Assembly: GCF_029975155.1 (NCBI RefSeq)
Contig: NZ_JARKPQ010000096.1
Location: 1-64,000, forward strand
Direction of reading: 5' to 3'
DNA length: 64,000 nucleotides
Origin: Propionicimonas sp.
GTDB lineage: Bacteria; Actinomycetota; Actinomycetes; Propionibacteriales; Propionibacteriaceae
The notes under the pieces are model-generated. The model had not been told where the DNA came from and ran no database searches. It saw only the letters and a program-made list of their open reading frames with translations. Positions 1 through 64,000 of this stretch are shown in pieces. Within the stretch, counting starts at the first letter, position 1. Each line of letters starts with the position of its first letter. The translations under genes were made by a program, and so were the position numbers.

Positions 1-33
1 GCATACCAGCGGTGTTGCCGCCAGGTTCTCGGC

Positions 34-100
34 TGACCACCAGGTTTCCCGGCATATGCAGCCGTTTTCTGGCCTCGTATGCCGGGAAACCTGGCGGTCA
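34..100. repeat. Long imperfect inverted repeat
   Basis: A 17-bp perfect inverted repeat (40-56, starting CCAGGTTTCCC, paired with 78-94) is separated by 21 nt. It extends outward to 34-38 and 96-100 with one mismatch. There is no T-run, and no start codon with a ribosome binding site lies in the first 175 bases. It could be a 3' hairpin for the leftward response regulator gene or a single copy of a dispersed element; no second copy was seen in the window. Confidence 0.6.
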
Positions 101-175
101 TCACAGCACGACCGCACCAACCCGCCTGAGAGCCCGTGAAAAGTGGCAGTCACAGCCACATCATTCCGGTGGGGC

Positions 176-988
176 TCAGGGGGTGTTGCCGTTGTGGGGG
201 CTGGCGAGGCCGGTCTCGTAGGCGACCACGACGGCCTGGACGCGGTCGCGAACGCCCAGCTTCGCCAGGATCCGGCGGACATGGGTCTTCACGGTGGTCT
301 CCGAGAGGTAGAGCTCGCCGGAGATCTCGGCGTTCGACAGGCCGCGCGCGATCAGTTCCAGCACCTCCCGCTCGCGGTCGGTGAGGCTGGCGACCCGGGG
401 ATCGTCGTGAGGGGCTGGTGGGACGGTGTTCCCGCCCGTGGCCACACGGGCCAGCAGCCGCCGGGTCGCGGACGGCGCGATCACCGCGTCCCCGGTGTGT
501 ACGGTGCGGATCGCGGCCAGCAGGTCGGCGGGCGGGGCGTTCTTCAGCAGAAAGCCGGACGCGCCGGCGCGGATCGCCTCCAGCAGGTACTCGTCCAGGT
601 CGTAGGTGGTGAGCATCACCACGCGGGGCCCTTCGTCGGGCTCAGCCCTGACCCACCCAAACCGTTCGTCGAGCTTGTCGAGACGCGCTCGATCGGTGGA
701 GTCAGGCTCAGGCCCTTCGTCAGGCTCAGGGAGCGATGGGGGGTGGGGCTCAGGGTGCGACTCCGCGGCGAGGATCCGGCGGGTGGCCTCCAGGCCGTCC
801 GTGCCGGGCATCCGCACGTCCATCAGGACGACGTCGCAGGGGGTGCGTGCGACGAGGTCGACCGCCTCGGTCCCGGAACCGGCCTGACCGACGACCGCCA
901 TGTCGGGCTGGCCGTCGATCACCATGGCCAGTCCGGCCCGGACCAGTTGCTGGTCGTCGACCAGGACGACGCGAATCCGCTCAGGCAC
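176..988 (-). CDS. NarL/LuxR-family response regulator with a repeat-derived insertion
   Basis: This is a 270-aa cytoplasmic two-component response regulator. The receiver domain starts VVLVDDQQ (acidic pair D11/D12), the phospho-acceptor is D57 in LMDVRMPG, and the conserved lysine lies in FLLKNAPP. The C-terminal LuxR helix-turn-helix begins SLTDREREVLELIARG and contains TVKTHVRRILAKL. Normal receivers run straight from the helix after DGLEATRRI into the PRVVMLTT strand; here about 43 Pro/Glu/Asp-rich residues (about 77-120) intervene, encoded by dispersed DNA repeats. The GTG start at 988 overlaps the stop of the upstream histidine kinase by 8 nt, which implies translational coupling and a cognate pair. 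Whether the insertion is tolerated is unknown; domain identity is secure and the regulated genes cannot be read. Confidence 0.93.
   Translation of the reverse strand: MPERIRVVLVDDQQLVRAGLAMVIDGQPDMAVVGQAGSGTEAVDLVARTPCDVVLMDVRMPGTDGLEATRRILAAESHPEPHPPSLPEPDEGPEPDSTDRARLDKLDERFGWVRAEPDEGPRVVMLTTYDLDEYLLEAIRAGASGFLLKNAPPADLLAAIRTVHTGDAVIAPSATRRLLARVATGGNTVPPAPHDDPRVASLTDREREVLELIARGLSNAEISGELYLSETTVKTHVRRILAKLGVRDRVQAVVVAYETGLASPHNGNTP
629..760. repeat. Three dispersed-repeat units embedded in frame in a coding sequence
   Basis: On the + strand: CCCTTCGTCGGGCTCAG (629-645), CGTCGAGCTTGTCGAGACG (667-685) and CCCTTCGTCAGGCTCAGGG (713-731). The same families occur in intergenic DNA elsewhere in this window (4.5, 28.0, 28.6 and 55.4 kb). 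Here they encode the extra segment of the response-regulator receiver domain, contain no stop codon and keep the frame. Confidence 0.8.
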
Positions 989-1793
989 CGAGCCCCACCT
1001 CTTCCGCAGCGGTCACAGGGATCCTCACCCGCACCCGGAACCCGTCCTCGGCCGGCCCGGCCTCCAGAGTGCCGCCGACGAGTTCGGCCCGCTCACGCAT
1101 GCCGATCAGGCCCAGGCCGAGCCCGGCGAGGGGCTCGTCCGGACCGGGCGCGGTCGGTCCGGCACCGCCACGGTCGGTGACGGTGAGGGTGACGTCCGTG
1201 TCCATCCAGCTCAGCGCCACGACCGCTCGGGCACCCTCCCCGGCGTGCTTGATCACGTTGGTGAGGGCCTCCTGGCAGATCCGGTACAGGGCCAGCCGGG
1301 AGCCGGACGGCAGCGGGCCGGCCTCGCCGACGCGGATCAGCGACACCTCCAGGCCGGCCTGGCGGGCCTGGTCGACCAGGTCGTCCAGCGGCGCCTGGTC
1401 AGGGACGGGGGAGAGCTCCGGCGCCTCCCCGCCACGCAGCATGCCGAGGATCCGGCGGGTGTCGGTGAGCGCCACCCGTCCGGTCTCGGCGATGGTGAGG
1501 AAGGCCCGGCGGGACGCGGCCGTGTCGGCGACGACGTAGCTGCCCCCGTCCGCCTGGGCGATCATGATCGCCAGCGAATGGGCGATCACGTCGTGCATCT
1601 CGCGCAGGATCCGCATCCGCTCCGCCGCGACCGCCAGTTCGGCTGCGCGCCGCTGGGCGTCCGCCGCGCTGTCCCTCGCGGCGACGGCGACCGCCCGTTC
1701 CCGCTCCGATCGCCGGTAGGCGACCAGCAACGCCACGCAGCCGGCGCCGAGGCCGGCCGCGAGGATCGCGAGCACGATGTCGAGCGGATTCAT
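981..1793 (-). CDS. Sensor histidine kinase, NarX/DesK type (HisKA_3), no sensor domain
   Basis: A 270-aa kinase with one N-terminal membrane segment (about residues 5-26), a short coiled-coil stretch rich in Ala/Arg/Glu, then the HisKA_3 dimerisation box REMHDVIAHSL with the phospho-acceptor H67. The ATPase domain shows the N-box EALTNVIKHA and the glycine box GLGLIGMRERAEL. No extracellular loop or recognisable input domain is present, so it may sense the membrane or a partner protein. It starts 8 nt after the guaB3 stop and overlaps the response regulator by 8 nt, so it appears to be third in a guaB-guaB3-HK-RR operon. The link to purine metabolism is only by position. Confidence 0.93.
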   Translation of the reverse strand: MNPLDIVLAILAAGLGAGCVALLVAYRRSERERAVAVAARDSAADAQRRAAELAVAAERMRILREMHDVIAHSLAIMIAQADGGSYVVADTAASRRAFLTIAETGRVALTDTRRILGMLRGGEAPELSPVPDQAPLDDLVDQARQAGLEVSLIRVGEAGPLPSGSRLALYRICQEALTNVIKHAGEGARAVVALSWMDTDVTLTVTDRGGAGPTAPGPDEPLAGLGLGLIGMRERAELVGGTLEAGPAEDGFRVRVRIPVTAAEEVGLGA

Positions 1794-1801
1794 CACCGGC
1801 C

Positions 1802-2908
1802 TCAGGAGTGGACGACGACCTCGACCCGCTGGAACTCCTTCACGTCGGTGTACCCGGTGGTGGCCAGCGCTCGGCGCAGCGCGCCGACGAGGTTCATGGT
1901 GCCGTCGGCGACGTGGGACGGGCCGAGCAGGATCTCCTCCAGGCTGCCGACGCGGGAGAACTTCACCCGCTCGCCGCGGGGAAGCGTGGCGTGCCATGCC
2001 TCGGGGCCCCAGTGGTAGCCGTGGCCGGGCGCCTCGGTGGCCCGGGCCAGCGGGGAGCCGACCATGACCGCGTCCGCACCGCACGCGATGGCCTTCGCGA
2101 TGTCGCCGGAGCGGCCCAGGGCACCGTCCGCGATCACGTGGACGTAGCGACCGCCGGACTCGTCCAGATAGTCGCGGCGGGCCTCCGCCACGTCGGCGAG
2201 GGCGGACGCCATCGGCACCTCGACGCCCAGCACGTTGCGGGTCCGCTTGGTCGCGCCGCCGCCGAAGCCGACCAGGACGCCCGCGGCGCCGGTGCGCATC
2301 AGGTGCAGCGCGGACTGGTACGTGGCGCAGCCGCCGACGATCACCGGCACATCGAGTTCGTAGATGAACTTCTTCAGATTCAGCGGCTCGGCCACCGTGG
2401 ACACGTGCTCGGCCGAGACCGTGGTGCCGCGGATCACGAAGAAGTCCACGCCGGCCGTCTCGACCACGTTCGCGTACTCCGCGCAGGTCTGCGGCGACAG
2501 CGAACCGGCGACTGGCACCCCGGCCTCCCGGATCTGGCGCATCCGCTCGGTGATCAGCTCGGCCTGGATGGGCTGCGCGTACAGCTCCTGCATCCGCTTG
2601 GTGGCCGCGACCTGGTCCTCGATGCCGGCCAGTTCGGCCAGCAGCGGCTCGGGGTCGGCGTAGCGCGTCCACAGGCCTTCGAGGTTCAGCACCCCCAGCC
2701 CGCCCAGCCGGCCCACCGCGATCGCGGTCGCGGGGGACATCACCGAGTCCATCGGCGCGGCGACGATCGGGAAGTCGAAGGTGAGCGCGTCGATCCGCCA
2801 GGAGAGGTTCACCTCCTCGATGCCCCGGGTGCGCCGGGTGGGCACGATGGCGATGTCGTCGAACCCGTACACGGGCAGCGCGCGCTTGGACCGGCCGATC
2901 TCGATCAT
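1802..2908 (-). CDS. GuaB3 family IMP dehydrogenase-related protein
   Basis: A 368-aa (beta/alpha)8-barrel protein of the IMP dehydrogenase/GMP reductase superfamily. It lacks the paired CBS domains of true GuaB and matches the actinobacterial GuaB3 family (opening around GRSKRALPVYGFDDIAIVP, with PIVAAPMDSV and the phosphate-binding GDGALGRSGDI-like segment written here as ADGALGRSGDIAKA). The position of the IMPDH catalytic cysteine loop reads FFVIRGTTVSAEHVS, with no cysteine, so it is unlikely to be a canonical IMPDH; the family's reaction is poorly defined. ATG at 2908 has an AAGGGAG ribosome site. It follows guaB by 18 nt, as is usual in Actinobacteria. Confidence 0.9.
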   Translation of the reverse strand: MIEIGRSKRALPVYGFDDIAIVPTRRTRGIEEVNLSWRIDALTFDFPIVAAPMDSVMSPATAIAVGRLGGLGVLNLEGLWTRYADPEPLLAELAGIEDQVAATKRMQELYAQPIQAELITERMRQIREAGVPVAGSLSPQTCAEYANVVETAGVDFFVIRGTTVSAEHVSTVAEPLNLKKFIYELDVPVIVGGCATYQSALHLMRTGAAGVLVGFGGGATKRTRNVLGVEVPMASALADVAEARRDYLDESGGRYVHVIADGALGRSGDIAKAIACGADAVMVGSPLARATEAPGHGYHWGPEAWHATLPRGERVKFSRVGSLEEILLGPSHVADGTMNLVGALRRALATTGYTDVKEFQRVEVVVHS

Positions 2909-2926
2909 GATGGTGAGCTCCCTTGC

Positions 2927-4450
<1,524 letters not shown>

Positions 4451-4480
4451 TCACCTATCTGTCGCTGCGGTGGAGCCGTC

Positions 4481-4486
4481 AGTGTA
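4481..4486 (-). promoter_or_regulatory. Predicted -10 box of the guaB operon
   Basis: TACACT on the minus strand fits the actinobacterial TANNNT consensus and would give a leader of roughly 30 nt ahead of the guaB GTG. No convincing -35 element was seen. Confidence 0.4.
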
Positions 4487-4551
4487 ACCCCGCCCGCCCG
4501 ACCGCCCCGCGCGGTTCAGCCCGGCAACGGGGACGGTTCCCCTCTCCCGAC

Positions 4552-4614
4552 CCCGTTCGTCGAGCCCCCTATCGTTCGTCGAACCCCCAACCGCTCGTCG
4601 AGCTTGTCGAGACG
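4552..4614. repeat. Triple copy of the CGTCGAG dispersed repeat
   Basis: Three successive units: CCGTTCGTCGAGCCCCC (4552-4568), TCGTTCGTCGAACCCCC (4572-4588) and the full form with CGTCGAGCTTGTCGAGACG (ending 4614). They fill the gap between the guaB promoter and the 3' end of the epimerase gene. Other copies lie at 0.67, 27.99, 28.57, 47.72 and 55.4-55.7 kb. Confidence 0.8.
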
Positions 4615-4619
4615 GGAAG

Positions 4620-4651
4620 TGAACGGGAAAGAACCGTCCCGTTCCTGTTCA
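4620..4651. repeat. TGAACGG-type palindrome containing the epimerase stop codon
   Basis: A 32-bp imperfect palindrome with outer arms TGAACGGGAA (4620-4629) and TTCCTGTTCA (4642-4651, one mismatch) and an internal perfect pair GAACGGGA/TCCCGTTC. The TCA at 4649-4651 is the TGA stop of the epimerase gene. It belongs to the same family as the palindromes at 5564-5611 and 19841-19908, and could act as a transcription terminator. Confidence 0.7.
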
Positions 4652-5524
4652 GAGGGCGGCGAAGGCCTGGGCCAGCAGCGGGTGCTCGAAGGTGAACCCG
4701 GCGTCCAGCAACCGGGCCGGACGGACGCGCTGGCTCGCCAGCAGCGCCTCGGTGACGAACTCGCGGCCGAACACGGCGCCGACGGCGGCCAGCGGCAGCG
4801 GCAGCGGCGTGGGCCGGTGGAGGTGGCGACCGAAGGCCCTGGTGAACTCCGCGTTGCTCACCGGATTGGGGGCGACGAGGTTCACCGGGCCGGTCAGCTC
4901 CGACGACAGCAGGAACGTCGTCGCCCGGACGTGGTCGGTGAGGCTGATCCAGGAGAGGAACTGCCGTCCGCTGCCCACCCGTCCGCCGAGGCCGAGTGCG
5001 AACACCGGCCACTGCATGCCGAGAAAACCACCGTCGCGGGCCAGCACGTGCCCGGTGCGCAGGACGACCGTCGGCACCGGCGAGTGGGCGGCGGCGGCCT
5101 CCCAGTCGGTGACGACCTCGGCGAGGAACCCGCGGCCGGCGGGCATCGACTCGTCCACGATCTCCGCGCCGGTGTCGCCGTAGTAGCCGATCGCCGACCC
5201 GTTCAGCAGCCGCCGGCAGCGTCCGTCCGGACTGAGGCTGGTGACGATGGTGAGGGTCGAGGTGATCCGCGACCGCACGATCTCGGTCTTGCGGTCCTTC
5301 GTCCAGCGGGAGCCCGCGATGGGTGCGCCGGCCAGGTTGACCACCGCGTCCACGTCGTCGAGGCCGGGAGCGTCGATGCGACCCGCGTCCGGATCCCAGT
5401 GGCGCTGGTCGGATGCGGTCACCTCACCGCGGACCAGCCGCACCACCTCGTGCCCTTCCCGGACGAGGTGGCGGGACAGGGCGGTGCCGATCAGTCCGGT
5501 GCTGCCGCCGATCGCTACCCGCAT
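4649..5524 (-). CDS. TIGR01777-family NAD(P)-dependent epimerase (SDR-like)
   Basis: A 291-aa extended short-chain dehydrogenase/reductase-like protein. The Rossmann motif GGSTGLIGTAL lies at residues 6-16; VVNLAGAPIAG and SAIGYYGDTG are typical of the TIGR01777 (YfcH-like) family, and the C-terminal segment (TEALLASQRVRPARLLDAGF) is the DUF1731 tail. Substrate is unknown for the family. I start it at the ATG at 5524, where MRVAIGG begins the nucleotide-binding fold; an in-frame upstream ATG would read through the palindrome at 5564-5611 and is unlikely. The stop codon lies inside the palindrome at 4620-4651. Confidence 0.9.
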   Translation of the reverse strand: MRVAIGGSTGLIGTALSRHLVREGHEVVRLVRGEVTASDQRHWDPDAGRIDAPGLDDVDAVVNLAGAPIAGSRWTKDRKTEIVRSRITSTLTIVTSLSPDGRCRRLLNGSAIGYYGDTGAEIVDESMPAGRGFLAEVVTDWEAAAAHSPVPTVVLRTGHVLARDGGFLGMQWPVFALGLGGRVGSGRQFLSWISLTDHVRATTFLLSSELTGPVNLVAPNPVSNAEFTRAFGRHLHRPTPLPLPLAAVGAVFGREFVTEALLASQRVRPARLLDAGFTFEHPLLAQAFAAL

Positions 5525-5563
5525 GGGTCGATCCTGCCACCGCTGGTCAAGTAGTAGTGGACG

Positions 5564-5611
5564 TGAACGGGAATGGGACCTGTCCCCGGGGACAGGTCCC
5601 ATTCCCGTTCA
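5564..5611. repeat. Perfect 48-bp palindrome carrying the mptB-like stop codon
   Basis: Two 24-nt arms (5564-5587 and 5588-5611) are exact reverse complements with no spacer; each arm starts TGAACGGGAATGGG. The right-hand TCA (5609-5611) is the TGA stop of the leftward mannosyltransferase gene. As RNA it would form a very stable hairpin, so it may work as a terminator between that gene and the epimerase. It lacks a U-tract. Same family as 4620-4651 and 19841-19908. Confidence 0.9.
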
Positions 5612-6970
5612 GTTCTGGCCGTGCCAGACCACCGTCTGGAACGCATTCCACACGCAGAAAGCGATCGCGAAACCGAACACCCAGTACCGCTGCCGGCGGG
5701 TGAGCGGGACGAGCCCGAGCAGGGCGAGGCTCCACGGCAGGTACCACGGGTGCAGGGCCTGGCCGAGGACGGCGATCACCAGCGAGCCCCACGCCACCAG
5801 ACTGAGCGGACGGTCGGCGAACCGGACGCCGATCCACACCAGCACCAGCAGCAGGATCGCGGTGCCGATCCGGCCGGCGACGATCAGGAACCCGGTGTAC
5901 GAGCCGCCCGCGCCCGCCCACAGGAGGGCGCCGCCCTTGGCCAGCAGGGCCAGCGGGGCCGGGGTGTCGGCCAGGCCCATCAGGTCCAGCCACTCGGCCC
6001 AGCCGAAGCCCAGCCCGCTGGCCAGGCTGATCGCGACGAAGCCGGCCAGCGCGACGGCTGTCGCCACCGTCGTCCGCCAGCCCAGCAGCCACAATCGTCT
6101 GCCCAGCGGTGACCCGGCGAGGAGAGTCGCCACCGGCAGGCCCGCGACGGCGACGATCGCCAGGCCGCCCTGCTGCTTGAACGCCATCGCGACGGCCACC
6201 AGCAGCGGGCCGGCGAGGAACCCCGTCCACCAGCGCGGCCAGCGCAGCACCACCCACACCGCGGCCAGCGTGGCGGCGACCATCGGGGCGTCGTTGTGGG
6301 CCGCGCCGACGAAGTGCAGCACGAGCAGCGGGTTCAGCACACCCAGCCAGACCGGGCCCCGGCGCGGGCGGTCCAGCAGGGTGGCGATCCGGGGCACCAG
6401 CCACAGCATCGCCGCCACGGCGAGCAGTGCCGGCACGCGCATGGCGACGATCGACCAGTACGGGTGGGCACCACTGGCCGCCACCACCAGCTGGTTCAGA
6501 CGCAGGGTCAGCGGCGGATACGCGACCCCGCTGCCGGCCCACAGTGGGTCGACGAAGGGCGCGAACGGGCCTCCGGTGGTGGCGAGGCCGACGTGATAGG
6601 GATTCGCGCCCGCGCCCAGCGTCCAGCCGAGATCGGCGTACAGCACCGCGTCCGGGCTGAGCACCGGAGGGACGAGCAGCAGCGGCAGGCTCCACAGCAG
6701 CAGCGTCATGCCCGCGTGGACGGGCGGCCGCTCCCGGGTGGGCCGGACGTGCCACCACGCCCAGACCAACGCCACCACGCCGGCGACCAGGACGATCCGG
6801 TTCCACGGCAGCGGGGCGGCGAGGCCGATCGCGTTCACCCACTCGGCGGGCCAGCCGTCCGGCGAGAACGAGAACTCCGGGTGGCAGCTGCCCCAGGCCA
6901 CGCCCAGCGAGCCGGCGACGCCCACCCACACCCCGCGGGAGCGCAGCGCCGAGGCCGGGCGGACGGTCAT
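5609..6970 (-). CDS. Polytopic mannosyltransferase, MptB-like (GT-C fold)
   Basis: A 453-aa integral membrane protein with about 11-13 hydrophobic segments. The first large loop, SPDAVLYADLGWTLGAGANPY, has the Asp and NPY signature of polyprenol-phosphomannose-dependent GT-C enzymes such as actinobacterial MptB, which extends the alpha-1,6-mannan core of lipomannan-type glycolipids. Late motifs AFKQQGG and QALHPWYLPWSLALL also fit. MptB is usually somewhat longer, so another GT87/PIG-V-like mannosyltransferase is possible. The ATG at 6970 is preceded by CAGGAG. The stop lies within the 48-bp palindrome. It is divergent from the GH13 gene. Confidence 0.75.
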   Translation of the reverse strand: MTVRPASALRSRGVWVGVAGSLGVAWGSCHPEFSFSPDGWPAEWVNAIGLAAPLPWNRIVLVAGVVALVWAWWHVRPTRERPPVHAGMTLLLWSLPLLLVPPVLSPDAVLYADLGWTLGAGANPYHVGLATTGGPFAPFVDPLWAGSGVAYPPLTLRLNQLVVAASGAHPYWSIVAMRVPALLAVAAMLWLVPRIATLLDRPRRGPVWLGVLNPLLVLHFVGAAHNDAPMVAATLAAVWVVLRWPRWWTGFLAGPLLVAVAMAFKQQGGLAIVAVAGLPVATLLAGSPLGRRLWLLGWRTTVATAVALAGFVAISLASGLGFGWAEWLDLMGLADTPAPLALLAKGGALLWAGAGGSYTGFLIVAGRIGTAILLLVLVWIGVRFADRPLSLVAWGSLVIAVLGQALHPWYLPWSLALLGLVPLTRRQRYWVFGFAIAFCVWNAFQTVVWHGQN

Positions 6971-7057
6971 GGCAGCTCCTGGGCGCGGGACGGTTCGGTG
7001 CCCAAGTGTAGGAGCCTGGCGTGGCGGTAGTTTTGGCCTCCGGGGGAAGGAGCAGCC
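6971..7057. promoter_or_regulatory. Divergent promoter region, mptB-like and GH13 genes
   Basis: Minus strand: TACACT at 7010-7005 is a TANNNT -10 box for the mannosyltransferase gene. Plus strand: TAGTTT at 7028-7033 is a -10 box for the GH13 gene, followed by the ribosome site GGGGGAAGGAG just before ATG 7058. No operator symmetry is evident. Confidence 0.4.
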
Positions 7058-8833
7058 ATGGGGGAGCAGGCACTGCCCGGAATGGGCGCGATCGTGACGG
7101 ACGAGGGCACTGGACTCCGGGTCTGGGCACCCCATGCCGACGCCGTCGACGTGGTGGTGTACGGCGACGAGGAGCGGGTCGAACCGCTGGCGAGCGAGGG
7201 CAACGGCTACTGGTACGGCTTCGTGCCCGGCGTCCGGCCGGGGCGGGAGTACCGGTTCGCGCTCACCTGCGGCGACCGCCGGATCGAGCGGGTCGACCCG
7301 TACGCGGCGCAGGTGACCAACTCGGTCGGCAACGGGGTGGTCTACGATCACGCCGCGTTCGACTGGGAGGGCGACGACTTCACCCCGCCACCGTTCAACG
7401 AGCTGGTCATCTACGAGTTGCACGCCGGCACCTTCGCCGCCACGGAGGACGGCCAGGTGGCCGATCTCGATGACCTCGCCGAGCGGCTGGACCACCTCGT
7501 CCGGCTCGGCGTGAACGCCCTGCAGATCATGCCGGTGGCCGAGTTCGCCGGCGACTACTCCTGGGGCTACAACCCCGCGCACATCTTCGCCGTGGAGAGC
7601 GCCTACGGTGGCCCGGACGCCCTGAAGGACCTCGTCAAGCAGGCCCACCGACGCGGGCTGGCCGTGATCCAGGACGTCGTCTACAACCACTTCGGGCCGA
7701 GCGACCTGAACCTGTGGCAGTTCGACGGCTGGAGCGAGAACGGCCTGGGCGGGATCTACTTCTACAACGACTGGCGCTCGGCCACGCCGTGGGGGGACAC
7801 CCGTCCTGACTACGGACGGGGCGAGGTGCGCCAGTTCATCCGCGACAACGCGCTCGGCTGGCTGCGCAACTTCCACGTGGACGGGCTGCGCTACGACATG
7901 ACCCCCTACATGCGCAGCGTGGACGGTTCCGGCACCGACATCCCGGACGGCTGGAGCCTTTCGCGCTGGATCAACGACGACGTCCGCGACCGGTTCCCGG
8001 GCCGGATCCTGATCGCCGAGGACCTGCGCTCCAACCCCGCGGTGAGCAGCACCGGGCCGGAGGGCGCGGCGTTCCACGCCCAGTGGGACGCGCAGTTCGT
8101 GCACCCGGTGCGCGAGAACGTGATCGAGCCGTCGGACGACACCCGCTCCACCACGGAGATCGCGACGGCGATCGGCTACTCCTACGGCGACCCGTTCGCG
8201 CGGGTGATCTACACCGAGAGTCATGACGAGGTGGCCAACGGGCGCGCGCGGGTGCCGGAGGAGATCGACCCGGCCGATCCGACCGGCTACTTCGCGCAGA
8301 AGCGTTCGACGCTCGGCGCAGGCCTGGTGTTCACCGCACCGGGCATCCCGATGATCTTCCAGGGCCAGGAGTTCCTGGAGGGCGGCTGGTTCCGGGACGA
8401 CGTCGCGCTCGACTGGGACCAGGACGAGGAGTTCCACGGCATCGTCCGGCTGTACCGGGACCTGGTCCGGTTGCGCCTGAACCGGGACGGGACCTCCGCC
8501 GGCCTCACCGGTGGCGGCCTGCGGATCTTCCACAACAACGACGACGCGAATCTGCTGGCGTACCAGCGTTGGCGCGACCACGGACCCGGCGACGACGTCG
8601 TGGTGGTCGCAAACCTGTCGAACGCCGAGCGCACCGGCTACCGGATCGGCCTGCCCGCGACGGGGCAGTGGCGGCTGCTGTTCAGCAGCGACGCGACGGT
8701 CTACTCCGACGCGTTCGGCAACACCCCGAGTGCCGACCTCGTCGCCTCCGAGGACGACTACGACGGCTTCACCGCCAGCGCCGAGCTCACGATCGGCCCC
8801 TACACCCTGCTGATCTACACCTGGCAGGGCTGA
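7058..8833 (+). CDS. GH13 alpha-glucan enzyme with N-terminal CBM48-like domain
   Basis: A 591-aa cytoplasmic enzyme (no signal peptide). The N-terminal 100 residues (GLRVWAPHADAVDVVVYG) are an isoamylase/CBM48-type beta-sandwich. The GH13 barrel carries VVYNHFG (region I), GLRYDMTPY with nucleophile D280, acid/base E321 in LIAEDLRS and D390 in ESHDE, so the triad is complete. A C-terminal beta domain follows. The architecture resembles branching enzymes and maltooligosyltrehalose trehalohydrolases; the choice between these and an alpha-amylase-like enzyme cannot be settled here. ATG 7058 has a strong AAGGAG ribosome site. Together with pulA (52.7 kb) it suggests glycogen or maltodextrin turnover. 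Confidence 0.88.
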   Translation: MGEQALPGMGAIVTDEGTGLRVWAPHADAVDVVVYGDEERVEPLASEGNGYWYGFVPGVRPGREYRFALTCGDRRIERVDPYAAQVTNSVGNGVVYDHAAFDWEGDDFTPPPFNELVIYELHAGTFAATEDGQVADLDDLAERLDHLVRLGVNALQIMPVAEFAGDYSWGYNPAHIFAVESAYGGPDALKDLVKQAHRRGLAVIQDVVYNHFGPSDLNLWQFDGWSENGLGGIYFYNDWRSATPWGDTRPDYGRGEVRQFIRDNALGWLRNFHVDGLRYDMTPYMRSVDGSGTDIPDGWSLSRWINDDVRDRFPGRILIAEDLRSNPAVSSTGPEGAAFHAQWDAQFVHPVRENVIEPSDDTRSTTEIATAIGYSYGDPFARVIYTESHDEVANGRARVPEEIDPADPTGYFAQKRSTLGAGLVFTAPGIPMIFQGQEFLEGGWFRDDVALDWDQDEEFHGIVRLYRDLVRLRLNRDGTSAGLTGGGLRIFHNNDDANLLAYQRWRDHGPGDDVVVVANLSNAERTGYRIGLPATGQWRLLFSSDATVYSDAFGNTPSADLVASEDDYDGFTASAELTIGPYTLLIYTWQG

Positions 8834-8860
8834 CCCGGATCCACCGCCAGGGCCAACCCC

Positions 8861-9080
8861 CGCCATCGCTCCCTGAGGAGCGAGCCGCCCCCGCCATCGC
8901 TCCCTGAGGAGCGAGCGAAGCGAGTGTCACGAAGGGTGGCCGTGCTGGTGCGGGGATCCCGGCGTTCGCCGGGATGACGGTGGCTGGCGCGCGAGCGACC
9001 CTCGCCACCGGTCCCTGAGGAGCCGCTGCCCTTCGTGACGCTCTCGGGTTCGTTCCTCACCCGACAGCTCCTCAGGGACC
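8861..9080. repeat. Intergenic cluster of dispersed repeats
   Basis: The 286-nt gap after the GH13 gene consists mainly of repeats. A 24-bp direct repeat beginning CGCCATCGCTCCCTGAGG occurs at 8861-8884 and 8892-8915; the second copy continues into GTCACGAAGGG. A CATCCCGGCGAACGCCGG-type palindrome lies at 8953-8980. An inverted pair GGTCCCTGAGGAG (9010-9022) and CTCCTCAGGGACC (9068-9080) encloses CCCTTCGTGAC and GTTCCTCAC, i.e. a whole reverse-oriented copy of the GAGGAG...GTCACGAAGGG element. Only the last 40 nt look like promoter DNA. Confidence 0.85.
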
Positions 9081-9106
9081 GTTCGGGGACGCACCTGGCG
9101 TGGGCA

Positions 9107-9112
9107 TAGCCT
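9107..9112 (+). promoter_or_regulatory. -10 box giving a predicted leaderless transcript (S33 peptidase)
   Basis: TAGCCT (TANNNT) ends 7 nt before the GTG at 9120. No Shine-Dalgarno sequence is present, so transcription probably begins at the start codon. Confidence 0.5.
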
Positions 9113-9119
9113 GAGCAGC

Positions 9120-10409
9120 GTGCGCACGACGACCCAGAACCTGCCCGGACTGACCCTCACGAACCTCGTGCTCGATGCACCGCTCGATTCCGCGAACCCG
9201 GCGGCCGGCACGATCGAGATCTTCGCCCGCGTGGTGGCCGGCGACGGTGGCGCCGACAAGCCGTATCTGGTCTTCCTGCAGGGCGGGCCGGGTCACGAGG
9301 CGCCGCGTCCGTCCCTGCCCGGCTCGCCGCCGTGGCTGCCGCGTCTGCTGCAGGACTATCGCGTGGTGCTGCTCGACCAGCGCGGGACGGGCCGCTCCAC
9401 TCCGATCTCGTCCGCGGTGACCCAGCGGGACGGCCGGGTCGAAGCCGTCGTCCGCGGCCCCCTCGCCGGCATGGACGCCGCCGCGCAGGCCGCCTATCTG
9501 TCCCACCTGCGGGCGGACGAGATCGTCAACGACTGCGAGCGGGTCCGCGAGGCACTCGGCGTCCCCCGATGGACGGTGCTCGGCCAGTCGTTCGGCGGGT
9601 TCACCACGCTGCACTACCTGTCGACGCACCCGGAGTCGCTGGCGGGAGCGCTGATCACCGGAGGGCTGAGCGCCGTGGGCCGTCCGGCAGACGACATCTA
9701 CGCCGCCACCTGGCAGATCATGATCGCCAAGTCGGAGACCTACTACCGCCGCTTCCCGGCCGACCGCGACCGCGTCCGCGCGCTCAGTGGCCGCTGCGCC
9801 CAGGGTGCGATCACCCTGCCGAACGGGGACGCCGTCTCGGCCGACCGCTTCCGCACCGTCGGCCACCTGCTCGGAGCACAGGGCGGTGCCGAGCAGCTGC
9901 ACTACCTGCTCGAACTCGACCACACCTCGTCCGCCTTCGCGCACGATCTGGCCGCCGCGCTGCCGTTCGAGGGCCGCAACCCGGTGTACGCGGTGCTGCA
10001 CGAGTCCAGCTATGCGGACGGCGTGGCGACCCGCTGGTCGGCCGACCGGACGATGCCCGACCGCGTCCGCGAGGACGTCACCCTGCTCGGTGGCGAGCAC
10101 CTGCACCGCTCGCTGTTCGCCGAGGACACCGAGCTCGGACCGTTCGCCGCGGTCGCCGACCTGCTGGCCGACCACGAGTGGAACCGGCTGTACGTCCCCG
10201 GTCGGCTCGCACAGGTCGACGTCCCGGTGGCGGCGGCGGTCTACCACGCCGACGCCTACGTGCCCTACGAGTTCTCGATGGAGACCGCGGCGCTGCTGCC
10301 GGACTGCCGCACCTGGGTGACCAGCGAGTACGAGCACAACGGCCTGCGCACCGACACCGCCGTGATCGACCACCTGCTGGGTCTGCTGGAAGGGCGCCGC
10401 TGGCTGTAG
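9120..10409 (+). CDS. Alpha/beta hydrolase, proline iminopeptidase (S33) family
   Basis: A 429-aa cytoplasmic serine hydrolase. The oxyanion stretch LVFLQGGPGHEAPRP and LLDQRGTGRS are S33 hallmarks; the nucleophile elbow GQSFGG places the catalytic serine at S157, and the C-terminal SEYEHNGLR supplies a plausible catalytic histidine. It probably removes N-terminal proline from peptides. It starts at GTG 9120, where the -10 box leaves no room for a leader, and is followed 16 nt later by the MATE transporter, which has its own leaderless-type promoter. Confidence 0.9.
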   Translation: MRTTTQNLPGLTLTNLVLDAPLDSANPAAGTIEIFARVVAGDGGADKPYLVFLQGGPGHEAPRPSLPGSPPWLPRLLQDYRVVLLDQRGTGRSTPISSAVTQRDGRVEAVVRGPLAGMDAAAQAAYLSHLRADEIVNDCERVREALGVPRWTVLGQSFGGFTTLHYLSTHPESLAGALITGGLSAVGRPADDIYAATWQIMIAKSETYYRRFPADRDRVRALSGRCAQGAITLPNGDAVSADRFRTVGHLLGAQGGAEQLHYLLELDHTSSAFAHDLAAALPFEGRNPVYAVLHESSYADGVATRWSADRTMPDRVREDVTLLGGEHLHRSLFAEDTELGPFAAVADLLADHEWNRLYVPGRLAQVDVPVAAAVYHADAYVPYEFSMETAALLPDCRTWVTSEYEHNGLRTDTAVIDHLLGLLEGRRWL

Positions 10410-10413
10410 CGGC

Positions 10414-10419
10414 TACCGT
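10414..10419 (+). promoter_or_regulatory. -10 box giving a predicted leaderless transcript (MATE gene)
   Basis: TACCGT ends 6 nt before GTG 10426, with no ribosome binding site between. Confidence 0.4.
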
Positions 10420-10425
10420 GTCCCG

Positions 10426-11766
10426 GTGCGGACGCAGCCGAGCCAGACCAGGGAGATCGTCTCCCTCGCCGTCCCGGCGTTCCTCGCCCTCGTCGCCGAG
10501 CCGCTGTTCCTGCTCGCTGACACCGCGATCATCGGCCACCTCGGCACCGCTCAGCTGGCCGGACTGGGTGTCGCCAGCTCGATCCTGGTGACCGCAGCCG
10601 GCGTCTTCGTCTTCCTCGCCTACGGCACCACCTCGATCGTCGCGCGGCAGGTGGGGGCGGGGCACGAACGCGCAGCGCTCGCGTCCGGCCTGGACGGGAT
10701 CTGGCTCGCGCTCGCGATCGGCGCGATGGTGGCTCCGGTGGTGGCGCTGGCCGCGACGCCGCTGTGTGGGCTGTTCGGGGCGTCCGCCGAGGTGCTCGGC
10801 CACGCCTCGGTCTACCTGCGGATCTCCGCGGCGGGCATCCCGGCGATGCTGATCGCGCTCGCCGCGACCGGCGCGCTCCGCGGCCTGCTTGACACCCGGA
10901 CGCCGCTGGTCGCCTCCGTGCTCGGCTTCGGCGCCAACATCGTGCTCAACCTGGGGTTCGTGCTGGGGCTGGGCTGGGGGATCGCCGGCTCGGCCTGGGG
11001 CACCGTGATCGCCCAGACCGCGATGGCGCTGGGACTCGTGACGGTCGTGGTGCGCAAGGCGCTCGCCGCCCACGCACCGCTGCGGCCGGAGCCGGGCCGG
11101 GTGCTGCGCGCGGCCGGCACCGGCGTGCCGCTGCTGGTGCGGACGCTCGCGCTGCGCGCGATCCTGCTCGTGACCACCTGGGTGGCGGCCGCCCTCGGCG
11201 ACGTGCCGCTGGCCGCCCACCAGGTGGCGGTGACGATCTGGACCTTCCAGGCCTTCGCTCTCGACGCTCTGGCGATCGCCGCCCAGGCGCTGACCGGCAC
11301 GGCCCTCGGCGCGGGGGACGTGGCGTCCGCCCGCGCCGCCACCTCGACGATGCTGCGCTGGGGTGCCTGGGGCGGGTTGGGCCTCGGGCTGGTGGTGGCG
11401 GCGACCAGCGGAATCCTGCCCCTGCTGTTCACGCCCGACCCGGCGGTCCGCGCCGCGTTGACCGCGGCCCTGGTGGTGGTCGGGCTGGGCGGGTGGCTGT
11501 CCGGTCTGGTGTTCGTCGTGGACGGGGTGCTGATCGGCGCCGGCGACGGCCGCTGGCTGGCCGGTGCGATGGCGGGCACGTTCGCCCTCTACCTGCCGCT
11601 GGCGCTGCTGGTGCGCGTGGTGGCGCCCACCGTCCAGGCGTGGGGCGACCCGGCGGCGACGGCGCTGCTGTGGGTGGCGTTCACGGCGTTCATGGGAATC
11701 CGGTGGGGCTTCCTGCGGCACCGCGTCCGCGGCGACGCCTGGCTGGTCACCGGCGCGGCGCGCTGA
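10426..11766 (+). CDS. MATE family efflux transporter (DinF-like)
   Basis: A 446-aa inner-membrane protein with about 12 hydrophobic segments in two repeats (first repeat with FLLADTAIIGHLGTAQLAGLGVA, middle loop PLAAHQVAVTIWTFQAF), the layout of MATE antiporters that export cationic drugs or metabolites with H+ or Na+. The family usually has 440-480 residues. It starts at GTG 10426. The substrate cannot be inferred from neighbours. Confidence 0.92.
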   Translation: MRTQPSQTREIVSLAVPAFLALVAEPLFLLADTAIIGHLGTAQLAGLGVASSILVTAAGVFVFLAYGTTSIVARQVGAGHERAALASGLDGIWLALAIGAMVAPVVALAATPLCGLFGASAEVLGHASVYLRISAAGIPAMLIALAATGALRGLLDTRTPLVASVLGFGANIVLNLGFVLGLGWGIAGSAWGTVIAQTAMALGLVTVVVRKALAAHAPLRPEPGRVLRAAGTGVPLLVRTLALRAILLVTTWVAAALGDVPLAAHQVAVTIWTFQAFALDALAIAAQALTGTALGAGDVASARAATSTMLRWGAWGGLGLGLVVAATSGILPLLFTPDPAVRAALTAALVVVGLGGWLSGLVFVVDGVLIGAGDGRWLAGAMAGTFALYLPLALLVRVVAPTVQAWGDPAATALLWVAFTAFMGIRWGFLRHRVRGDAWLVTGAAR

Positions 11767-11886
11767 GGTGGCAACCGTGAGACCGATGTCTCAAATCTCG
11801 GCCGAACTTCTATTCTTCAGGCGTCATCAGACGATGTCAGACCGACCCAGCGGCCCGTCCGCGAGATCCACGCAGAAGGATTGTCC

Positions 11887-12885
11887 ATGTTGCGCTTCCC
11901 GGCCCGCGTGGCCATCGGCATTGCCGCCGCCGTCTCGATCGCGCTCACCGGCTGCGCCCCTGCGGCCACGCCGGGCGCGTCGTCCGATGCCCCGTCGTCC
12001 GCTGCTCCGCGGGCCTACAAGATCGGCATCACCCAGATCGTCGCCCACCCGTCCCTGGACGCCGCCCGCGAGGGGTTCAAGAAGGCCCTGGCCGACGCCG
12101 GGCTGGAGGTCACCTACGACGAGCAGAACGCCCAGGGTGATCAGGCCACCGCGACCAACATCGCGAACAAGTTCAACTCCGGAGACCTGGACCTGATCCT
12201 GGCGATCGCGACGCCGACCGCACAGGCATCCGCCCAGGTGATCACCAGCAAGCCGCTGCTGTTCACCGCCGTGACCGACCCCGTGGCCGCGCAGCTGGTG
12301 TCCAGCGCCGAGGCTCCTGGCGGCAACGTGACCGGCACCTCCGACATGAACCCGGTCGCCGAACAGATCGCCCTGGTCAAGCGGGTGGCGCCGAACGCCA
12401 AGACCGTCGGTGTGATCTACAGCTCGGGCGAGGTGAACTCCGAGGTGCAGGTGAAGGCGGCCCGCGAGGCGGCGACCGATCTCGGGCTGACCCTGGTGGA
12501 GAAGACCATCACCGCCACCGGCGAGGTGCAGCAGGCCGCGTCCGCTCTGGACGTCGACGCGATCTACGTTCCCACCGACAACAACGTCGTCGCCGGCCTC
12601 GAGGCCGTCATCCAGGTCGCGGAGAGCCGCAAGATCCCGTTGATCGCAGGCGAGGGCGACTCGGTGAAGAAGGGCGCCCTGGTCACTTACGGCATCGACT
12701 ACTCCAAGCTGGGTCTCCAGACCGGGCAGATGGCCGTCCGGATCCTCACCGAGGGCGCGAAGCCCGCGACCATGCCGGTCGAGACCCAGAAGGAGCTGAC
12801 CCTCGTGGTGAACAAGGCCGCAGCGGCCCGGATGGGCGTGGAACTGCCTGCCGACCTGCTGGCCGAGGCCGAGGTCGTCGGCTGA
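11887..12885 (+). CDS. ABC transporter substrate-binding lipoprotein, TrpX-like
   Basis: A 332-aa extracytoplasmic binding protein anchored as a lipoprotein: hydrophobic signal, lipobox ALTGC with C23, then a short Ala/Pro/Ser linker. The mature part (YKIGITQIVAHPSLDAAREGFKKAL, with VIYSSGEVNSEVQ) is the ABC_sub_bind family, whose studied members include streptococcal TrpX for tryptophan. ATG 11887 is chosen because AGAAGGA lies 6 nt upstream; an in-frame TTG at 11881 would abut that site. The permease follows after 4 nt and then the ATPase, forming one operon. Substrate is inferred only: an aromatic compound is plausible given the family and the chorismate mutase next door. Confidence 0.88.
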   Translation: MLRFPARVAIGIAAAVSIALTGCAPAATPGASSDAPSSAAPRAYKIGITQIVAHPSLDAAREGFKKALADAGLEVTYDEQNAQGDQATATNIANKFNSGDLDLILAIATPTAQASAQVITSKPLLFTAVTDPVAAQLVSSAEAPGGNVTGTSDMNPVAEQIALVKRVAPNAKTVGVIYSSGEVNSEVQVKAAREAATDLGLTLVEKTITATGEVQQAASALDVDAIYVPTDNNVVAGLEAVIQVAESRKIPLIAGEGDSVKKGALVTYGIDYSKLGLQTGQMAVRILTEGAKPATMPVETQKELTLVVNKAAAARMGVELPADLLAEAEVVG

Positions 12886-12889
12886 GACG

Positions 12890-13804
12890 ATGCTCGGCGC
12901 GCTCGACCTCGGCCTGATCTATGGCCTGATGGCCCTCGGGGTGTACCTCACCTTCCGGGTGCTGGACTTCCCCGATCTGACGGTGGACGGCAGCTTCACC
13001 ACCGGGGCCGCCGTGGGCGCGTCGATGATCATCGCCGGCCACGCGCCACTGGTGGCGACCGCCGCCGGCGCCGTGGCCGGTGGCCTCGCGGGCCTGATCA
13101 CCGGCCTGCTGCACACCAAGGGCGGCATCAACCCGCTCCTGGCCGGCATCCTCACCCAGATCGCGCTGTACTCGATCAACCTGCGGATCATGGGACGGGC
13201 CAACCTGCCGCTGCTGCGGGAGGTCACGCTGTTCTCGGGGCTGCGGGACGCCGGGTTGCTGGCCAGCTGGGTGTCGGTGGGGATCCTCGCCGTGGTGGCG
13301 CTGGCGTTCATGCTCGCCGTGGACTGGTTCCTGAACACCGAGCTGGGCATCGCGCTGCAGGCGACCGGGGACAACGAGCGGATGATCCGGGCCCAGGGCG
13401 TGTCGACCGACTTCACCAAGATCCTCGGCCTGGTCATCTCGAACGCGCTCGTCGGCCTGTCGGGCGCCATGATCGCGCAGTACCAGGGCTTCGCCGACAT
13501 CGGCATGGGCATCGGCCTGATCGTGGCGGGCCTGGCGTCGGTGATCATCGGCCAGGCGCTGATCAGCAGCCGCCGGTTCGTGTTCGCCACGCTGGCGGTG
13601 GTGGTCGGCTCGGTCGCGTACCGGGTGATCATCCAGCTGGCCCTGGAGCGGGGCTTCGACCCCAACGACATGAAGCTGATCTCGGCCGTGCTGGTGATCG
13701 CGGCACTCCTCCTGCCCCGGCTCGGCGTGATGCGCCGGCTGCGGGCCCGCCGCCGCGAGCGCATGCTCGCCCGCGTTGACCACGAGGAGGAAGTTCGTGC
13801 TTGA
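12890..13804 (+). CDS. ABC transporter permease, TrpY-like
   Basis: A 304-aa integral membrane protein with about 8 hydrophobic segments and the motif LDFPDLTVDGSFTTGAAV typical of the permeases that pair with ABC_sub_bind proteins (BPD_transp_2 family, branched-chain-amino-acid type). ATG 12890 follows the lipoprotein stop by 4 nt. Its end overlaps the ATPase start by 8 nt, suggesting coupled translation. Confidence 0.9.
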   Translation: MLGALDLGLIYGLMALGVYLTFRVLDFPDLTVDGSFTTGAAVGASMIIAGHAPLVATAAGAVAGGLAGLITGLLHTKGGINPLLAGILTQIALYSINLRIMGRANLPLLREVTLFSGLRDAGLLASWVSVGILAVVALAFMLAVDWFLNTELGIALQATGDNERMIRAQGVSTDFTKILGLVISNALVGLSGAMIAQYQGFADIGMGIGLIVAGLASVIIGQALISSRRFVFATLAVVVGSVAYRVIIQLALERGFDPNDMKLISAVLVIAALLLPRLGVMRRLRARRRERMLARVDHEEEVRA

Positions 13805-14582
13805 GCTCTCCGACGTCACCCGGATCTTCTTCCGCCACACCGCCAACGAGAAGGTGGCGCTGGACCGGCTCTCGCTCACCCTGGCCGAGGGCGACTTCGT
13901 CACGGTCATCGGCTCCAACGGTGCCGGCAAGTCCACACTGCTGAACGTGGTCGCGGGGGAGCAGCGCCCCGAGTCCGGCGCGGTGGTGATCGACGGCCGG
14001 GACGTCACCCGGCTGCCCGCACACAAGGTGGCGCGCTACGTCGGCCGGGTGTTCCAGGATCCGATGGCGGGGACGGTGCCGCACGGCACCATCGAGCAGA
14101 ACCTGGCCATCGCCTGGGCTCGCGGACGGCGCCGCGGCCTGCGTCCGGCGGTCACCAAGGCCAAGCGGGCGGTCTTCCGTGAGGAGCTGGCCCGGCTGGA
14201 ACTCGGCCTGGAGGACCGGATGCGGACCGACGTGGGCCTGCTCTCCGGTGGACAGCGCCAGGCGCTCTCGCTGCTGATGGCCGCGTTCAGCGGTCCCCGG
14301 ATCCTGCTGCTGGACGAGCACACGGCCGCCCTCGACCCTGCCCGTGCCGACCTGGTGATCCGGCTCACCCACGAGTTGGTGGAGCGGCACGGCCTGACCA
14401 CGCTGATGGTGACCCACAACATGCACCAGGCCCTGTCCATGGGCAATCGGCTGATCATGATGCACGAGGGCCGGATCGTCCACGAACTCGGGGGCGAGGA
14501 CAAGGCCCGGGCGACCGTGGAGGACCTGCTGCACCAGTTCGAGCGGATCAAGGCCGTCACCGACCGCACCCTGCTCTCCTGA
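13797..14582 (+). CDS. ABC transporter ATP-binding protein, TrpZ-like
   Basis: A 261-aa ATPase that energises the importer encoded just upstream. Walker A GSNGAGKST, signature LLSGGQRQ and Walker B ILLLDEHTAALDP are intact, with the H-loop in MVTHNMHQAL. I place the start at GTG 13797, where GAGGAGG lies 6 nt upstream and the ABC domain begins ELSDVTRIFF; a more upstream in-frame ATG lies inside the permease gene without a ribosome site. Confidence 0.92.
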   Translation: MLELSDVTRIFFRHTANEKVALDRLSLTLAEGDFVTVIGSNGAGKSTLLNVVAGEQRPESGAVVIDGRDVTRLPAHKVARYVGRVFQDPMAGTVPHGTIEQNLAIAWARGRRRGLRPAVTKAKRAVFREELARLELGLEDRMRTDVGLLSGGQRQALSLLMAAFSGPRILLLDEHTAALDPARADLVIRLTHELVERHGLTTLMVTHNMHQALSMGNRLIMMHEGRIVHELGGEDKARATVEDLLHQFERIKAVTDRTLLS

Positions 14583-14590
14583 CCCGGAAC

Positions 14591-14608
14591 GGCGGGGACA
14601 TCCCCGTC
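14591..14608. terminator. Candidate hairpin after the ABC importer operon
   Basis: CGGGGA (14593-14598) and TCCCCG (14601-14606), extended by one wobble and one G-C pair, form a tight hairpin 10 nt after the ATPase stop. No T-run follows, so function is uncertain. Confidence 0.35.
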
Positions 14609-14661
14609 CCGGCATCTGGCACTTCGCTGACCTGGCCGATGGCCAGCTCGGGCGCTCTGCG

Positions 14662-14952
14662 CTAGCTCTGGTCGGTCGCGATCGCCTCGTGGTGGCGGAC
14701 GACCTCCGCGACCACGAAGTTCAGCCACTTCTCGGCGAACTCGGGGTCGAGGTTGGCCTGCTCGGCCAGGCGACGCAGCCGGGCGATCTGCTGCACCTCC
14801 CGTTCCGGATCGGCCGGGGCGAGGCCGTGTTCCTTCTTCAGCACCCCGACCTGCTGGGTGATCTTGAAGCGCTCGGCGAGCAGGCAGATGATCGCGGCGT
14901 CCAGGTTGTCGATGGAGCCGCGCAGACGCTCGAGGTCGGGGTCGCTCTGCAC
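14662..14952 (-). CDS. Chorismate mutase, AroQ type
   Basis: A 96-aa all-helical protein that converts chorismate to prephenate for Phe/Tyr synthesis. Recognisable are LERLRGSIDNLDAAIICLLAER, the KITQQVGVLKKEHG helix and DPEREVQQIARLRRLAEQ, all usual in the actinobacterial AroQ subgroup (M. tuberculosis Rv0948c type, which is activated by DAHP synthase). No signal peptide, hence cytoplasmic. The GTG start at 14952 lies 6 nt after a TAGGCT -10 box. In M. tuberculosis the orthologous gene sits beside uvrD1; here 10 kb of other genes separate them. Confidence 0.93.
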   Translation of the reverse strand: MQSDPDLERLRGSIDNLDAAIICLLAERFKITQQVGVLKKEHGLAPADPEREVQQIARLRRLAEQANLDPEFAEKWLNFVVAEVVRHHEAIATDQS

Positions 14953-14958
14953 GCGGGC

Positions 14959-14964
14959 AGCCTA
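14959..14964 (-). promoter_or_regulatory. -10 box giving a predicted leaderless transcript (chorismate mutase)
   Basis: TAGGCT on the minus strand, then 6 nt (GCCCGC), then GTG at 14952. No ribosome site. Confidence 0.5.
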
Positions 14965-15038
14965 GCGGACCGTCCCGGCTGATCGCCGGGACCTCGGACG
15001 GCCGGCGGCAGCCGTCACTCTCGTCCCACCCGTTTCAC

Positions 15039-15100
15039 GAGGCTGCCGAAGGGTGCCCAAGCTGCCGAACCTTCGGCAGCCTCGGCGACTTTCGGCAGCC
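15039..15100. repeat. Nested inverted repeats downstream of cysE
   Basis: Four copies of the word CTGCCGAA or its complement TTCGGCAG in 62 nt. GAGGCTGCCGAAGG (15039-15052) is the exact complement of 15070-15083; GCTGCCGAA (15061-15069) pairs with 15072-15080; TTCGGCAGCC at 15091-15100 offers an alternative partner. Mutually exclusive hairpins are possible. The cysE stop is at 15173, so this lies about 75-135 nt into its 3' flank and may be a terminator. The remainder of the 220-nt gap shows nothing else. Confidence 0.65.
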
Positions 15101-15172
15101 GCTGTGGCGGGCGGGGGCGGGGGCGCGGGCCAGTGGACGCCGGCCTCGGCGGGGTTGGGCGGCGCGGGCGGG

Positions 15173-15727
15173 TTAGGCGATCACGTCGCCGGGGGTGGTG
15201 TTGGCCGGGATACCGGTCACTACGGAGCCGGGTGGGACGTCCTTCACCACCAGGGCGTTGGCGCCGACCCTGGTTCCGTCCCCGATCGTGATCGGGCCGA
15301 TGATCTTGGCTCCCGCGCCCAGCAGCACGTTGTTGCCGATGGTGGGATGCCGTTTGAACCTGCCGCGGCTCCGTCCGCCGAGGGTGACCTGGTGGTACAT
15401 CAGCACGTCGTCGCCGATCTCCGCGGTCTCGCCGATCACGACGCCCATCCCGTGGTCGATGAAGAACCGGCGACCGATCACCGCCCCGGGATGGATCTCG
15501 ATGCCGGTGAGGCCCCTGGACCACTGCGAGAACACGCGGGCCAGGGGCTTCAGCGCCGGACTGGTCGTCCACAGCTTGTGGCACAACCGATGGATCCACA
15601 CGGCGTGGATGCCGGGGTACGTGAGCGCGACCAGCACCTTCGAGGTGGCTGCGGGATCCTCCCGCATCGCCGTGTCGAGGTCCTCCTGGATGCGCGCCCA
15701 CGCACGCCGCGGCAGATTCGATGTCAC
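15173..15727 (-). CDS. cysE: Serine O-acetyltransferase
   Basis: A 184-aa enzyme that makes O-acetylserine from serine and acetyl-CoA. The N-terminal helices are followed by a left-handed beta-helix of hexapeptide repeats, with [31 protein letters not shown] containing the catalytic His/Asp pair. It is of the short EpsC type, typical in Gram-positives. The GTG start at 15727 abuts the cysK stop with zero spacing, so the two are almost certainly cotranslated. Together with metY they form a metY-cysK-cysE sulfur-assimilation operon. Confidence 0.96.
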
Positions 15728-16660
<933 letters not shown>

Positions 16661-16697
16661 GGGTCTTTCCCTTCCTTGCTTTCGGTCTTGTCGTGCG

Positions 16698-17981
16698 TCA
16701 GATCTGCGCCAGCGCCTGGTCCAGGTCGGCGATCAGGTCGTCGATGTGCTCGATACCCACGCTCAGCCGCACCATTTCGGGCGCGACGCCGGCGGCGGCG
16801 AGTTCGTCCTCGGTCAACTGAGAGTGTGTCGTGGTGGCGTTGTGGATCGCCAGCGACTTGGCGTCCCCGATGTTCGCCAGGTGGGAGAACAATTGCAGGG
16901 CCTCGATGAAGGTCGCGCCCGCTTCCCGTCCGGCCTTGAGCCCGAACGCGAGGACGCCGCTGTAGCCGCGTCCGGTGAGCACCCGGTCGGCGACCGCTTT
17001 CGACGGGGACGACTCCAGGCCCGGGTAGTTCACCCAGGCCACCTTGTCGTGGGCCTCCAGGTACTTCGCGACCGCCAGCGCGTTGCTCGAGTGTCGCTCG
17101 ATCCGCAGGTGCAGGGTCTCCAGGCCCTGCAGGAACAGCCAGGAGTTGAACGGCGAGACCGCAGCGCCGGTGTTGCGCAGCAGCACGGTGCGCGCCCGGA
17201 TGATGTAGGCCGCGGGACCGACGGCGTCCGTCCAGACCACGCCGTGGTAGGCGCCGTCGGGGGAGGTCAGGCCGGGGAAGCGGTCGGCGTGGGCCGCCCA
17301 GTCGAACTTCCCGGAGTCGACGATCACGCCGCCGATGCTCGTGCCGTGGCCGCCGATGTACTTGGTGGCCGAGTGGACGACGATGTCCACGCCGTGGTCG
17401 AACACCTTCGCCAGGATCGGGGTGGTCACGGTCGCGTCCACGATGAAGGGCAGGCCCAGCGCGTGCGCGGCCGCCGACCAGGCGTCCAGGTCGAGCACGT
17501 TGATGGCCGGGTTGCCGATGGTCTCCCCGAACACGAGCTTGGTCTTCTCGTCGACGACGCCCGCGAGGTCCTCGGGCCTGTTCGGGTCCACGAAGCGCAC
17601 CTCGATGCCGTACTGCGGCAGGGTGTGGGCGAACAGGGCGTACGTGCCGCCGTAGAGGGTGGAGACCGAGACGATGTTGTCGCCGGCGTAGGTCAGGTTG
17701 AGCACCGCGTAGGTGATCGCCGAGGCCCCGGACGCCGTGGCCAGCGCCCCCACACCGCCCTCCAGCGCGTTGATCCGGGTCTCGAACACCGACTGGGTCG
17801 GGTTCATGATCCGGGTGTAGATGTTCCCTGGCACCCGCAGGGCGAACAGGTCGGCGGCGTGCTCGGTGTCGTCGAAGACGTAGCTCGTCGTCTGGTAGAT
17901 CGGCACCGCGCGCGAGTTGGTGGCCGGATCGGCCTCCTCCTGACCGGCGTGGACTGCGAGGGTGTCGGGATGCTGGGACAT
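16698..17981 (-). CDS. metY: O-acetylhomoserine sulfhydrylase
   Basis: A 427-aa PLP enzyme of the Cys/Met metabolism family that makes homocysteine directly from O-acetylhomoserine and sulfide. Motifs: TLAVHAGQE at the start, [13 protein letters not shown], the PLP-lysine motif [13 protein letters not shown] and [16 protein letters not shown] at the end. The insertion region and overall length favour MetY over cystathionine gamma-synthase. ATG 17981 has a CAGGAG ribosome site. It is the first gene of an operon with cysK and cysE. The 3' half of the window also holds sulfide-handling genes, but with different promoters. Confidence 0.93.
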
Positions 17982-18289
17982 GTCGCTCCTGGTTGTGCTT
18001 GCTGTTGTTCTGTGGACGGCCGTCGTGGCCGCCCAGGGGCATGGATGAGGGATCCGCGGAAGATCGGATGGATCTGCTGTCAGACGTGAGGATGCGCGGA
18101 ATCAGCGCATTCGACAACAGGCCATCGACGGCGCACAGCAGCAACACAGGGTCGCGGGGCTCGTCGAGGTCATGGGCGGAGACTATCGGCGCGTCCGTTG
18201 AATGGTCAATCGGGTCTTGCCATGTGGGAGAATCCACAGCGGCTGGCATCGTGCAAAGTGAGCGCACATTACACATAGACTCACCCCTC
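17982..18289. other. Divergent intergenic region, metY leader and guaA promoter
   Basis: 308 nt between metY (-) and guaA (+). The minus strand could carry a metY leader of up to about 270 nt; an open frame starting ATG at 18249 runs through it and overlaps the metY start out of frame, but its codon use is mixed and it has no clear ribosome site. I searched by eye for SAM-riboswitch cores (GGCAACC-type) and found none. The stretch from 18080 to 18260 is less GC-rich than its surroundings. Confidence 0.4.
18276..18281 (+). promoter_or_regulatory. -10 box giving a predicted leaderless guaA transcript
   Basis: TAGACT ends 8 nt before GTG 18290 with no ribosome site in between. GTGCAA at 18251-18256 is a weak -35 candidate at 19-nt spacing. 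Confidence 0.5.
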
Positions 18290-19843
18290 GTGAGCGCAGA
18301 ACACGATCTGGTGCTGGTCGTCGACTACGGCGCCCAGTACGCCCAGCTGATCGCCCGGCGGGTGCGCGAGGCGCGGGTGTACTCCGAGATCGTGCCGCAC
18401 ACCCTGCCGGTCGCCGACCTGCTCGCGAAAGGCCCGAAGGCCGTGATCCTCTCCGGCGGGCCGAGTTCGGTGTACGAGCTGGGCGCCCCGCAGCTGGACG
18501 GCACGCTGCTCGCGGCCGGGGTGCCGGTGTTCGGGATCTGCTACGGCTTCATGGCGATGGCCCAGGCGCTGGGCGGCACGGTCGCCCGCACCGGCCAGCG
18601 CGAGTACGGACGCACGACGGTCGAGGTGCTGGAGCCCGGACGCCTGCTCACCGGCCTGCCGTCGTCGCTGACGTCCTGGATGTCCCACGGCGACGAGGTG
18701 ACGGCCGCGCCGTCCGGGTTCACCGTGAACGCGCGCTCGCCGCGCGCCACCGTCGCTGCCTTCGAGAACGCGGGACGGGGGCTGGCGGGCGTCCAGTGGC
18801 ATCCGGAGGTGATGCACTCAGAGCACGGCCAGCAGGTGCTGGAGCACTTCCTGTTCGACCTCGCCGGCTGCCGGCCCACCTGGACGAGCGTGAACATCGT
18901 CGACGACCAGGTCGACCGGATCCGCGCCGAGGTCGGCGACGCCCGGGTGCTCTGCGCGCTGTCGGGCGGTGTCGATTCCGCGGTCGCCGCGGCGCTCGTC
19001 CAGCGGGCGATCGGAGACCAGCTCACCTGCGTGATCGTCGACCACGGCCTGCTCCGCGAGGGGGAGGCCAAGCGGGTCGAGCGCGACTTCGTGGGGGCGA
19101 CGGGGGTCGCTCTCGTCGTCGCGAACGAGCAGGACCGGTTCCTGGGAGCGCTGGCCGGCGTGAGCGATCCGGAGACCAAGCGCAAGATCATCGGACGGGA
19201 GTTCATCCGGACGTTCGAGGACGAGGCCCGCAAGATCAACGCCGCCGGGCCGATCGACTTCCTCGTGCAGGGCACGCTCTACCCGGACGTGGTCGAGTCC
19301 GGCGGAGGCGAGGGCGCGGCCAACATCAAGAGCCACCACAACGTGGGCGGTCTGCCGGACGACCTGCAGTTCAGGCTCATCGAGCCGCTGCGCACGCTGT
19401 TCAAGGACGAGGTGCGCGAGGTGGGCCGCCAGCTGGGCCTGCCCGAACACATCGTGAACCGGCACCCGTTCCCCGGGCCGGGCCTGGGGATCCGGATCGT
19501 GGGGGCGGTGGACGCCGAGCGCCTGCGCATCCTGCGGGCCGCGGACGCGATCGTCCGGGCCGAGACCACCGCCGCCGGCCTTGACGGCGAGATCTGGCAG
19601 TTCCCCGTGGTCTTGCTGGCGGACGTCCGCTCGGTCGGCGTCCAGGGTGACGGACGCAGCTACGGGCACCCGATCGTGCTGCGTCCGGTCTCCAGCGAGG
19701 ACGCGATGACCGCCGACTGGAGCCGGCTGCCCTACGACCTGCTGGAGCGGATCAGCACCCGGATCACCAACGAGGTGCCCGAGGTGAACCGGGTGGTGCT
19801 GGACGTCACCAGCAAGCCACCCGGCACCATCGAGTGGGAGTGA
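18290..19843 (+). CDS. guaA: GMP synthase (glutamine-hydrolysing)
   Basis: A 517-aa enzyme converting XMP to GMP. The N-terminal class I glutamine amidotransferase has the nucleophile elbow GICYGFM and the His/Glu pair in GVQWHPEV. The ATP-pyrophosphatase P-loop [10 protein letters not shown] follows, and the C-terminal dimerisation domain ends [11 protein letters not shown], the invariant GuaA terminus. GTG 18290 gives the normal N-terminus; longer in-frame extensions run through the intergenic region. The stop TGA is the first three bases of the palindrome at 19841-19908. It completes the purine branch begun by guaB at 2.9 kb. Confidence 0.97.
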
Positions 19844-19908
19844 ACGGTAAAGGACCCGTCCCCTTTCCGTTCAGGTGAACGATAAGGGGACGGGTCCTTT
19901 ACCGTTCA
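19841..19908. repeat. Palindromic element supplying the stop codons of both flanking genes
   Basis: Two 33-nt arms (19841-19873 and 19876-19908), two mismatches, 2-nt spacer. Each arm begins TGAACG and contains the GGGACGGGTCC core in one orientation. The left-end TGA terminates guaA and the right-end TCA is the TGA of the leftward PspC gene. A hairpin of this size between convergent genes is likely to terminate both. Each arm is also itself partly palindromic (TGAACGG...CCGTTCA). Confidence 0.9.
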
Positions 19909-20166
19909 GCGGTAGTCGGACGGCGGGGTGCTGTTGCCACCGCCGAACATCTTCTTCAGCTCGTCGAAGCCGGTCGGGCCGCCCTCCTCGAGCGGGAGCA
20001 CCAGCCACAGCGCGATGTAGAGCACGAGCACGACGCCGAAGAAGAACGACAGCACGACGGTGAGGATCCGGACGAGGCCCGAGTCCACGCCCAGCGAGCG
20101 GGCCAGGCCGCCGCAGACGCCGCCGATGAACTTGTCCGATGCGGACCGGGTGAGTGGTTGCTTCAT
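19906..20166 (-). CDS. Small PspC-domain membrane protein
   Basis: An 86-aa protein made almost entirely of a PspC domain: SASDKFIGGVCGGLARSLGVD followed by a long hydrophobic segment (about residues 32-55) ending LWLVLP, then a short polar tail. PspC domains belong to phage-shock/envelope-stress systems. The start is ATG 20166, with the AGAAAGGAAA ribosome site; the longer open frame upstream is not needed. It is the last of three leftward genes (PspC-LiaF-like, 57-aa membrane protein, this one). Confidence 0.85.
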   Translation of the reverse strand: MKQPLTRSASDKFIGGVCGGLARSLGVDSGLVRILTVVLSFFFGVVLVLYIALWLVLPLEEGGPTGFDELKKMFGGGNSTPPSDYR

Positions 20167-20189
20167 GATGATTTCCTTTCTCGAAACTT

Positions 20190-20363
20190 TCAGTTGCGGC
20201 CACGGGAGAGCAGCAGCATCCCCGCGCCGATCACGACCAGCACGACCGGCACGATCATCTGGACCGTCCGGGTGTCGACCTGGCCGAAACCCGACCACAG
20301 CGCCAGCCCGGCGAGGGTGAGCGCCAGCATGCCGACGGCGAAGGCGAGGCGATCCCGGCTCAT
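20190..20363 (-). CDS. 57-residue membrane protein between two PspC genes
   Basis: A short open frame from ATG 20363 to TGA 20190. The product is mostly two hydrophobic helices (FAVGMLALTLAGLALWSGF and MIVPVVLVVIGAGMLLL) separated by a short polar loop GQVDTRTV, ending RGRN. Codons are strongly GC3-biased, as for real genes here. Small two-helix proteins often sit in PspC/Lia loci, but I do not recognise a named family. It lies 22 nt downstream of the PspC-LiaF-like gene and 23 nt upstream of the small PspC gene, so it is probably cotranscribed. Confidence 0.7.
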   Translation of the reverse strand: MSRDRLAFAVGMLALTLAGLALWSGFGQVDTRTVQMIVPVVLVVIGAGMLLLSRGRN

Positions 20364-20385
20364 CGCTGCACCGTTCCCTGAGATC

Positions 20386-21591
20386 TCATCGCTGCACCAC
20401 GTCGAGGTCGCCGATGCCGACGTTGACGGTGATCCGGACGGTGGCCGCGTCCTCGCCGGCGGTCTTCCCGCGCTGCCAGAGGTAGCCGGTGTCGTCCGGG
20501 GTGCCGTTGAACGTGAAGTCGCCGAGGCCGACCTTGTAGCGGATCTCGGTGTTCACCGCCTCGGGCAGTTGCAGCGACACGTCACCGGTGCCGACGTTGA
20601 TGGTGAGGTTCTCGTCCGTCTCGGGGGCGAGCTTGCGGAGATCCAGCGAGACGTCACCGACAGCCCTGGTGACGACGTGTGGGGGGAAGGTGTTGCCGGA
20701 GTAGGCGGCGGCCACGTCCCCCACGACCACCGCACCGGAGTAGGGGAGCAGCATGAGCCAGCCCGTGACCGCGGCGGTCGCGAGGGTGGCCGGCAGCAGC
20801 AGCGGGGGCCGTCCGCGCCAGGAGGAGACCACCAGGGTGAGTCCGAACGCCGCAAGCACCGCCGCCGCGTACACCAGCGGGCCCATGGGAATCCCGAGCA
20901 CCACACCGAGCACCGCGACCAGCGCGGTGCCCAGGCCGGCGAGGCCGAGCGCCAGCCACCACATGCGCCAGCGGCGGACGGGGCGCGCGGGCACGGCGAC
21001 CGGCAGGTCGTCGTCGCGGACGGCGAGGTCGGTGGCCGGATCGGTGTAGGGCTGCGTCCAGCGCTGCTCCGCCGGAGCCGGGGCGGCCGCCGGTGCGGCG
21101 GCGATGCCGACGTAGCCGGGCGTCTGCTGCTCGACCAGCCGCTGCCGCCAGTGGTCGGCCGCGCGTTCGAACGGCGTGGGCTCCGGTGGGGGCGCCGGCA
21201 TCCGGTTGGCGGAATGGCCACGACCGCGGACGCCGAAGAACCAGATGCCGAAGATCACCGCCAGTGGGCCGATGCCGATGCCCTGGGAGCCGATGATGCC
21301 GGCCACGACGACCGCCGCCGCGACGACCATGGCCACGACCGCGCTGCGGGACCACGTCCGGGTGAACGGCAGCAGCCGGTGCACAGGCGGTTCCGTCAGC
21401 CCCTCGCGGGGCATCAGCAGCACGCCGGCCGCGTAGGCCACCAGACCGAGTCCGCCGAAGAACGCCAGCACGACGACGGTGATCCGCAACACCATGGGGT
21501 CGATCTGCCAGCGGCGCGCGAGCCCCGCGCACACCCCGCCGATCATCGCTCCGTCACGGGGGCGGCTGATCACGGGCAGGTTGTCGGGCAC
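20386..21591 (-). CDS. PspC protein with LiaF/YvqF-like C-terminal domain
   Basis: About 401 aa. The N-terminal PspC domain is DGAMIGGVCAGLARRWQID plus a hydrophobic helix; two further membrane pairs flank a Pro/Ala-rich cytoplasmic-type linker (about 130-200). The C-terminal 90 residues, with repeated phrases GDVSLDLRKL, GTGDVSLQLP, GLGDFTFNG and GIGDLDV, form the beta-helical domain seen in LiaF-type inhibitors of LiaS kinases. A kinase/regulator pair of the LiaSR type lies just across the divergent gap. I start at GTG 21591 with a nearby GGAG; a TTG at 21603 and an ATG at 21627 are alternatives. Likely a membrane regulator of envelope stress. Confidence 0.8.
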   Translation of the reverse strand: MPDNLPVISRPRDGAMIGGVCAGLARRWQIDPMVLRITVVVLAFFGGLGLVAYAAGVLLMPREGLTEPPVHRLLPFTRTWSRSAVVAMVVAAAVVVAGIIGSQGIGIGPLAVIFGIWFFGVRGRGHSANRMPAPPPEPTPFERAADHWRQRLVEQQTPGYVGIAAAPAAAPAPAEQRWTQPYTDPATDLAVRDDDLPVAVPARPVRRWRMWWLALGLAGLGTALVAVLGVVLGIPMGPLVYAAAVLAAFGLTLVVSSWRGRPPLLLPATLATAAVTGWLMLLPYSGAVVVGDVAAAYSGNTFPPHVVTRAVGDVSLDLRKLAPETDENLTINVGTGDVSLQLPEAVNTEIRYKVGLGDFTFNGTPDDTGYLWQRGKTAGEDAATVRITVNVGIGDLDVVQR

Positions 21592-21816
21592 GTCTCCATT
21601 CAACGCCGGGCACCCGCCCCGGACCATAAGGGTTGACCCTGAGGGCTCCCGGCATCCCCGGGCAGGGGTGGGCAGACGAGTCCCGCGTTCTGAGAGCGAT
21701 TGCACGCGCGTCGGGCCCCTGCGCTGGTAGCTTTTGCTCACCGGGGTACGCGGGTTCGGTGAGGGGGCCGAAACCCCGCGGCCGTCGCCCCCGGCTGGTG
21801 AGACAGGAGGCACCCC

Positions 21817-22830
21817 GTGGCCAAGCTCAACGGGGGACACGCAGCGCCCACACTGGAGGACGTCGCCCGTCTCGCCGGCGTCTCCCGGGCCACGGTGTCG
21901 CGCGTGGTGAACGGCGGGACGCTGGTGGCCGCCGCGACGACCGAGGCGGTACGGGCCGCCATCGACGAACTCGGCTACCACCCGAACCGCGCGGCGCGCG
22001 CGTTGGTCACCCGGCGTACCGGCGTGATCGCCGTGATCGTGCCGGAGACGGACGAGCGGGTGTTCAGCGACCCGTACTTCCCGCAGGCCTACCACGGGGC
22101 GCTGCAGGCGTTCGCCGACTCCGACGTGCAGGTCGTGCTGGCGATGGCCCAACCCGGCGACAGCGCGTCCCGGATGGTGCGCTACCTGGAGTCGGGGCAC
22201 GTCGACGGCGCGATCATCGTGTCGCACCACGGTCCGGACCTCGCCCGGGCGCTGGTCGACTCGTGGCAGCCGGTGGTGTTCGTCGGCGACCCGGAGACCG
22301 CGGGGATCTGCTACGTCGAACTGGACAACACCGAGGCGGCGATCATCGCGACCCGGCACCTGATCGAGCGGGGCGCCCGGCGGATCGGGACGATCACCGG
22401 CCCGCTGGACATGGCGTCCGCGCGAACCCGCCTGAAGGGCTTCCAGACCGCGATGGCCGACGCCGGGCTCGACCCGTCCGTCTACGTCGAGGGCGGGTAC
22501 ACGATGAAGAGCGGCGCCGTCGCCGAGCAGTTGCTCGCCGAACATCCCGACCTGGACGGGCTCTTCGTCGCCAACGACCTGATGGCCGTGACCGCGATGC
22601 AGGTGGTGCAGCGCCTCGGCCGCACGGTGCCGGACGACATGAAGATCGTCGGCTTCGACAACGCGGCGATCGGGCTCCAGTGCAACCCCCAGCTGACCAC
22701 CATGACCAACCCGGCGGACGAGCACGCGCGCGCTGCGGCGCAGATGCTGATCGAGCTGCTCGCCGGGGGGATTCCGGCGAACCCGAGGATGCTGCGGCCC
22801 AGCGAACTGGTGGTCCGCGGCTCGGCATGA
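21817..22830 (+). CDS. LacI-family transcriptional regulator
   Basis: A 337-aa repressor. The helix-turn-helix TLEDVARLAGVSRATVSRVVNGG and hinge YHPNRAARAL are textbook LacI, followed by a periplasmic-binding-protein-like effector domain (VFSDPYFPQAYHGALQAF, VDGAIIVSHHGPD). Such proteins normally bind sugars or nucleosides. GTG 21817 has an ACAGGAGG ribosome site. Its stop overlaps the ATG of the PspC-kinase in an ATGA, so kinase translation is coupled to it, an unexpected partner for a LacI protein; no sugar gene is adjacent. Confidence 0.92.
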   Translation: MAKLNGGHAAPTLEDVARLAGVSRATVSRVVNGGTLVAAATTEAVRAAIDELGYHPNRAARALVTRRTGVIAVIVPETDERVFSDPYFPQAYHGALQAFADSDVQVVLAMAQPGDSASRMVRYLESGHVDGAIIVSHHGPDLARALVDSWQPVVFVGDPETAGICYVELDNTEAAIIATRHLIERGARRIGTITGPLDMASARTRLKGFQTAMADAGLDPSVYVEGGYTMKSGAVAEQLLAEHPDLDGLFVANDLMAVTAMQVVQRLGRTVPDDMKIVGFDNAAIGLQCNPQLTTMTNPADEHARAAAQMLIELLAGGIPANPRMLRPSELVVRGSA

Positions 22831-24134
22831 CCGAACACCGCGACCGGAACGACCCGGCCGTCCCCGAGAGCGGGACGGCCGGGTCGGCCTCCTCAGGGCA
22901 GGAGGTCCAACCGCGCTCCGTGCGTCCGCTCAGCGACGCCTGGGTGGGCGGGGTGTGCGCGGGGCTCGCCGACCATCTCGGCTGGTCCGTCCTGGTGCTG
23001 CGGGTGCTGTTCGTCCTGCTCGGCGCGGCCGGGCTGGTGGGGGTGGCGCTGTACCTCGCACTGTGGCTGGGCATGCCGCGGCAGACCGGTCAGCGCGCCG
23101 CGCCCGGCCTGGAGGCGGGTGCGCGCAAGGGCCTGCGTCCGGGCGGGACGACCCGGCTGACGCCGGTCGACCTCGGCGTGGCCGGCGCGCTGGTCCTGTT
23201 GGGCGGCGGGCTGCTGTGGCTGGTGCAGGTCTCGGGGTGGGGGCTGCCGACCCCCGCGCTGCTGTCCGGGCTGCTGGCCACGGCGGGACTGGGGCTGATC
23301 TGGTGGCAGGCCGACCATGCGTCCACCAGGGAGGTGCGCACCGGTTCCGGCTGGCGGCGGCTGTTCGCCCCGCTGCTCGCGCACTGGACGACCGTGGTGG
23401 CGGTGCTCGCCGGCCTCGCGGCGCTCGCCGGGGCCGTGGCGCTGCTGGTGGCGACGACGGGCGGGCTGGGCGAGGTGGCCCGCACGCTGCTGCTGCTGGG
23501 CCTGGCCGTGACCGCGCTGCTGCTGGCCGCGCTGCCCTGGATGCTGCGGGTGCGCGGCGCGCTGGCCCAGGCCAGGGACGACGCGCTGGTCGCCGACGCC
23601 CGGGCCGACATGGCCGCCCACCTGCACGACTCGGTGCTGCAGACGCTGGCGCTGATCCAGCGGCAGGCCGGCGATGCGAAGGCCGTGACCGCCCTGGCCC
23701 GGCGCCAGGAGCGGGAACTGCGGCAGTGGCTCTACGGCGAGAGCCTCGGCTCGGCGACCCTCAGCGAGGCCCTGTCCGGGGAGATCATCGACGTCGAGGA
23801 CCGGCACGGCGTCGACCTGGAGCTGGTCACCGTCGGCGACTGCGAGCTCACCCCGGAGGTCACCGCGCTGGTGCGGGCCGCTCGGGAGGCGATGGTGAAC
23901 GCGGCCAAGCACTCGGGAGCCGAGCGGATCGACGTCTACGCGGAGGTCGACCCCGACCTGGTGTCGGTCTACGTGCGCGACCGCGGACGCGGCTTCGACC
24001 TCGCCGACGTGGAGGACGACAGGATGGGCGTCCGCGGTTCGATCGTGGAGCGGGTGAAGCGCGCCGGCGGACGGGCGATAATCAGGACGGCGCCCGGGGA
24101 GGGCACCGAGGTGAGACTGGAGTTGCCACGATGA
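22827..24134 (+). CDS. PspC-domain sensor histidine kinase (LiaS-like)
   Basis: A 435-aa membrane kinase. After a 35-residue polar start comes a PspC domain (DAWVGGVCAGLADHLGW plus helix), further transmembrane helices to about residue 235, then the HisKA_3 box MAAHLHDSVLQTLALIQRQ with the phospho-histidine, and the ATPase domain with AREAMVNAAKHS and GMGVRGSIVERV-type glycine box (written DDRMGVRGSIVER). This layout is common in Actinobacteria near guaA. It overlaps both neighbours by ATGA junctions, so LacI, kinase and regulator form one operon. Confidence 0.92.
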   Translation: MTEHRDRNDPAVPESGTAGSASSGQEVQPRSVRPLSDAWVGGVCAGLADHLGWSVLVLRVLFVLLGAAGLVGVALYLALWLGMPRQTGQRAAPGLEAGARKGLRPGGTTRLTPVDLGVAGALVLLGGGLLWLVQVSGWGLPTPALLSGLLATAGLGLIWWQADHASTREVRTGSGWRRLFAPLLAHWTTVVAVLAGLAALAGAVALLVATTGGLGEVARTLLLLGLAVTALLLAALPWMLRVRGALAQARDDALVADARADMAAHLHDSVLQTLALIQRQAGDAKAVTALARRQERELRQWLYGESLGSATLSEALSGEIIDVEDRHGVDLELVTVGDCELTPEVTALVRAAREAMVNAAKHSGAERIDVYAEVDPDLVSVYVRDRGRGFDLADVEDDRMGVRGSIVERVKRAGGRAIIRTAPGEGTEVRLELPR

Positions 24135-24802
24135 GCGAGACCGAGACCGACCGTCCCACACCCGCGGCCTGGCGGGTGGTGGTGGTGGACGACCACGCCA
24201 TGTTCCGCAGCGGGGTCAAGCACGACATCGGCGACCGGGTGCACCTGGTCGGCGAGGGCGAGGACGTGCCGACGGCCGTCGCGGCGGTCCTTGCCGCGGC
24301 GCCGGACGTGGTGCTGCTCGACGTCCACCTGCCCGGTGGCGGCGGGGTGGAGGTGATCAAGCAGGTCACGGCGGTCGAGCCGGGGGTGAAGTTCCTCGCC
24401 CTGTCGGTCTCGGACGCCGCCGAGGATGTGATCGGCGTGATCCGGGCGGGAGCGCGCGGCTATGTGACCAAGTCGATCTCCGCGGACGAACTGGTCGAGG
24501 CGATCAGCCGGGTGGCCACCGGCGATGCGGTGTTCAGCCCCCGGCTGGCCGGCTTCGTGCTGGACGCGTTCTCCGGGGCGATCGACGTGGCGAGCATCGA
24601 CGAGGACCTCGACCGGCTCTCGGTCCGCGAGCGAGAGGTGTTGCGGCTGATCGCCCGCGGCTACGCCTACAAGGAGATCGCCCGCGAGCTGTTCATCTCG
24701 ATCAAGACCGTGGAGACCCACGTCTCCAGCGTCCTGCGCAAGCTTCAGCTGTCGAACCGTCACCAGCTCACCCGCTGGGCGACCGACCGCAAGCTGGTCT
24801 AG
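24131..24802 (+). CDS. NarL/LiaR-like response regulator
   Basis: A 223-aa response regulator. Receiver: VVVVDDHAMFRSGVK, phospho-Asp in VVLLDVHLPGGGG, conserved Lys in YVTKSISADEL. LuxR-type DNA-binding domain: LSVREREVLRLIARGYAYKEIARELFISIKTVETHVSSVLRKLQ. It overlaps the PspC kinase by four bases and is its likely phosphorylation partner. Targets probably include the divergent PspC/LiaF-like operon, but no site was identified. Confidence 0.94.
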   Translation: MSETETDRPTPAAWRVVVVDDHAMFRSGVKHDIGDRVHLVGEGEDVPTAVAAVLAAAPDVVLLDVHLPGGGGVEVIKQVTAVEPGVKFLALSVSDAAEDVIGVIRAGARGYVTKSISADELVEAISRVATGDAVFSPRLAGFVLDAFSGAIDVASIDEDLDRLSVREREVLRLIARGYAYKEIARELFISIKTVETHVSSVLRKLQLSNRHQLTRWATDRKLV

Positions 24803-24818
24803 CGGCCCCAACTCACAG

Positions 24819-24886
24819 CGAACGCCTCCATTCCGGTCATTCGCCACAACGTGGGCTGTGGCGTTTTACCGGAACGGAGGCGTTCG
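24819..24886. terminator. Long hairpin between convergent genes
   Basis: Two 30-nt arms (24819-24848 and 24857-24886) with four mismatches and an 8-nt loop; arms begin CGAACGCCTCC and contain TTCCGGT and CGCCACA. It lies 16 nt after the response-regulator stop and 33 nt before the GlsB-like stop, so it could end both transcripts. A GTTTT run lies within the right arm, not after it. The sequence is unlike the TGAACGG palindromes. Confidence 0.55.
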
Positions 24887-24919
24887 GCGGAGTAGGACGG
24901 GAGAGTCGGGCGACGAGGG

Positions 24920-25174
24920 TCAGGTGCGCTTGCGGACGATCAGGCCGTAGATCCACAGCACGAGGACGGATCCGCCGATCGCCAGCAGCCACGACCACAA
25001 CGACCAGATGCTGACGACGCCGCGGTCGAAGATCGCGTTGCCGATCCAGCCGCCGACGACGCCCCCGACCAGACCGATGACGAGGCTGGAGACCCAGCCG
25101 CCCTGTTCCTTCAAGATCGCCTTCGCGATGGCGCCCGCGATCAGGCCCATCAGAATCCACGAGATGATACCCAT
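24920..25174 (-). CDS. GlsB/YeaQ/YmgE-family membrane protein
   Basis: An 84-aa protein with three hydrophobic segments and glycine-rich helices: SWILMGLIAGAIAKAIL, LVIGLVGGVVGGWIGNAIF and a C-terminal helix ending IYGLIVRKRT. This is the transglycosylase-associated/GlsB family linked to stress responses; the molecular role is not established. A paralogue lies immediately upstream (25257-25514). Confidence 0.88.
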   Translation of the reverse strand: MGIISWILMGLIAGAIAKAILKEQGGWVSSLVIGLVGGVVGGWIGNAIFDRGVVSIWSLWSWLLAIGGSVLVLWIYGLIVRKRT

Positions 25175-25256
25175 GCGTTCACGGTAGGCGCGGGGGACGG
25201 CGTCCCGTATCGGGAGCCACCACGGCTCGACCCTGAGCCGCCCCCGTCTCCCGGTG

Positions 25257-25514
25257 TCAGGCCTTGCTGCGGCCGGTGAGGCGGTTGAAGACCCAGAGCA
25301 CGATCACCGAGCCGAGGATCGCGAGGACCCAGCTGCCGAGGGAGAAGAACGGCAGGTCGGAGTTGCCGGTGAGAAGGGCGCCCATCCAGCCCGCGACGGT
25401 GGAGCCGGCGATCGCCAGCAGGACGGTGGGCAGCCAGCCCGCCCTGACGTCCATGATCGACTTGGCGACCGCAGCGGCGATGAGGCCCATGATGATCCAC
25501 GGAATGAACGCCAT
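25257..25514 (-). CDS. GlsB/YeaQ/YmgE-family membrane protein, second copy
   Basis: An 85-aa paralogue of the preceding gene with the same three-helix plan (FIPWIIMGLIAAAVAKSIM, LLAIAGSTVAGWMGALL, WVLAILGSVIVLWVFNRLTG). The start is ATG 25514. The two copies are 82 nt apart in the same direction, most simply explained by tandem duplication followed by divergence; the second carries GNSDLPFFSLGSW where the first has DRGVVSIWSLWSW. Confidence 0.87.
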   Translation of the reverse strand: MAFIPWIIMGLIAAAVAKSIMDVRAGWLPTVLLAIAGSTVAGWMGALLTGNSDLPFFSLGSWVLAILGSVIVLWVFNRLTGRSKA

Positions 25515-25571
25515 GCGCCAACGGTAGCGCTGGCTATCAAGGTCAGTGGCAGCGCTTAGGCTGGACCAGCC

Positions 25572-27968
25572 ATGACTGACACGCTCTTTCCGGACCTGTT
25601 CTCGACTCCCGCCCCCGCGACCTCGGCCGAGGGGGGCGCTGCGGAGCCGCGCCGGCGCCGGATCAGCGAGGAGGACCTGCTGGCCGACCTGAACCCGCCG
25701 CAGCGCGAGGCGGTCGTGCACGCGGGCAGCCCCGTCCTGGTCGTGGCGGGCGCCGGTTCCGGCAAGACGAGGGTGCTGACGCGTCGGATCGCGCATCTGG
25801 TCAGTCAGCGCCACGTGCACCCCGGTTCGATCCTGGCGATCACGTTCACCAACAAGGCGGCGGCGGAGATGCGGCACCGGGTGGTCGACCTGGTCGGCAA
25901 CCGGGCGAAGCTGATGTGGGTGTCGACGTTCCACTCGGCGTGCGTGCGGATCCTGCGCAACGAGATCTCCCGGTTCGGAATGTCCCGCACGTTCTCGATC
26001 TACGACGACACCGATTCCAAGCGGCTCATGCAGCTGGTGCTGCGCGACCTCGACCTCGACCCGAAGCGGTTCCCTGTCCGGGCGGTGCTGAACTGGGTGT
26101 CGAACTGCAAGAACGAGCTGGTCGACCACGAGAGCGCCCGCAGCCGGGCGGCCGAGGGGACGGCGGAGGAGACCTACGCCGACGCCTATGCCGAGTACCA
26201 GCGCCGGCTGAAGGCGGCGAACGCGCTCGACTTCGACGACCTGATCATGACCACCGTCCACCTGCTGCAGGCGTTCGGTGACCTGCGCGAGCAGTACCGG
26301 CGGCGCTTCCGGCACGTGCTGGTCGACGAGTACCAGGACACCAACCACGCCCAGTACGCGCTCGTGCGCGAGTTGTGCGGCGTCCGTCCCGGGGAGGGGG
26401 ACGCGCCGGAGGTCGAGCCGCCGGAGCTGATGGTCGTCGGCGACTCGGACCAGTCGATCTACGCCTTCCGGGGCGCGACGATCCGCAACATCCTCGACTT
26501 CGAGTCTGACTTCCCGGGCGCGACCACGATCGTCCTCGAGCAGAACTACCGGTCCACCCAGAACATCCTGAACGCGGCCAACGCGGTGATCACCCGCAAC
26601 CCGGGGAGACCCGAGAAGCGGCTGTGGTCGGACGCGGGCGACGGCGAGCTGCTGGTCGGCTACGTGGCCGACACCGAGCACGACGAGGCCCAGTTCGTCG
26701 CGGACGAGATCGACCGGCTCACCGACGCGGGGTCGACGAAGCCCGGCGACGTGGCGGTGTTCTACCGCACGAACGCCCAGTCCCGGGCGTTCGAGGAGGT
26801 GTTCATCCGGGTCGGCATGCCGTACCGGGTGGTGGGCGGCGTCCGGTTCTACGAGCGCCGGGAGATCAGGGATGCGATCGCGTACCTGCGGGCCATCGCG
26901 AACCCCGACGACGATGTGTCGGTGCGGCGGGTGCTGAACGTGCCCAAGCGCGGCATCGGCGACCGGGCGGAGGCGATGATCGAGGCGTTCGCGGCGTCCG
27001 AGCAGATCTCGTTCGGGGCCGCGCTCGACCGGGCGAAGGAGGCGCAGGGGCTCGCCACCCGGTCGCTGACCCAGATCGAGGGGTTCGCGGCGATGATGGC
27101 CGGCTACCGGCAGAAGGTCGCGGACGGGGTGGCTGCCGACGAGATCCTCGCCGGGATCCTGAAGGACTCGGGCTACCTCGCGGAACTGTCGAACTCCACC
27201 GATCCGCAGGACGAGAGCCGGCTGGAGAACCTGGTGGAGTTCGTGAGCGTGGCAGGCGAGTTCGTCGCCGCGGCCCACGCCGTCGACCTGCCCACCGATG
27301 ACGGGGAACTGGCCGCCGGAGCCCCCGAGCCGGACGACTCGCTGCCGGCCTTCCTGGAGCGGATCGCCCTGGTCGCCGACTCCGACCAGATCCCCGACAG
27401 GGACCCGGACGCGGCCGGCGTGGTCACGCTGATGACGCTGCACACGGCGAAGGGTCTGGAGTTCAACACGGTGTTCCTGACCGGCTTCGAGGACGGGATC
27501 TTCCCGCACCAGCGCGCGCAGGCCGACCGCAAGGAACTCGAGGAGGAACGCCGGCTGGCCTACGTCGGCATCACCAGGGCGAGGCAGCGGCTCTACCTGA
27601 CCCGGGCGACCGTCCGCTCGCAGTGGGGGTCGCCGCAGTACAACCCGCCCAGCCGGTTCACCGAGGAGATCCCCGCGCACCTGATCGACTGGCGCCGTCT
27701 GGGGGTGGCGCGCACGGGCTACTCGTCCGCGGCTGCGTCCCGCACGCAGCAGTCGTGGCGCTCGACGGTGGGCTTCGGCGCCGGCCGCCCTGCGATCAAG
27801 ACGGTGCCCTCGGTGGACGTCGGCGACCGCGTGCTGCACACGATGTTCGGCATGGGCACGGTGATCGCCACCTCAGGAGTGGGCGACGGCGCCAAGGCCG
27901 ACGTGGACTTCGGCTCCTCCGGCGTCAAGCGCCTCTCCCTCAAGCACGCCCCGATGGAGAAGCTGTAG
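25572..27968 (+). CDS. pcrA: ATP-dependent DNA helicase, PcrA/UvrD1 type
   Basis: A 798-aa SF1A 3'-5' helicase acting in nucleotide-excision repair and replication-fork clearance. Motifs in order: Q motif LNPPQREAV, Walker A AGAGSGKTRVLTRRIAHL, Ia ITFTNKAAAEMRHR, II VLVDEYQDTN, III VVGDSDQSIYAFRGA, IV LEQNYRST, V TLHTAKGLEFNTVFLTG and VI YVGITRARQRLYL. The C-terminal Tudor-like module ends GTVIATSGVGDGAKADVDFGSSGVKRL, as in PcrA/UvrD1. ATG 25572 is 9 nt after a TAGGCT -10 box. In M. tuberculosis uvrD1 has the same convergent M23-peptidase neighbour. Confidence 0.96.
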   Translation: MTDTLFPDLFSTPAPATSAEGGAAEPRRRRISEEDLLADLNPPQREAVVHAGSPVLVVAGAGSGKTRVLTRRIAHLVSQRHVHPGSILAITFTNKAAAEMRHRVVDLVGNRAKLMWVSTFHSACVRILRNEISRFGMSRTFSIYDDTDSKRLMQLVLRDLDLDPKRFPVRAVLNWVSNCKNELVDHESARSRAAEGTAEETYADAYAEYQRRLKAANALDFDDLIMTTVHLLQAFGDLREQYRRRFRHVLVDEYQDTNHAQYALVRELCGVRPGEGDAPEVEPPELMVVGDSDQSIYAFRGATIRNILDFESDFPGATTIVLEQNYRSTQNILNAANAVITRNPGRPEKRLWSDAGDGELLVGYVADTEHDEAQFVADEIDRLTDAGSTKPGDVAVFYRTNAQSRAFEEVFIRVGMPYRVVGGVRFYERREIRDAIAYLRAIANPDDDVSVRRVLNVPKRGIGDRAEAMIEAFAASEQISFGAALDRAKEAQGLATRSLTQIEGFAAMMAGYRQKVADGVAADEILAGILKDSGYLAELSNSTDPQDESRLENLVEFVSVAGEFVAAAHAVDLPTDDGELAAGAPEPDDSLPAFLERIALVADSDQIPDRDPDAAGVVTLMTLHTAKGLEFNTVFLTGFEDGIFPHQRAQADRKELEEERRLAYVGITRARQRLYLTRATVRSQWGSPQYNPPSRFTEEIPAHLIDWRRLGVARTGYSSAAASRTQQSWRSTVGFGAGRPAIKTVPSVDVGDRVLHTMFGMGTVIATSGVGDGAKADVDFGSSGVKRLSLKHAPMEKL

Positions 27969-27983
27969 CCCAGACTGCGACCC

Positions 27984-28006
27984 CGCTCGTCGAGCCTGTC
28001 GAGACG
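27984..28006. repeat. CGTCGAG-type dispersed repeat after pcrA
   Basis: Variant copy CGCTCGTCGAGCCTGTCGAG starting 15 nt after the pcrA stop; a partial CGTCAGGCTGAGGG copy follows at 28020-28033. Confidence 0.75.
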
Positions 28007-28058
28007 TACTCGGATGCTCCGTCAGGCTGAGGGCGGCGAGCGAGGATAGACCCTCAAC

Positions 28059-28111
28059 CGGTCCCTGAGGAGCGCTCCCGTGAGGAACGAGCGGGAGCGT
28101 GTCACGAAGGG
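28059..28111. repeat. GAGGAG...GTCACGAAGGG element, left copy
   Basis: Begins CGGTCCCTGAGGAGCG, contains GTGAGGAACGAGCGGGAGC and ends GTCACGAAGGG. It is the + orientation partner of 28479-28524, and the two enclose a 95-codon open frame. It matches the reverse-oriented copy ending at 9080. Confidence 0.8.
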
Positions 28112-28162
28112 CGCGAGTCCGATCTCGTTTCTCGGGCCACGACGGCTGGTGGCGCGACCCAG

Positions 28163-28450
28163 GTGCTCGCATCGATCGGATCAGAACTGGGCAGGCTCGC
28201 CGGCCGGACGGATCCCAGGTCGTGCTCGCCCCCGGAGTCGCGCGGCACCCTTATCGGTGCACTGGTGGCGGCCGAAGCCAGCGTTGGCCTGGTCGAACTC
28301 CGCAAAGAGCTGGGCCGGATCTCCGACACCGACGCCTGGCTGGTCGCCCGCAAGCGCAGGCATCAAGTGGGGAGCCTTCTGCCCCATAGACGGTGGAAGA
28401 TGCTCCGCGCACATCTGCCGGGAGGGGTCTGGAAGGCGAGCACGAGCTGA
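28163..28450 (+). CDS. Hypothetical protein between inverted repeat copies
   Basis: A 95-aa frame starting at GTG 28163. From about residue 35 the codons look like a real gene (GAACTCCGCAAAGAGCTGGG; GC3-rich), giving VGLVELRKELGRISDTDAWLVARKRR and ending VWKASTS. The first third is less convincing, and no ribosome site precedes the GTG. It could be the truncated end of a larger gene or a small cargo gene of a repeat-bounded unit. I do not recognise a family. GTG 28163 is simply the first start in the frame. Confidence 0.35.
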   Translation: MLASIGSELGRLAGRTDPRSCSPPESRGTLIGALVAAEASVGLVELRKELGRISDTDAWLVARKRRHQVGSLLPHRRWKMLRAHLPGGVWKASTS

Positions 28451-28478
28451 TCCGGCCTGCGACCCGGGGTCGTGGAGG

Positions 28479-28524
28479 CCCTTCGTGACGGCCCCGCTCG
28501 TACCTCGCGGGCCTCCTCAGGGGG
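28479..28524. repeat. GAGGAG...GTCACGAAGGG element, right (inverted) copy
   Basis: Reads CCCTTCGTGAC ... TACCTCGCGGGCCTCCTCAG on the + strand, i.e. the inverse of 28059-28111 with an altered centre. Between the two copies lie 367 nt that include the 95-codon frame. Confidence 0.75.
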
Positions 28525-28563
28525 CCGTCTTGGGGGAGGCGTGCGCAGGGAGGGTGGTGCGTG

Positions 28564-28627
28564 GGTCTCGACAAGCTCGACCAGCGGTTGCTGCTGAACT
28601 GGCGAGGGTTGCTGCTGAACTGGCGAG
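28564..28627. repeat. CTCGACAAGCTCGACC repeat and a 21-bp tandem duplication
   Basis: GTCTCGACAAGCTCGACCAG (28565-28584) is the reverse-orientation form of the CGTCGAG repeat. It is followed by two perfect tandem copies of a 21-bp unit starting GGTTGCTGCTGAACTGG (28586-28606 and 28607-28627), just beyond the 3' end of the M23 gene. Confidence 0.8.
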
Positions 28628-28649
28628 ATGGTGCAGGCCAGGGGGCGGT

Positions 28650-29531
28650 TCAGCCGTCCTTGTGGGTTCCGTCGCCCTTGCCCTTGGCTTCCTTGTTCCA
28701 GCCGATGTACTTCATCGGGTCGATGCCGTGGCCGTTCTCGTACATCGAGTAGTGCAGGTGGCAGGCGGTGGAGAGGCCGGTGTTGCCGACGTAGCCGACG
28801 AGGTCGCCCTGGTCGACCTTCTGGCCGACCTGCACGACGTACTTCTGCATGTGCAGGTAGCCGGACTCGACCGAGATGCCGTCGATCTTGCCGTGGGCGA
28901 TCCGCACGTTGTTGCCGGAACCGCCGTTGTAGCCCATGGCGGCCCGCACGACGACGCCGGACTGCGCGGCGTGGACCGGCTGACCGCACGCGCCGCCGAT
29001 GTCGTCTCCGTCGTGCAGGCGGTAGTAGTGCAGGATCGGGTGCAGGCGCAGGCCGTAGGGCGAACTGACCGACCCGGCCGTCGGCCAGATGAACTTCGCG
29101 AGGTTCTGCAGCCGCTTGATCTCGGTGGCGATCGCCGCCGCCTCACTGTCGAAGGCGCTGCTGCGGGCTTCGGCAGCCGCGCTCTCCTGGCTGTCGGTGA
29201 TCGCGTCCTCGTCGAGTGCGAGCTGCTCGGTCCGCTGGCGGGCGAGGTCGGCGACCGACGTGGTGCGGGTTGCACTGGCTGCCTGGATCGCCGGGATCGT
29301 CGAGATGGCCAGCCCCTGGTCGGCGAACGCCGTACCGGTGGCATTGGTGGACGAGGCGGTGAAGGCGGAGAAGCCGGCGACGGCGATTCCTGAGACAACG
29401 ACGGCGGTAAAGCCCCGCTTGGCCAGATTGCGCAACCTTGCGCCGGTGAGGCCGCGGCCGGAACCGCTGGTGCGCTGATCCGACGGGAGTGCGCGACGCG
29501 GCTTGCCAGCCCGCAGTCGAAGTCGGTTCAC
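28650..29531 (-). CDS. Secreted M23-family peptidoglycan endopeptidase
   Basis: A 293-aa protein. After a basic N-terminus a hydrophobic segment ([18 protein letters not shown]) acts as signal or anchor; a predicted coiled coil follows ([13 protein letters not shown]... to EIKRLQ). The C-terminal LytM domain begins [17 protein letters not shown] and has the zinc ligands in RLHDGDDIG and CHLHYSMY. It cleaves peptidoglycan cross-links or activates amidases. The GTG start at 29531 has a GGGGAG ribosome site. It lies between pcrA and sucC as in M. tuberculosis (Rv0950c). DNA repeats crowd its 3' flank. Confidence 0.92.
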
Positions 29532-29590
29532 TTGTCTCCCCGTCAGTCCTTCAGTACAGCACCACCGCCCGGTCGAGCCGAGCAGGAGCA

Positions 29591-29596
29591 ACCTTA
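29591..29596 (-). promoter_or_regulatory. Predicted -10 box of the M23 peptidase gene
   Basis: TAAGGT on the minus strand within an AT-richer patch (29590-29635); leader about 50 nt. TGAGAAA/AACAACC upstream could serve as -35. Confidence 0.35.
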
Positions 29597-29688
29597 GCAT
29601 TTCTTAGGTTGTTTCTCAGGCTTACTCAGAAACTGGGACCGGGTGTCGCGGACGCCGCGGCATGGGCGACATCCGCAGGCGTGCACAC

Positions 29689-29694
29689 TAGGCT
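29689..29694 (+). promoter_or_regulatory. Predicted -10 box of sucCD
   Basis: TAGGCT in the sequence CACACTAGGCTCGG, leaving a leader of about 28 nt that includes the ribosome site GGAACGGAG. Confidence 0.4.
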
Positions 29695-29728
29695 CGGCAG
29701 AGCATTCGACAGCGGAACGGAGTCAGCG

Positions 29729-30904
29729 GTGGATCTGTTCGAGTACCAGGCGCGGGACCTGTTCGAGGCACACGGCGTCCCCGTGCTGCGCGGGCTGGTC
29801 GCGCGAACGCCGGAGGAGGCCGAAGCGGCGGCAGCCGAGCTCGGCACGCCGGTCGTTGTGGTCAAGGCGCAGGTGAAGACCGGCGGACGCGGGAAGGCCG
29901 GCGGCGTCAAGCTGGCCCGCTCGCCACAGGAGGCTGCCGACCGCGCGCGGGACATCCTGGGCATGGACATCAACGGCCATCGCGTCGAGGTCGTGATGGT
30001 CACCGAGGGCGCCGACATCGCCGAGGAGTACTACTTCTCGCTCCTGCTCGACCGTTCCACCCGCAACTATCTGGCGATGTGCTCCAAAGAGGGCGGCATG
30101 GACATCGAGACGCTCGCCCGCGAGCGTCCGGACGCCCTCGCCCGGGTCGAGATCGACCCACTGACCGGACTGGATGCGGCCGGGGCGGACGAGATCGTCG
30201 CCGCCGCAGGCTTCGTCGAGGCCGACCGCGCGGAGATCGCCCGTGTCCTCGTTCTGCTCGGCGAGGTGTACCGCGAGAACGACGCCACCCTCGTCGAGGT
30301 GAACCCGCTGGTGAAGACCGGCGACGGCCGGATCATCGCGCTCGACGGCAAGGTCACCCTCGACGCCAACTCGGCCTTCCGGCACCCCGAGTGGGCGGCC
30401 TACGCCGACGAGTCCCTCGACGACCCGCTGGAGATCCGGGCCAGGGAGAAGCACCTCAACTACGTGAAGCTGGACGGATCGGTGGGCATCATCGGCAACG
30501 GCGCCGGCCTGGTGATGAGCACGCTCGACGTCGTGGCCGCCGCCGGCGCGGACCTGCCGGGCCAGCCGCGTCCGGCGAACTTCCTCGACATCGGCGGCGG
30601 CGCCTCCGCGCAGGTGATGGCCAACGGGCTCGACATCATCCTGTCCGACCCGCAGGTGAAGGTGGTGTTCGTCAACGTCTTCGGCGGCATCACGGCCTGT
30701 TCCGAGGTGGCGAAGGGCATCATCGACGCGCTCGGCATGCTGGGGGAGCGGGCCACCCGTCCGATCGTCGTCCGGCTGGACGGCAACGCCGTCGAGATCG
30801 GCCGGCACATGCTGGCCGAGGCGGCGCACCCCCTGGTACAGGTCAGCGAGACCATGGACGATGCGGCCCGGCGGGCCGCCGAGCTGGCCGCAGCGGCCGA
30901 ATAA
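29729..30904 (+). CDS. sucC: Succinyl-CoA synthetase beta subunit (ADP-forming)
   Basis: A 391-aa ATP-grasp subunit of the TCA-cycle enzyme that interconverts succinyl-CoA and succinate with nucleotide phosphorylation. N-terminus [22 protein letters not shown]-grasp stretch [21 protein letters not shown]; CoA/hinge part [14 protein letters not shown] and [21 protein letters not shown] 29729 carries the usual N-terminus and follows GGAACGGAG. The alpha subunit sucD starts 14 nt after the stop; the pair forms an operon. Confidence 0.97.
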
Positions 30905-30918
30905 GGAGAGACGCGCAG

Positions 30919-31806
30919 ATGTCGATCTGGTTGGACCAGCGGTCCACGGTCATCGTCCAGGGCATGACCGGCTCCGAAGGACGCAAGCACACCCAGCGGA
31001 TGATCGGCGCCGGCACGCGGATCGTCGCCGGCGTCACCCCCGGCAAGGGTGGCCAGTCGGTCACCTTCGAGGAGGAGCCGGTCCCCGTCTATGACAGCGT
31101 CGCCGAGGCGAAGGCGGCCACGGGAGCGAACACGTCCGTGGTGTTCGTGCCCGCGGCGTACACCCGCCAGGCCGTGTTCGACGCGGTGGACGCCGGCCTC
31201 GACCTCACCGTGGTGATCACCGAGGGCGTCCCCGTGAAGGACACCGCCGAGTTCGTGGACTACGCGCGGCAGTCCGGGCACACCCGGCTGGTGGGCCCCA
31301 ACTGCCCGGGCCTGATCAGCCCCGGCAAGTCGAACGTCGGGATCATCCCGCCGACGATCTCCGGCCCGGGCCGGATCGGCCTGGTCTCGAAGTCGGGCAC
31401 CCTGACCTACCAGATGATGTTCGAACTGCGCGACATCGGCTTCTCGACGGCTGTCGGCATCGGTGGCGACCCGGTCAACGGCAGCACCCACATCGACGCG
31501 CTGGCCGCGTTCGAGGACGACCCGGAGACCGACGCGATCGTGATGATCGGCGAGATCGGCGGTGACGCGGAGGAGCGCGCGGCGGCCTACATCGCCGACT
31601 ACATCACCAAGCCGGTGGTCGGCTACGTCGCCGGCTTCACGGCCCCGGTCGGCAAGACCATGGGCCACGCCGGTGCGATCGTCACCGGCTCGGTCGGCAC
31701 GGCGAAGGCCAAGAAGGCCGCGCTGGAAGCCGCCGGCGTCCGCGTCGGCCGGACGCCGAGCGAGACCGCGTCCCTGATGCGCGAGGTCGTCGCCGGCCTC
31801 GGCTGA
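30919..31806 (+). CDS. sucD: Succinyl-CoA synthetase alpha subunit
   Basis: A 295-aa subunit that binds CoA and carries the phosphohistidine. The CoA-binding fold begins [19 protein letters not shown], with [11 protein letters not shown], and the active-site histidine lies in [14 protein letters not shown] 30919 is preceded by AAGGAGAG. The carbohydrate cassette starts immediately downstream on the opposite strand, with only 19 nt between the two stops; in M. tuberculosis the region after sucD leads on towards perM instead. Confidence 0.97.
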
Positions 31807-31825
31807 TCCCCGACGCCGTCCCGGG

Positions 31826-32539
31826 TCACGCTGGACGGAACAGCTCCGCGCGGAACCGGTAGGCGTCGCCGCGGTAGCGGTTCACGCCGACCAGGACGGG
31901 CTGGTTGTCGGCGGTGTAGGCGACCTCGCTGCCGACGAGGATCGGCGCGCCGACCGGGCAGCCGAGGAGCTGGGCGATCTCGGCGTCCGCGGCGTCGGCC
32001 TGCACGGAGTAGGCCGAGCGCTGCAGCCGGACGCCGCACAGCGCCTCCAGCCGCTCGTACAGGGACTGGTCGGTCATGTCTGCGGTGACCATGGGCTCCA
32101 GACCCTCGCGGCGCAGGACCACCAGGTCGACACAGATCGGGTAGCCGTCCATGCCGCGCAGCCGGCGCAACTCGATCACCGGGGCGGCTGGAGCGATGTG
32201 CAGCTGCTCGGCCTCCTCCAGCGTGGCCGGACGGGTCCGGTGCCGCAACACCCGCGATGTCGGACGCAGCCCCCGCGCCCTCGCCATCTCGCTGAAGGAC
32301 TGCAGGACGCTGGGCGCCTCGCCCACGACCTCGCTGTTCACGAACCAGCCCCGCTGCGCCGAGCGCTCCAGCCTTCCCTCTGCCTCCAGCAGCGACAGGG
32401 CCCTGCGCACGGTCACCCGGCTGACCCCGAGGCGCACCGAGAGATCCCGCTCACCCGGCAGTCGCGAGCCGGGTGCGAACTCGCCGCGTTGCAGGCTCAG
32501 CATCAGCTGCCGATAGGCGGTGTCCGTGGCCAGGGTCAT
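31826..32539 (-). CDS. GntR-family regulator with UTRA domain
   Basis: A 237-aa HutC/DasR-type repressor. Winged helix: AYRQLMLSLQRGEFAPGSRLPGERDLSVRLGVSRVTVRRALSLLEAEG. The UTRA effector domain (VIELRRLRGMDGYPICVDLVVL, YSVQADAADAEIAQLL, NRYRGDAYRFRAELF) usually binds phosphorylated amino sugars or related sugars. The gene is divergent from the ABC importer operon; ACTGGT half-sites in the gap overlap both promoters, including its own -10 box. Its transcript is probably leaderless (TATCGT, 7 nt, ATG). Confidence 0.93.
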   Translation of the reverse strand: MTLATDTAYRQLMLSLQRGEFAPGSRLPGERDLSVRLGVSRVTVRRALSLLEAEGRLERSAQRGWFVNSEVVGEAPSVLQSFSEMARARGLRPTSRVLRHRTRPATLEEAEQLHIAPAAPVIELRRLRGMDGYPICVDLVVLRREGLEPMVTADMTDQSLYERLEALCGVRLQRSAYSVQADAADAEIAQLLGCPVGAPILVGSEVAYTADNQPVLVGVNRYRGDAYRFRAELFRPA

Positions 32540-32668
32540 GGCGATGACGATACCAGTTGCCGGATACCTGCACTACTGGTCCGTTTTTCTTGCCTTACTG
32601 GACTATCTGGTATAGAACTCGAAGGGGAACCCGCCGCTCGTGCGGCGAGCCAGTGCAAAGGAGTAGGA
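32540..32668. promoter_or_regulatory. GntR operator/promoter region of the carbohydrate cassette
   Basis: ACCAGT at 32552-32557 and ACTGGT at 32575-32580 form an inverted pair, with a further ACTGGACTATCTGGT at 32597-32611. The minus-strand -10 of gntR, TATCGT (32552-32547), overlaps the first half-site. For the importer, TTGCCT (32590-32595) and TATAGA (32611-32616) are candidate -35/-10 boxes 15 nt apart, with the third site between them. DasR-type GntR proteins recognise ACTGGT-based palindromes, so repression of both directions is plausible. Ribosome site AAAGGAG at 32658-32664. Confidence 0.5.
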
Positions 32669-34027
32669 GTGCGCAATCCAGGAACGGTCAGCCGGACCAT
32701 CGCCACGGCATTCGTCTTCACCGCGCTGCTTGCGGCCGCAGGCTGCGCGCCCGGCGGGTCCGGCCCGGCCCCGTCGTCCGCCCCCGCCGCCGTCTCCACC
32801 GACGTCGCCGGCGCGGGCGAGGTCACCCTCAAGCTGTCGGACTTCTGGGGCGGCAGCGAGCAGGAGTGGATCAAGGGCATGATCACCAAATTCCAGACGA
32901 AGTACCCGAACGTCACCATCGAGCGCACCCAGGAGGACTGGGGCCAGCTCACCTCCACGCTGAACCTGCAGCTCGCCGAGGACGACGGTCCCGACCTGGC
33001 CACCGCCAACAACGGCTGGCAGTCGCTGGGCACGCTGGCCAAGGGCAACCTCGTGCTGAACCTCGACGAGTACTCCAGGGCCTACGGCTGGGACAAGCTC
33101 ATCCCCAGCACCATCGCCAGGCAGAACCAGTTCACGACCGACTTCAAGACCATCGGCTCCGGCTCGCTGTTCTCCACGCCGGTCGCGCGAGTGTCGCTGA
33201 TCGGCATCTACTACAACGTCGACAAGCTCACCAAGCTCGGCATCGCCCCGCCGACCACGCTGGCCGAGTTCGAGGCCGCGGCGGCGAAGGCCAAGGCCGC
33301 CGGCGAGATCCCGATCGGCTACGGCAGCCAGGACTCGCCGACCGCCGTCCTGCTCGGTCTGCAGGCTCTGTACGCCGACGCCAACACGATCAACAACTTC
33401 ACCTACGGCGACACCGCGGTGACCGCCGACCAGGCCGGCCTCACCCAGGCGGCCGAGACCGTGAAGAAGTGGAACGACAACGGCTGGTTCAGCCCGCACC
33501 ACGAGGGCATCAACTACCAGGACGCGGTCGCGAACTTCCTCGACGGCAAGGGCGTCTTCCGGTTCGAGTACACCGGTTCGCTGGGCCTCACCACCGAGCA
33601 GCAGGGCAAATTCCAGTACATCCAGCTGCCGCAGGCCAACGGCAGCGGGACGGTGGGCGTCGGCGCGGCTCCGGCCGCGATGGTGATCGCCACGAAGTGC
33701 AAGCACCCGGACGTGGCGGCAGCCTTCCTCGACTTCCTGATGTCAGCCGACGCCGCCCAGGCCTCGGCGGACAACGGGCTGATCCCGTTGCTGCACGAGA
33801 ACGTGACCATCCCCGACAACCAGGCCACGCTGAAGACCGAGGCGGCGGGCGCGGCGGCGATCGGCGCGTCGGACGGCTTCGTCCCCTACTTCGACTGGAC
33901 CAGCCCGACCATGCTGGACACGCTGAACCAGCAGATGCAGATGCTCTACGCCGGCAAGTCGACCCCGGCCGACCTGGTCGCGGCGGTCGACAAGGACCGC
34001 AACGCGTTCCTGCAAGAGTCGAAGTAG
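32669..34027 (+). CDS. Carbohydrate ABC transporter substrate-binding lipoprotein
   Basis: A 452-aa extracytoplasmic sugar-binding protein (family 1 SBP). The signal peptide ends in the lipobox AAAGC with C26. The mature domain starts VTLKLSDFWGGSEQEWIKGMI and has the typical FARFEYTGS-like hinge (here GVFRFEYTGSLGL) and late ASADNGLIPL. GTG 32669 with AAAGGAG upstream. It heads an operon with two permeases, a NagB-like protein, GH4, a sugar kinase and GH3. No ATPase is encoded here, so a shared MsmK/MsiK-type ATPase elsewhere must energise import. Confidence 0.93.
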   Translation: MRNPGTVSRTIATAFVFTALLAAAGCAPGGSGPAPSSAPAAVSTDVAGAGEVTLKLSDFWGGSEQEWIKGMITKFQTKYPNVTIERTQEDWGQLTSTLNLQLAEDDGPDLATANNGWQSLGTLAKGNLVLNLDEYSRAYGWDKLIPSTIARQNQFTTDFKTIGSGSLFSTPVARVSLIGIYYNVDKLTKLGIAPPTTLAEFEAAAAKAKAAGEIPIGYGSQDSPTAVLLGLQALYADANTINNFTYGDTAVTADQAGLTQAAETVKKWNDNGWFSPHHEGINYQDAVANFLDGKGVFRFEYTGSLGLTTEQQGKFQYIQLPQANGSGTVGVGAAPAAMVIATKCKHPDVAAAFLDFLMSADAAQASADNGLIPLLHENVTIPDNQATLKTEAAGAAAIGASDGFVPYFDWTSPTMLDTLNQQMQMLYAGKSTPADLVAAVDKDRNAFLQESK

Positions 34028-34041
34028 CCAGCGGACGCCTG

Positions 34042-34977
34042 ATGAGTCTCCTCGCTGCCCGCGTCGTCCCCTCCCGGGACGGCGCGGGCCGGGCCGGGCC
34101 CGGCAACCACAACCCGCGGCGCCGGAACCGCCGGATCGGCCTGCTCTTCGTCGCGCTGCCGCTGGCGTTCTACGCCGGAGTGGTGCTGGTCCCGCTGGCG
34201 CAGTCGTTCCAGTACTCCTTCTACTCCTGGGACGGGGTGTCGCGGGCGACCTGGGTCGGCCTGGACAACTACCTGACGTTCTTCACCGACCCCGTCCTGC
34301 AGTCCACGCTCGGCCATGTGCTGGTGCTGATCTGCTTCTTCTCGCTGCTGCCGATCGCCCTCGGACTGCTGTCCACCGCCCTGATCACCCGGCGCCGGCT
34401 CGCCGGAATGGCGGTCTTCCGGTTCGTCTACTTCCTGCCGCAAGTGCTCACCAGCGTGGTCGTGGCCCTGGTCTTCAAGCGGATCTACAGCCCGGAGGGC
34501 GCGCTCAACACGCTGCTGCGCTCCGTCGGGCTGGACGCGCTGACCCGCAGCTGGCTGGGCGACTTCACCTGGGCGCTGCCCGCCCTGGGCCTGATCGGCA
34601 CCTGGGTCACCTTCGGGTTCTGCATGGTGCTGTTCATCTCGGGCGTCTCCTCGATCCCGACCGAGCTGTACGAGGCGGCACGGGTGGATGGGGCTGGTCC
34701 CGTCCGCGAGTTCTTCGCGGTGACCCTGCCCGGTCTGCGCGCGCAGATCGCGGTCGCGCTGACCCTGACCGTCACCGGCGCCCTGCGCACGTTCGACCTG
34801 GTCTGGGTGACCACCGCCGGCGGCCCCGGCACGGCGACCCTCACCCCTGCCGTGGCGCTGTACCGGGCGGCGTTCGTCAACCCGCAGGTCGGCAAGGCCG
34901 CGGCCATCGGCATCGTGATGGCCGTGCTGTGCCTGGTGATCGCGCTGACCATCCAGCGCTTCGCGGAGCGGGACTGA
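34042..34977 (+). CDS. Sugar ABC transporter permease, MalF type
   Basis: A 311-aa inner-membrane protein with six hydrophobic segments and the EAA loop TELYEAARVDGAGPVREFFAVTLPGL that contacts the ATPase. The N-terminal 30 residues are Arg/Asn-rich and cytoplasmic. ATG 34042 lies 14 nt after the SBP stop. It pairs with the MalG-type permease 1 nt downstream. Confidence 0.93.
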   Translation: MSLLAARVVPSRDGAGRAGPGNHNPRRRNRRIGLLFVALPLAFYAGVVLVPLAQSFQYSFYSWDGVSRATWVGLDNYLTFFTDPVLQSTLGHVLVLICFFSLLPIALGLLSTALITRRRLAGMAVFRFVYFLPQVLTSVVVALVFKRIYSPEGALNTLLRSVGLDALTRSWLGDFTWALPALGLIGTWVTFGFCMVLFISGVSSIPTELYEAARVDGAGPVREFFAVTLPGLRAQIAVALTLTVTGALRTFDLVWVTTAGGPGTATLTPAVALYRAAFVNPQVGKAAAIGIVMAVLCLVIALTIQRFAERD

Positions 34978-34978
34978 C

Positions 34979-35788
34979 ATGGCGCGCCGCATCGACGCCG
35001 CGATCACCTACGCGATCCTCGCGGTCATCGCCGTGGTCGTCCTGTTCCCGGTCGGCACCTTCATCTCGGCGGCTCTCAGCCCCGACCGCTCCGGACGGCC
35101 GGTCGCCGGCGTCTGGGAGTGGTCGAACTTCGTCACCGCCTGGCAGGAGGCCGACTTCGCGCGGGCGATGACGGTCTCGCTGGTGATCACCGGCAGCGCC
35201 GTCCTCGGCCAGCTCGTGCTCGCGGTCCTCGGTGGCTTCGGCTTCGGCGTGCTCGGCGTCAGCGGGCACCGCGTGCTCTACCCGCTGATCGTGCTCGGCA
35301 TGATGATCTCCACCGAGGCGATCATCGTGCCGCTGTACTACCAGTTCCGCACCCTCGGCCTCACCAACAGCCTGCCCGGGATCATCCTGATCCACCTCGG
35401 CATGGGCGTGCCGTTCGGCATCTTCTGGATGCGGGCGGCGTTCCGGGCGCTGCCGGCGTCGCTGTTCGAGTCGGCCGAGATCGACGGCGCCGGCGCGCTG
35501 CGGGTGCTCTGGTCGGTGGCGCTGCCGCTCGTCCGGCCGGCGATCACCACGCTGCTGCTGCTCAGCTTCATGTGGACGTGGAACGACTACTTCCTCTCGC
35601 TGGTCTTCCTGCACGGCGACAACCAGACCGCGACCGTGGCCCTCGGCGTGTTCCAGGGCCGCCACCTGACCATGTTCAACCTGATGGCGGCCGGCGGCCT
35701 GATCGTGGCCGCGCCCGTGCTGATCCTCTACGTGATCTTCCAGCGGAAGTTCATCTCCGGGATGCTCTCCGGCGCCCTCAAGGAATGA
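34979..35788 (+). CDS. Sugar ABC transporter permease, MalG type
   Basis: A 269-aa inner-membrane protein with six hydrophobic segments. The EAA motif is SLFESAEIDGAGALRVLWSVALPLVRPAI; the C-terminus FQRKFISGMLSGALKE is typical of this subfamily. It starts 1 nt after the partner permease's stop. Confidence 0.93.
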   Translation: MARRIDAAITYAILAVIAVVVLFPVGTFISAALSPDRSGRPVAGVWEWSNFVTAWQEADFARAMTVSLVITGSAVLGQLVLAVLGGFGFGVLGVSGHRVLYPLIVLGMMISTEAIIVPLYYQFRTLGLTNSLPGIILIHLGMGVPFGIFWMRAAFRALPASLFESAEIDGAGALRVLWSVALPLVRPAITTLLLLSFMWTWNDYFLSLVFLHGDNQTATVALGVFQGRHLTMFNLMAAGGLIVAAPVLILYVIFQRKFISGMLSGALKE

Positions 35789-35838
35789 CCTCCGCCCGCT
35801 CCACCCCGCAAAGCCAGACCCGAGACAAGGTGATTTCC

Positions 35839-36609
35839 ATGACCACAGCGCCCCGCATCGTCGCCACCGCGGAGGAGGTCGGCGTCCGCGTCGCCCGGAT
35901 GATCGCGGACGGCCTGCTCCAGGCGGCGTCCGCCCAGCGTCCGTTCCTCCTCGGCTGTCCGACCGGCCGCACGCCCGAACCGGTGTTCCCCGCGCTGGCG
36001 GCCCTTGCCGCGGACGGCCTCGACCTGGGCAGGATGGTGATCGTGCTGATGGACGAGTACGTCGTGCCGGCCGGCGGCGGGTTCGCGATGGTGGACCCCG
36101 AGAAGCTCTACAGCTGCGTGGGCTACGCCCGGCGGCAGATCCTGCAGCCGCTGGCCGAGGCGTCCGGGACGTCCCCGCAGCTGTGGCACGCCGACCCGCA
36201 CGACCCGGGCGAGTACGACCGGCGGATCGCCGCGGCGGGCGGGATCGACGTGTTCCTGCTGGCCTCCGGCGCCAGCGACGGCCACGTCGCCTTCAACCCG
36301 CCGGGATCCGCCCGCGACTCCGTCACGAGGGTGATCGAGCTGGGGGAGAGCACCCGGCGGGACAACATGTCCACGTTCCCGGTGTTCGCCGACCTGTCCG
36401 AGGTGCCCCGGCACGGGCTGTCGGTCGGGGTCAGCACGATCGCCGACCACACCCGGCGGGCGGTGATGATGCTCACCGGTGCGGACAAGCGCACCGCGTT
36501 CGAGCGGATCTGCGCGGCCACCGCCTACGAACCCGACTGGCCGGCGACGATCGTCGCCGAGTGCGCGGACCACATCGTCCTGGCCGACGCCGCGGCGGCC
36601 GGCCGGTAA
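35839..36609 (+). CDS. NagB-like glucosamine-6-phosphate isomerase family protein with altered active site
   Basis: A 256-aa protein of the NagB/6-phosphogluconolactonase superfamily. The phosphate loop CPTGRTPEPVF, DEYV with D72 and the ASDGHVAFNPPGS segment match NagB. In E. coli NagB the triad Asp141-His143-Glu148 opens the sugar ring; the aligned residues here are D147, H149 and P154, so the glutamate is replaced by proline. Deamination by the normal route is therefore doubtful, and an isomerase or lactonase role is possible. ATG 35839 is used because AAGGTGA precedes it; an ATG at 35785 overlaps the permease stop but lacks family similarity. Cytoplasmic, mid-operon. Confidence 0.8.
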   Translation: MTTAPRIVATAEEVGVRVARMIADGLLQAASAQRPFLLGCPTGRTPEPVFPALAALAADGLDLGRMVIVLMDEYVVPAGGGFAMVDPEKLYSCVGYARRQILQPLAEASGTSPQLWHADPHDPGEYDRRIAAAGGIDVFLLASGASDGHVAFNPPGSARDSVTRVIELGESTRRDNMSTFPVFADLSEVPRHGLSVGVSTIADHTRRAVMMLTGADKRTAFERICAATAYEPDWPATIVAECADHIVLADAAAAGR

Positions 36610-36636
36610 GCAGCAGAGCGGAAACGAAAGGAAGAG

Positions 36637-37938
36637 ATGGCAGCGATCAAGCTGGTCTACATCGGCGGAGGATCGTCCCGGGGCGCCGGCACGATGGCGT
36701 CGTTCCTGGAGCGGGGTGAGCACTTCCAGGGCTCGGAGGTCGTGCTGGTCGACCTCGACCCCGACCGCCTCGAGATCGTGCGCCGGCTGGCCCAGCGGAT
36801 CGCGGACGTGAAGGGTCTCGACATCGCGATCCGGGCCACCACCGACCGGCGGGCGGCGCTGACCGACGCGGACGCCGTGCTGAGCAGCTTCCGTCCGGGC
36901 AACTTCGAGGCCAGGGCGCTGGACGAGCGGATCCCGCTCAAGCACGGCGTGATCGGCCAGGAGACCCAGGGGCCCGGCGGCTTCTTCATGGCGCTGCGGT
37001 CGATCGCCGAGTTCACGGGCATCGTCGCCGACATCGAGGCGGTGGCGCCACGGGCGAAGATCTTCAACTACACCAACCCGGTGAACATCGTCTCCCAGGC
37101 GGTCAGCCGGTTCACCGACGTGCCGATCTGGTCGATGTGCGAGGGGCTGCTGTACTTTCCGAACTCGACGCTGCACGCCGCCGGCCTCGACCCGGAGCGG
37201 GCGCGGGTGACCATGGCCGGCGTGAACCACAACTGCTGGTCGTTCGAGCACCTCTACGACGGCGAGGACCTGATGCCGCTGCTCGACCGGGCCTGGGACG
37301 AGCGACGCGACGACCCGACGATGGACGTCTTCTCCCGGCGGATGCTGGAACTGGCGGTGACCATGCGCTCGGTGCCGGCCGACTACTTCCCGTACTACTT
37401 CTACGGCCCGGAGATCCTCCGCGAGCTGCAGGGGGCGCCGCGCACCCGGTCGGAGGTGATCATGGCCTCGCTCCCGGACTACTGGAACCACTACACCGAG
37501 CAGTCCCGGGCGGACGTCCCCGAACTCGACCCGGCCCGGTCGCGTGGCGGCATCCACGAACTGGAGCTGGCGCTCGACGTGATGGACGCCCACTACAACG
37601 ACACCGGCGAGCGGCTGCCGGTGAACCTGCCGAACACCGGCGGTGCGCTGCCGGGGTTCGACGACGACGTGGTGGTGGAGATGTGGTGCCGGGTGGACGC
37701 GGCCGGCGTACACCCGGAGCCGCAACGGCCGTTGCCGCACACCGTCCGCGGGATCACCCAGGCGCTGGCCGAGTACCAGTACGTGGCCGCGGAGGCCGCC
37801 TGGACCGGCGGCCGGCGCGAGGCCATCGCAGCGCTGGCCGCGAACCCGCTCGTGCCGGGGCTGCGGGTGGCGGAGGAGCTGTACGACGAGATGGCCGCCG
37901 CCCACGCCGCCCACCTGCCCGAGCGGCTGCTGCGGTGA
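36637..37938 (+). CDS. Glycoside hydrolase family 4 protein
   Basis: A 433-aa NAD+/Mn2+-dependent glycosidase. The N-terminal Rossmann motif is VYIGGGSSRGAGTMASFL. Metal ligands are C168 in SMCEG and H198 in GVNHNCW; QETQGPGGFFMALR and NYTNPVNIV are the usual GH4 strands. GH4 enzymes that act on phosphorylated glucosides normally carry a CN.P motif at the metal cysteine; this one has CEGL, so the substrate class is unclear and may be non-phosphorylated or acidic. Import through an ABC system (no PTS) fits that. ATG 36637 follows GAAAGGAAGAG. Confidence 0.88.
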   Translation: MAAIKLVYIGGGSSRGAGTMASFLERGEHFQGSEVVLVDLDPDRLEIVRRLAQRIADVKGLDIAIRATTDRRAALTDADAVLSSFRPGNFEARALDERIPLKHGVIGQETQGPGGFFMALRSIAEFTGIVADIEAVAPRAKIFNYTNPVNIVSQAVSRFTDVPIWSMCEGLLYFPNSTLHAAGLDPERARVTMAGVNHNCWSFEHLYDGEDLMPLLDRAWDERRDDPTMDVFSRRMLELAVTMRSVPADYFPYYFYGPEILRELQGAPRTRSEVIMASLPDYWNHYTEQSRADVPELDPARSRGGIHELELALDVMDAHYNDTGERLPVNLPNTGGALPGFDDDVVVEMWCRVDAAGVHPEPQRPLPHTVRGITQALAEYQYVAAEAAWTGGRREAIAALAANPLVPGLRVAEELYDEMAAAHAAHLPERLLR

Positions 37939-38936
37939 CCGACCGCTTCCTCGCCCTCGACGCGGGCAACTCCAAGACCGTCGCGGTCGTGGTCGACGCG
38001 GCCGGGACGGTCCTGGGCCGCGGCCGGGGCGGGCGGGGCGACATCTACAACGCGGCCAGCCCGGACGAGGCCGCGGCCGCGGTCATCGGCAGCGCACGGG
38101 CCGCCCTCGATGAGGCGGGCGTGGGAGCCGCCGACCTGGCGGCGTCGGCCTTCCGGATCGCCGGCGTCGACTGGCCGGAGGACACCGGCTGGTGGCAGCG
38201 GCGGCTGGCGTCCGACCTGCCCGGGCTCGGCCGGCACAGCGTGGCCAACGACGGCTTCGCGACCCTGCGGCTCGGCGCGCTCGACGGCGTCGGCCTGGCC
38301 GTCACCGTCGGCACCGGCCCGGCCCTCGCGGCGCGCAGCCGGGACGGCCGCGAGGCCTGTTCCGGCTGGTGGGTGTTCGACAACCTCGGCGGCTGGGGAC
38401 TGGCGGAGGAGGCGATCCGGGCCGTGTGCCTCGCCTGGATGGGCCTCGGCGACCCGACCGCGCTCACCGGACGTCTGCTCGGGCTGTTCGACGTCGCCGA
38501 CCCCTACGAGCTGCGGCACACCCTCACCCGCAGGTTCCGGGAGCGTCCGCCCCACGAGGAGCTGCGCGCCACCCGCACGGTGCTGGAGGTCGCCGGGGCC
38601 GGCGACCCGGTGGCCCTGCGGCTGGTGGAGGACCAGGCCAGGGCGTTCGCGGGCTACGCGGGCTGGGTGGCCGGGCAGGTCGGCGCCGTGCCCTCGCCGG
38701 AGTTCCCGGTCGTGCTGAACGGATCGGTGGTCACCTCCGAGCACCCGGTGTTCCGGACGGTGCTCACGGCCGCGCTGACCGCCCGCTTCCCGGACTGTCC
38801 GGTCACGGTCGCGACCGCGCCGCCGCTGGCCGGCTGCGTGCTGGACGCCCTCGCCGAGGGCGGGGTGGCGCTGACGCCGGGCCTTCGCGGCCAGGTGGCC
38901 GGTGCGACACATCCGTCCGACTTCCTGGGCACGTGA
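37935..38936 (+). CDS. BadF/BadG/BcrA/BcrD-type ATPase, probable sugar kinase
   Basis: A 333-aa actin-fold ATPase. Phosphate-1 motif FLALDAGNSKTVAVVVDAAG, central VANDGFATLRLGAL and adenosine motif NGSVVTSEHPVFRTVL. Members related to N-acetylglucosamine kinase share this fold. The GTG start at 37935 overlaps the GH4 stop (GTGA). In context it should phosphorylate the monosaccharide released by the GH4/GH3 enzymes. Confidence 0.85.
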   Translation: MTDRFLALDAGNSKTVAVVVDAAGTVLGRGRGGRGDIYNAASPDEAAAAVIGSARAALDEAGVGAADLAASAFRIAGVDWPEDTGWWQRRLASDLPGLGRHSVANDGFATLRLGALDGVGLAVTVGTGPALAARSRDGREACSGWWVFDNLGGWGLAEEAIRAVCLAWMGLGDPTALTGRLLGLFDVADPYELRHTLTRRFRERPPHEELRATRTVLEVAGAGDPVALRLVEDQARAFAGYAGWVAGQVGAVPSPEFPVVLNGSVVTSEHPVFRTVLTAALTARFPDCPVTVATAPPLAGCVLDALAEGGVALTPGLRGQVAGATHPSDFLGT

Positions 38937-38946
38937 GGGAGACACC

Positions 38947-41049
38947 GTGAGCCGTGCGTCCGAGTTGGTCGCGTCCCTCTCCCTCGAGCAGCAGGTCGCC
39001 CTGCTCAGCGGAGCGGACGACTGGCACACCTGCGCGGTCCCCGAGGCCGGGCTGCCAGCGGTCGAGCTGGGCGACGGCCCGCACGGGCTGCGCACCGAGA
39101 CCGGCGTCGACATGGTCTGGGTGCCGTCGACCGGCTTCCCGACCGGGTCGGCGCTCGGCGCCACCTGGGACGCGGACCTGGTCGCCCGGGTCGCCGCGGC
39201 GATCGGCGAGGAGGCTCTGGCGATGGGCGTGCAGCTCGTGCTCGGTCCCGGGGTGAACATGAAGCGGACGCCGCTGTGCGGCCGCAACTTCGAGTACTTC
39301 GCCGAGGACCCGGTGCTGGCGGGCGATCTGGCGGCGGCCTACATCCGGGGCATCCAGGGCGTCGGGGTGGGCGCCTGCCTCAAGCACTTCGCGGCCAACA
39401 ACCAGGAGACCGACCGCACCCAGATCTCGGTCGAGGTGGCCGAGGGCGCGCTGCGAGCGACCTACCTGGAGGCGTTCCGCCGCGCGATCGCCGCCGCGGA
39501 CCCGTGGGCGGTGATGTGCTCGTACAACCGCATCGGGGGCGTGCACGCCTCCCAGCACCGCTGGCTGCTCACCGACGTGCTGCGGGACGAGTGGGGCTAC
39601 CGCGGCCTGGTCGTCTCCGACTGGGACGCGGTGCACGACCCGGTGGCGGCCGTCGCGGCGGGCCTCGACCTGGAGATGCCCGGCACCCGCGGACGCAGCG
39701 CCGCCGCGCTGGTGGCCGCGGTCGCGGCCGGCCGGCTGGACCGGGCGGCCGTCGCCCGCGCCGCGACCAGGGTGGTCGAGTTCGTCGAGCGCTGCCTGCC
39801 CGACGGGCCGGTGGCCGGCCCCGTCCGGGATGCCGGGATCGTGCCGGGGGAGCGGCTGCGGCCCGAGCAGCTGGCCGCGCTCGGTGCGGACGCCCACCAC
39901 GAACTCGCCCGGGAGGCGGCGGCCGCCGTGGCGACCCTGCTGCGGAACCCGGACGGCGTGCTGCCGCTCGACCCCGACGGCACGCAGCGGATCGGCGTGG
40001 TCGGCGGCTACGCGCGGGTGCCGCGGATCCAGGGCGGCGGCTCGTCCGGGGTCTGGCCGGTGCGGGTGGACGAGCCGCTGGCCGCGATCCGCGTGGTCGC
40101 CGGGGACCGCGTCCGCTTCGCGCAGGGCTACCCGGTGCCGCCGACCGACTTCTACCAGGAGACCGACCCGGCGCCGGCGGCCGACCTCGTCGCGCTGCGC
40201 GCCGAGGCCGTCGCCGTGGCCAGCGAGAGCGACGTGGTGGTGGCCTTCGCCGGCCTGCCGTTGTCGGCGGAGGTGGAGGCGGCCGATCGGGACACGCTCG
40301 CGCTGCCGGCGGAGCAGGTCGAGCTGCTCCTCGCCCTCGCCGCGACGGGGACGCCGCTGGTCGTGGTGCTCGCCGCCGGCTCCGCGGTCGACCTCGCGCC
40401 GTGGCACGACGATGCCGGCGCGATCCTGCTCACCTGGCTCGGCGGGCAGGCCGTGGGCGGCGCCACCGCCGACGTGCTGTTCGGCCTCGCGGAGCCGGGG
40501 GGACGACTGGGCGAGACCTACCCGCTACGCCTCGCCGACACCCCCGGCCACGACACCTTCCCCGGCGCGGATGGCCGGATCGAGTACGCCGAGGGGCAGC
40601 TGATCGGCTACCGCTGGTACGACGCCGCAGGCCTCGACGTCCGCTACCCGTTCGGTCATGGCCTGTCGTACACGACCTTCGCGTACTCGGACGCCTCGGC
40701 TCGGGCCGGGGACGGTGACGAGGTGGACGTGGCGGTGACCGTGACCAACACCGGCACCCGGCGAGGCAGCGAGGTGGTGCAGCTCTACGTCGAGCCGCCC
40801 ACACCGGAGCCGGGGCAGCCCGTCCGCGAGTTGCGCGCCTTCGCCAAGGTCAGGCTCGCGCCCGGTGAGTCGGCGGTGGTGGAGCTGCGGCTCGGCGTCC
40901 GCGACTTCACGGTCGTGGACGTGCCCGGACGCTGCTGGCGCCAGGCCGCCGGCACCTACCGGATCGTGCTCGGCAGCTCCTCCCGCCACCCGAGGATCGT
41001 CCTCCCGATCGCGCGCCGCGGGCGACGTCAGGCCTGGCTGGCGCGCTGA
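38947..41049 (+). CDS. Glycoside hydrolase family 3 beta-glycosidase
   Basis: A 700-aa enzyme with the N-terminal GH3 barrel, the alpha/beta sandwich and a C-terminal fibronectin III-like domain (VDVAVTVTNTGTRRGSEVVQLYV). The nucleophile is D225 in VVSDWDAVHDP; KHFAANNQETDR and GPGVNMKRTPLCGRNFEYF are conserved substrate-site loops. There is no signal peptide, so it acts on imported oligosaccharides. The family covers beta-glucosidases and beta-xylosidases; this architecture favours those over NagZ-type hexosaminidases. GTG 38947 follows GAGGGAG. Its last 22 nt overlap the convergent gene at 41028. Confidence 0.92.
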   Translation: MSRASELVASLSLEQQVALLSGADDWHTCAVPEAGLPAVELGDGPHGLRTETGVDMVWVPSTGFPTGSALGATWDADLVARVAAAIGEEALAMGVQLVLGPGVNMKRTPLCGRNFEYFAEDPVLAGDLAAAYIRGIQGVGVGACLKHFAANNQETDRTQISVEVAEGALRATYLEAFRRAIAAADPWAVMCSYNRIGGVHASQHRWLLTDVLRDEWGYRGLVVSDWDAVHDPVAAVAAGLDLEMPGTRGRSAAALVAAVAAGRLDRAAVARAATRVVEFVERCLPDGPVAGPVRDAGIVPGERLRPEQLAALGADAHHELAREAAAAVATLLRNPDGVLPLDPDGTQRIGVVGGYARVPRIQGGGSSGVWPVRVDEPLAAIRVVAGDRVRFAQGYPVPPTDFYQETDPAPAADLVALRAEAVAVASESDVVVAFAGLPLSAEVEAADRDTLALPAEQVELLLALAATGTPLVVVLAAGSAVDLAPWHDDAGAILLTWLGGQAVGGATADVLFGLAEPGGRLGETYPLRLADTPGHDTFPGADGRIEYAEGQLIGYRWYDAAGLDVRYPFGHGLSYTTFAYSDASARAGDGDEVDVAVTVTNTGTRRGSEVVQLYVEPPTPEPGQPVRELRAFAKVRLAPGESAVVELRLGVRDFTVVDVPGRCWRQAAGTYRIVLGSSSRHPRIVLPIARRGRRQAWLAR

Positions 41050-42884
41050 CCGGCGCGGACGGCGATCGCCTTCCACTGCGCGTCGGTGAAGTCGAAGCTG
41101 GAGGACGGCCCACCCAGCAGGTAGACGACCTTGGACCCGACCGTCACCACGGCGACGCGGTAGACCGCGGTGGAGGTCGCCGTCTTCTGCGTGACCAGGA
41201 AGGTCGAGCCGCTGACCTTCGCGTCCAGCTCGCCGGTGCCCTTGACCGCGGGGCCTTCCTCGATCGTGGCCGTCGGTGCCCGGTCGTGGCAGGTGCTGAT
41301 GTTCTTGGTGAGCTTGTTCGCGAGCGTCGTGGCCGCGTTCGCGGCACCGAAGGTGTAGGTGACCATGTCGACGCCGAACCCCTTCGGGGCATTCGGGTCG
41401 TCGGCGAGCAGCAGCGTCCGCTGGCCGGCCGACTGGGTGCCGGAGACGCTCGCGAGGGTCAGCCCCTCGCACTGGCTGCCGGAGACGTCCAGCGTGGTGA
41501 ACGGGTCGAGCGCGCCCCAGCGCCCGGATCCGGGGGTCACGCGCGGCAGGTCGCTCTCCACCAGCCAGCCGGCCGGATCCCCGGTCGGCGGCGGGGATGC
41601 CTCCACCGCGACGCTGCCCGGGCACGTCCCGAGCTCCCCGCCGCACTGCCGGCTGAGTGCCCGGCCGACGACATTCGCCAGGTCGAGGGCGGTCACCGCG
41701 GCCTGCGTCGTGGTGACGTCCACCATGCTCACCGAGCGGCCGGTGCGGCTGATCAGCAGGGTGTGGAACTGGTCGGCCTGGTCCTGGACGACCAGGCGGA
41801 CGGCCACCGCGGAGTCGGCGAGACCGGTCACCCCGTTGGCTCCGGTGATCCAGGTCGGCGTCTCCTTGCAGGTGCCCAGCTGCACCAGGCGGGCGGCGTA
41901 GGCCTGGCTCGCCTCGGCGTCGTCCACGTAGGTGTCGATGACCTGGACGACGGACTCCGGGGCACCCTCGCCCGCGCCCGTCCTGCGGGAGTTCGTGCGC
42001 TGCGCGCCCGGCAGCCCGGCGGCGGTGGCCGGCACGCAGGTCGGCCGCACGTCGTCCGTGGTCCCGGTGGCCTCGACCCAGCTCACACCGCCGAGCGCAC
42101 CGAGGTCCGCGGCGGTCACCAGCGGATCGAGCGCAGAGGTCGTGGGTGCCGTCACGCCGCCGGTCTGGACGGTGGAGCGCAGCGTGAGCAGCCAGACCGC
42201 ACCGGCGACCAGCAGGGCGACGACGAGCACCGACGCGATGACGATCAGTGCCCGGCGGGAACTCCGGGCGGGCTTGGCCGGCGGGGTCGCCGCGTCGGGT
42301 GCCGCGGTCGCCGACGCCGCCGTCTCCTCCGGAGCCACGACCGGCTGCTCCGTGGTCGGTGCCCCGACAGCGGGGGCGGTGGCCGCGGGGGGCAGCATCG
42401 CAACGGGCGGCTCCGCGGGCGCGGACGAGGGTGTGGGCGAGGTGATCGGACGGAAGGCCGACGGCGCGAACGGGGTCGGCGAGCTGCCCGCCGGCGGGGC
42501 CGACGGCATCGGCGTGGGCGGCAGGACCGGCTCGATCGCGGGCAGCGGTGAGATGGGGCTGACCGCGGACCGCCGGGGTGCGGCGGAGGTGAACTCGCTC
42601 GGCTCGGCGCTGGCGGAGAACCGCCGGCCGGCGGACGCGGGCAGCGAGGACTCCGGCTTCGGCAGGACGGGCGCGGGCGGCGGCACCGGAGTGGTGGCCG
42701 GGACCTCGAGCGGATCCACCGGGCTGACCGGGCTCGCCGGGCTGGGGGCGAGTCGTCGCGGGGTGCCGGAACCGGTGTCGCCGTCATCGGCCCGCGCGAA
42801 TCGCCCGCCGGCCCGGGCGGGATCGTCCGCGAGCGGCTCGAGCGCCCTGCGCGGCGTGGGCGAACCGTCTTGTGACACCTGCAT
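41028..42884 (-). CDS. Proline-rich single-pass membrane protein with large extracellular region
   Basis: A 618-aa protein of unknown function. Residues 1-205 are low-complexity Pro/Ala/Ser (cytoplasmic by the positive-inside rule), then RSSRRALIVIASVLVVALLVAGAVW forms the only membrane helix (about 210-232), and the remaining 385 residues are extracytoplasmic. That part has two similar halves (each with a LADLG/LTLASV start and cysteine pairs around ISTCHD and LGTCKE), reminiscent of PknH-type sensor domains. ATG 42884 has AAGGG upstream and a TAGACT -10 box about 30 nt further. It is convergent with, and overlaps, the GH3 gene by 22 nt. Confidence 0.8.
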   Translation of the reverse strand: MQVSQDGSPTPRRALEPLADDPARAGGRFARADDGDTGSGTPRRLAPSPASPVSPVDPLEVPATTPVPPPAPVLPKPESSLPASAGRRFSASAEPSEFTSAAPRRSAVSPISPLPAIEPVLPPTPMPSAPPAGSSPTPFAPSAFRPITSPTPSSAPAEPPVAMLPPAATAPAVGAPTTEQPVVAPEETAASATAAPDAATPPAKPARSSRRALIVIASVLVVALLVAGAVWLLTLRSTVQTGGVTAPTTSALDPLVTAADLGALGGVSWVEATGTTDDVRPTCVPATAAGLPGAQRTNSRRTGAGEGAPESVVQVIDTYVDDAEASQAYAARLVQLGTCKETPTWITGANGVTGLADSAVAVRLVVQDQADQFHTLLISRTGRSVSMVDVTTTQAAVTALDLANVVGRALSRQCGGELGTCPGSVAVEASPPPTGDPAGWLVESDLPRVTPGSGRWGALDPFTTLDVSGSQCEGLTLASVSGTQSAGQRTLLLADDPNAPKGFGVDMVTYTFGAANAATTLANKLTKNISTCHDRAPTATIEEGPAVKGTGELDAKVSGSTFLVTQKTATSTAVYRVAVVTVGSKVVYLLGGPSSSFDFTDAQWKAIAVRAGQRASQA

Positions 42885-42982
42885 TTCCCTTGCCGGTCGA
42901 CGCTGCTTGACCGGGCCAGTCTAGCGATGGCGGGCGTGTCCCCACGACCGGAGGCCGCGGCCTGGGTGAGCATGGACGCACC

Positions 42983-44218
42983 ATGCCTCTGTCCAGATCC
43001 AGGGACCCGGAGCGGCTCAGGTTCACCACGTCCACTGCCCGCACACTCCGGCTGCCCACCGCGCCGGAAGGCCCGCCGCTGCTGCCGTGGCCGCTGGCCG
43101 CGCTCGGCGGCGGAGCGGTCGCCGGGGTCGCGGGGGCGCTGCTCGTCGCCGGCGTGATGCTGGTCGCCTGGTTCAGCGCGATCGCCATCCCGCTCGCCAC
43201 GATGCTCGACTTCGCCGCGCAGGTGTGGCTGCTCGCCCACGGCGGCGCGGTGGCGATCGGCGCCGACCGGCTCACCCTCGTGCCGCTCGGGCTCACCGTC
43301 GGCGCCGCCGCCCTCTGTTCCTCCGCCGGCCGGTTCGCGTACCGGCAGGGCCGCCAGGCGCGCACCGGCGACCTGTCCGACGCCGCGCGCCGGACGCTGC
43401 TGCTCGGCTCGATCGGTCAGGTCGCGGCCGGGTACACGGTCTTCGCGGCCGTGCTGGCCGGAGTGGTCGCCGGCCCGGGCGCGATGTGGCGGCCGGCGCT
43501 CGGAGCGCTCGCGGTGAGCCTCGTGGGCAGCGCCGTCGGTGCGTGCCGTGCCGCAGGACTCCGGCCATCCCTGCCCGACTGGCTGCGCCGTGGGCTCCGG
43601 GGAGCCGTGGCGGGCGGGTTGGGCCTCGTCGTGGTCGCGGGGGTGGTGCTCGGCACCGCCGTCGTGCTGGGCGAACCGCGGGTGGCGGCGCTGGAGGAGT
43701 CGCTGGGCCTCGACGCCGGTGGTGTCGTGGTCTGGTCGGTGGCGGTGCTGGCCTACCTGCCGAACCTGCTCGCCTGGGCGCTGGCCTGGGTGCTGGGCGC
43801 GGGCTTCACCGTCGGGACCGGCTCGGTGGTCTCCCTGTCCGGGACGCAGCTGGGCATGCTGCCCGCGCTCCCCGTGCTCGGCGCGCTGCCGCCGGTCGGG
43901 GCAGCCGATCCGTGGCTGCTCGGCTGGCTCGCCGCGGGGGTGGCGGTGGGCGCCCTCGCCGGATTCGTCGCCGTGCGCGGCGGGCGGACCGGGCCGCTCG
44001 GCGCGCTGGCCGCAGGCGCGGCCGCCGGTCTGCTGGTGGGACTCGCGCACCTCGCGTGGGCGGCGATGAGCCGCGGCGGGTTGGGCAGTCTGCGGCTGGT
44101 CGGCCTCGGCCCACGGCTGCTCGAGACGCTGGCGGTCTCGATGCCGTTGCTGCTGCTCAGTAGCGTGCTCGGCGGCCTGGTCACCTGGTTCGTCCGCCGC
44201 CGGCGCCCCGCGTCCTGA
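42983..44218 (+). CDS. perM: DUF6350/PerM-like polytopic membrane protein
   Basis: A 411-aa membrane protein with about 10-12 hydrophobic segments, e.g. LAALGGGAVAGVAGALLVAGVMLVAWFSAIAIP and LLLSSVLGGLVTWFVRRRRP at the C-terminus. It precedes purN and purH exactly as Rv0955 (PerM, implicated in cell division under stress) does in M. tuberculosis, and has the same size and topology. Family assignment rests on synteny plus appearance. ATG 42983 is the best start, though no ribosome site is seen. It ends 29 nt before purN. Confidence 0.7.
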   Translation: MPLSRSRDPERLRFTTSTARTLRLPTAPEGPPLLPWPLAALGGGAVAGVAGALLVAGVMLVAWFSAIAIPLATMLDFAAQVWLLAHGGAVAIGADRLTLVPLGLTVGAAALCSSAGRFAYRQGRQARTGDLSDAARRTLLLGSIGQVAAGYTVFAAVLAGVVAGPGAMWRPALGALAVSLVGSAVGACRAAGLRPSLPDWLRRGLRGAVAGGLGLVVVAGVVLGTAVVLGEPRVAALEESLGLDAGGVVVWSVAVLAYLPNLLAWALAWVLGAGFTVGTGSVVSLSGTQLGMLPALPVLGALPPVGAADPWLLGWLAAGVAVGALAGFVAVRGGRTGPLGALAAGAAAGLLVGLAHLAWAAMSRGGLGSLRLVGLGPRLLETLAVSMPLLLLSSVLGGLVTWFVRRRRPAS

Positions 44219-44234
44219 GCGCCGGGGGGTTCGG

Positions 44235-44240
44235 TAGGGT
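44235..44240 (+). promoter_or_regulatory. -10 box giving a predicted leaderless purN transcript
   Basis: TAGGGT, then 7 nt, then ATG 44248; no ribosome binding site. Confidence 0.5.
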
Positions 44241-44247
44241 CTGGGCC

Positions 44248-44819
44248 ATGCCCTTGCGCCTGGTCGTCCTGGTCTCGGGCTCCGGCACCCTGCTGCAGGC
44301 CCTGCTGGACGCGAGCGCGTCCGGTGAACTGGACGCCGCCGTCGTCGCGGTGGGCGCCGACCGTCCGGACGCCTACGGCCTCGAACGCGCTCGCGCGGCG
44401 GGCGTCCCCACCTTCGTCCACCCGCTGGCCGCCGGCGCCGACCGCGCCGCCTGGGACGCGGAGCTCACCGACCTCGTCGCCGCCCACGACCCTGACCTGG
44501 TGGTCAGCGCGGGCTTCATGAAGCTGGTCGGGGCGGCGTTCCTCGCGCGGTTCGGCGGCCGGATGATCAACACCCATCCCGCGCTGCTGCCGTCCTTCCC
44601 GGGCATGCGCGCCGTCCGCGACGCCCTCTCGCACGGCGTGAAGGTGACCGGGAGCACGGTGTTCCTCGTCGACGCCGGCGTGGACTCCGGCGAGATCATC
44701 GCCCAGGAGCCGGTGCGCGTGCTGCCCGGCGACGACGAGCCCACCCTGCACGAGCGCATCAAGATCGTCGAGCGGCGACTGCTGGTCGACACCGTCAACC
44801 GACTCAGCCGAGGGGACAG

Positions 44820-44823
<4 letters not shown>
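44248..44823 (+). CDS. purN: Phosphoribosylglycinamide formyltransferase
   Basis: A 191-aa 10-formyl-THF-dependent GAR transformylase, step 3 of purine synthesis. Seen: [15 protein letters not shown] phosphate loop, SAGFMKLVG, and the catalytic Asn-His-Asp set in [15 protein letters not shown] and [13 protein letters not shown]. It is followed by purH with an ATGA overlap and folD, so formate-carrier supply and the two formyl-transfer steps of the pathway are grouped. Confidence 0.96.
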
Positions 44824-46379
<1,556 letters not shown>

Positions 46380-46386
46380 GGACCCG

Positions 46387-47238
46387 ATGACTGCGCAGAT
46401 CCTGGACGGCAGGGCCGTCGCCGCCGCGATCAAGGGCGAACTCGCCGTCCGTGTGAAGGCGCTGGCCGCGCGGGGCGTCCGGCCCGGACTGGGGACGGTG
46501 CTGGTCGGGGACGACCCGGGCAGCCGCAGCTACGTGAACATGAAGCACCGCGACTGCGCCGAGGTCGGGATCACGTCGCTGCGCGTGGACCTGCCGGCGG
46601 ACGCTCCTGCGGAGCAGGTGGCGGAGGCGATCACCGCGCTGAACGAGGACCCGGCCTGCACGGGCTACATCGTGCAGCTGCCGCTGCCGCGACACCTGGA
46701 CGAGAACGCGATGCTGACGCTGATCGACCCGGACAAGGACGCGGACGGGCTGCACCCGGTCAACCTCGGCCGACTGGTGCTGAACGAGCCGGGCCCGCTG
46801 CCGTGCACGCCGCGGGGGATCGTGGAGCTGCTGCGGCGCCACGGGGTGCCGCTGGCCGGGGCGGAGGTGTGCATCGTCGGCCGAGGCATCACCGTCGGGC
46901 GTCCGCTCGGCCTGATCCTCACGCGGCGCAGCGAGAACTGCACGGTGACCCTGTGCCACACGGGAACGCGGGACCTGGCGGCGCACACCCGGGCGGCGGA
47001 CATCGTGGTGGCCGCGGCCGGGGTGCCGCACCTGATTACGGCCGACATGATCCGTCCGGGCGCGGTGGTGCTCGACGTGGGGGTCAGCCGGGTGGACGGG
47101 AAGCTGGCCGGTGACGTCGCCCCCGATGTGGCGGGAAAGGCGGCCTGGGTGGCGCCCAATCCCGGTGGCGTCGGACCGATGACGCGCGCGATGCTGCTGA
47201 CGAACGTCGTCGACCGCGCGGAGGCGCTGGTGTCATGA
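46387..47238 (+). CDS. folD: Methylenetetrahydrofolate dehydrogenase/cyclohydrolase
   Basis: A 283-aa bifunctional enzyme supplying 10-formyl-THF for PurN and PurH. Seen: [14 protein letters not shown] with the catalytic Tyr and Lys, [38 protein letters not shown] and the NADP-binding [13 protein letters not shown]-type loop (here [18 protein letters not shown]). It starts 7 nt after purH with TGAGGA upstream and overlaps the DUF3017 gene by an ATGA. Confidence 0.96.
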
Positions 47239-47573
47239 GCACCCCGCCCACCGCACCCACGCCGCCTGCGTCGCCCAGCCCGGCCGAGGAACGGCCTCCG
47301 AAGAGCTTCGTGCAGCAGGTGCTCGGCCAGTGGCCGCTGGCTTCGGTGCTGATCGGTGTCGCCCTCGGACTCGGCGTCGTCGCGCTGAGCCACTGGCGCG
47401 CCGGCAGCACGCTGATCGGCCTGTCGATCACCGTCGGCGGCCTGCTGCGCCTGATGCCCCAACAACGGGTGGGCCTGCTCGCCGTCCGCAACCGGACCCT
47501 CGACTCGATCGTGCTGCTCGGCGTCGGCATCGGCATCGTCGTCCTGGCCTGGTGGATCCCGCCCAGCCGCTGA
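47235..47573 (+). CDS. DUF3017 membrane protein
   Basis: A 112-aa protein with a Pro/Ser/Thr-rich cytoplasmic start and three hydrophobic helices ([50 protein letters not shown]). In Actinobacteria a DUF3017 protein often directly follows folD (as Rv3355c follows Rv3356c in M. tuberculosis). ATG 47235 overlaps the folD stop. Function is unknown. Confidence 0.88.
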
Positions 47574-47593
47574 TCCACGCTCGCGGAGCGGAC

Positions 47594-47765
47594 GGTCCCT
47601 GAGGAGCGGGCATCACGAAGGGCTCGGGACGGACGATCCCGGGATGACGCACCCCACCTGTCATCCCGGCGAACGCCGGGATCCCTGTACCGGCGTCGGG
47701 ACGCGTCCACACCACCAACCGCTGGTCGAGACCCTCACCGCGCCTCGACCGGTTCGACGACCGCT
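47594..47765. repeat. Mixed dispersed repeats in the folD-DUF3017 3' flank
   Basis: The 200-nt gap before the zinc protease holds a short GAGGAG...CACGAAGGG copy (47594-47621), an inverted pair CCGGGATGAC (47639-47648)/GTCATCCCGG (47660-47669), the CATCCCGGCGAACGCCGG palindrome (47660-47685, inverse of that at 8953-8980), and degenerate CTGGTCGAGAC / CTCGACCGG units (47714-47765). These hairpins may end transcripts of the convergent neighbours. Confidence 0.8.
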
Positions 47766-47773
47766 GACCGCGG

Positions 47774-48724
47774 TCACTTCACCTTCGACGCGGAGACCTT
47801 CCAGGTGTTGCAGGCGCCGATGGTGGTGGCGGCGAGGCCTCGGCGGCCCCAGTAGCGCTCGGCCTTGACGGAGCCGTGGCCGGTGGCGTCGTTGGTGTAG
47901 GAGAACTGGAACTCGGCGTCCGCGCGGTCGCGGCTGCCGAACCCGATCCCCGAGTGGACGAGCTGGTAGTGGGCCATGCAGTGCGCCTGGAGCTCGATCC
48001 GCCGGCCGGTGACGCTCGACTTCTCGTCCAGCACCCAGCTGGAGGAGAAGATGCCGGCCAGCTCCTGCACGTGGTGCGCGTACTCGTGCATCACGAACTG
48101 CGCCACCGCGAGCCGGTAGTAGCGGCCCTGCGCATAGGCGGCGGTCGAGAAGTACAGCGTGCGGTTGGTGCTGCAGTAGGCGGCGGGGAAGGTCGTGCCG
48201 AGGCGTCCGCACGGCGATTTCGTGACCGAGGTGTAGAAGGTGACCTTCGGAGCCGCGAACGTCACCGGGCTCTTCGCCAGTGCCTTCTTCCACGCCGCGT
48301 TCTCGCATTTCACCAGCGCCTTCACCTGCTTGCGGAAGCTGGACCGGCTGGTCGGCGGACGCTGGTCGGGGCAGTCCGCGGGCACCTTGAGCGCGTAGAG
48401 CGGGTTCGCCTTCAGCAGCACCTTCGGGTCCGTCGGCATGGTCTCGGACGGGCGGGCGGACGGCGTGGCGGTGCCGGTCGGCCTGCTCGTCGGTCTGGCC
48501 GACGCCGGTCCCGGGTCGGTGATCGCCGCACCGCGACCGAGAACCGGCGCCCCGACGACCGCGAGGGTGGCGACCATCGCGAACGCCACGAGCGTGACGC
48601 CGGCCGTCCAGGCCAGCACCGCCGCCCAGCGCGGTCGCTCCGGGGCGACCGCCACGGCGTGCCTCGGGACGTGCGGAGGGCCCGCGCGGTCCCCGTCCAT
48701 CCACGGCGGCAGATCGGCGGTCAA
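47774..48724 (-). CDS. Membrane-anchored neutral zinc metallopeptidase (YpfJ-like)
   Basis: About 316 aa. A cytoplasmic start, one membrane helix (AVLAWTAGVTLVAFAMVATLAVV), a Thr/Pro/Ser linker, then a zinc-protease domain with the HExxH motif VMHEYAHHVQ (H213) and a second ligand region RIELQAHCMAHYQ. Two cysteine pairs suggest an extracellular fold. The family is PF04228-like with unknown substrates. I choose TTG 48724, which overlaps the upstream stop (TTGA) and has GGGAGG 7 nt upstream; ATG 48701 is an alternative without a ribosome site. Confidence 0.85.
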   Translation of the reverse strand: MTADLPPWMDGDRAGPPHVPRHAVAVAPERPRWAAVLAWTAGVTLVAFAMVATLAVVGAPVLGRGAAITDPGPASARPTSRPTGTATPSARPSETMPTDPKVLLKANPLYALKVPADCPDQRPPTSRSSFRKQVKALVKCENAAWKKALAKSPVTFAAPKVTFYTSVTKSPCGRLGTTFPAAYCSTNRTLYFSTAAYAQGRYYRLAVAQFVMHEYAHHVQELAGIFSSSWVLDEKSSVTGRRIELQAHCMAHYQLVHSGIGFGSRDRADAEFQFSYTNDATGHGSVKAERYWGRRGLAATTIGACNTWKVSASKVK

Positions 48725-49839
48725 CGGACACCTCCCAGGTCGGCCCCCAGCGTAGATGCCGGGACGGACGTCTCGAAGACCGCCCGCAGCCGCTCCACCG
48801 CCGCGGTGACGTCCTGGCGGGCGGCGCGCGGCAGTCCGGGGTCGAGGTCCAGCTCGATCCGGCCACCGTCCGAACGCCTGCGCTTCCAGCCGCCCACGTC
48901 CCGCAGCCCGTGCAGCACCACGCCACCGCTGCTCTCCGCGAACCGTCTCGGATGGCTCGACAGCAGATTGCCTCCGCTCGCCGGCCACGGCACTCCCCGG
49001 TAGCTCAGGAACGCCTCGTCGAACACCGACAGCAGCCAGGCCGGCTGCGGCCTCGTCGCCGGCAACGCCGCGTCCGGGACGTGCCACAGCTCCTCGCCAT
49101 CCACCACGACCCGCGCCACCCGGTCACCGAGCCGGTCCAGCGCCGTCCGCGCCTCGCCCCGCGTGACCCTGGCCCACCGCGTGAGGTCCCCGACAGCCAC
49201 GGGCCCGTGCCCCGCGACGAACCGGCCGACGAGTTCCGTCAGCGCGGTGTCCCGGCTGAGCGGGTCGGACGCGGGCAGCACCTCGGCCACCAGCGCGTAG
49301 CGATGCTCGACACCCTCGACCGGGGCCGAGCAGACCAGCGCCCGCAGCTCTCCCACCAGCAGGACATGCCCCACCTGCTGGCCGAACAGCGGATCGGGGC
49401 GATCCAGGACGCCCGCCCCGGCGAGCGCGTCCCCGACCTCGGTGCGGGTCGCGAACCTGCGCCCGGTCAGGCGAGAGACCAGCACGTCGAGCGCGGAATC
49501 CAGCCGTGGCCCGGTCAGCCCCAGCTGGCGGTGCCGCGCGGCCATGCCCGACTCGACCTTCGCCGAGGTGAGCGCCAGCAGCCACCGCAGGTCACCGGCC
49601 GCGACGTAGTGCCAGGTCGGCCTCAGCACATGGGTGCGGACGAGCTCCCCGCGCGCGACCGCCCCGTCCACATCGGCGACCCGGCCCGCGCACCGCAGCG
49701 CGATCATCGCCCGCGCGAGCGGCGCGTCCTGGGCCTGGACGCAGAGCAGTTCGCCGACCACCTGGACGGGTCCGGACGCCGCAGGCCCGTTGAGGCGCTG
49801 GTTCGCGAGCCGGGCGGCCAGGACGGCGTCGCGGTCCAC
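48721..49839 (-). CDS. Winged-helix DNA-binding protein of the AlkZ/HTH_42 family
   Basis: A 372-aa protein. The N-terminus LAARLANQRLNGP, the VQAQDAPLA segment (QxQ-type active-site motif of AlkZ DNA glycosylases), TWHYVAAGDLRWLLALT and FDEAFLSYRG are typical of HTH_42 proteins. Characterised members unhook DNA crosslinks or protect against a self-made genotoxin, but most actinobacterial ones are uncharacterised. GTG 49839 follows the upstream stop by one base; the downstream protease overlaps it. Part of a three-gene operon. Confidence 0.85.
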   Translation of the reverse strand: MDRDAVLAARLANQRLNGPAASGPVQVVGELLCVQAQDAPLARAMIALRCAGRVADVDGAVARGELVRTHVLRPTWHYVAAGDLRWLLALTSAKVESGMAARHRQLGLTGPRLDSALDVLVSRLTGRRFATRTEVGDALAGAGVLDRPDPLFGQQVGHVLLVGELRALVCSAPVEGVEHRYALVAEVLPASDPLSRDTALTELVGRFVAGHGPVAVGDLTRWARVTRGEARTALDRLGDRVARVVVDGEELWHVPDAALPATRPQPAWLLSVFDEAFLSYRGVPWPASGGNLLSSHPRRFAESSGGVVLHGLRDVGGWKRRRSDGGRIELDLDPGLPRAARQDVTAAVERLRAVFETSVPASTLGADLGGVR

Positions 49840-49840
49840 G

Positions 49841-50221
49841 TCAGTCCCGGAAGCCGGTGTAGAAGACGGCCAGGCCGAACCCGATCGCGGCCAGTCCCAG
49901 CCGCACCCACCGCACGGGCGGACGGGCCGACTCCGCGACCCCCCACAGCGCGAGCGCCGCGAGCCCGAGGCCCACGAACCGGCCCGGGAACGGGATCCGC
50001 AGGCTGAGCAGGCCGATCACGGCGCCCGCGGCGACCGCCAGTCCGCCGAGCACCTCCAACGCCCCGCGGACGCGCCGGCCCACCCGCACCCAGGCGGGAT
50101 CCGTGGACACCGCGCGGCGGCCGGCGACCGCAGACCGGGCGAACAACTCGGCCGCACCGGTCACCACGAACCAGGCCGCCACCACGGCGGCCAGTACGCC
50201 GTCAGCTCCGATCCGGTCCAC
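49841..50221 (-). CDS. Small polytopic membrane protein
   Basis: A 126-aa protein with four hydrophobic segments (VLAAVVAAWFVVTGAAELFA, LEVLGGLAVAAGAVIGLLSL, FVGLGLAALALWGVA, LGLAAIGFGLAVFY). I do not recognise a characterised family. GTG 50221 lies 7 nt after TAGACT on the minus strand, so the transcript is probably leaderless. It is the first gene of an operon with the AlkZ-like protein and the zinc protease. Confidence 0.7.
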   Translation of the reverse strand: MDRIGADGVLAAVVAAWFVVTGAAELFARSAVAGRRAVSTDPAWVRVGRRVRGALEVLGGLAVAAGAVIGLLSLRIPFPGRFVGLGLAALALWGVAESARPPVRWVRLGLAAIGFGLAVFYTGFRD

Positions 50222-50228
50222 GCGATGC

Positions 50229-50234
50229 AGTCTA
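50229..50234 (-). promoter_or_regulatory. -10 box giving a predicted leaderless transcript (membrane protein)
   Basis: Minus strand TAGACT, 7 nt, GTG 50221. It lies between that gene and the upstream marR stop (50232-50234), and so overlaps the end of marR. Confidence 0.45.
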
Positions 50235-50669
50235 GGGGGCGGGCTCCTCGGGGCCGGCCGCCTCCAGCCGGTCGAGCAGCCCGGCCAGCGCCGTCCGCTC
50301 GGTCAGGCTGAGCCGGCCGAACAGCTCGGCTCCGACCTCCGTCCTGGCCCGGTGCACGGCGGCCAGCGCGTCCCGTCCGGCGGGGGAGAGGGCGAGCAGC
50401 CACGCACGGCCGTCGGCCGGGTCGGTCTCGCGCACCACCAGACCGGCCGCGACCAGGCCGGACACCGAGTCGGTCGCCGAGCGTGCGACGATGCCCAGCC
50501 GCCCGGCCAGGTCGGACGGCCGCAGCGGCCCGGCGTCCCCGATCACCCGCAGCGCGCGCGACTGGTGCAGGTTCAGTCCGAGCGGTGCGATCCGGCGCTG
50601 GGTCTCGCGGCGCAACCGGCGCGACACCCTCAGGAACGCCTCGGCAAGAGCCTCCGGGAATACTTCCAT
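50232..50669 (-). CDS. MarR-family transcriptional regulator
   Basis: A 145-aa winged-helix repressor: ALRVIGDAGPLRPSDLAGRLGIVARSATDSVSGLVAAGLVVRETDPADGRAWLLALSPAGRDAL contains the recognition helix and the Asp-Arg wing. It is divergent from the ABC exporter, with a 25-bp inverted repeat between them, so it probably represses both until a drug-like ligand binds. ATG 50669. Confidence 0.93.
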   Translation of the reverse strand: MEVFPEALAEAFLRVSRRLRRETQRRIAPLGLNLHQSRALRVIGDAGPLRPSDLAGRLGIVARSATDSVSGLVAAGLVVRETDPADGRAWLLALSPAGRDALAAVHRARTEVGAELFGRLSLTERTALAGLLDRLEAAGPEEPAP

Positions 50670-50682
50670 GGCACTCGTCCTT

Positions 50683-50707
50683 ATATGCTGTGGTTACCTC
50701 AGTATAT
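50683..50707. promoter_or_regulatory. Predicted MarR operator
   Basis: Inverted repeat ATATGCTGTGG (50683-50693) / CCTCAGTATAT (50697-50707): 11-bp arms, two mismatches, 3-nt spacer, in an AT-rich patch. It overlaps likely promoter elements (TATATG, TATATC) and sits 14 nt from the MarR start and 16 nt from the exporter start; ribosome site AGGGAGG at 50711. Confidence 0.6.
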
Positions 50708-50723
50708 CGAAGGGAGGGGCCGC

Positions 50724-52526
50724 ATGACCGACACCCTCATCTCCACCGAGATCCGCGGGCCTGCCCGGATCAACCCCGCCGACCGCGCCCAGCTCGCCGA
50801 GTCACCGGTGACCATGCGCCGGGTCGCCGGACTCTTCGCAGGGCACACCCTCGCGCTGAGCGGCGTGACCGCGATCATCGTCGTCGCCTCCGTCGTCGGC
50901 CTCGCCCAGCCGTTCCTGCTGCGCGAGGTGATCGACGTCGCCCTGCCCACCGGCGACACCACGCTGCTGGTGTGGCTGGTCGCCGGCATGGTCGCGGTCG
51001 CCGCGGTCACCGGCGTCCTCGGGGTCTGGCAGACCTGGCTGGCCACGACCATCGGCCAGCGGGTGATGCACACGCTGCGCGTCCGCGTGTTCGCCCACCT
51101 GCAGGCTCAGTCGATCGCGTTCTTCAAGCGCACCCGCGGCGGCGAGATGCAGTCCCGGCTCCTGCAGGACGTGGCCGGGCTCCAGTCGGTGATCACCACC
51201 ACGGCCACCTCGATCGCGGCCAACCTGACCACGGCGATCGCCACGGCCGCGGCCATGGTCGCGCTGAACTGGCGACTGTCCCTGCTGTCCCTCGCCGTGC
51301 TGCCCCCGGCGATCTGGCTCACGCGAAGGGTGGCGCTCGTCCGTCGCGATCTCACCGCGTCCCGCCAGCGCGCGCTCTCCGACCTGCACTCCCAGGTCGA
51401 GGAGGCGCTCAGCATCAACGGTGCCCTGCTCTCCAAGACCCTCGGCAACGCCGCGGCCGGTGAGGAGCAGTTCGCGACCACGTCCGCTCAGCTGATCGAC
51501 CTGGAAGTGCGCTCCCAACTCGCCGGCCGCTGGCGGATGGCGACCATGGGCATCGTGTTCGCGGCGATCCCCGCCGTGCTGTACCTGGTCGCCGGGTTCC
51601 CGGAGGTCTCCGGCGGACTCACCATCGGCACGCTGATCGCCTTCGCCAGCCTGCAGACGTCGATCTTCAGGCCCATCCAGGGCCTGCTGAACATCGGCGC
51701 GCAGTGGGTGGCCTCGATGGCCCTGCTCAGCCGGATCTTCGGCTACCTCGACCTGCCTGTGGAGGTGCGCGAGCCCGAGCATCCCGTCCGGCTCGATCCC
51801 GCGCAGGTGCGCGGCGAGGTCCGGTTCGAGGAGGTCGGCTACCGCTTCCCGGACGGCACAGTGGACGCACTCTCCGGCATCGACCTGACGATCCTCCCGG
51901 GAGAGTCGCTGGCGGTCGTGGGGGAGACCGGCTCGGGGAAGTCGACGCTGGCCGCGCTGCTGGTCAGGCTCGCCGACCCCACGGCCGGCCGGATCGCCGT
52001 CGACGGTGTGGACCTGCGCCGGATCGCCGCGTCCGACCGCGCCCGGATCATCGGCATGGTGACCCAGGAGACCTACCTCGCCCACGCGAGCGTCGCGGAG
52101 AACCTCCGCCAGGCCGCCCCCGCCGCGACCGATGCCGAGCTGTGGGCGGCGCTGGAGGCCGCCCAGGTCGACCACGTGATCGCCGCGCTCCCCGAGGGGC
52201 TCGACACCGTGGTGGGCGCGCGCGGCCACCGGTTCAGCGGCGGCGAGCGGCAGCGGCTGGCCATCGCCCGCACGCTGCTGGTGAACCCGCCGATCCTGGT
52301 GCTGGACGAGGCCACCTCCGCCCTCGACACCGACACCGAGCGCGAACTGCAGGCCGCCCTCGACCACCTGATGGCCGGCCGCACCACGCTCACCATCGCC
52401 CACCGGCTCAGCACCGTCCGCGACGCCGACCAGATCGTGGTCCTCGACGCCGGCCGCATCGTCGAGCACGGCCGTCACGCCGACCTGCTCGCCGCTGGCG
52501 GCCGCTACGCCTCCCTGCACGGCTGA
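50724..52526 (+). CDS. ABC-type multidrug exporter, fused membrane and ATPase domains
   Basis: A 600-aa half-transporter. Six-helix membrane domain (about residues 30-330, e.g. LSGVTAIIVVASVVGLAQPFLL and IVFAAIPAVLYLVAGFP). ATPase: Walker A VGETGSGKSTLAALL, Q-loop MVTQETYL, signature RFSGGERQRLAIART, Walker B ILVLDEATSALD, H-loop IAHRLSTV. It probably acts as a homodimer and exports drugs or lipids. ATG 50724 has AGGGAGGGG upstream. The adjacent MarR gene and shared operator suggest induction by its substrate. Confidence 0.93.
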   Translation: MTDTLISTEIRGPARINPADRAQLAESPVTMRRVAGLFAGHTLALSGVTAIIVVASVVGLAQPFLLREVIDVALPTGDTTLLVWLVAGMVAVAAVTGVLGVWQTWLATTIGQRVMHTLRVRVFAHLQAQSIAFFKRTRGGEMQSRLLQDVAGLQSVITTTATSIAANLTTAIATAAAMVALNWRLSLLSLAVLPPAIWLTRRVALVRRDLTASRQRALSDLHSQVEEALSINGALLSKTLGNAAAGEEQFATTSAQLIDLEVRSQLAGRWRMATMGIVFAAIPAVLYLVAGFPEVSGGLTIGTLIAFASLQTSIFRPIQGLLNIGAQWVASMALLSRIFGYLDLPVEVREPEHPVRLDPAQVRGEVRFEEVGYRFPDGTVDALSGIDLTILPGESLAVVGETGSGKSTLAALLVRLADPTAGRIAVDGVDLRRIAASDRARIIGMVTQETYLAHASVAENLRQAAPAATDAELWAALEAAQVDHVIAALPEGLDTVVGARGHRFSGGERQRLAIARTLLVNPPILVLDEATSALDTDTERELQAALDHLMAGRTTLTIAHRLSTVRDADQIVVLDAGRIVEHGRHADLLAAGGRYASLHG

Positions 52527-52553
52527 ACCCGGCCAGCATCTCCGCGGCCGAAC

Positions 52554-52628
52554 GGGACAATTCTGCCGCCAGTGTCCCCAGATCGGCGGCGGGCTGCTCC
52601 TGAGCGCATCTCGCGGCAGTTTTGTCCC
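52554..52628. terminator. Inverted repeat downstream of the ABC exporter
   Basis: GGGACAATTCTGCCGC (52554-52569) pairs with GCGGCAGTTTTGTCCC (52613-52628), two mismatches, 43-nt loop. It lies between the exporter stop and the pulA promoter, and may be a terminator or a recombinational remnant. Confidence 0.4.
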
Positions 52629-52693
52629 ACTCCCGTCTGGGCGGCCGATCATGCCCGCGTCCCGCGGACGCAGCGCTGGTCACCCCGCGGTGG

Positions 52694-52699
52694 CACAAT
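52694..52699 (+). promoter_or_regulatory. Candidate -10 box giving a leaderless pulA transcript
   Basis: CACAAT ends 7 nt before GTG 52707; it fits the consensus at the A2 and T6 positions only. Confidence 0.35.
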
Positions 52700-52706
52700 C
52701 GGCAGG

Positions 52707-55391
52707 GTGTTCCGCTCGGCCGACGACGTCCGGGGGCTCGAACAGGCTCCCGGGCACTGGTTGCGCGCCGACGTGATCGCCTGGCCGGTCGGCCAGCTGC
52801 CCCCCGACGCCGACCCGGCCGCCCTCGACTGGCGACTGCTCTGGTCCGCGGACGACCACATCGACCCCACGGCGAGCGAGCCTCTGCCGTGGGGCAGCGC
52901 CATGCTCACGCCCGACGCGCGCGGTCTGCCTCAGGAGCTGGCCGCGCGGTTCCCGCACCTGCGCAACCACCTGTGCCTGCGAGTCCCGGCGGAGGCGGTT
53001 GCCGAGGCCAGGGAGATCCTGCGCTGCCAGGTCGCGGTCAGCGCCCACCGGCCGTCCGGACGGCTGGCCGCAGCGGGACAGCTGCAGCTGCCAGGGGTGA
53101 TCGACGAGCTCTACTCCAGCGCCGCGGAGGCCGCACTCGGTACGACGTGGTACTACGGATCCCCGACGCTCCGGCTGTGGGCTCCCACCGCTCGCGAGGT
53201 CGCCCTGCTGCTCTGGCCGGCGGGCACCGTCCTGAGTGACCAGCCGGTCCGCCACCGGATGATCCCCGACGACGACGGCAGCTGGGCCGTGACCGGCGAT
53301 CCCGGATGGCGGGGCGCGCGCTACCGCTTCGAGGTCACCGTGTACACCCCGCAGTACCGGCGGGTGGTCGTCAACCAGGTCACCGACCCGTACGCGCAGT
53401 CGCTCACCGTGAACTCCACGCACGCGGTGCTGGTGGACGTGGCCGACCCCGCGCTCGCGCCGGGGGGCTGGGCACGGTCCGTCGCGCCGAGACTGGCCGA
53501 TCCGGTTGACCAGGTGATCTACGAGCTGCACCTGCGCGACTTCTCGATCTCCGACGCGACCGTCCCGGAGGAACTCCGCGGCAGCCTCCTCGCGCCGACC
53601 GTCGACAGCGCCGGCATGGCCCACCTGCGCCGGCTCGCCGAGGCCGGGCTGAACACCGTCCAGCTGTTGCCGCTGTTCGACAACGCCACCGTCGAGGAGC
53701 ATCCCGAACTCCAGGTGCGGCCGCCCTGGGAGCACCTCAAGCAGCTGCCGCCCGACAGCCCCGAACAGCAGCGGCACGTCAACTCCACCGGCGGCCGCAG
53801 CGGCTTCAACTGGGGCTACGACCCCTGGCACTACTTCGCGCCGGAGGGCTCGTTCTCGGCCACCCTCGCCAGTGCGGACGGTGCGGGCAGGGTCGCCGAG
53901 TTCCGCGCGATGGTCGGCGCGTTCCACGACGCCGGGCTCCGGGTGGTGCTCGACCAGGTGTTCAACCACACCGCGAGCTCGGGCCAGGACAACAAGAGCG
54001 TCCTCGACCGGATCGTGCCGGGCTACTACCACCGGCTCACCGACACCGGCGCGGTGGAGACGTCCACCTGCTGCCCGAACGTGGCGACCGAGCACCTGAT
54101 GGCCCAGAAGCTGATGGTCGACGCCTGCGTGTTCTGGGCCCGCACCTACCGCGTGGACGGCTTCCGCTTCGACCTGATGGGCCACCACAGCCGGGCCAAC
54201 ATGCTGGCGGTGCGCGCGGCCCTCGACGCCCTCACCATCGAGGTGGACGGCGTCGACGGTCGCGCGATCACGATGTACGGCGAGGGCTGGAACTTCGGCG
54301 AGGTGGCCGACAACGCCCGCTTCGTGCAGGCGTCCCAGGGCCAGCTCGGCGGGACGGGGATCGCCACGTTCTCCGACCGGTTGCGGGACGCCGTCCGCGG
54401 TGGCTCGGTGTGGGACGGCGACCCGCGCGGCCAGGGCTTCGGCACCGGACTGCTGACCGCGGACAACGGATCGGGCATGAACGGCGACGAGCACGCCCAG
54501 GGGGAGCGGCTGGCGTGGTACACCGACCTCGTCCAGCTGGGGCTGGCCGGCACCCTGAGGTCCTTCCGGTTCGGCTCCAACTCGCGACACGCCGAGGTGC
54601 GGGGCGATGACCTGGACTACGGCGGGCGCCCCGCCGGCTACGCGGACGAACCGGGCGACGTGGTCAGCTACGTGGACGCCCACGACAACGAGACCCTCTT
54701 CGACGCGCTCACCCTGAAGCTGCACCCCGCGACTCCCATGTCGGCGCGGGTGCGGATGAACACCGTCTGCCTCGCGCTGGCCACCCTCGGCCAGAGCCCG
54801 GTGATGTGGCACGCGGGCACCGACATCCTGCGCAGCAAGAGCCTCGACCGGAACTCCTACGACTCCGGGGACTGGTTCAACTACCTCGACTTCACGATGA
54901 CCGACAACGGCTTCGCCGCCGGCCTGCCGCCCGAGCGGGACAACGCCGCGGCCTGGCACGTGCTCGCACCGCTGCTGGCGGACGCCCGGCTGAAGCCCGA
55001 GCCGGAGGACATCCGCCGGGCGCACGCCCAGGCGCTGGACCTGCTGCGCCTGCGCTCGTCGACCCGACTGTTCCGGCTGGGGACCGCGGAGCGCGTACTG
55101 GCCAAGGTGTCCTTCCCGGTCGCCAACAGCTGGCACCAGCTCCCCGGTGTGGTGGTGATGGCGATCGACGACACCACTGACCCGGTGGACGAGCGCTGGT
55201 CCGGCCTGCTGGCCGTCTTCAACGCCACCCCGTGGCTGGTCCGCCAGGGACTGCCACGGGACGTGTCGGACTTCCAGCTGCACCCCGTCCAGGCGAACGG
55301 CAGCGACGACCTCGTCCGTACCTGCGATGTCGGCACCGACTGGGTCACCGTCCCCGAGCGGACGGCGGCCGTCTTCGTCCGCCCCCGCTGA
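52707..55391 (+). CDS. pulA: Pullulanase-type alpha-1,6-glucosidase
   Basis: An 894-aa GH13 debranching enzyme, cytoplasmic (no signal peptide). N-terminal CBM/N-domains (WLRADVIAWPVGQLP), a CBM48 segment (TTWYYGSPTLRLWAPTAREVALLLWP), then the barrel with YNWGYDP-like region written FNWGYDPWHYFAPEGSF, region I DQVFNHT, nucleophile Asp in GFRFDLMG, acid Glu in YGEGWNFG and Asp in VDAHDNETLFD. C-terminal DUF3372-type beta domain. It debranches glycogen or imported limit dextrins. GTG 52707 gives the natural start. Confidence 0.93.
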   Translation: MFRSADDVRGLEQAPGHWLRADVIAWPVGQLPPDADPAALDWRLLWSADDHIDPTASEPLPWGSAMLTPDARGLPQELAARFPHLRNHLCLRVPAEAVAEAREILRCQVAVSAHRPSGRLAAAGQLQLPGVIDELYSSAAEAALGTTWYYGSPTLRLWAPTAREVALLLWPAGTVLSDQPVRHRMIPDDDGSWAVTGDPGWRGARYRFEVTVYTPQYRRVVVNQVTDPYAQSLTVNSTHAVLVDVADPALAPGGWARSVAPRLADPVDQVIYELHLRDFSISDATVPEELRGSLLAPTVDSAGMAHLRRLAEAGLNTVQLLPLFDNATVEEHPELQVRPPWEHLKQLPPDSPEQQRHVNSTGGRSGFNWGYDPWHYFAPEGSFSATLASADGAGRVAEFRAMVGAFHDAGLRVVLDQVFNHTASSGQDNKSVLDRIVPGYYHRLTDTGAVETSTCCPNVATEHLMAQKLMVDACVFWARTYRVDGFRFDLMGHHSRANMLAVRAALDALTIEVDGVDGRAITMYGEGWNFGEVADNARFVQASQGQLGGTGIATFSDRLRDAVRGGSVWDGDPRGQGFGTGLLTADNGSGMNGDEHAQGERLAWYTDLVQLGLAGTLRSFRFGSNSRHAEVRGDDLDYGGRPAGYADEPGDVVSYVDAHDNETLFDALTLKLHPATPMSARVRMNTVCLALATLGQSPVMWHAGTDILRSKSLDRNSYDSGDWFNYLDFTMTDNGFAAGLPPERDNAAAWHVLAPLLADARLKPEPEDIRRAHAQALDLLRLRSSTRLFRLGTAERVLAKVSFPVANSWHQLPGVVVMAIDDTTDPVDERWSGLLAVFNATPWLVRQGLPRDVSDFQLHPVQANGSDDLVRTCDVGTDWVTVPERTAAVFVRPR

Positions 55392-55405
55392 ACGCCGCCG
55401 CAGAC

Positions 55406-55684
55406 CGTTCGTTCGAGCTTGTCGAGACGTCGCCAGCGGTTTTGGGTTTGAACCGTTCGTCGAGCTTGTCGAGACGTTTGCGGAGGTCTCGACGGGCTCG
55501 ACCAGCGGTTTGGGGGTCGGGGGGTCGGCCGGCGGTTTGGGTTGAACCGTTCGTCGAGCTTTTCGAGACGTTTTCCGGGGTCTCGACAAGCTCGACCAGC
55601 GGTTTTGGGGTCGACCAGCGGTTAAGGGGTCGACCAGCGGTTATGGGGTCGACCAGCGGCTTCAGGGCGACCAGCGGTTTCAAG
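55406..55684. repeat. Dense cluster of CGTCGAG/CTCGACCAGCGG repeats
   Basis: Nearly all 298 nt between pulA and the sulfur operon are repeat. Forward units CGTCGAGCTTGTCGAGACG end at 55429, 55475 and 55571 (the last with CTTTTCG); reverse units GTCTCGAC..GCTCGACCAGCGG lie at 55486-55508 and 55580-55602; short GTCGACCAGCGG units follow at about 55610, 55630, 55648 and 55668 with a 19-20-nt period. Units are separated by TTTGGG-type spacers. Forward and reverse units can pair into long hairpins. Confidence 0.9.
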
Positions 55685-55689
55685 CAGGG

Positions 55690-56244
55690 CTACACGAAGA
55701 TGATCTGCGCACCCTCGGAGAGTTCCATGAAGTCGGTGGCGCTGATCACGGCGTCGACGCCTTCGTAGAGGTCGGCCTCGTTGAGCTGCATCATGTCGAA
55801 CGACATGCGACAGGCCCACAGGTGGCCGCCCATCTCGACGATCTGCTCCAGCATCTCTGGCACCGTCGGCACCTCGAGGTCGGCGATCTGCTTGCGCATC
55901 ATCTTGGTGGCGAAGCCCGTCATCCCGGGAATCGCCCCGGCGAACGCCGGCAGCGGCATGTTGGGCGCCTGCACCAGGTGCATGGCGGTGTTGCCCAGCG
56001 GGTTGAACTTCAGGTTCTCCATCCGCGACTTCGTGATCATGTCGAAGCCCCAGAAGGTGAAGAACAGATGGGTCTCGATGCCCTCGCCGAGGGCCGCCGC
56101 ACCGAGGATCAGTCCCGGGTAGGCCATGTCCAGGTTGCCCTTGCTGCAGATGATCACCAGCTTCCGCTGCGCCGGTGCGCCCGGTGGCGGGCAGTCGGGG
56201 CCGCTGAAATCCGGCACGATCGGGGCTTCGGTCTTCTCGCTCAT
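55690..56244 (-). CDS. DsrE-family sulfur carrier protein (DsrE2-like), leftward operon
   Basis: A 184-aa protein. After a Pro-rich start, KLVIICSKGNLDMAYPGLILGAAA and HLFFTFWGFDMI show the DsrE2 fold, followed by an amphipathic or membrane-associating segment, and the conserved cysteine in LWACRMSFDMM. The C-terminus reads DFMELSEGAQIIFV. DsrE2 proteins bind sulfane sulfur and pass it to TusA/DsrC partners. The ATG at 56244 has GAGGAG 6 nt upstream; two further upstream starts are possible. Last gene of the sqr-dsrC-dsrE operon; a paralogue is at 59194. Confidence 0.85.
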   Translation of the reverse strand: MSEKTEAPIVPDFSGPDCPPPGAPAQRKLVIICSKGNLDMAYPGLILGAAALGEGIETHLFFTFWGFDMITKSRMENLKFNPLGNTAMHLVQAPNMPLPAFAGAIPGMTGFATKMMRKQIADLEVPTVPEMLEQIVEMGGHLWACRMSFDMMQLNEADLYEGVDAVISATDFMELSEGAQIIFV

Positions 56245-56254
56245 CGTCATCTCC

Positions 56255-56569
56255 TCAGACACAGCCCTTGGGCTTCAGCAGCCCGGCGATGTAGGCCATC
56301 TTCTTCGCCGGCTTGCCCGGGAAGAGCTCGAACAACTCCTTGATCGGGAACCCGCCCACGGTGCTGGAGCGGCGCAGCGTGGCCGTCTCCCCGCGGGCCG
56401 GGTAGTCCATCCGCAGGAAGCGGATCGGACCCCAGTGCGCCTCCGTCATCTCGATCCCGATCAGCCGGGCGAGTTCCGCGCCCAGCTTCTCGTCCCACTG
56501 GTCGTACGCGGTCAGGAAGCCCTCGTCGTTGACGTCGATCGGGCGACCCGCGATCAGGGTGGTCGGCAT
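56255..56569 (-). CDS. TusE/DsrC-family sulfur relay protein with a single C-terminal cysteine
   Basis: A 104-aa protein. GRPIDVNDEGFLTAYDQWDE and the swinging arm GLLKPKGCV are characteristic of TusE/DsrC. In dissimilatory DsrC a second cysteine lies about 10 residues before the terminal one (CKIAGLPKPTGCV type); here that position is in KMAYIAGLLKPKGCV and is not Cys, so only the penultimate-residue cysteine is present. That favours sulfur transfer (TusE-like) over the two-cysteine trisulfide chemistry of DsrC. Located 11 nt after the SQR-like gene with AGGAG upstream. Confidence 0.9.
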   Translation of the reverse strand: MPTTLIAGRPIDVNDEGFLTAYDQWDEKLGAELARLIGIEMTEAHWGPIRFLRMDYPARGETATLRRSSTVGGFPIKELFELFPGKPAKKMAYIAGLLKPKGCV

Positions 56570-56580
56570 TCAGTGCTCCT

Positions 56581-58152
56581 TCAGAACTTCGGGATGATCG
56601 GGTCGGGCAGGACGGTGGCCGGGTCGGCGGTCGAGTCCACGCCGGGACGGTCGACGTAGCCGCCGGGCGGTGCGGACGGGCGGGGCAGCGGCTTGGTCTC
56701 CAGGCGAGGGCCCTTCGTGACGCTCGCTGACGCTCGCTCCTCAGGGAGCGGTTTGGGGGTGTGCGCTCGCCCCTCAGGGAGCGGTTTGAGAGAGCGGGCT
56801 CGCTCGGGGACCGGTTTGGCGGCAGGGGCCGGCGTGGCGGGACGCGCGTGAGGGAGGGGCGCGGGGCTGGACGGCGGTGCGGCGGTCGGCAGGCCGGTGC
56901 CGGCCGGGGTGACGTCGGTCTCGACCCGCTTGCCGGCGAGACTCATCGTGGTCGGGATCATCGGGATCGGCCGGCCCGGCAGCAGCAGGTTCCAGTAGAT
57001 CCAGCGGAACGCCAGCTTGCCGATGTGGTTGAGGTGGGTCTCCTTGAGCAGCTTGAACGGACCCACGCCCGGCAGCGGGAAGTTCCCGGTGAACGGCTCG
57101 GTGGTGTAGTTGAAGTCCAGCAGCATGCCCTTGCGGTTGCCCGATTCGATGAAGCAGTTGGCGTGGCCGTCGAACCCGTGGGTGGGGGTGCGTCCGTTGA
57201 ACTCGTCCACGAAGTTGTGCACGAACACGTCCACGGCGAAGTGGGCGACCGAGCCCGCCTTCGAGGTCTGCAGGGTGCCGGCGTCGCCGAGCACCCAGAC
57301 GCCGGGATGCGCGAGGCTGGCCATCGTGTGCTGGTCGCAGGGGACGAGGTTCAGCTCGTCGCCCATGCCCGAGCGCGCGACATAGTCGGCGCCCATGTTC
57401 AGCGGCACCGTGACCAGCAGGTCGAAGCCGATCCGGCGGCCGTCGAACGACACCAGCTCCGCGGTGTCGTTGTCGATGTGCTCGACCGCGAAGTCGGTCT
57501 CCAGCGCGATCTGCCGGTCGACCAGCGCCGTGGCCAGCTCGCGGCTCGCCACCGGCTTGGTGAACGCGCCGTCCAGCGGTGTGACGTACGTGACGTCCGT
57601 GCGCTCCCGGATGCCGTGCTTGCGCAGCCAGTCGTCGGCGAGGAACGTGAACTCCATCGGCGCCACCGGGCACTTGATCGGCATCTCGGTGATGTGCACC
57701 ACCAGTCGGCCGCCGCGGAACCGGCGCATCGCCTCGGTGAGCGCCTGCGCGCCGGGCAGGCTGTAGAACTCGTGGACCTTCTCGCCCCACAGCGTGCCCT
57801 GCATGCCGGGGGTGGCGTCCGGACGCGGCGCGACGCCGGTGGCGATCACCAGGTAGTCGTAGCTGAGCGTGCGGCCGTCCGCGAGGTACACCGTCCGGTA
57901 GGCCGGATCGACCCGGTCGATCTCGGTCAGGACGAGGTCGATGCCGTCGGTGAGGAACCGGTGCCGCGACCGGACGATGTCCGTCGTGTTGTAGATGCCG
58001 AACGGCATGAACAGGTAGCCCGGCTGATAGTGGTGGGCGTCGTCGCGGTCGACCACCGTGATGTGCAGTTCGTGTGACCCCAGCGCCGCGCGCAGCTTGT
58101 TGGCCACCATCGTCCCGGCGGTGCCGCCGCCGAGGATGACAAGTCGTTTCAT
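56581..58152 (-). CDS. Sulfide:quinone oxidoreductase-like FAD protein with repeat-encoded tail
   Basis: A 523-aa flavoprotein. Dinucleotide fold LVILGGGTAGTMVANKL, HHYQPGYLFMPFG and YDYLVIATGVAPRPD match SQR-type NDH-2 relatives; a cysteine in EMPIKCPVAP lies where SQR redox cysteines occur, and GVWVLGDAGTL binds FAD. It should oxidise sulfide to sulfane sulfur and reduce a quinone at the membrane. The last about 95 residues (after VETDVTPAG) are Pro/Ala-rich with repeated KPLPE phrases encoded by dispersed DNA repeats. ATG 58152 has CTGGAG upstream. First gene of the leftward operon. Confidence 0.85.
   Translation of the reverse strand: MKRLVILGGGTAGTMVANKLRAALGSHELHITVVDRDDAHHYQPGYLFMPFGIYNTTDIVRSRHRFLTDGIDLVLTEIDRVDPAYRTVYLADGRTLSYDYLVIATGVAPRPDATPGMQGTLWGEKVHEFYSLPGAQALTEAMRRFRGGRLVVHITEMPIKCPVAPMEFTFLADDWLRKHGIRERTDVTYVTPLDGAFTKPVASRELATALVDRQIALETDFAVEHIDNDTAELVSFDGRRIGFDLLVTVPLNMGADYVARSGMGDELNLVPCDQHTMASLAHPGVWVLGDAGTLQTSKAGSVAHFAVDVFVHNFVDEFNGRTPTHGFDGHANCFIESGNRKGMLLDFNYTTEPFTGNFPLPGVGPFKLLKETHLNHIGKLAFRWIYWNLLLPGRPIPMIPTTMSLAGKRVETDVTPAGTGLPTAAPPSSPAPLPHARPATPAPAAKPVPERARSLKPLPEGRAHTPKPLPEERASASVTKGPRLETKPLPRPSAPPGGYVDRPGVDSTADPATVLPDPIIPKF
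56711..56817. repeat. Dispersed repeats inside the SQR-like coding sequence
   Basis: Three units on the + strand: CCCTTCGTGACGCTCGC...CTCCTCAGGGAGCGGTTT (56711-56753), CGCTCGCCCCTCAGGGAGCG (56764-56783, followed by GTTT) and CTCGCTCGGGGACCGGTTT (56799-56817). They encode the low-complexity C-terminal tail and belong to the family at 8.9, 9.0, 28.1, 28.5 and 47.6 kb. Confidence 0.8.
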
Positions 58153-58180
58153 CGTTGAACTCCAGGTCCGTAACAGTACG

Positions 58181-58209
58181 TATCCAGGGTACCGGAGGGG
58201 GTATCCAGG
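58181..58209 (-). promoter_or_regulatory. Predicted operator of the SQR-like operon
   Basis: On the + strand TATCCAGG occurs at 58181-58188 and again at 58202-58209, exactly 21 bp apart, flanking GTACCGGAGGGGGTA (partly symmetric TACC...GGTA). The minus-strand -10 candidate TACTGT and ribosome site CTGGAG lie between it and ATG 58152. The C-rich symmetry resembles CsoR/CstR sites. Confidence 0.4.
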
Positions 58210-58371
58210 ACGGAACCGGTCGCGGGCCTCGACCTGCGCGCGTCCGGGACGGAGACGAGCGTCCCGGACGGCCCCGGGGCCTGGCGATACCCAAAGGAAA
58301 TCCGCAATCCACACGTTTCCTAAATAGGTCAGGATGGCCTTGTCTTGAGCGCGGGAAATTCCCTCCACCAA

Positions 58372-58410
58372 TATGCCCCCTGGGGTACAAGGTATGCCCC
58401 CGGGGGTGTA
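58372..58410 (+). promoter_or_regulatory. Tandem CsoR/CstR-like operators before tusA
   Basis: Two similar palindromes, TATGCCCCCTGGGGTACA (58372-58389) and TATGCCCCCGGGGGTGTA (58393-58410), with centres 21 bp apart (two helical turns). CsoR-family repressors, including the persulfide-sensing CstR, recognise C-tract/G-tract palindromes of this kind. No csoR/cstR gene is present in the window. Confidence 0.5.
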
Positions 58411-58465
58411 CGCTCCTCATCGTCGGACAACGCAGTCCGGCAGGAACAAGGAGTGTCAGGGACCA

Positions 58466-58726
58466 ATGTCCGCAACCATCGAAGAACTCAAGTCCATTGC
58501 GTCCCCCGTCGTGGTCGACGCTCGGGGAGTGTCGTGCCCCGGCCCGATCCTCGCCGCGAAGAAGCAGATCGGCGCAGTGGTCGTCGGGAATGTCATGGAA
58601 GTGCTCGCGACCGACTCGGGCACGCTGAAGGACATCCCCGCCTGGTGCCGCAAGATGGGCCACGATTTCCTGGGTTCCTTCGAGGAGGCCGGCTCGATCC
58701 ACCTGTTCCTGCGCAAGGCGAAGTAG
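58466..58726 (+). CDS. tusA: TusA-family sulfurtransferase
   Basis: An 86-aa protein with the TusA signature VVVDARGVSCPGPILAAKK; the cysteine of CPGP carries a persulfide. The C-terminus IHLFLRKAK is typical. ATG 58466 follows AAGGAG at 58448; the upstream extension of the frame would run through the operators. First gene of the rightward operon with mvhD-like, dsrE-like and two hdrA-like genes. In sulfur oxidisers TusA passes sulfur between DsrE, rhodanese and Hdr-like complexes. Confidence 0.93.
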   Translation: MSATIEELKSIASPVVVDARGVSCPGPILAAKKQIGAVVVGNVMEVLATDSGTLKDIPAWCRKMGHDFLGSFEEAGSIHLFLRKAK

Positions 58727-58731
58727 CGGCG

Positions 58732-59157
58732 ATGTCCGCAGCCGCTGACCCCGGCGGGACGCCGCGGGTTCTGGTCTTCTCCACCATCAACATCTCCGAC
58801 CCGGGCATCGACCTGGCCGGAAGCCGGCACCTGGAGTACCCGGCGACCGTGCAGACGATGGCCGTGCCGTGCAGCAGCGGGCTCAAGCCGAGCTGGCTGA
58901 TTCACGCGCTGGAGAGCGGCTTCGAGGGCGTCTTCGTGGCCTCGGACGGCGAGGAGTGCGCCTACCTGCCGGACTGCGCAGAGCGCACGGCGGCGATCAT
59001 CGACCGGGCGCAGGCGATCATGAGCGAGCGGGGCATCCCGGCGTCCCGGCTGAAGATGGCCGCGCTGTGCTCGGTGTGCGCGGAGCCGTTCGCCAACTAC
59101 ATGCGTGAGTTCTCCGCGACGCTGCAGCAGCTCCGGGCCACGGCCTCGGTCGCCTGA
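58732..59157 (+). CDS. MvhD/FrhD-like iron-sulfur protein
   Basis: A 141-aa protein of the hydrogenase delta-subunit (MvhD) family, which links HdrA to an electron donor through a [2Fe-2S] cluster. Conserved cysteines: VPCSSGLKPSWLI, GEECAYLPDC and AALCSVCAEPF, in the family order. It starts 5 nt after tusA. No hydrogenase genes are in the window; with two HdrA genes downstream the most likely partner is the Hdr-like complex, as in Qmo, Flx or Mvh systems. Confidence 0.85.
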   Translation: MSAAADPGGTPRVLVFSTINISDPGIDLAGSRHLEYPATVQTMAVPCSSGLKPSWLIHALESGFEGVFVASDGEECAYLPDCAERTAAIIDRAQAIMSERGIPASRLKMAALCSVCAEPFANYMREFSATLQQLRATASVA

Positions 59158-59193
59158 GCGTCGCCCACCTATCAGGAAAGTCAGGGAAGATCG

Positions 59194-59673
59194 ATGGCGA
59201 AGAAGACCATCATTGTGTTCAGCGGCGACTACGACCGGGTCATGGCGGCCTTCATCATCGCCAACGGCGCGGCCGCCATGGACGACGACGTCACCATGTT
59301 CTTTACATTCTGGGGTCTGGCCGCGCTGCGGAAGACGGCTCCGGCCGCCGGAGGCGGTTCGAACAAGAGCGGGCTGCAGAAGGCATTCTCGGCGATGCTC
59401 CCGAAGCACGCCGAGAAACTCGGGCTCTCGAAATTCAATTTCGGTGGTGCCGGTCGCTCGATGATGAAGAAGGTGATGAAGGCCGAGAATGTCATGACCG
59501 TTGCGGAATTGCTCGACACGGCGCGCGAACAGGGCATCAAGCTGATCGCCTGCACCATGTCGATGGACGTGCTGGGCATCGGCAAGGAAGAGCTCATCGA
59601 CGGCATCGAGTACGCCGGCGTGGCCACCTATCTGGGCGAGGCCGACGAGGCCAACGTCAACCTCTTCATCTGA
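59194..59673 (+). CDS. DsrE-family protein (DsrE2-like), rightward operon
   Basis: A 159-aa protein. TIIVFSGDYDRVMAAFIIANGAAAMDDDVTMFFTFWGLAAL and the cysteine motif LIACTMSMDVLGIGKEEL are DsrE2-type; the middle (about 50-95) is a Lys/Gly-rich loop. It is more typical in length than its paralogue at 55690. ATG 59194 follows AGGGA. It lies between the mvhD-like and hdrA genes. Confidence 0.88.
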   Translation: MAKKTIIVFSGDYDRVMAAFIIANGAAAMDDDVTMFFTFWGLAALRKTAPAAGGGSNKSGLQKAFSAMLPKHAEKLGLSKFNFGGAGRSMMKKVMKAENVMTVAELLDTAREQGIKLIACTMSMDVLGIGKEELIDGIEYAGVATYLGEADEANVNLFI

Positions 59674-59708
59674 TCTGGCGCCGCGGGGCGGCGAGCAAGG
59701 AGCGCACG

Positions 59709-62429
59709 ATGGACTACGACGTGCTCGTGGTCGGCAGCGGGATCGGCGGCATGGAGTCGTCGATCAAGCTCGCCGACATGGGCTACCAGGTCCTGCTGGT
59801 CGAGAAGGAGGCGAGCGTCGGCGGCCGGATGATCCTGCTGAGCAAGGTCTTTCCGACCCTGGACTGTGCCTCGTGCATCTCCGGCCCGAAGATGTCGTCA
59901 ACGATCAACCATCCGAACATCACGACGATGGCGTACAGCGAGGTCCGAGAAATACGTAGAAATACCTACGGACGATTCAATGTGGTGATTCGGCAGAAGC
60001 CGAGATTCGTGGACTGGGCGGCCTGCACGGGTTGCGACGCGTGCCAGAAGGCGTGCACGGTCGCCGTTCCGGACCAGTTCAACGCCGACCTCGCCGCCCG
60101 CCGCGCCGCCTACATCGCCTTCCCGCAGGCCGTGCCGAAGAAGGCCGTGCTGGAACGCGCCGGCACCTCGCCCTGCATCGGCGCGTGCCCGGCCGGGATC
60201 AAGGCCCACGGCTACGTGTCGCTGGTGCGTTCGGGCAAGCACGAGGAGGCGTTCCAACTCGTCCTGGACGCCACCCCGCTGGTCGGCACCCTCGGCCGCG
60301 CCTGCTACGCGCCGTGCGAGACCGAGTGCACGCGGACGAAGCTGGAGGGCCCCGTTCCGATCCGGCTGATCAAGCGCTTCGCCGCCGACCGGCACTACGC
60401 GGACACCCCTGCCGGCGGCCCGGCGATCGAGGTCGCCGAACCCAACGGCAGGAAGATCGCGATCGTGGGCTCCGGGCCGGCCGGCCTGACCGCGGCCTGG
60501 CAGCTGGCCCGCAAGGGCTACCAGGTGACGATCCTGGAGAAACGCGAGCAGCCCGGCGGCTACCTGCGCCACGCGATCCCGGCCTACCGGCTGCCCCACG
60601 ACGTGGTGGACGCCGACATCGCGAACCTCACCTCGCTCGGCGTGGAGATCCGGTGCAACGCCCCGGTCGCCGACCCGCAGGCGCTGCGGGACGAGGGCTA
60701 CGACGCTGTGATCGTCGCCACCGGCACGCAGGTCGCCACCCGCATGGACGTCCCTGGCGAGGACGCCGACGGCTCGCTGAACGGGCTCGACTTCCTGGCC
60801 GCCGTCGCCAACGGCGCCGCGCCCGACCTGACCGGCAAGCGGGTGGTCGTGGTCGGCGGAGGCAACGTCGCGATGGACGCTGCGCGCGTGTCGCTGCGGC
60901 TGGGTGCGGCGGAGGCCAGGGTCGCCTACCGGCGTACCCGCGCCGAGATGCCCGCCCACCACGTGGAGAGCGCGGACGCCGAGGCGGAGGGCGCGGTGTT
61001 CGAGCTGCTGGTCGCGCCCACCGAGGTCGTCACGACGGACGGTCACGTGGCCGGGCTGAAGCTGCAGAAGATGCGGCTCGGCGAGCCCGACGCGTCCGGA
61101 CGCCGCAGCCCCGAGCCCGTCCCCGGCAGCGAGTACGTGCTGGACTGCGACCTGGTGATCTCCACCATCGGGATGAGCCCCGATCCGGCGCCGTTCGCCT
61201 CCCTCGCCGACAAGCGCGGCCGGATCACGGTCGACCCGAAGACGCTGCAGACCTCGGTGCCGTACCTGTTCGCCGCCGGCGACGTGACCGCGGGGGCCAC
61301 CGACATCACCCGCGCGATCGGCTCGGGCCGCCGCGCCGCGCACATGGTCGACCGCTGGCTCACCGGGCAGCCGCTGGACGGCTTCACCGCGCTGGACGAC
61401 CGGCTGGAGACCGTCTCCGGCGATGCGGTGCTGGCCCGGCAGACCGCCTTCGGCCACCGCCACCCGATCAGCGGCGACGTGTCGCTCGTCCAGCACCCGC
61501 GCGACTTCGCCGAGATCGAGGCCCCGCTCACCGAGGACCAGGCGCGCGGCGGCGCCGGCTCCTGCCTCGACTGCGGCGTCTGCTCGGAGTGCCAGGAGTG
61601 CGTGAAGGCCTGCCCCGCGTTCGCGATCCGGCTCGACGAGCACGAGCACGTCCGCGACGTCGAGGTGGGCGCGGTCGTGGTCGCCACCGGCCACAAGCTG
61701 TTCGCCGCCGACCTCAAGCCCGAGTACGGCTTCGGGACCTTCCCCAACGTGATCACCGGCATGCAGATGGACCGGCTGCTCGCTCCGACCCGTCCGTTCA
61801 ACACGGTGCTGCGGCCAGGCGACGGCAAGGTGCCCGACCGGATCGGCTACATCTCCTGCACGGGCTCGCGCGACAAGACCGTCGGCAACCCGCTGTGCTC
61901 GAAGTTCTGCTGCATGTACTCGATCAAGCAGAACCAGCTGATCATGGGCGCCCTGCCGCTGGCCGACGTGAGCATGCACTACATCGACATGCGCGCGGCG
62001 GGGAAGCGGTACGAGGAGTTCTACACCCAGGCCCAGGACATGGGCGCCCAGTACATCAAGGGCAGGGTCTCGAAGATCACCGAGGAGCCCAACGGCGACC
62101 TGCTCGTCCGCTACGAGGACATCGAGAACGGCGGCGGGATCGTCGAGGCGTCCTACGACCTCGTGGTGCTGGCGGTGGGCATCCAGCCCAACCGGGACGT
62201 CGAGCGGCTGTTCGCCGAGGTTCCGCTGGGCCTGGACGAGTACTACTACGTCGCCGAGCCGAGCGCGGAGCTCAGTCCCGGCCAGACGAGCATCCCCGGG
62301 GTCTTCGTCGCCGGCACCGCGTCGGGCGCGAAGGACATCGTGGACACGATCCTGCACTCCGGGGCTGCGGTTGCCCAGGTGGCCGCCCATCTCGAACACC
62401 ACCACTTCAGTCAGGAGGTGCCGGCATGA
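59709..62429 (+). CDS. HdrA-like flavoprotein with inserted GltD/NfnB-like module
   Basis: A 906-aa protein. Residues 1-95: HdrA FAD fold (VVGSGIGGMESSIKLADMGYQ) with the cysteines C53/C56 in TLDCASCISGP. About 103-125: ferredoxin-type CTGCDACQKACTVAVP. About 155-235: GltD N-terminal Fe-S domain (PCIGACPAGIKAHGYVSL, CYAPCETECTR). About 250-560: GltD-type flavin/NAD(P) domains (IAIVGSGPAGLTAAWQLA, VVVVGGGNVAMDAARV, LFAAGDVT). From about 615 HdrA resumes: Fe-S CLDCGVCSECQECVKACP, YISCTGSRDKT and CSKFCCMYSIKQ. So a glutamate-synthase-like electron module with its own NAD(P)H site sits inside HdrA. Strong AAGGAG precedes ATG 59709; it overlaps the next hdrA by ATGA. Confidence 0.9.
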   Translation: MDYDVLVVGSGIGGMESSIKLADMGYQVLLVEKEASVGGRMILLSKVFPTLDCASCISGPKMSSTINHPNITTMAYSEVREIRRNTYGRFNVVIRQKPRFVDWAACTGCDACQKACTVAVPDQFNADLAARRAAYIAFPQAVPKKAVLERAGTSPCIGACPAGIKAHGYVSLVRSGKHEEAFQLVLDATPLVGTLGRACYAPCETECTRTKLEGPVPIRLIKRFAADRHYADTPAGGPAIEVAEPNGRKIAIVGSGPAGLTAAWQLARKGYQVTILEKREQPGGYLRHAIPAYRLPHDVVDADIANLTSLGVEIRCNAPVADPQALRDEGYDAVIVATGTQVATRMDVPGEDADGSLNGLDFLAAVANGAAPDLTGKRVVVVGGGNVAMDAARVSLRLGAAEARVAYRRTRAEMPAHHVESADAEAEGAVFELLVAPTEVVTTDGHVAGLKLQKMRLGEPDASGRRSPEPVPGSEYVLDCDLVISTIGMSPDPAPFASLADKRGRITVDPKTLQTSVPYLFAAGDVTAGATDITRAIGSGRRAAHMVDRWLTGQPLDGFTALDDRLETVSGDAVLARQTAFGHRHPISGDVSLVQHPRDFAEIEAPLTEDQARGGAGSCLDCGVCSECQECVKACPAFAIRLDEHEHVRDVEVGAVVVATGHKLFAADLKPEYGFGTFPNVITGMQMDRLLAPTRPFNTVLRPGDGKVPDRIGYISCTGSRDKTVGNPLCSKFCCMYSIKQNQLIMGALPLADVSMHYIDMRAAGKRYEEFYTQAQDMGAQYIKGRVSKITEEPNGDLLVRYEDIENGGGIVEASYDLVVLAVGIQPNRDVERLFAEVPLGLDEYYYVAEPSAELSPGQTSIPGVFVAGTASGAKDIVDTILHSGAAVAQVAAHLEHHHFSQEVPA

Positions 62430-64000
62430 GCCAGGCCGACGAGCCAACGACCGGCGGCACCGAGCGCCGGATCGGCGTGTACATCTGCCACTGCGGCGGC
62501 AACATCTCCGACTACGTGGACGTGGAGGCCGTCCGCGAGGCGCTGAAGGACGAACCGGGCGTCGTCGTCTCGGAATCGCCGGTGTTCGCCTGCTCGGACG
62601 GCACCCAGCACGACATGATCGACGACATCCGGGCCCAGCATCTCGATGGGCTGGTGGTCGCGTCCTGCTCGCCCAAGCTGCACCAGGTCACCTTCCGCAA
62701 CGTGGCGAAGCGCGCCGACCTCAACCCGTACACCTACACGCAGGTGAACGTGCGCGAGCAGGACTCGTGGGCACACCCGCACGACCGGGCGGGCGCCACG
62801 CAGAAGGCGATCGGGCTGGTCAGGGCAGGGGTCGCGAAGACCCGGCTGTCCGACCCGCTGGAGCCGCTGCGGTTCGACACGGTGCCCACGGCGCTCGTGG
62901 TCGGCGGTGGCATCGCCGGCCTGCGCGCGGCGATCGGCCTGGCCGACCTGGGGATCCAGGCGGTTCTGGTGGAGCGCGACGCGAAACTCGGCGGCTGGGT
63001 GGGCCGGTTCGGCCCGACCTTCCCCGACGACGCCTCCGGTGCGGACGAGGTGGCCGGCCTGGTCGAGCAGATCAGGGCCCGGCGCGACATCACCGTCTAC
63101 ACCAGCGCGGAGCTGACCGGAAAGTCGGGCACCTTCGGCAACTACACCGCCGAGCTCACCCTGCACCGCGGCGGCTCGGACAAGCAGCTCAGCGTCGACG
63201 TCGGCTCGATCATCGTGGCGACGGGCTTCGACTCCTACGAGCCCGACGCCGGCGAGTTCGGCTACGGGATCGAGGGCGTGCTGACGCTGCCCGAGTTCAA
63301 GGAACTGGTGGACGCCGCCCCGTCCGGCCCACTCAGCTACGCGGGACGCAGGGTGCGCTCGATCGCCTACGTGTACTGCGTGGGCTCGCGGCAGCAGGGC
63401 GGCAACGAGTACTGCTCGAAGTACTGCTGCACGGCGACGATCCACGCGTCCCTGCAGGTCGCGAAGGTGGATCCGTCCGTCCGGCAGTACCACCTGCATC
63501 GCGACATCCGCGCCTACGGCCGCAACGAGCTGCTCTACAACGACTCGCGCGAGGCCGGCTCGACCTACCTGAAGTTCGCCGACGACCAGCCGCCGTCCGT
63601 GGCGAAGCTGCCCGGCGGTGGCCTGGGCGTGACCGTGACCGACCTGCTCACGGAGAGTCGCGAGCTGACGATCCCGGTCGACCTGGTGGTGCTGGTCACC
63701 GGCATGGTGCCCAGGGAGAACTCCCGGCTGGTCGAAGTGCTCAAGCTGCCGGTGGGCAGTGACGGCTTCTTCAACGAGATCCACCCCAAGCTGCGCCCGG
63801 TGGAGACGGTGGTGGACGGCGTGATGATCGCCGGCTGCTGCCAGAGCCCCCGGACGGTGGGGGAGAGCGTCGCCGCCGGTCTGGCCGCGGTCGCCCAGAG
63901 CGCCGCGCTGCTGAAGAAGGGCTATGCCGAGCTCGAGCCGCTGGTCGCCCGGGTCGACCCCGAGACCTGCGTGGGCAGCGGCGAGTGCCTGACCTCCTGC
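62426..64000 (+). CDS. HdrA-like protein (CoB-CoM heterodisulfide reductase A family), partial
   Basis: Open frame of 525 codons running off the window. N-terminus: ERRIGVYICHCGGNISDYVDVEAV, then VASCSPKLHQVTFR, FAD motif VVGGGIAGLRAAIGLADLG (about 155-175), VYCVGSRQQGGNEYCSKYCC, and at the edge the start of a ferredoxin domain DPETCVGSGECLTSC. This is the usual HdrA layout without the GltD insertion. HdrA binds FAD and Fe-S clusters and distributes electrons, sometimes by flavin bifurcation. ATG 62426 has TCAGGAGG upstream and overlaps the first hdrA. HdrB/C or quinone-linked subunits, if present, lie beyond 64000. Confidence 0.9.
   Translation, partial: MSQADEPTTGGTERRIGVYICHCGGNISDYVDVEAVREALKDEPGVVVSESPVFACSDGTQHDMIDDIRAQHLDGLVVASCSPKLHQVTFRNVAKRADLNPYTYTQVNVREQDSWAHPHDRAGATQKAIGLVRAGVAKTRLSDPLEPLRFDTVPTALVVGGGIAGLRAAIGLADLGIQAVLVERDAKLGGWVGRFGPTFPDDASGADEVAGLVEQIRARRDITVYTSAELTGKSGTFGNYTAELTLHRGGSDKQLSVDVGSIIVATGFDSYEPDAGEFGYGIEGVLTLPEFKELVDAAPSGPLSYAGRRVRSIAYVYCVGSRQQGGNEYCSKYCCTATIHASLQVAKVDPSVRQYHLHRDIRAYGRNELLYNDSREAGSTYLKFADDQPPSVAKLPGGGLGVTVTDLLTESRELTIPVDLVVLVTGMVPRENSRLVEVLKLPVGSDGFFNEIHPKLRPVETVVDGVMIAGCCQSPRTVGESVAAGLAAVAQSAALLKKGYAELEPLVARVDPETCVGSGECLTSC

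Follow-up and report, generated by a model that had tools for sequence, protein, structure and literature searches.

The sequence analysed, referred to here as the window, is a stretch of 64,000 nucleotides at the start of a Propionicimonas sp. contig (NZ_JARKPQ010000096.1) that extends to position 93853. Two divergent operons are located close to its end, the left one on the minus strand and the right one on the plus strand, and profile searches of the window recovered all eight of their genes where the original prediction, made from the letters alone, had placed them. The left operon encodes a DsrE_2-family sulfurtransferase (55690..56262; PF13686, 113.7 bits), a DsrC/TusE-like sulfur carrier (56255..56569; PF04358, 89.5 bits; TIGR03342, 61.3 bits with a cut-off of 53.5) and a predicted type III sulfide:quinone reductase, SQR (56581..58152; NF049943, 594.8 bits with a cut-off of 525). 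The right operon comprises seven genes in the order TusA sulfur carrier (58466..58726; PF01206, 72.5 bits), FlpD/MvhD-type iron-sulfur protein (58732..59157; PF02662, 86.6 bits), a second DsrE_2-family sulfurtransferase (59194..59673; PF13686, 199.9 bits), HdrL, an HdrA of 906 aa with a GltD insert at the QmoA position (59709..62429; HMMER alignments to HdrA and GltD-type chains), a QmoB-like second HdrA (62426..64000 in the window, ending at contig position 64198; HMMER alignments), a 92-aa MarR-like protein (contig 64195-64473) and a QmoC-like membrane subunit (contig 64470-65642), the last two lying past the window end and being followed by a transketolase-like gene at 65783. Neither sigma-70-like promoters nor terminators were found at the divergent gap or after QmoC. 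Among the genes that the original prediction proposed to look for past 64000, the QmoC-like gene was present, and HdrB, a rhodanese and a lipoate-binding protein were absent from the seven genes of the operon; since QmoC lies outside the window, the Qmo-like nature of the system, with its quinone-type membrane subunit, had been missed.

The assignment of the left SQR to type III is based on its NF049943 score and on two cysteines, those of PIKCP and HANCF, which align with cysteines of human SQOR and which we take to be catalytic; the protein also carries a repeat-rich C-terminal extension. The DsrC/TusE-like protein contains a single cysteine in the penultimate position (PKGCV). In the right operon, TusA displays a CPGP motif and its Cys24 is present in 77/77 distinct sequences, while Cys120 of the DsrE_2 protein, whose nearest solved chain is 3pnx, is found in 57/57. 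Two DsrE2 paralogues, one per operon, had been proposed; both proteins belong to PF13686, but both fall far under the NCBIfam DsrE2 equivalog cut-off (NF047629, 114.6 bits for the left and 89.0 for the right one vs 210), and identity with that equivalog was rejected. Judged by its residues, FlpD is a PF02662 protein without the cysteine pattern of methanogen MvhD: the N-terminal cysteines are missing, C82, C113 and C116 are additional, and the altered set (47, 76, 82, 113, 116) is complete in 78/78 sequences. In Qmo complexes the MvhD domain sits in QmoB.

HdrL residues 2-149 and 619-901 align with HdrA and residues 153-631 with GltD-type chains (HMMER), evidencing a predicted HdrL/type III HdrA, that is, an HdrA core whose ferredoxin insert accommodates a GltD/NfnB-like module. 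HdrL does not have the N-terminal domain and the C-terminal ferredoxin of HdrA, QmoB does not have the inserted ferredoxin, and in terms of predicted domains the two proteins are complementary halves of HdrA; as in Qmo, there are two HdrA-like subunits, the first without the N-terminal domain and the second with it. Invariant cysteines amount to 21/23 in HdrL (80/80 sequences) and 16/17 in QmoB (78/78). The equivalent of HdrA Lys409 is HdrL Lys740 (90/90 aligned rows), and it is lost in QmoB (88/88 rows); at HdrL position 688, which corresponds to HdrA Glu356, Asp occurs in 83/90 rows and Glu in 7/90. Since HdrL shows Asp or Glu at this position and QmoB is devoid of the Lys409 equivalent, flavin-based bifurcation is here only inferred. 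In the window HdrL the GltD insert has intact FAD and NADP motifs, and NAD(P) binding is predicted from GGGNVAMD and YRRTR. Over the 80 rows retained for the HdrL tree after removal of duplicates from the 90 aligned (a tree whose support values stem from a quick, non-bootstrapped search), 55 contain YRR (GGGN with YRR being NADP-type), 17 contain LE and eight are degenerate at the NAD(P) site while retaining the cluster cysteines. The original prediction that sulfane-sulfur carriers are coupled to an NAD(P)H-linked Hdr complex thus gains from the conserved Cys24 and Cys120 and the intact FAD/NADP motifs, and must be narrowed because the site is degenerate in 8/80 HdrL rows, which means that NADP(H) is not essential everywhere.

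The QmoC-like protein matches NF038018 (qmoC) over residues 8-379 of its 390 aa with 193.3 bits, under the cut-off of 300. In a QmoC subunit an HdrC domain is fused to a membrane haem b domain. Over 46 sequences of the QmoC-like protein, 9/11 of its cysteines are invariant (46/46), and eight cluster-type cysteines as well as His154, His239, His351 and His369 are near-invariant, the histidines having a presumed role in haem binding. Of 80 outside loci, 45 contain QmoC, 25 an HdrB-like protein (one-CCG type in 25/25), none both and ten neither; QmoC and HdrB-like proteins are thus mutually exclusive, suggesting that the sulfur/NADPH part is constant and that the other electron port is swapped. 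The 92-aa protein scored 18 bits with Pfam MarR_2, below the cut-off of 27, had no match in an NCBIfam search and gave three weak matches in a PDB profile search, one of them NmtR (E 0.25).

Full-length HdrL was detected in 16/146 genomes, that of Propionicimonas included, and three more carry HdrL at contig ends. Among 18 fetched relatives from the same family, 14 hold all seven genes in order (QmoC being off the contig in one) and the other four are cut by contig ends, which argues that the right operon is not a chance grouping. A scan found 180 relatives; the 80 kept belong to Actinomycetota, Bacillota and Chloroflexota, one assigned to “Pseudomonadota” looking misbinned, and they contradict the view that the system is an actinobacterial speciality. 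The order TusA, FlpD, HdrL, QmoB and 92-aa protein is preserved in 67/80 of these outside loci, six of the 67 with DsrE_2 between TusA and FlpD. Named carriers include Cellulomonas sp. SG140 and Actinotalea lenta, and relatives are also present in the sulfate reducers Desulfotruncus, Desulfofundulus and Desulfotomaculum, whose loci contain HdrC/HdrB-like genes instead of QmoC. The left operon stands apart as a module of its own. Within the genus, the two modules occur in 15 and 8 of 30 genomes and together in 3, with 4 expected; outside the window they are adjacent in only one of the 80 loci (some on short contigs), L133, a distant MAG with both modules in one run. Given this independent presence and rare adjacency a fixed two-operon system was rejected, and the initial idea that the left and right operons constitute one fixed system is not supported. 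A cysK/cysM-like gene adjoins L133, suggesting a role in cysteine synthesis; this family was not seen among the families recurring in at least 5 loci, which were read by eye and partly identified.

The two operons are linked by an operator-like palindrome common to their promoters. The 313-bp divergent promoter region contains two palindromes with at most one mismatch (0.37 expected in 64 kb), each a near-copy of TACCC-N4-GGGTA with one mismatch, at 58190..58203 (37 bp upstream of SQR) and at 58374..58387 (upstream of TusA), and a weaker copy with two mismatches lies at 58395-58408, also upstream of TusA. DsrC occurs in 23 other genomes, and for 20 of them the left-operon loci were fetched; in 11/20 the strict palindrome is found 10-36 bp upstream of SQR and nowhere else in their 151,798 bases, and the 9/20 without it include 7/7 from another family of the order. 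Upstream of TusA the strict form occurs in 16/79 loci (11 duplicate loci dropped) vs 9/1062 control upstream regions (p 7.6e-14, without correction for relatedness), and 63/79, the window locus among them, do not have it; an earlier count with a looser pattern and with duplicate genome copies included gave 21/88 vs 103/3560 random windows. The Propionicimonas genome contains seven strict sites vs one for the reversed pattern. Of these, one each precedes a rhodanese gene, a gene for a flavoprotein distantly resembling SQR, an operon of thioredoxin-CsoR type and a gene resembling CoA-disulfide reductase; the remaining three do not precede obvious sulfur genes, and a copper pump was not seen at any of the seven.

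A candidate repressor (the G000:C249 protein) belongs to PF02583 and has a Cys-29-Cys pair, the same spacing as C31/C60 of CstR (PMC5480029); a Gly replaces the His of CsoR. Its residues (CsoR family, cysteine pair 29 apart, no metal His) indicate that it is a predicted CstR-type protein; in an NCBIfam search no model identified it as CstR, the best being RicR with 43.9 vs 175 bits. It is by residue pattern and neighbourhood that the repressor is connected with the site, and both persulfide sensing and promoter binding are predicted. A published CstR operator sequence was not found in the literature searched, part of it represented by excerpts, and a sulfur-linked repressor of Thermus was described to prefer a different motif, TACNNTACNNNNGTANNGTA (PMC10318464). 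Altogether, the palindrome-bearing promoters probably constitute a persulfide-response regulon.

Based on these features it seems, on balance, rather probable that the right-operon proteins form a membrane-bound Qmo/Hdr-type complex linking sulfane sulfur, NADP(H) and menaquinone, under CstR-type regulation together with a separate SQR module. SQR of the left operon would make sulfane sulfur, which TusA and the DsrE_2 protein would carry to FlpD, which with its five invariant cysteines may serve as their port. Electrons would branch at the flavin of HdrL, with its conserved bifurcation-type Lys740; the GltD module nested in the ferredoxin insert would form a putative low-potential port to NADP+, and QmoB with QmoC a putative high-potential port to menaquinone. 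The CsoR-family repressor of CstR type would bind TACCC-N4-GGGTA and probably control both operons as well as other thiol/persulfide genes. In the methanogen HdrABC-MvhAGD complex MvhD is the entry, the inserted ferredoxin the low-potential exit and HdrBC the high-potential exit, and by analogy the position of each module here appears to match its counterpart. The most likely direction of the complex would be the oxidation of excess sulfane sulfur. Only tentatively can it be hypothesized that this is a widespread persulfide-induced bifurcating complex, in which carrier-bound sulfane sulfur would be oxidised and the electrons split between NADP+, through the nested GltD module, and menaquinone or a disulfide, through the exchangeable QmoC or HdrC/HdrB-like proteins, one branch having no NADP port and using quinone alone.

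A possible, if rather doubtful, alternative is that the complex runs in reverse as a detoxifying persulfide reductase, electrons of NADPH (and menaquinol) meeting at HdrL to reduce the TusA/DsrE persulfide to sulfide. This would agree with the reductive genes in the regulon-like set (CoA-disulfide-reductase-like and thioredoxin), with the predominance of the NADP-type motif in 55/80 HdrL rows, and with the Qmo of sulfate reducers, which moves quinone-side electrons to APS reductase (PMC10504309). However, such a reductase would duplicate simpler ones of the same set, its sulfide product would return to SQR, and the eight rows with a degenerate NAD site retain the cluster cysteines; none of these points is decisive. 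It is unlikely that the two operons are unrelated neighbours whose palindromes are coincidental or part of a copper-type CsoR regulon. Their independent presence in the genus fits this reading, as does the fact that CsoR operators are likewise C/G-tract palindromes (PMC10318464), and in four Bacillota loci (L106, L110, L111, L114) the neighbouring CsoR-family protein retains the His; against it, the strict motif recurs close before SQR and before TusA, L133 has both modules in one run, and in the Propionicimonas genome the repressor has no copper His and the strict sites precede rhodanese, thioredoxin-repressor and CoA-disulfide-reductase-like genes.

Quite improbable is an sHdr-like sulfur-oxidising enzyme that would form sulfite from carrier-bound sulfur: as in sHdr clusters with TusA/DsrE/LbpA, carrier proteins (TusA and DsrE-type) adjoin Hdr-type genes including HdrA (PMC6067878; PMC6776052, as far as their excerpts describe them), but the other subunits differ, HdrB1/HdrB2, the lipoate-binding protein LbpA and lipoate ligase are not encoded by the seven operon genes, to which the rejection of sHdr membership applies, and QmoC and HdrB-like proteins occur together in 0/80 loci. 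The chances are slimmer still that this is a type II Qmo acting as partner of APS reductase in sulfate reduction or oxidation, as could be read from the QmoA-QmoB-QmoC order, the NF038018 similarity and the relatives in Desulfotruncus, Desulfofundulus and Desulfotomaculum; QmoC scores 193 vs a cut-off of 300, the loci of those sulfate reducers have HdrC/HdrB-like genes in its place, and the NIR_SIR matches of the Propionicimonas genome are no separate DsrA/DsrB genes, only two halves in one 560-aa frame, an arrangement known from assimilatory reductases. AprA (TIGR02061) was not found in this genome assembly, which nearly refutes the APS-reductase partner role there, and 0/14 control genomes were over the cut-off either, so that the sensitivity of this search is unproven. 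A YTD-type disproportionation cluster was ruled out, a search of the genome for the YedE family having no match; TusA and DsrE-type genes are common to both, and the YTD cluster, in the available portion of its description, has no HdrA (PMC12998232).

The proposed sulfane-sulfur-oxidising complex resembles several known systems in part. QmoABC of types I and II is built from two HdrA-like subunits and a fusion of HdrC with a membrane domain, and HdrBC can take the place of QmoC, as in Gram-positive sulfate reducers (PMC10504309). Here too there are two HdrA-like subunits, the QmoC-like protein would correspond to the fusion, and HdrC/HdrB-like genes stand in for QmoC in some loci; unlike QmoABC, this operon includes TusA and DsrE_2 genes, a free MvhD-domain protein, GltD in QmoA and an extra MarR-like protein, and no AprA match accompanies it. 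HdrL of Desulfobacterium autotrophicum, an HdrA with a glutamate-synthase/GltD module (PMC2702500), and type III HdrA of archaea, of the same design (PMC12054007), likewise combine the GltD module with a proposed NAD(P)H port, and HdrL is located beside mvhD; there the neighbours are dsrABC, formate dehydrogenase or mvhADG, whereas here TusA, DsrE_2 and QmoB accompany it, together with QmoC or HdrC/HdrB-like genes. The methanogen complex HdrABC-MvhAGD (5odc, 8rvu) shares the HdrA cores, MvhD, the HdrC module and the Lys409 equivalent; in contrast, this operon has no hydrogenase gene, distributes the HdrA functions over two proteins, places GltD in the ferredoxin insert and, in the window version, has no HdrB. 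With the Staphylococcus aureus cst operon/CstR regulon it has in common a CsoR-family repressor with two cysteines 29 apart and sqr in the regulon, in a description whose available text makes no mention of an Hdr/Qmo complex (PMC5480029).

The individual parts are known already, and their combination was not found described in the literature searched. A 2023 survey reported type II Qmo also in organisms without Dsr and Apr, where its role is unknown (PMC10504309). For such a Qmo, the operon described here suggests TusA, DsrE_2 and a modified FlpD as likely partners and persulfide as a likely signal; as it is present in Cellulomonas sp. SG140 and Actinotalea lenta, the question of its role becomes testable. 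Natural experiments on the roles of the ports are offered by the swap of QmoC for HdrC/HdrB-like proteins and by a clade in which the NADP site has decayed. If the complex is bifurcating, it would allow sulfide to be detoxified by a route that saves energy or makes NADPH.

The original prediction had placed a left operon (SQR, DsrC/TusE-like protein and DsrE_2) and a right operon (TusA, FlpD, DsrE_2, HdrL and QmoB), and all of these genes were recovered at their predicted positions in the sequence and by profile matches. Following the contig (93,853 bases; genome of 5.0 Mb in 404 contigs, 100% complete, 8.3% contaminated) beyond position 64000, as had been proposed, revealed two more right-operon genes, which close the operon outside the window, one encoding a 92-aa protein (64195-64473) and the other a QmoC-like protein of 390 aa (64470-65642; QmoC match over residues 8-379, 193.3 bits with a cut-off of 300), after which a transketolase-like gene was recognized by eye. 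The QmoA (HdrL)/QmoB, QmoB/92-aa and 92-aa/QmoC junctions are 4-base overlaps, a pattern as in a single transcript.

Residues 2-149 and 619-901 of HdrL align with HdrA and residues 153-631 with GltD/NfnB-type chains, and these ranges place the GltD module within the inserted ferredoxin domain of HdrA. QmoB aligned with the N-terminal domain, the core and the C-terminal ferredoxin of HdrA and lacks the inserted ferredoxin, evidencing, by their differing HdrA coverage, that HdrL and QmoB are complementary. Roles for Lys409 and Glu356 of HdrA are described in the available text of PMC12054007. In alignments read by the authors, Lys409 corresponds to Lys740 of HdrL and to His340 of the QmoB of the window, and Glu356 to Asp688 and Lys292, respectively. 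Lys740 was kept in all 90 aligned HdrL rows, 83 of which have Asp and 7 Glu at position 688; position 340 of QmoB (88 aligned rows) was His in 84, Gln in 3, Ala in 1 and Lys in none. Cys316 (21/80) and Cys480 (54/80) of HdrL are less conserved.

Full-length HdrL was detected in 16 of 146 genomes, including that of the window, and in 3 more at contig ends. The seven right-operon genes occur in order in 14 of 18 fetched relatives (QmoC being truncated by the contig end in one of the 14) and the operon is interrupted by contig ends in the remaining 4; neither SQR nor DsrC was found within the fetched stretch in any of the 18. Scanning genome contigs produced 374 pattern matches and 180 relatives; the best 80 of these 180 were retained (Actinomycetota 40, Bacillota 23, Chloroflexota 16, Pseudomonadota 1). 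The pseudomonadotal locus (L065) is probably misbinned, since its HdrL is near-identical to that of L066, from an Actinomycetes bin with the same BP9 sample name. Among these best 80 of 180, HdrL was present in 80, QmoB in 77, the 92-aa protein in 75, FlpD in 73, TusA in 72, right-operon-type DsrE_2 in 50, QmoC in 45 and an HdrB-like protein in 25; QmoC and HdrB-like proteins never occurred jointly, and 10 loci had neither (7 of them on contigs <9 kb). Each of the 25 HdrB-like proteins bears one CCG motif; that of Desulfotruncus arcticus gave a single Pfam CCG match and is preceded by an HdrC-like gene.

The name HdrL was given in 2009 to an HdrA carrying a glutamate-synthase module (PMC2702500, in the part available), and the same architecture was designated type III HdrA in 2025 for nine archaeal sequences (PMC12054007, available text). 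As described in the accessible portions of the respective papers, the YTD cluster (PMC12998232), the sHdr-like cluster of Thermomicrobium (PMC6776052) and hdr clusters I and II of Sulfobacillus (PMC4378227) differ from the right operon, the Sulfobacillus clusters in their contents. The operon was not found described in the accessible parts of PMC5114278, PMC7325909 and PMC12142623, nor in the remaining, largely open-access literature that was searched.

Five Cys of FlpD occur in 78/78 distinct sequences: Cys47 and Cys76, which it shares with MvhD, and the additional Cys82, Cys113 and Cys116; the Cys residues at the N-terminus of MvhD are missing from it. Cys24 of TusA (77/77) and Cys120 of DsrE_2 (57/57) are likewise invariant; Cys61 of TusA is variable (23/77). 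An extra DsrE-family protein adjoins the operon in some Chloroflexota, Bacillota and Actinomycetota (L083, L096, L097, L111, L131, L133, L134; PF02635 membership was tested for L111).

The HdrL of the window contains the motifs GGGNVAMD and YRRTR. After duplicates were dropped, 80 HdrL rows were assigned to the classes YRR (55) and LE (17), which we take to be NADPH- and NADH-type motifs, respectively, and to a degenerate class with GGD (8). The degenerate rows (L045, L046, L047, L070, L073, L075, L078 and L102) all belong to Propionibacteriales and retain the FAD motif and the invariant Cys, and seven of the eight form one clade (SH-aLRT support 99%). Another GltD-type stretch, 41% identical to HdrL residues 154-627, is encoded elsewhere in the genome of the window (G000:C3:10427-11857) in an open frame of ~1,090 codons, with a similar protein in several members of the genus.

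The 313 bp that separate SQR from TusA contain two palindromes with <=1 mismatch to TACCC-N4-GGGTA, plus a third that deviates from it at two positions; the whole window holds 3 sites with <=1 mismatch vs 0.37 expected. Of 20 left-operon loci, 11 have the exact palindrome 10-36 bp ahead of SQR (11/13 in the same family, 0/7 in another family of the order), and it is present at no other place in the 151,798 bases of these loci. The palindrome was also found <=300 bp upstream of TusA in 16/79 loci, including Propionibacteriaceae, Cellulomonadaceae, Desulfallaceae and Peptococcaceae, vs 9 of 1062 control regions taken upstream of other genes called in these loci (Fisher p 7.6e-14, ignoring kinship among loci and scoring the imperfect sites of the window as a miss). 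The genome of the window has 7 exact sites vs 1 for the reversed pattern. With start codons inferred, four of these precede a rhodanese, a CoA-disulfide-reductase-like gene (424 bits, cut-off 579), a flavoprotein distantly SQR-like (57.8 bits, cut-off 525), and a thioredoxin together with a CsoR-family repressor; of the remaining three, one is close to the end of a contig and two are beside an aldehyde-dehydrogenase-like gene. The repressor has a Cys-29-Cys arrangement and Gly at the position occupied by His in CsoR. Repressor genes of the Cys-29-Cys type flank the operon on both sides in L058 and lie downstream in L063, and a His-keeping CsoR-family gene is upstream in L106, L110, L111 and L114. 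In L058 the operon also adjoins a CoA-disulfide-reductase-like protein with a C-terminal rhodanese domain (6525-8141). Based on the repressor residues and the target genes, we infer that the palindrome regulon is probably a persulfide response. According to the available text, sqr is under the control of the Staphylococcus repressor CstR, which works through C31 and C60 (PMC5480029), and in Thermus sulfur oxidation is controlled by a CsoR-family protein with another preferred motif and no NaHS response (PMC10318464).

Left-operon-type DsrC was present in 24/146 genomes, including that of the window; in the 20 of 23 other loci fetched it occurs together with SQR (20/20) and DsrE_2 (19/20, the contig of L169 stopping there). 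Among 30 genomes of the genus, several of them incomplete, 15 carry the right operon, 8 the left and 3 both (4 expected under independence), on separate contigs in the two other genomes having both. Among the loci compared, the operons are adjacent in the window and in one Actinobacteria MAG, L133, where SQR-DsrC-DsrE_2 lead co-directionally into the TusA-FlpD-HdrL operon. Based on a cysteine-synthase-like gene after the operon (16460-17404) and a murI-like gene before SQR, both recognized by eye, this cluster may lie inside a cysteine-biosynthesis neighbourhood. In the window, short direct repeats of the GTCGACCAGCGGTT type fill the intergenic stretch that follows the left operon (55442-55665), and another repeat is located within the SQR gene (56731-56796), in the portion coding for its KPLPE-rich C-terminal extension, ahead of which the SQR match ends in several relatives.

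In HdrABC-MvhAGD, electrons enter at MvhD and leave at low potential through the inserted ferredoxin and at high potential through HdrBC. By analogy with these positions, carrier-bound sulfane sulfur would enter at FlpD, NADP+ would be served via the GltD module and menaquinone via QmoC. Operation of the complex in the reverse direction, as a persulfide reductase, seems less likely to us but plausible, and entry of sulfane sulfur at FlpD is the reading preferred here. The constancy of TusA-FlpD-HdrL-QmoB and the interchange of QmoC with an HdrC/HdrB-like pair suggest that the sulfur and NADP ends of the system are fixed and that its other electron port is exchangeable.
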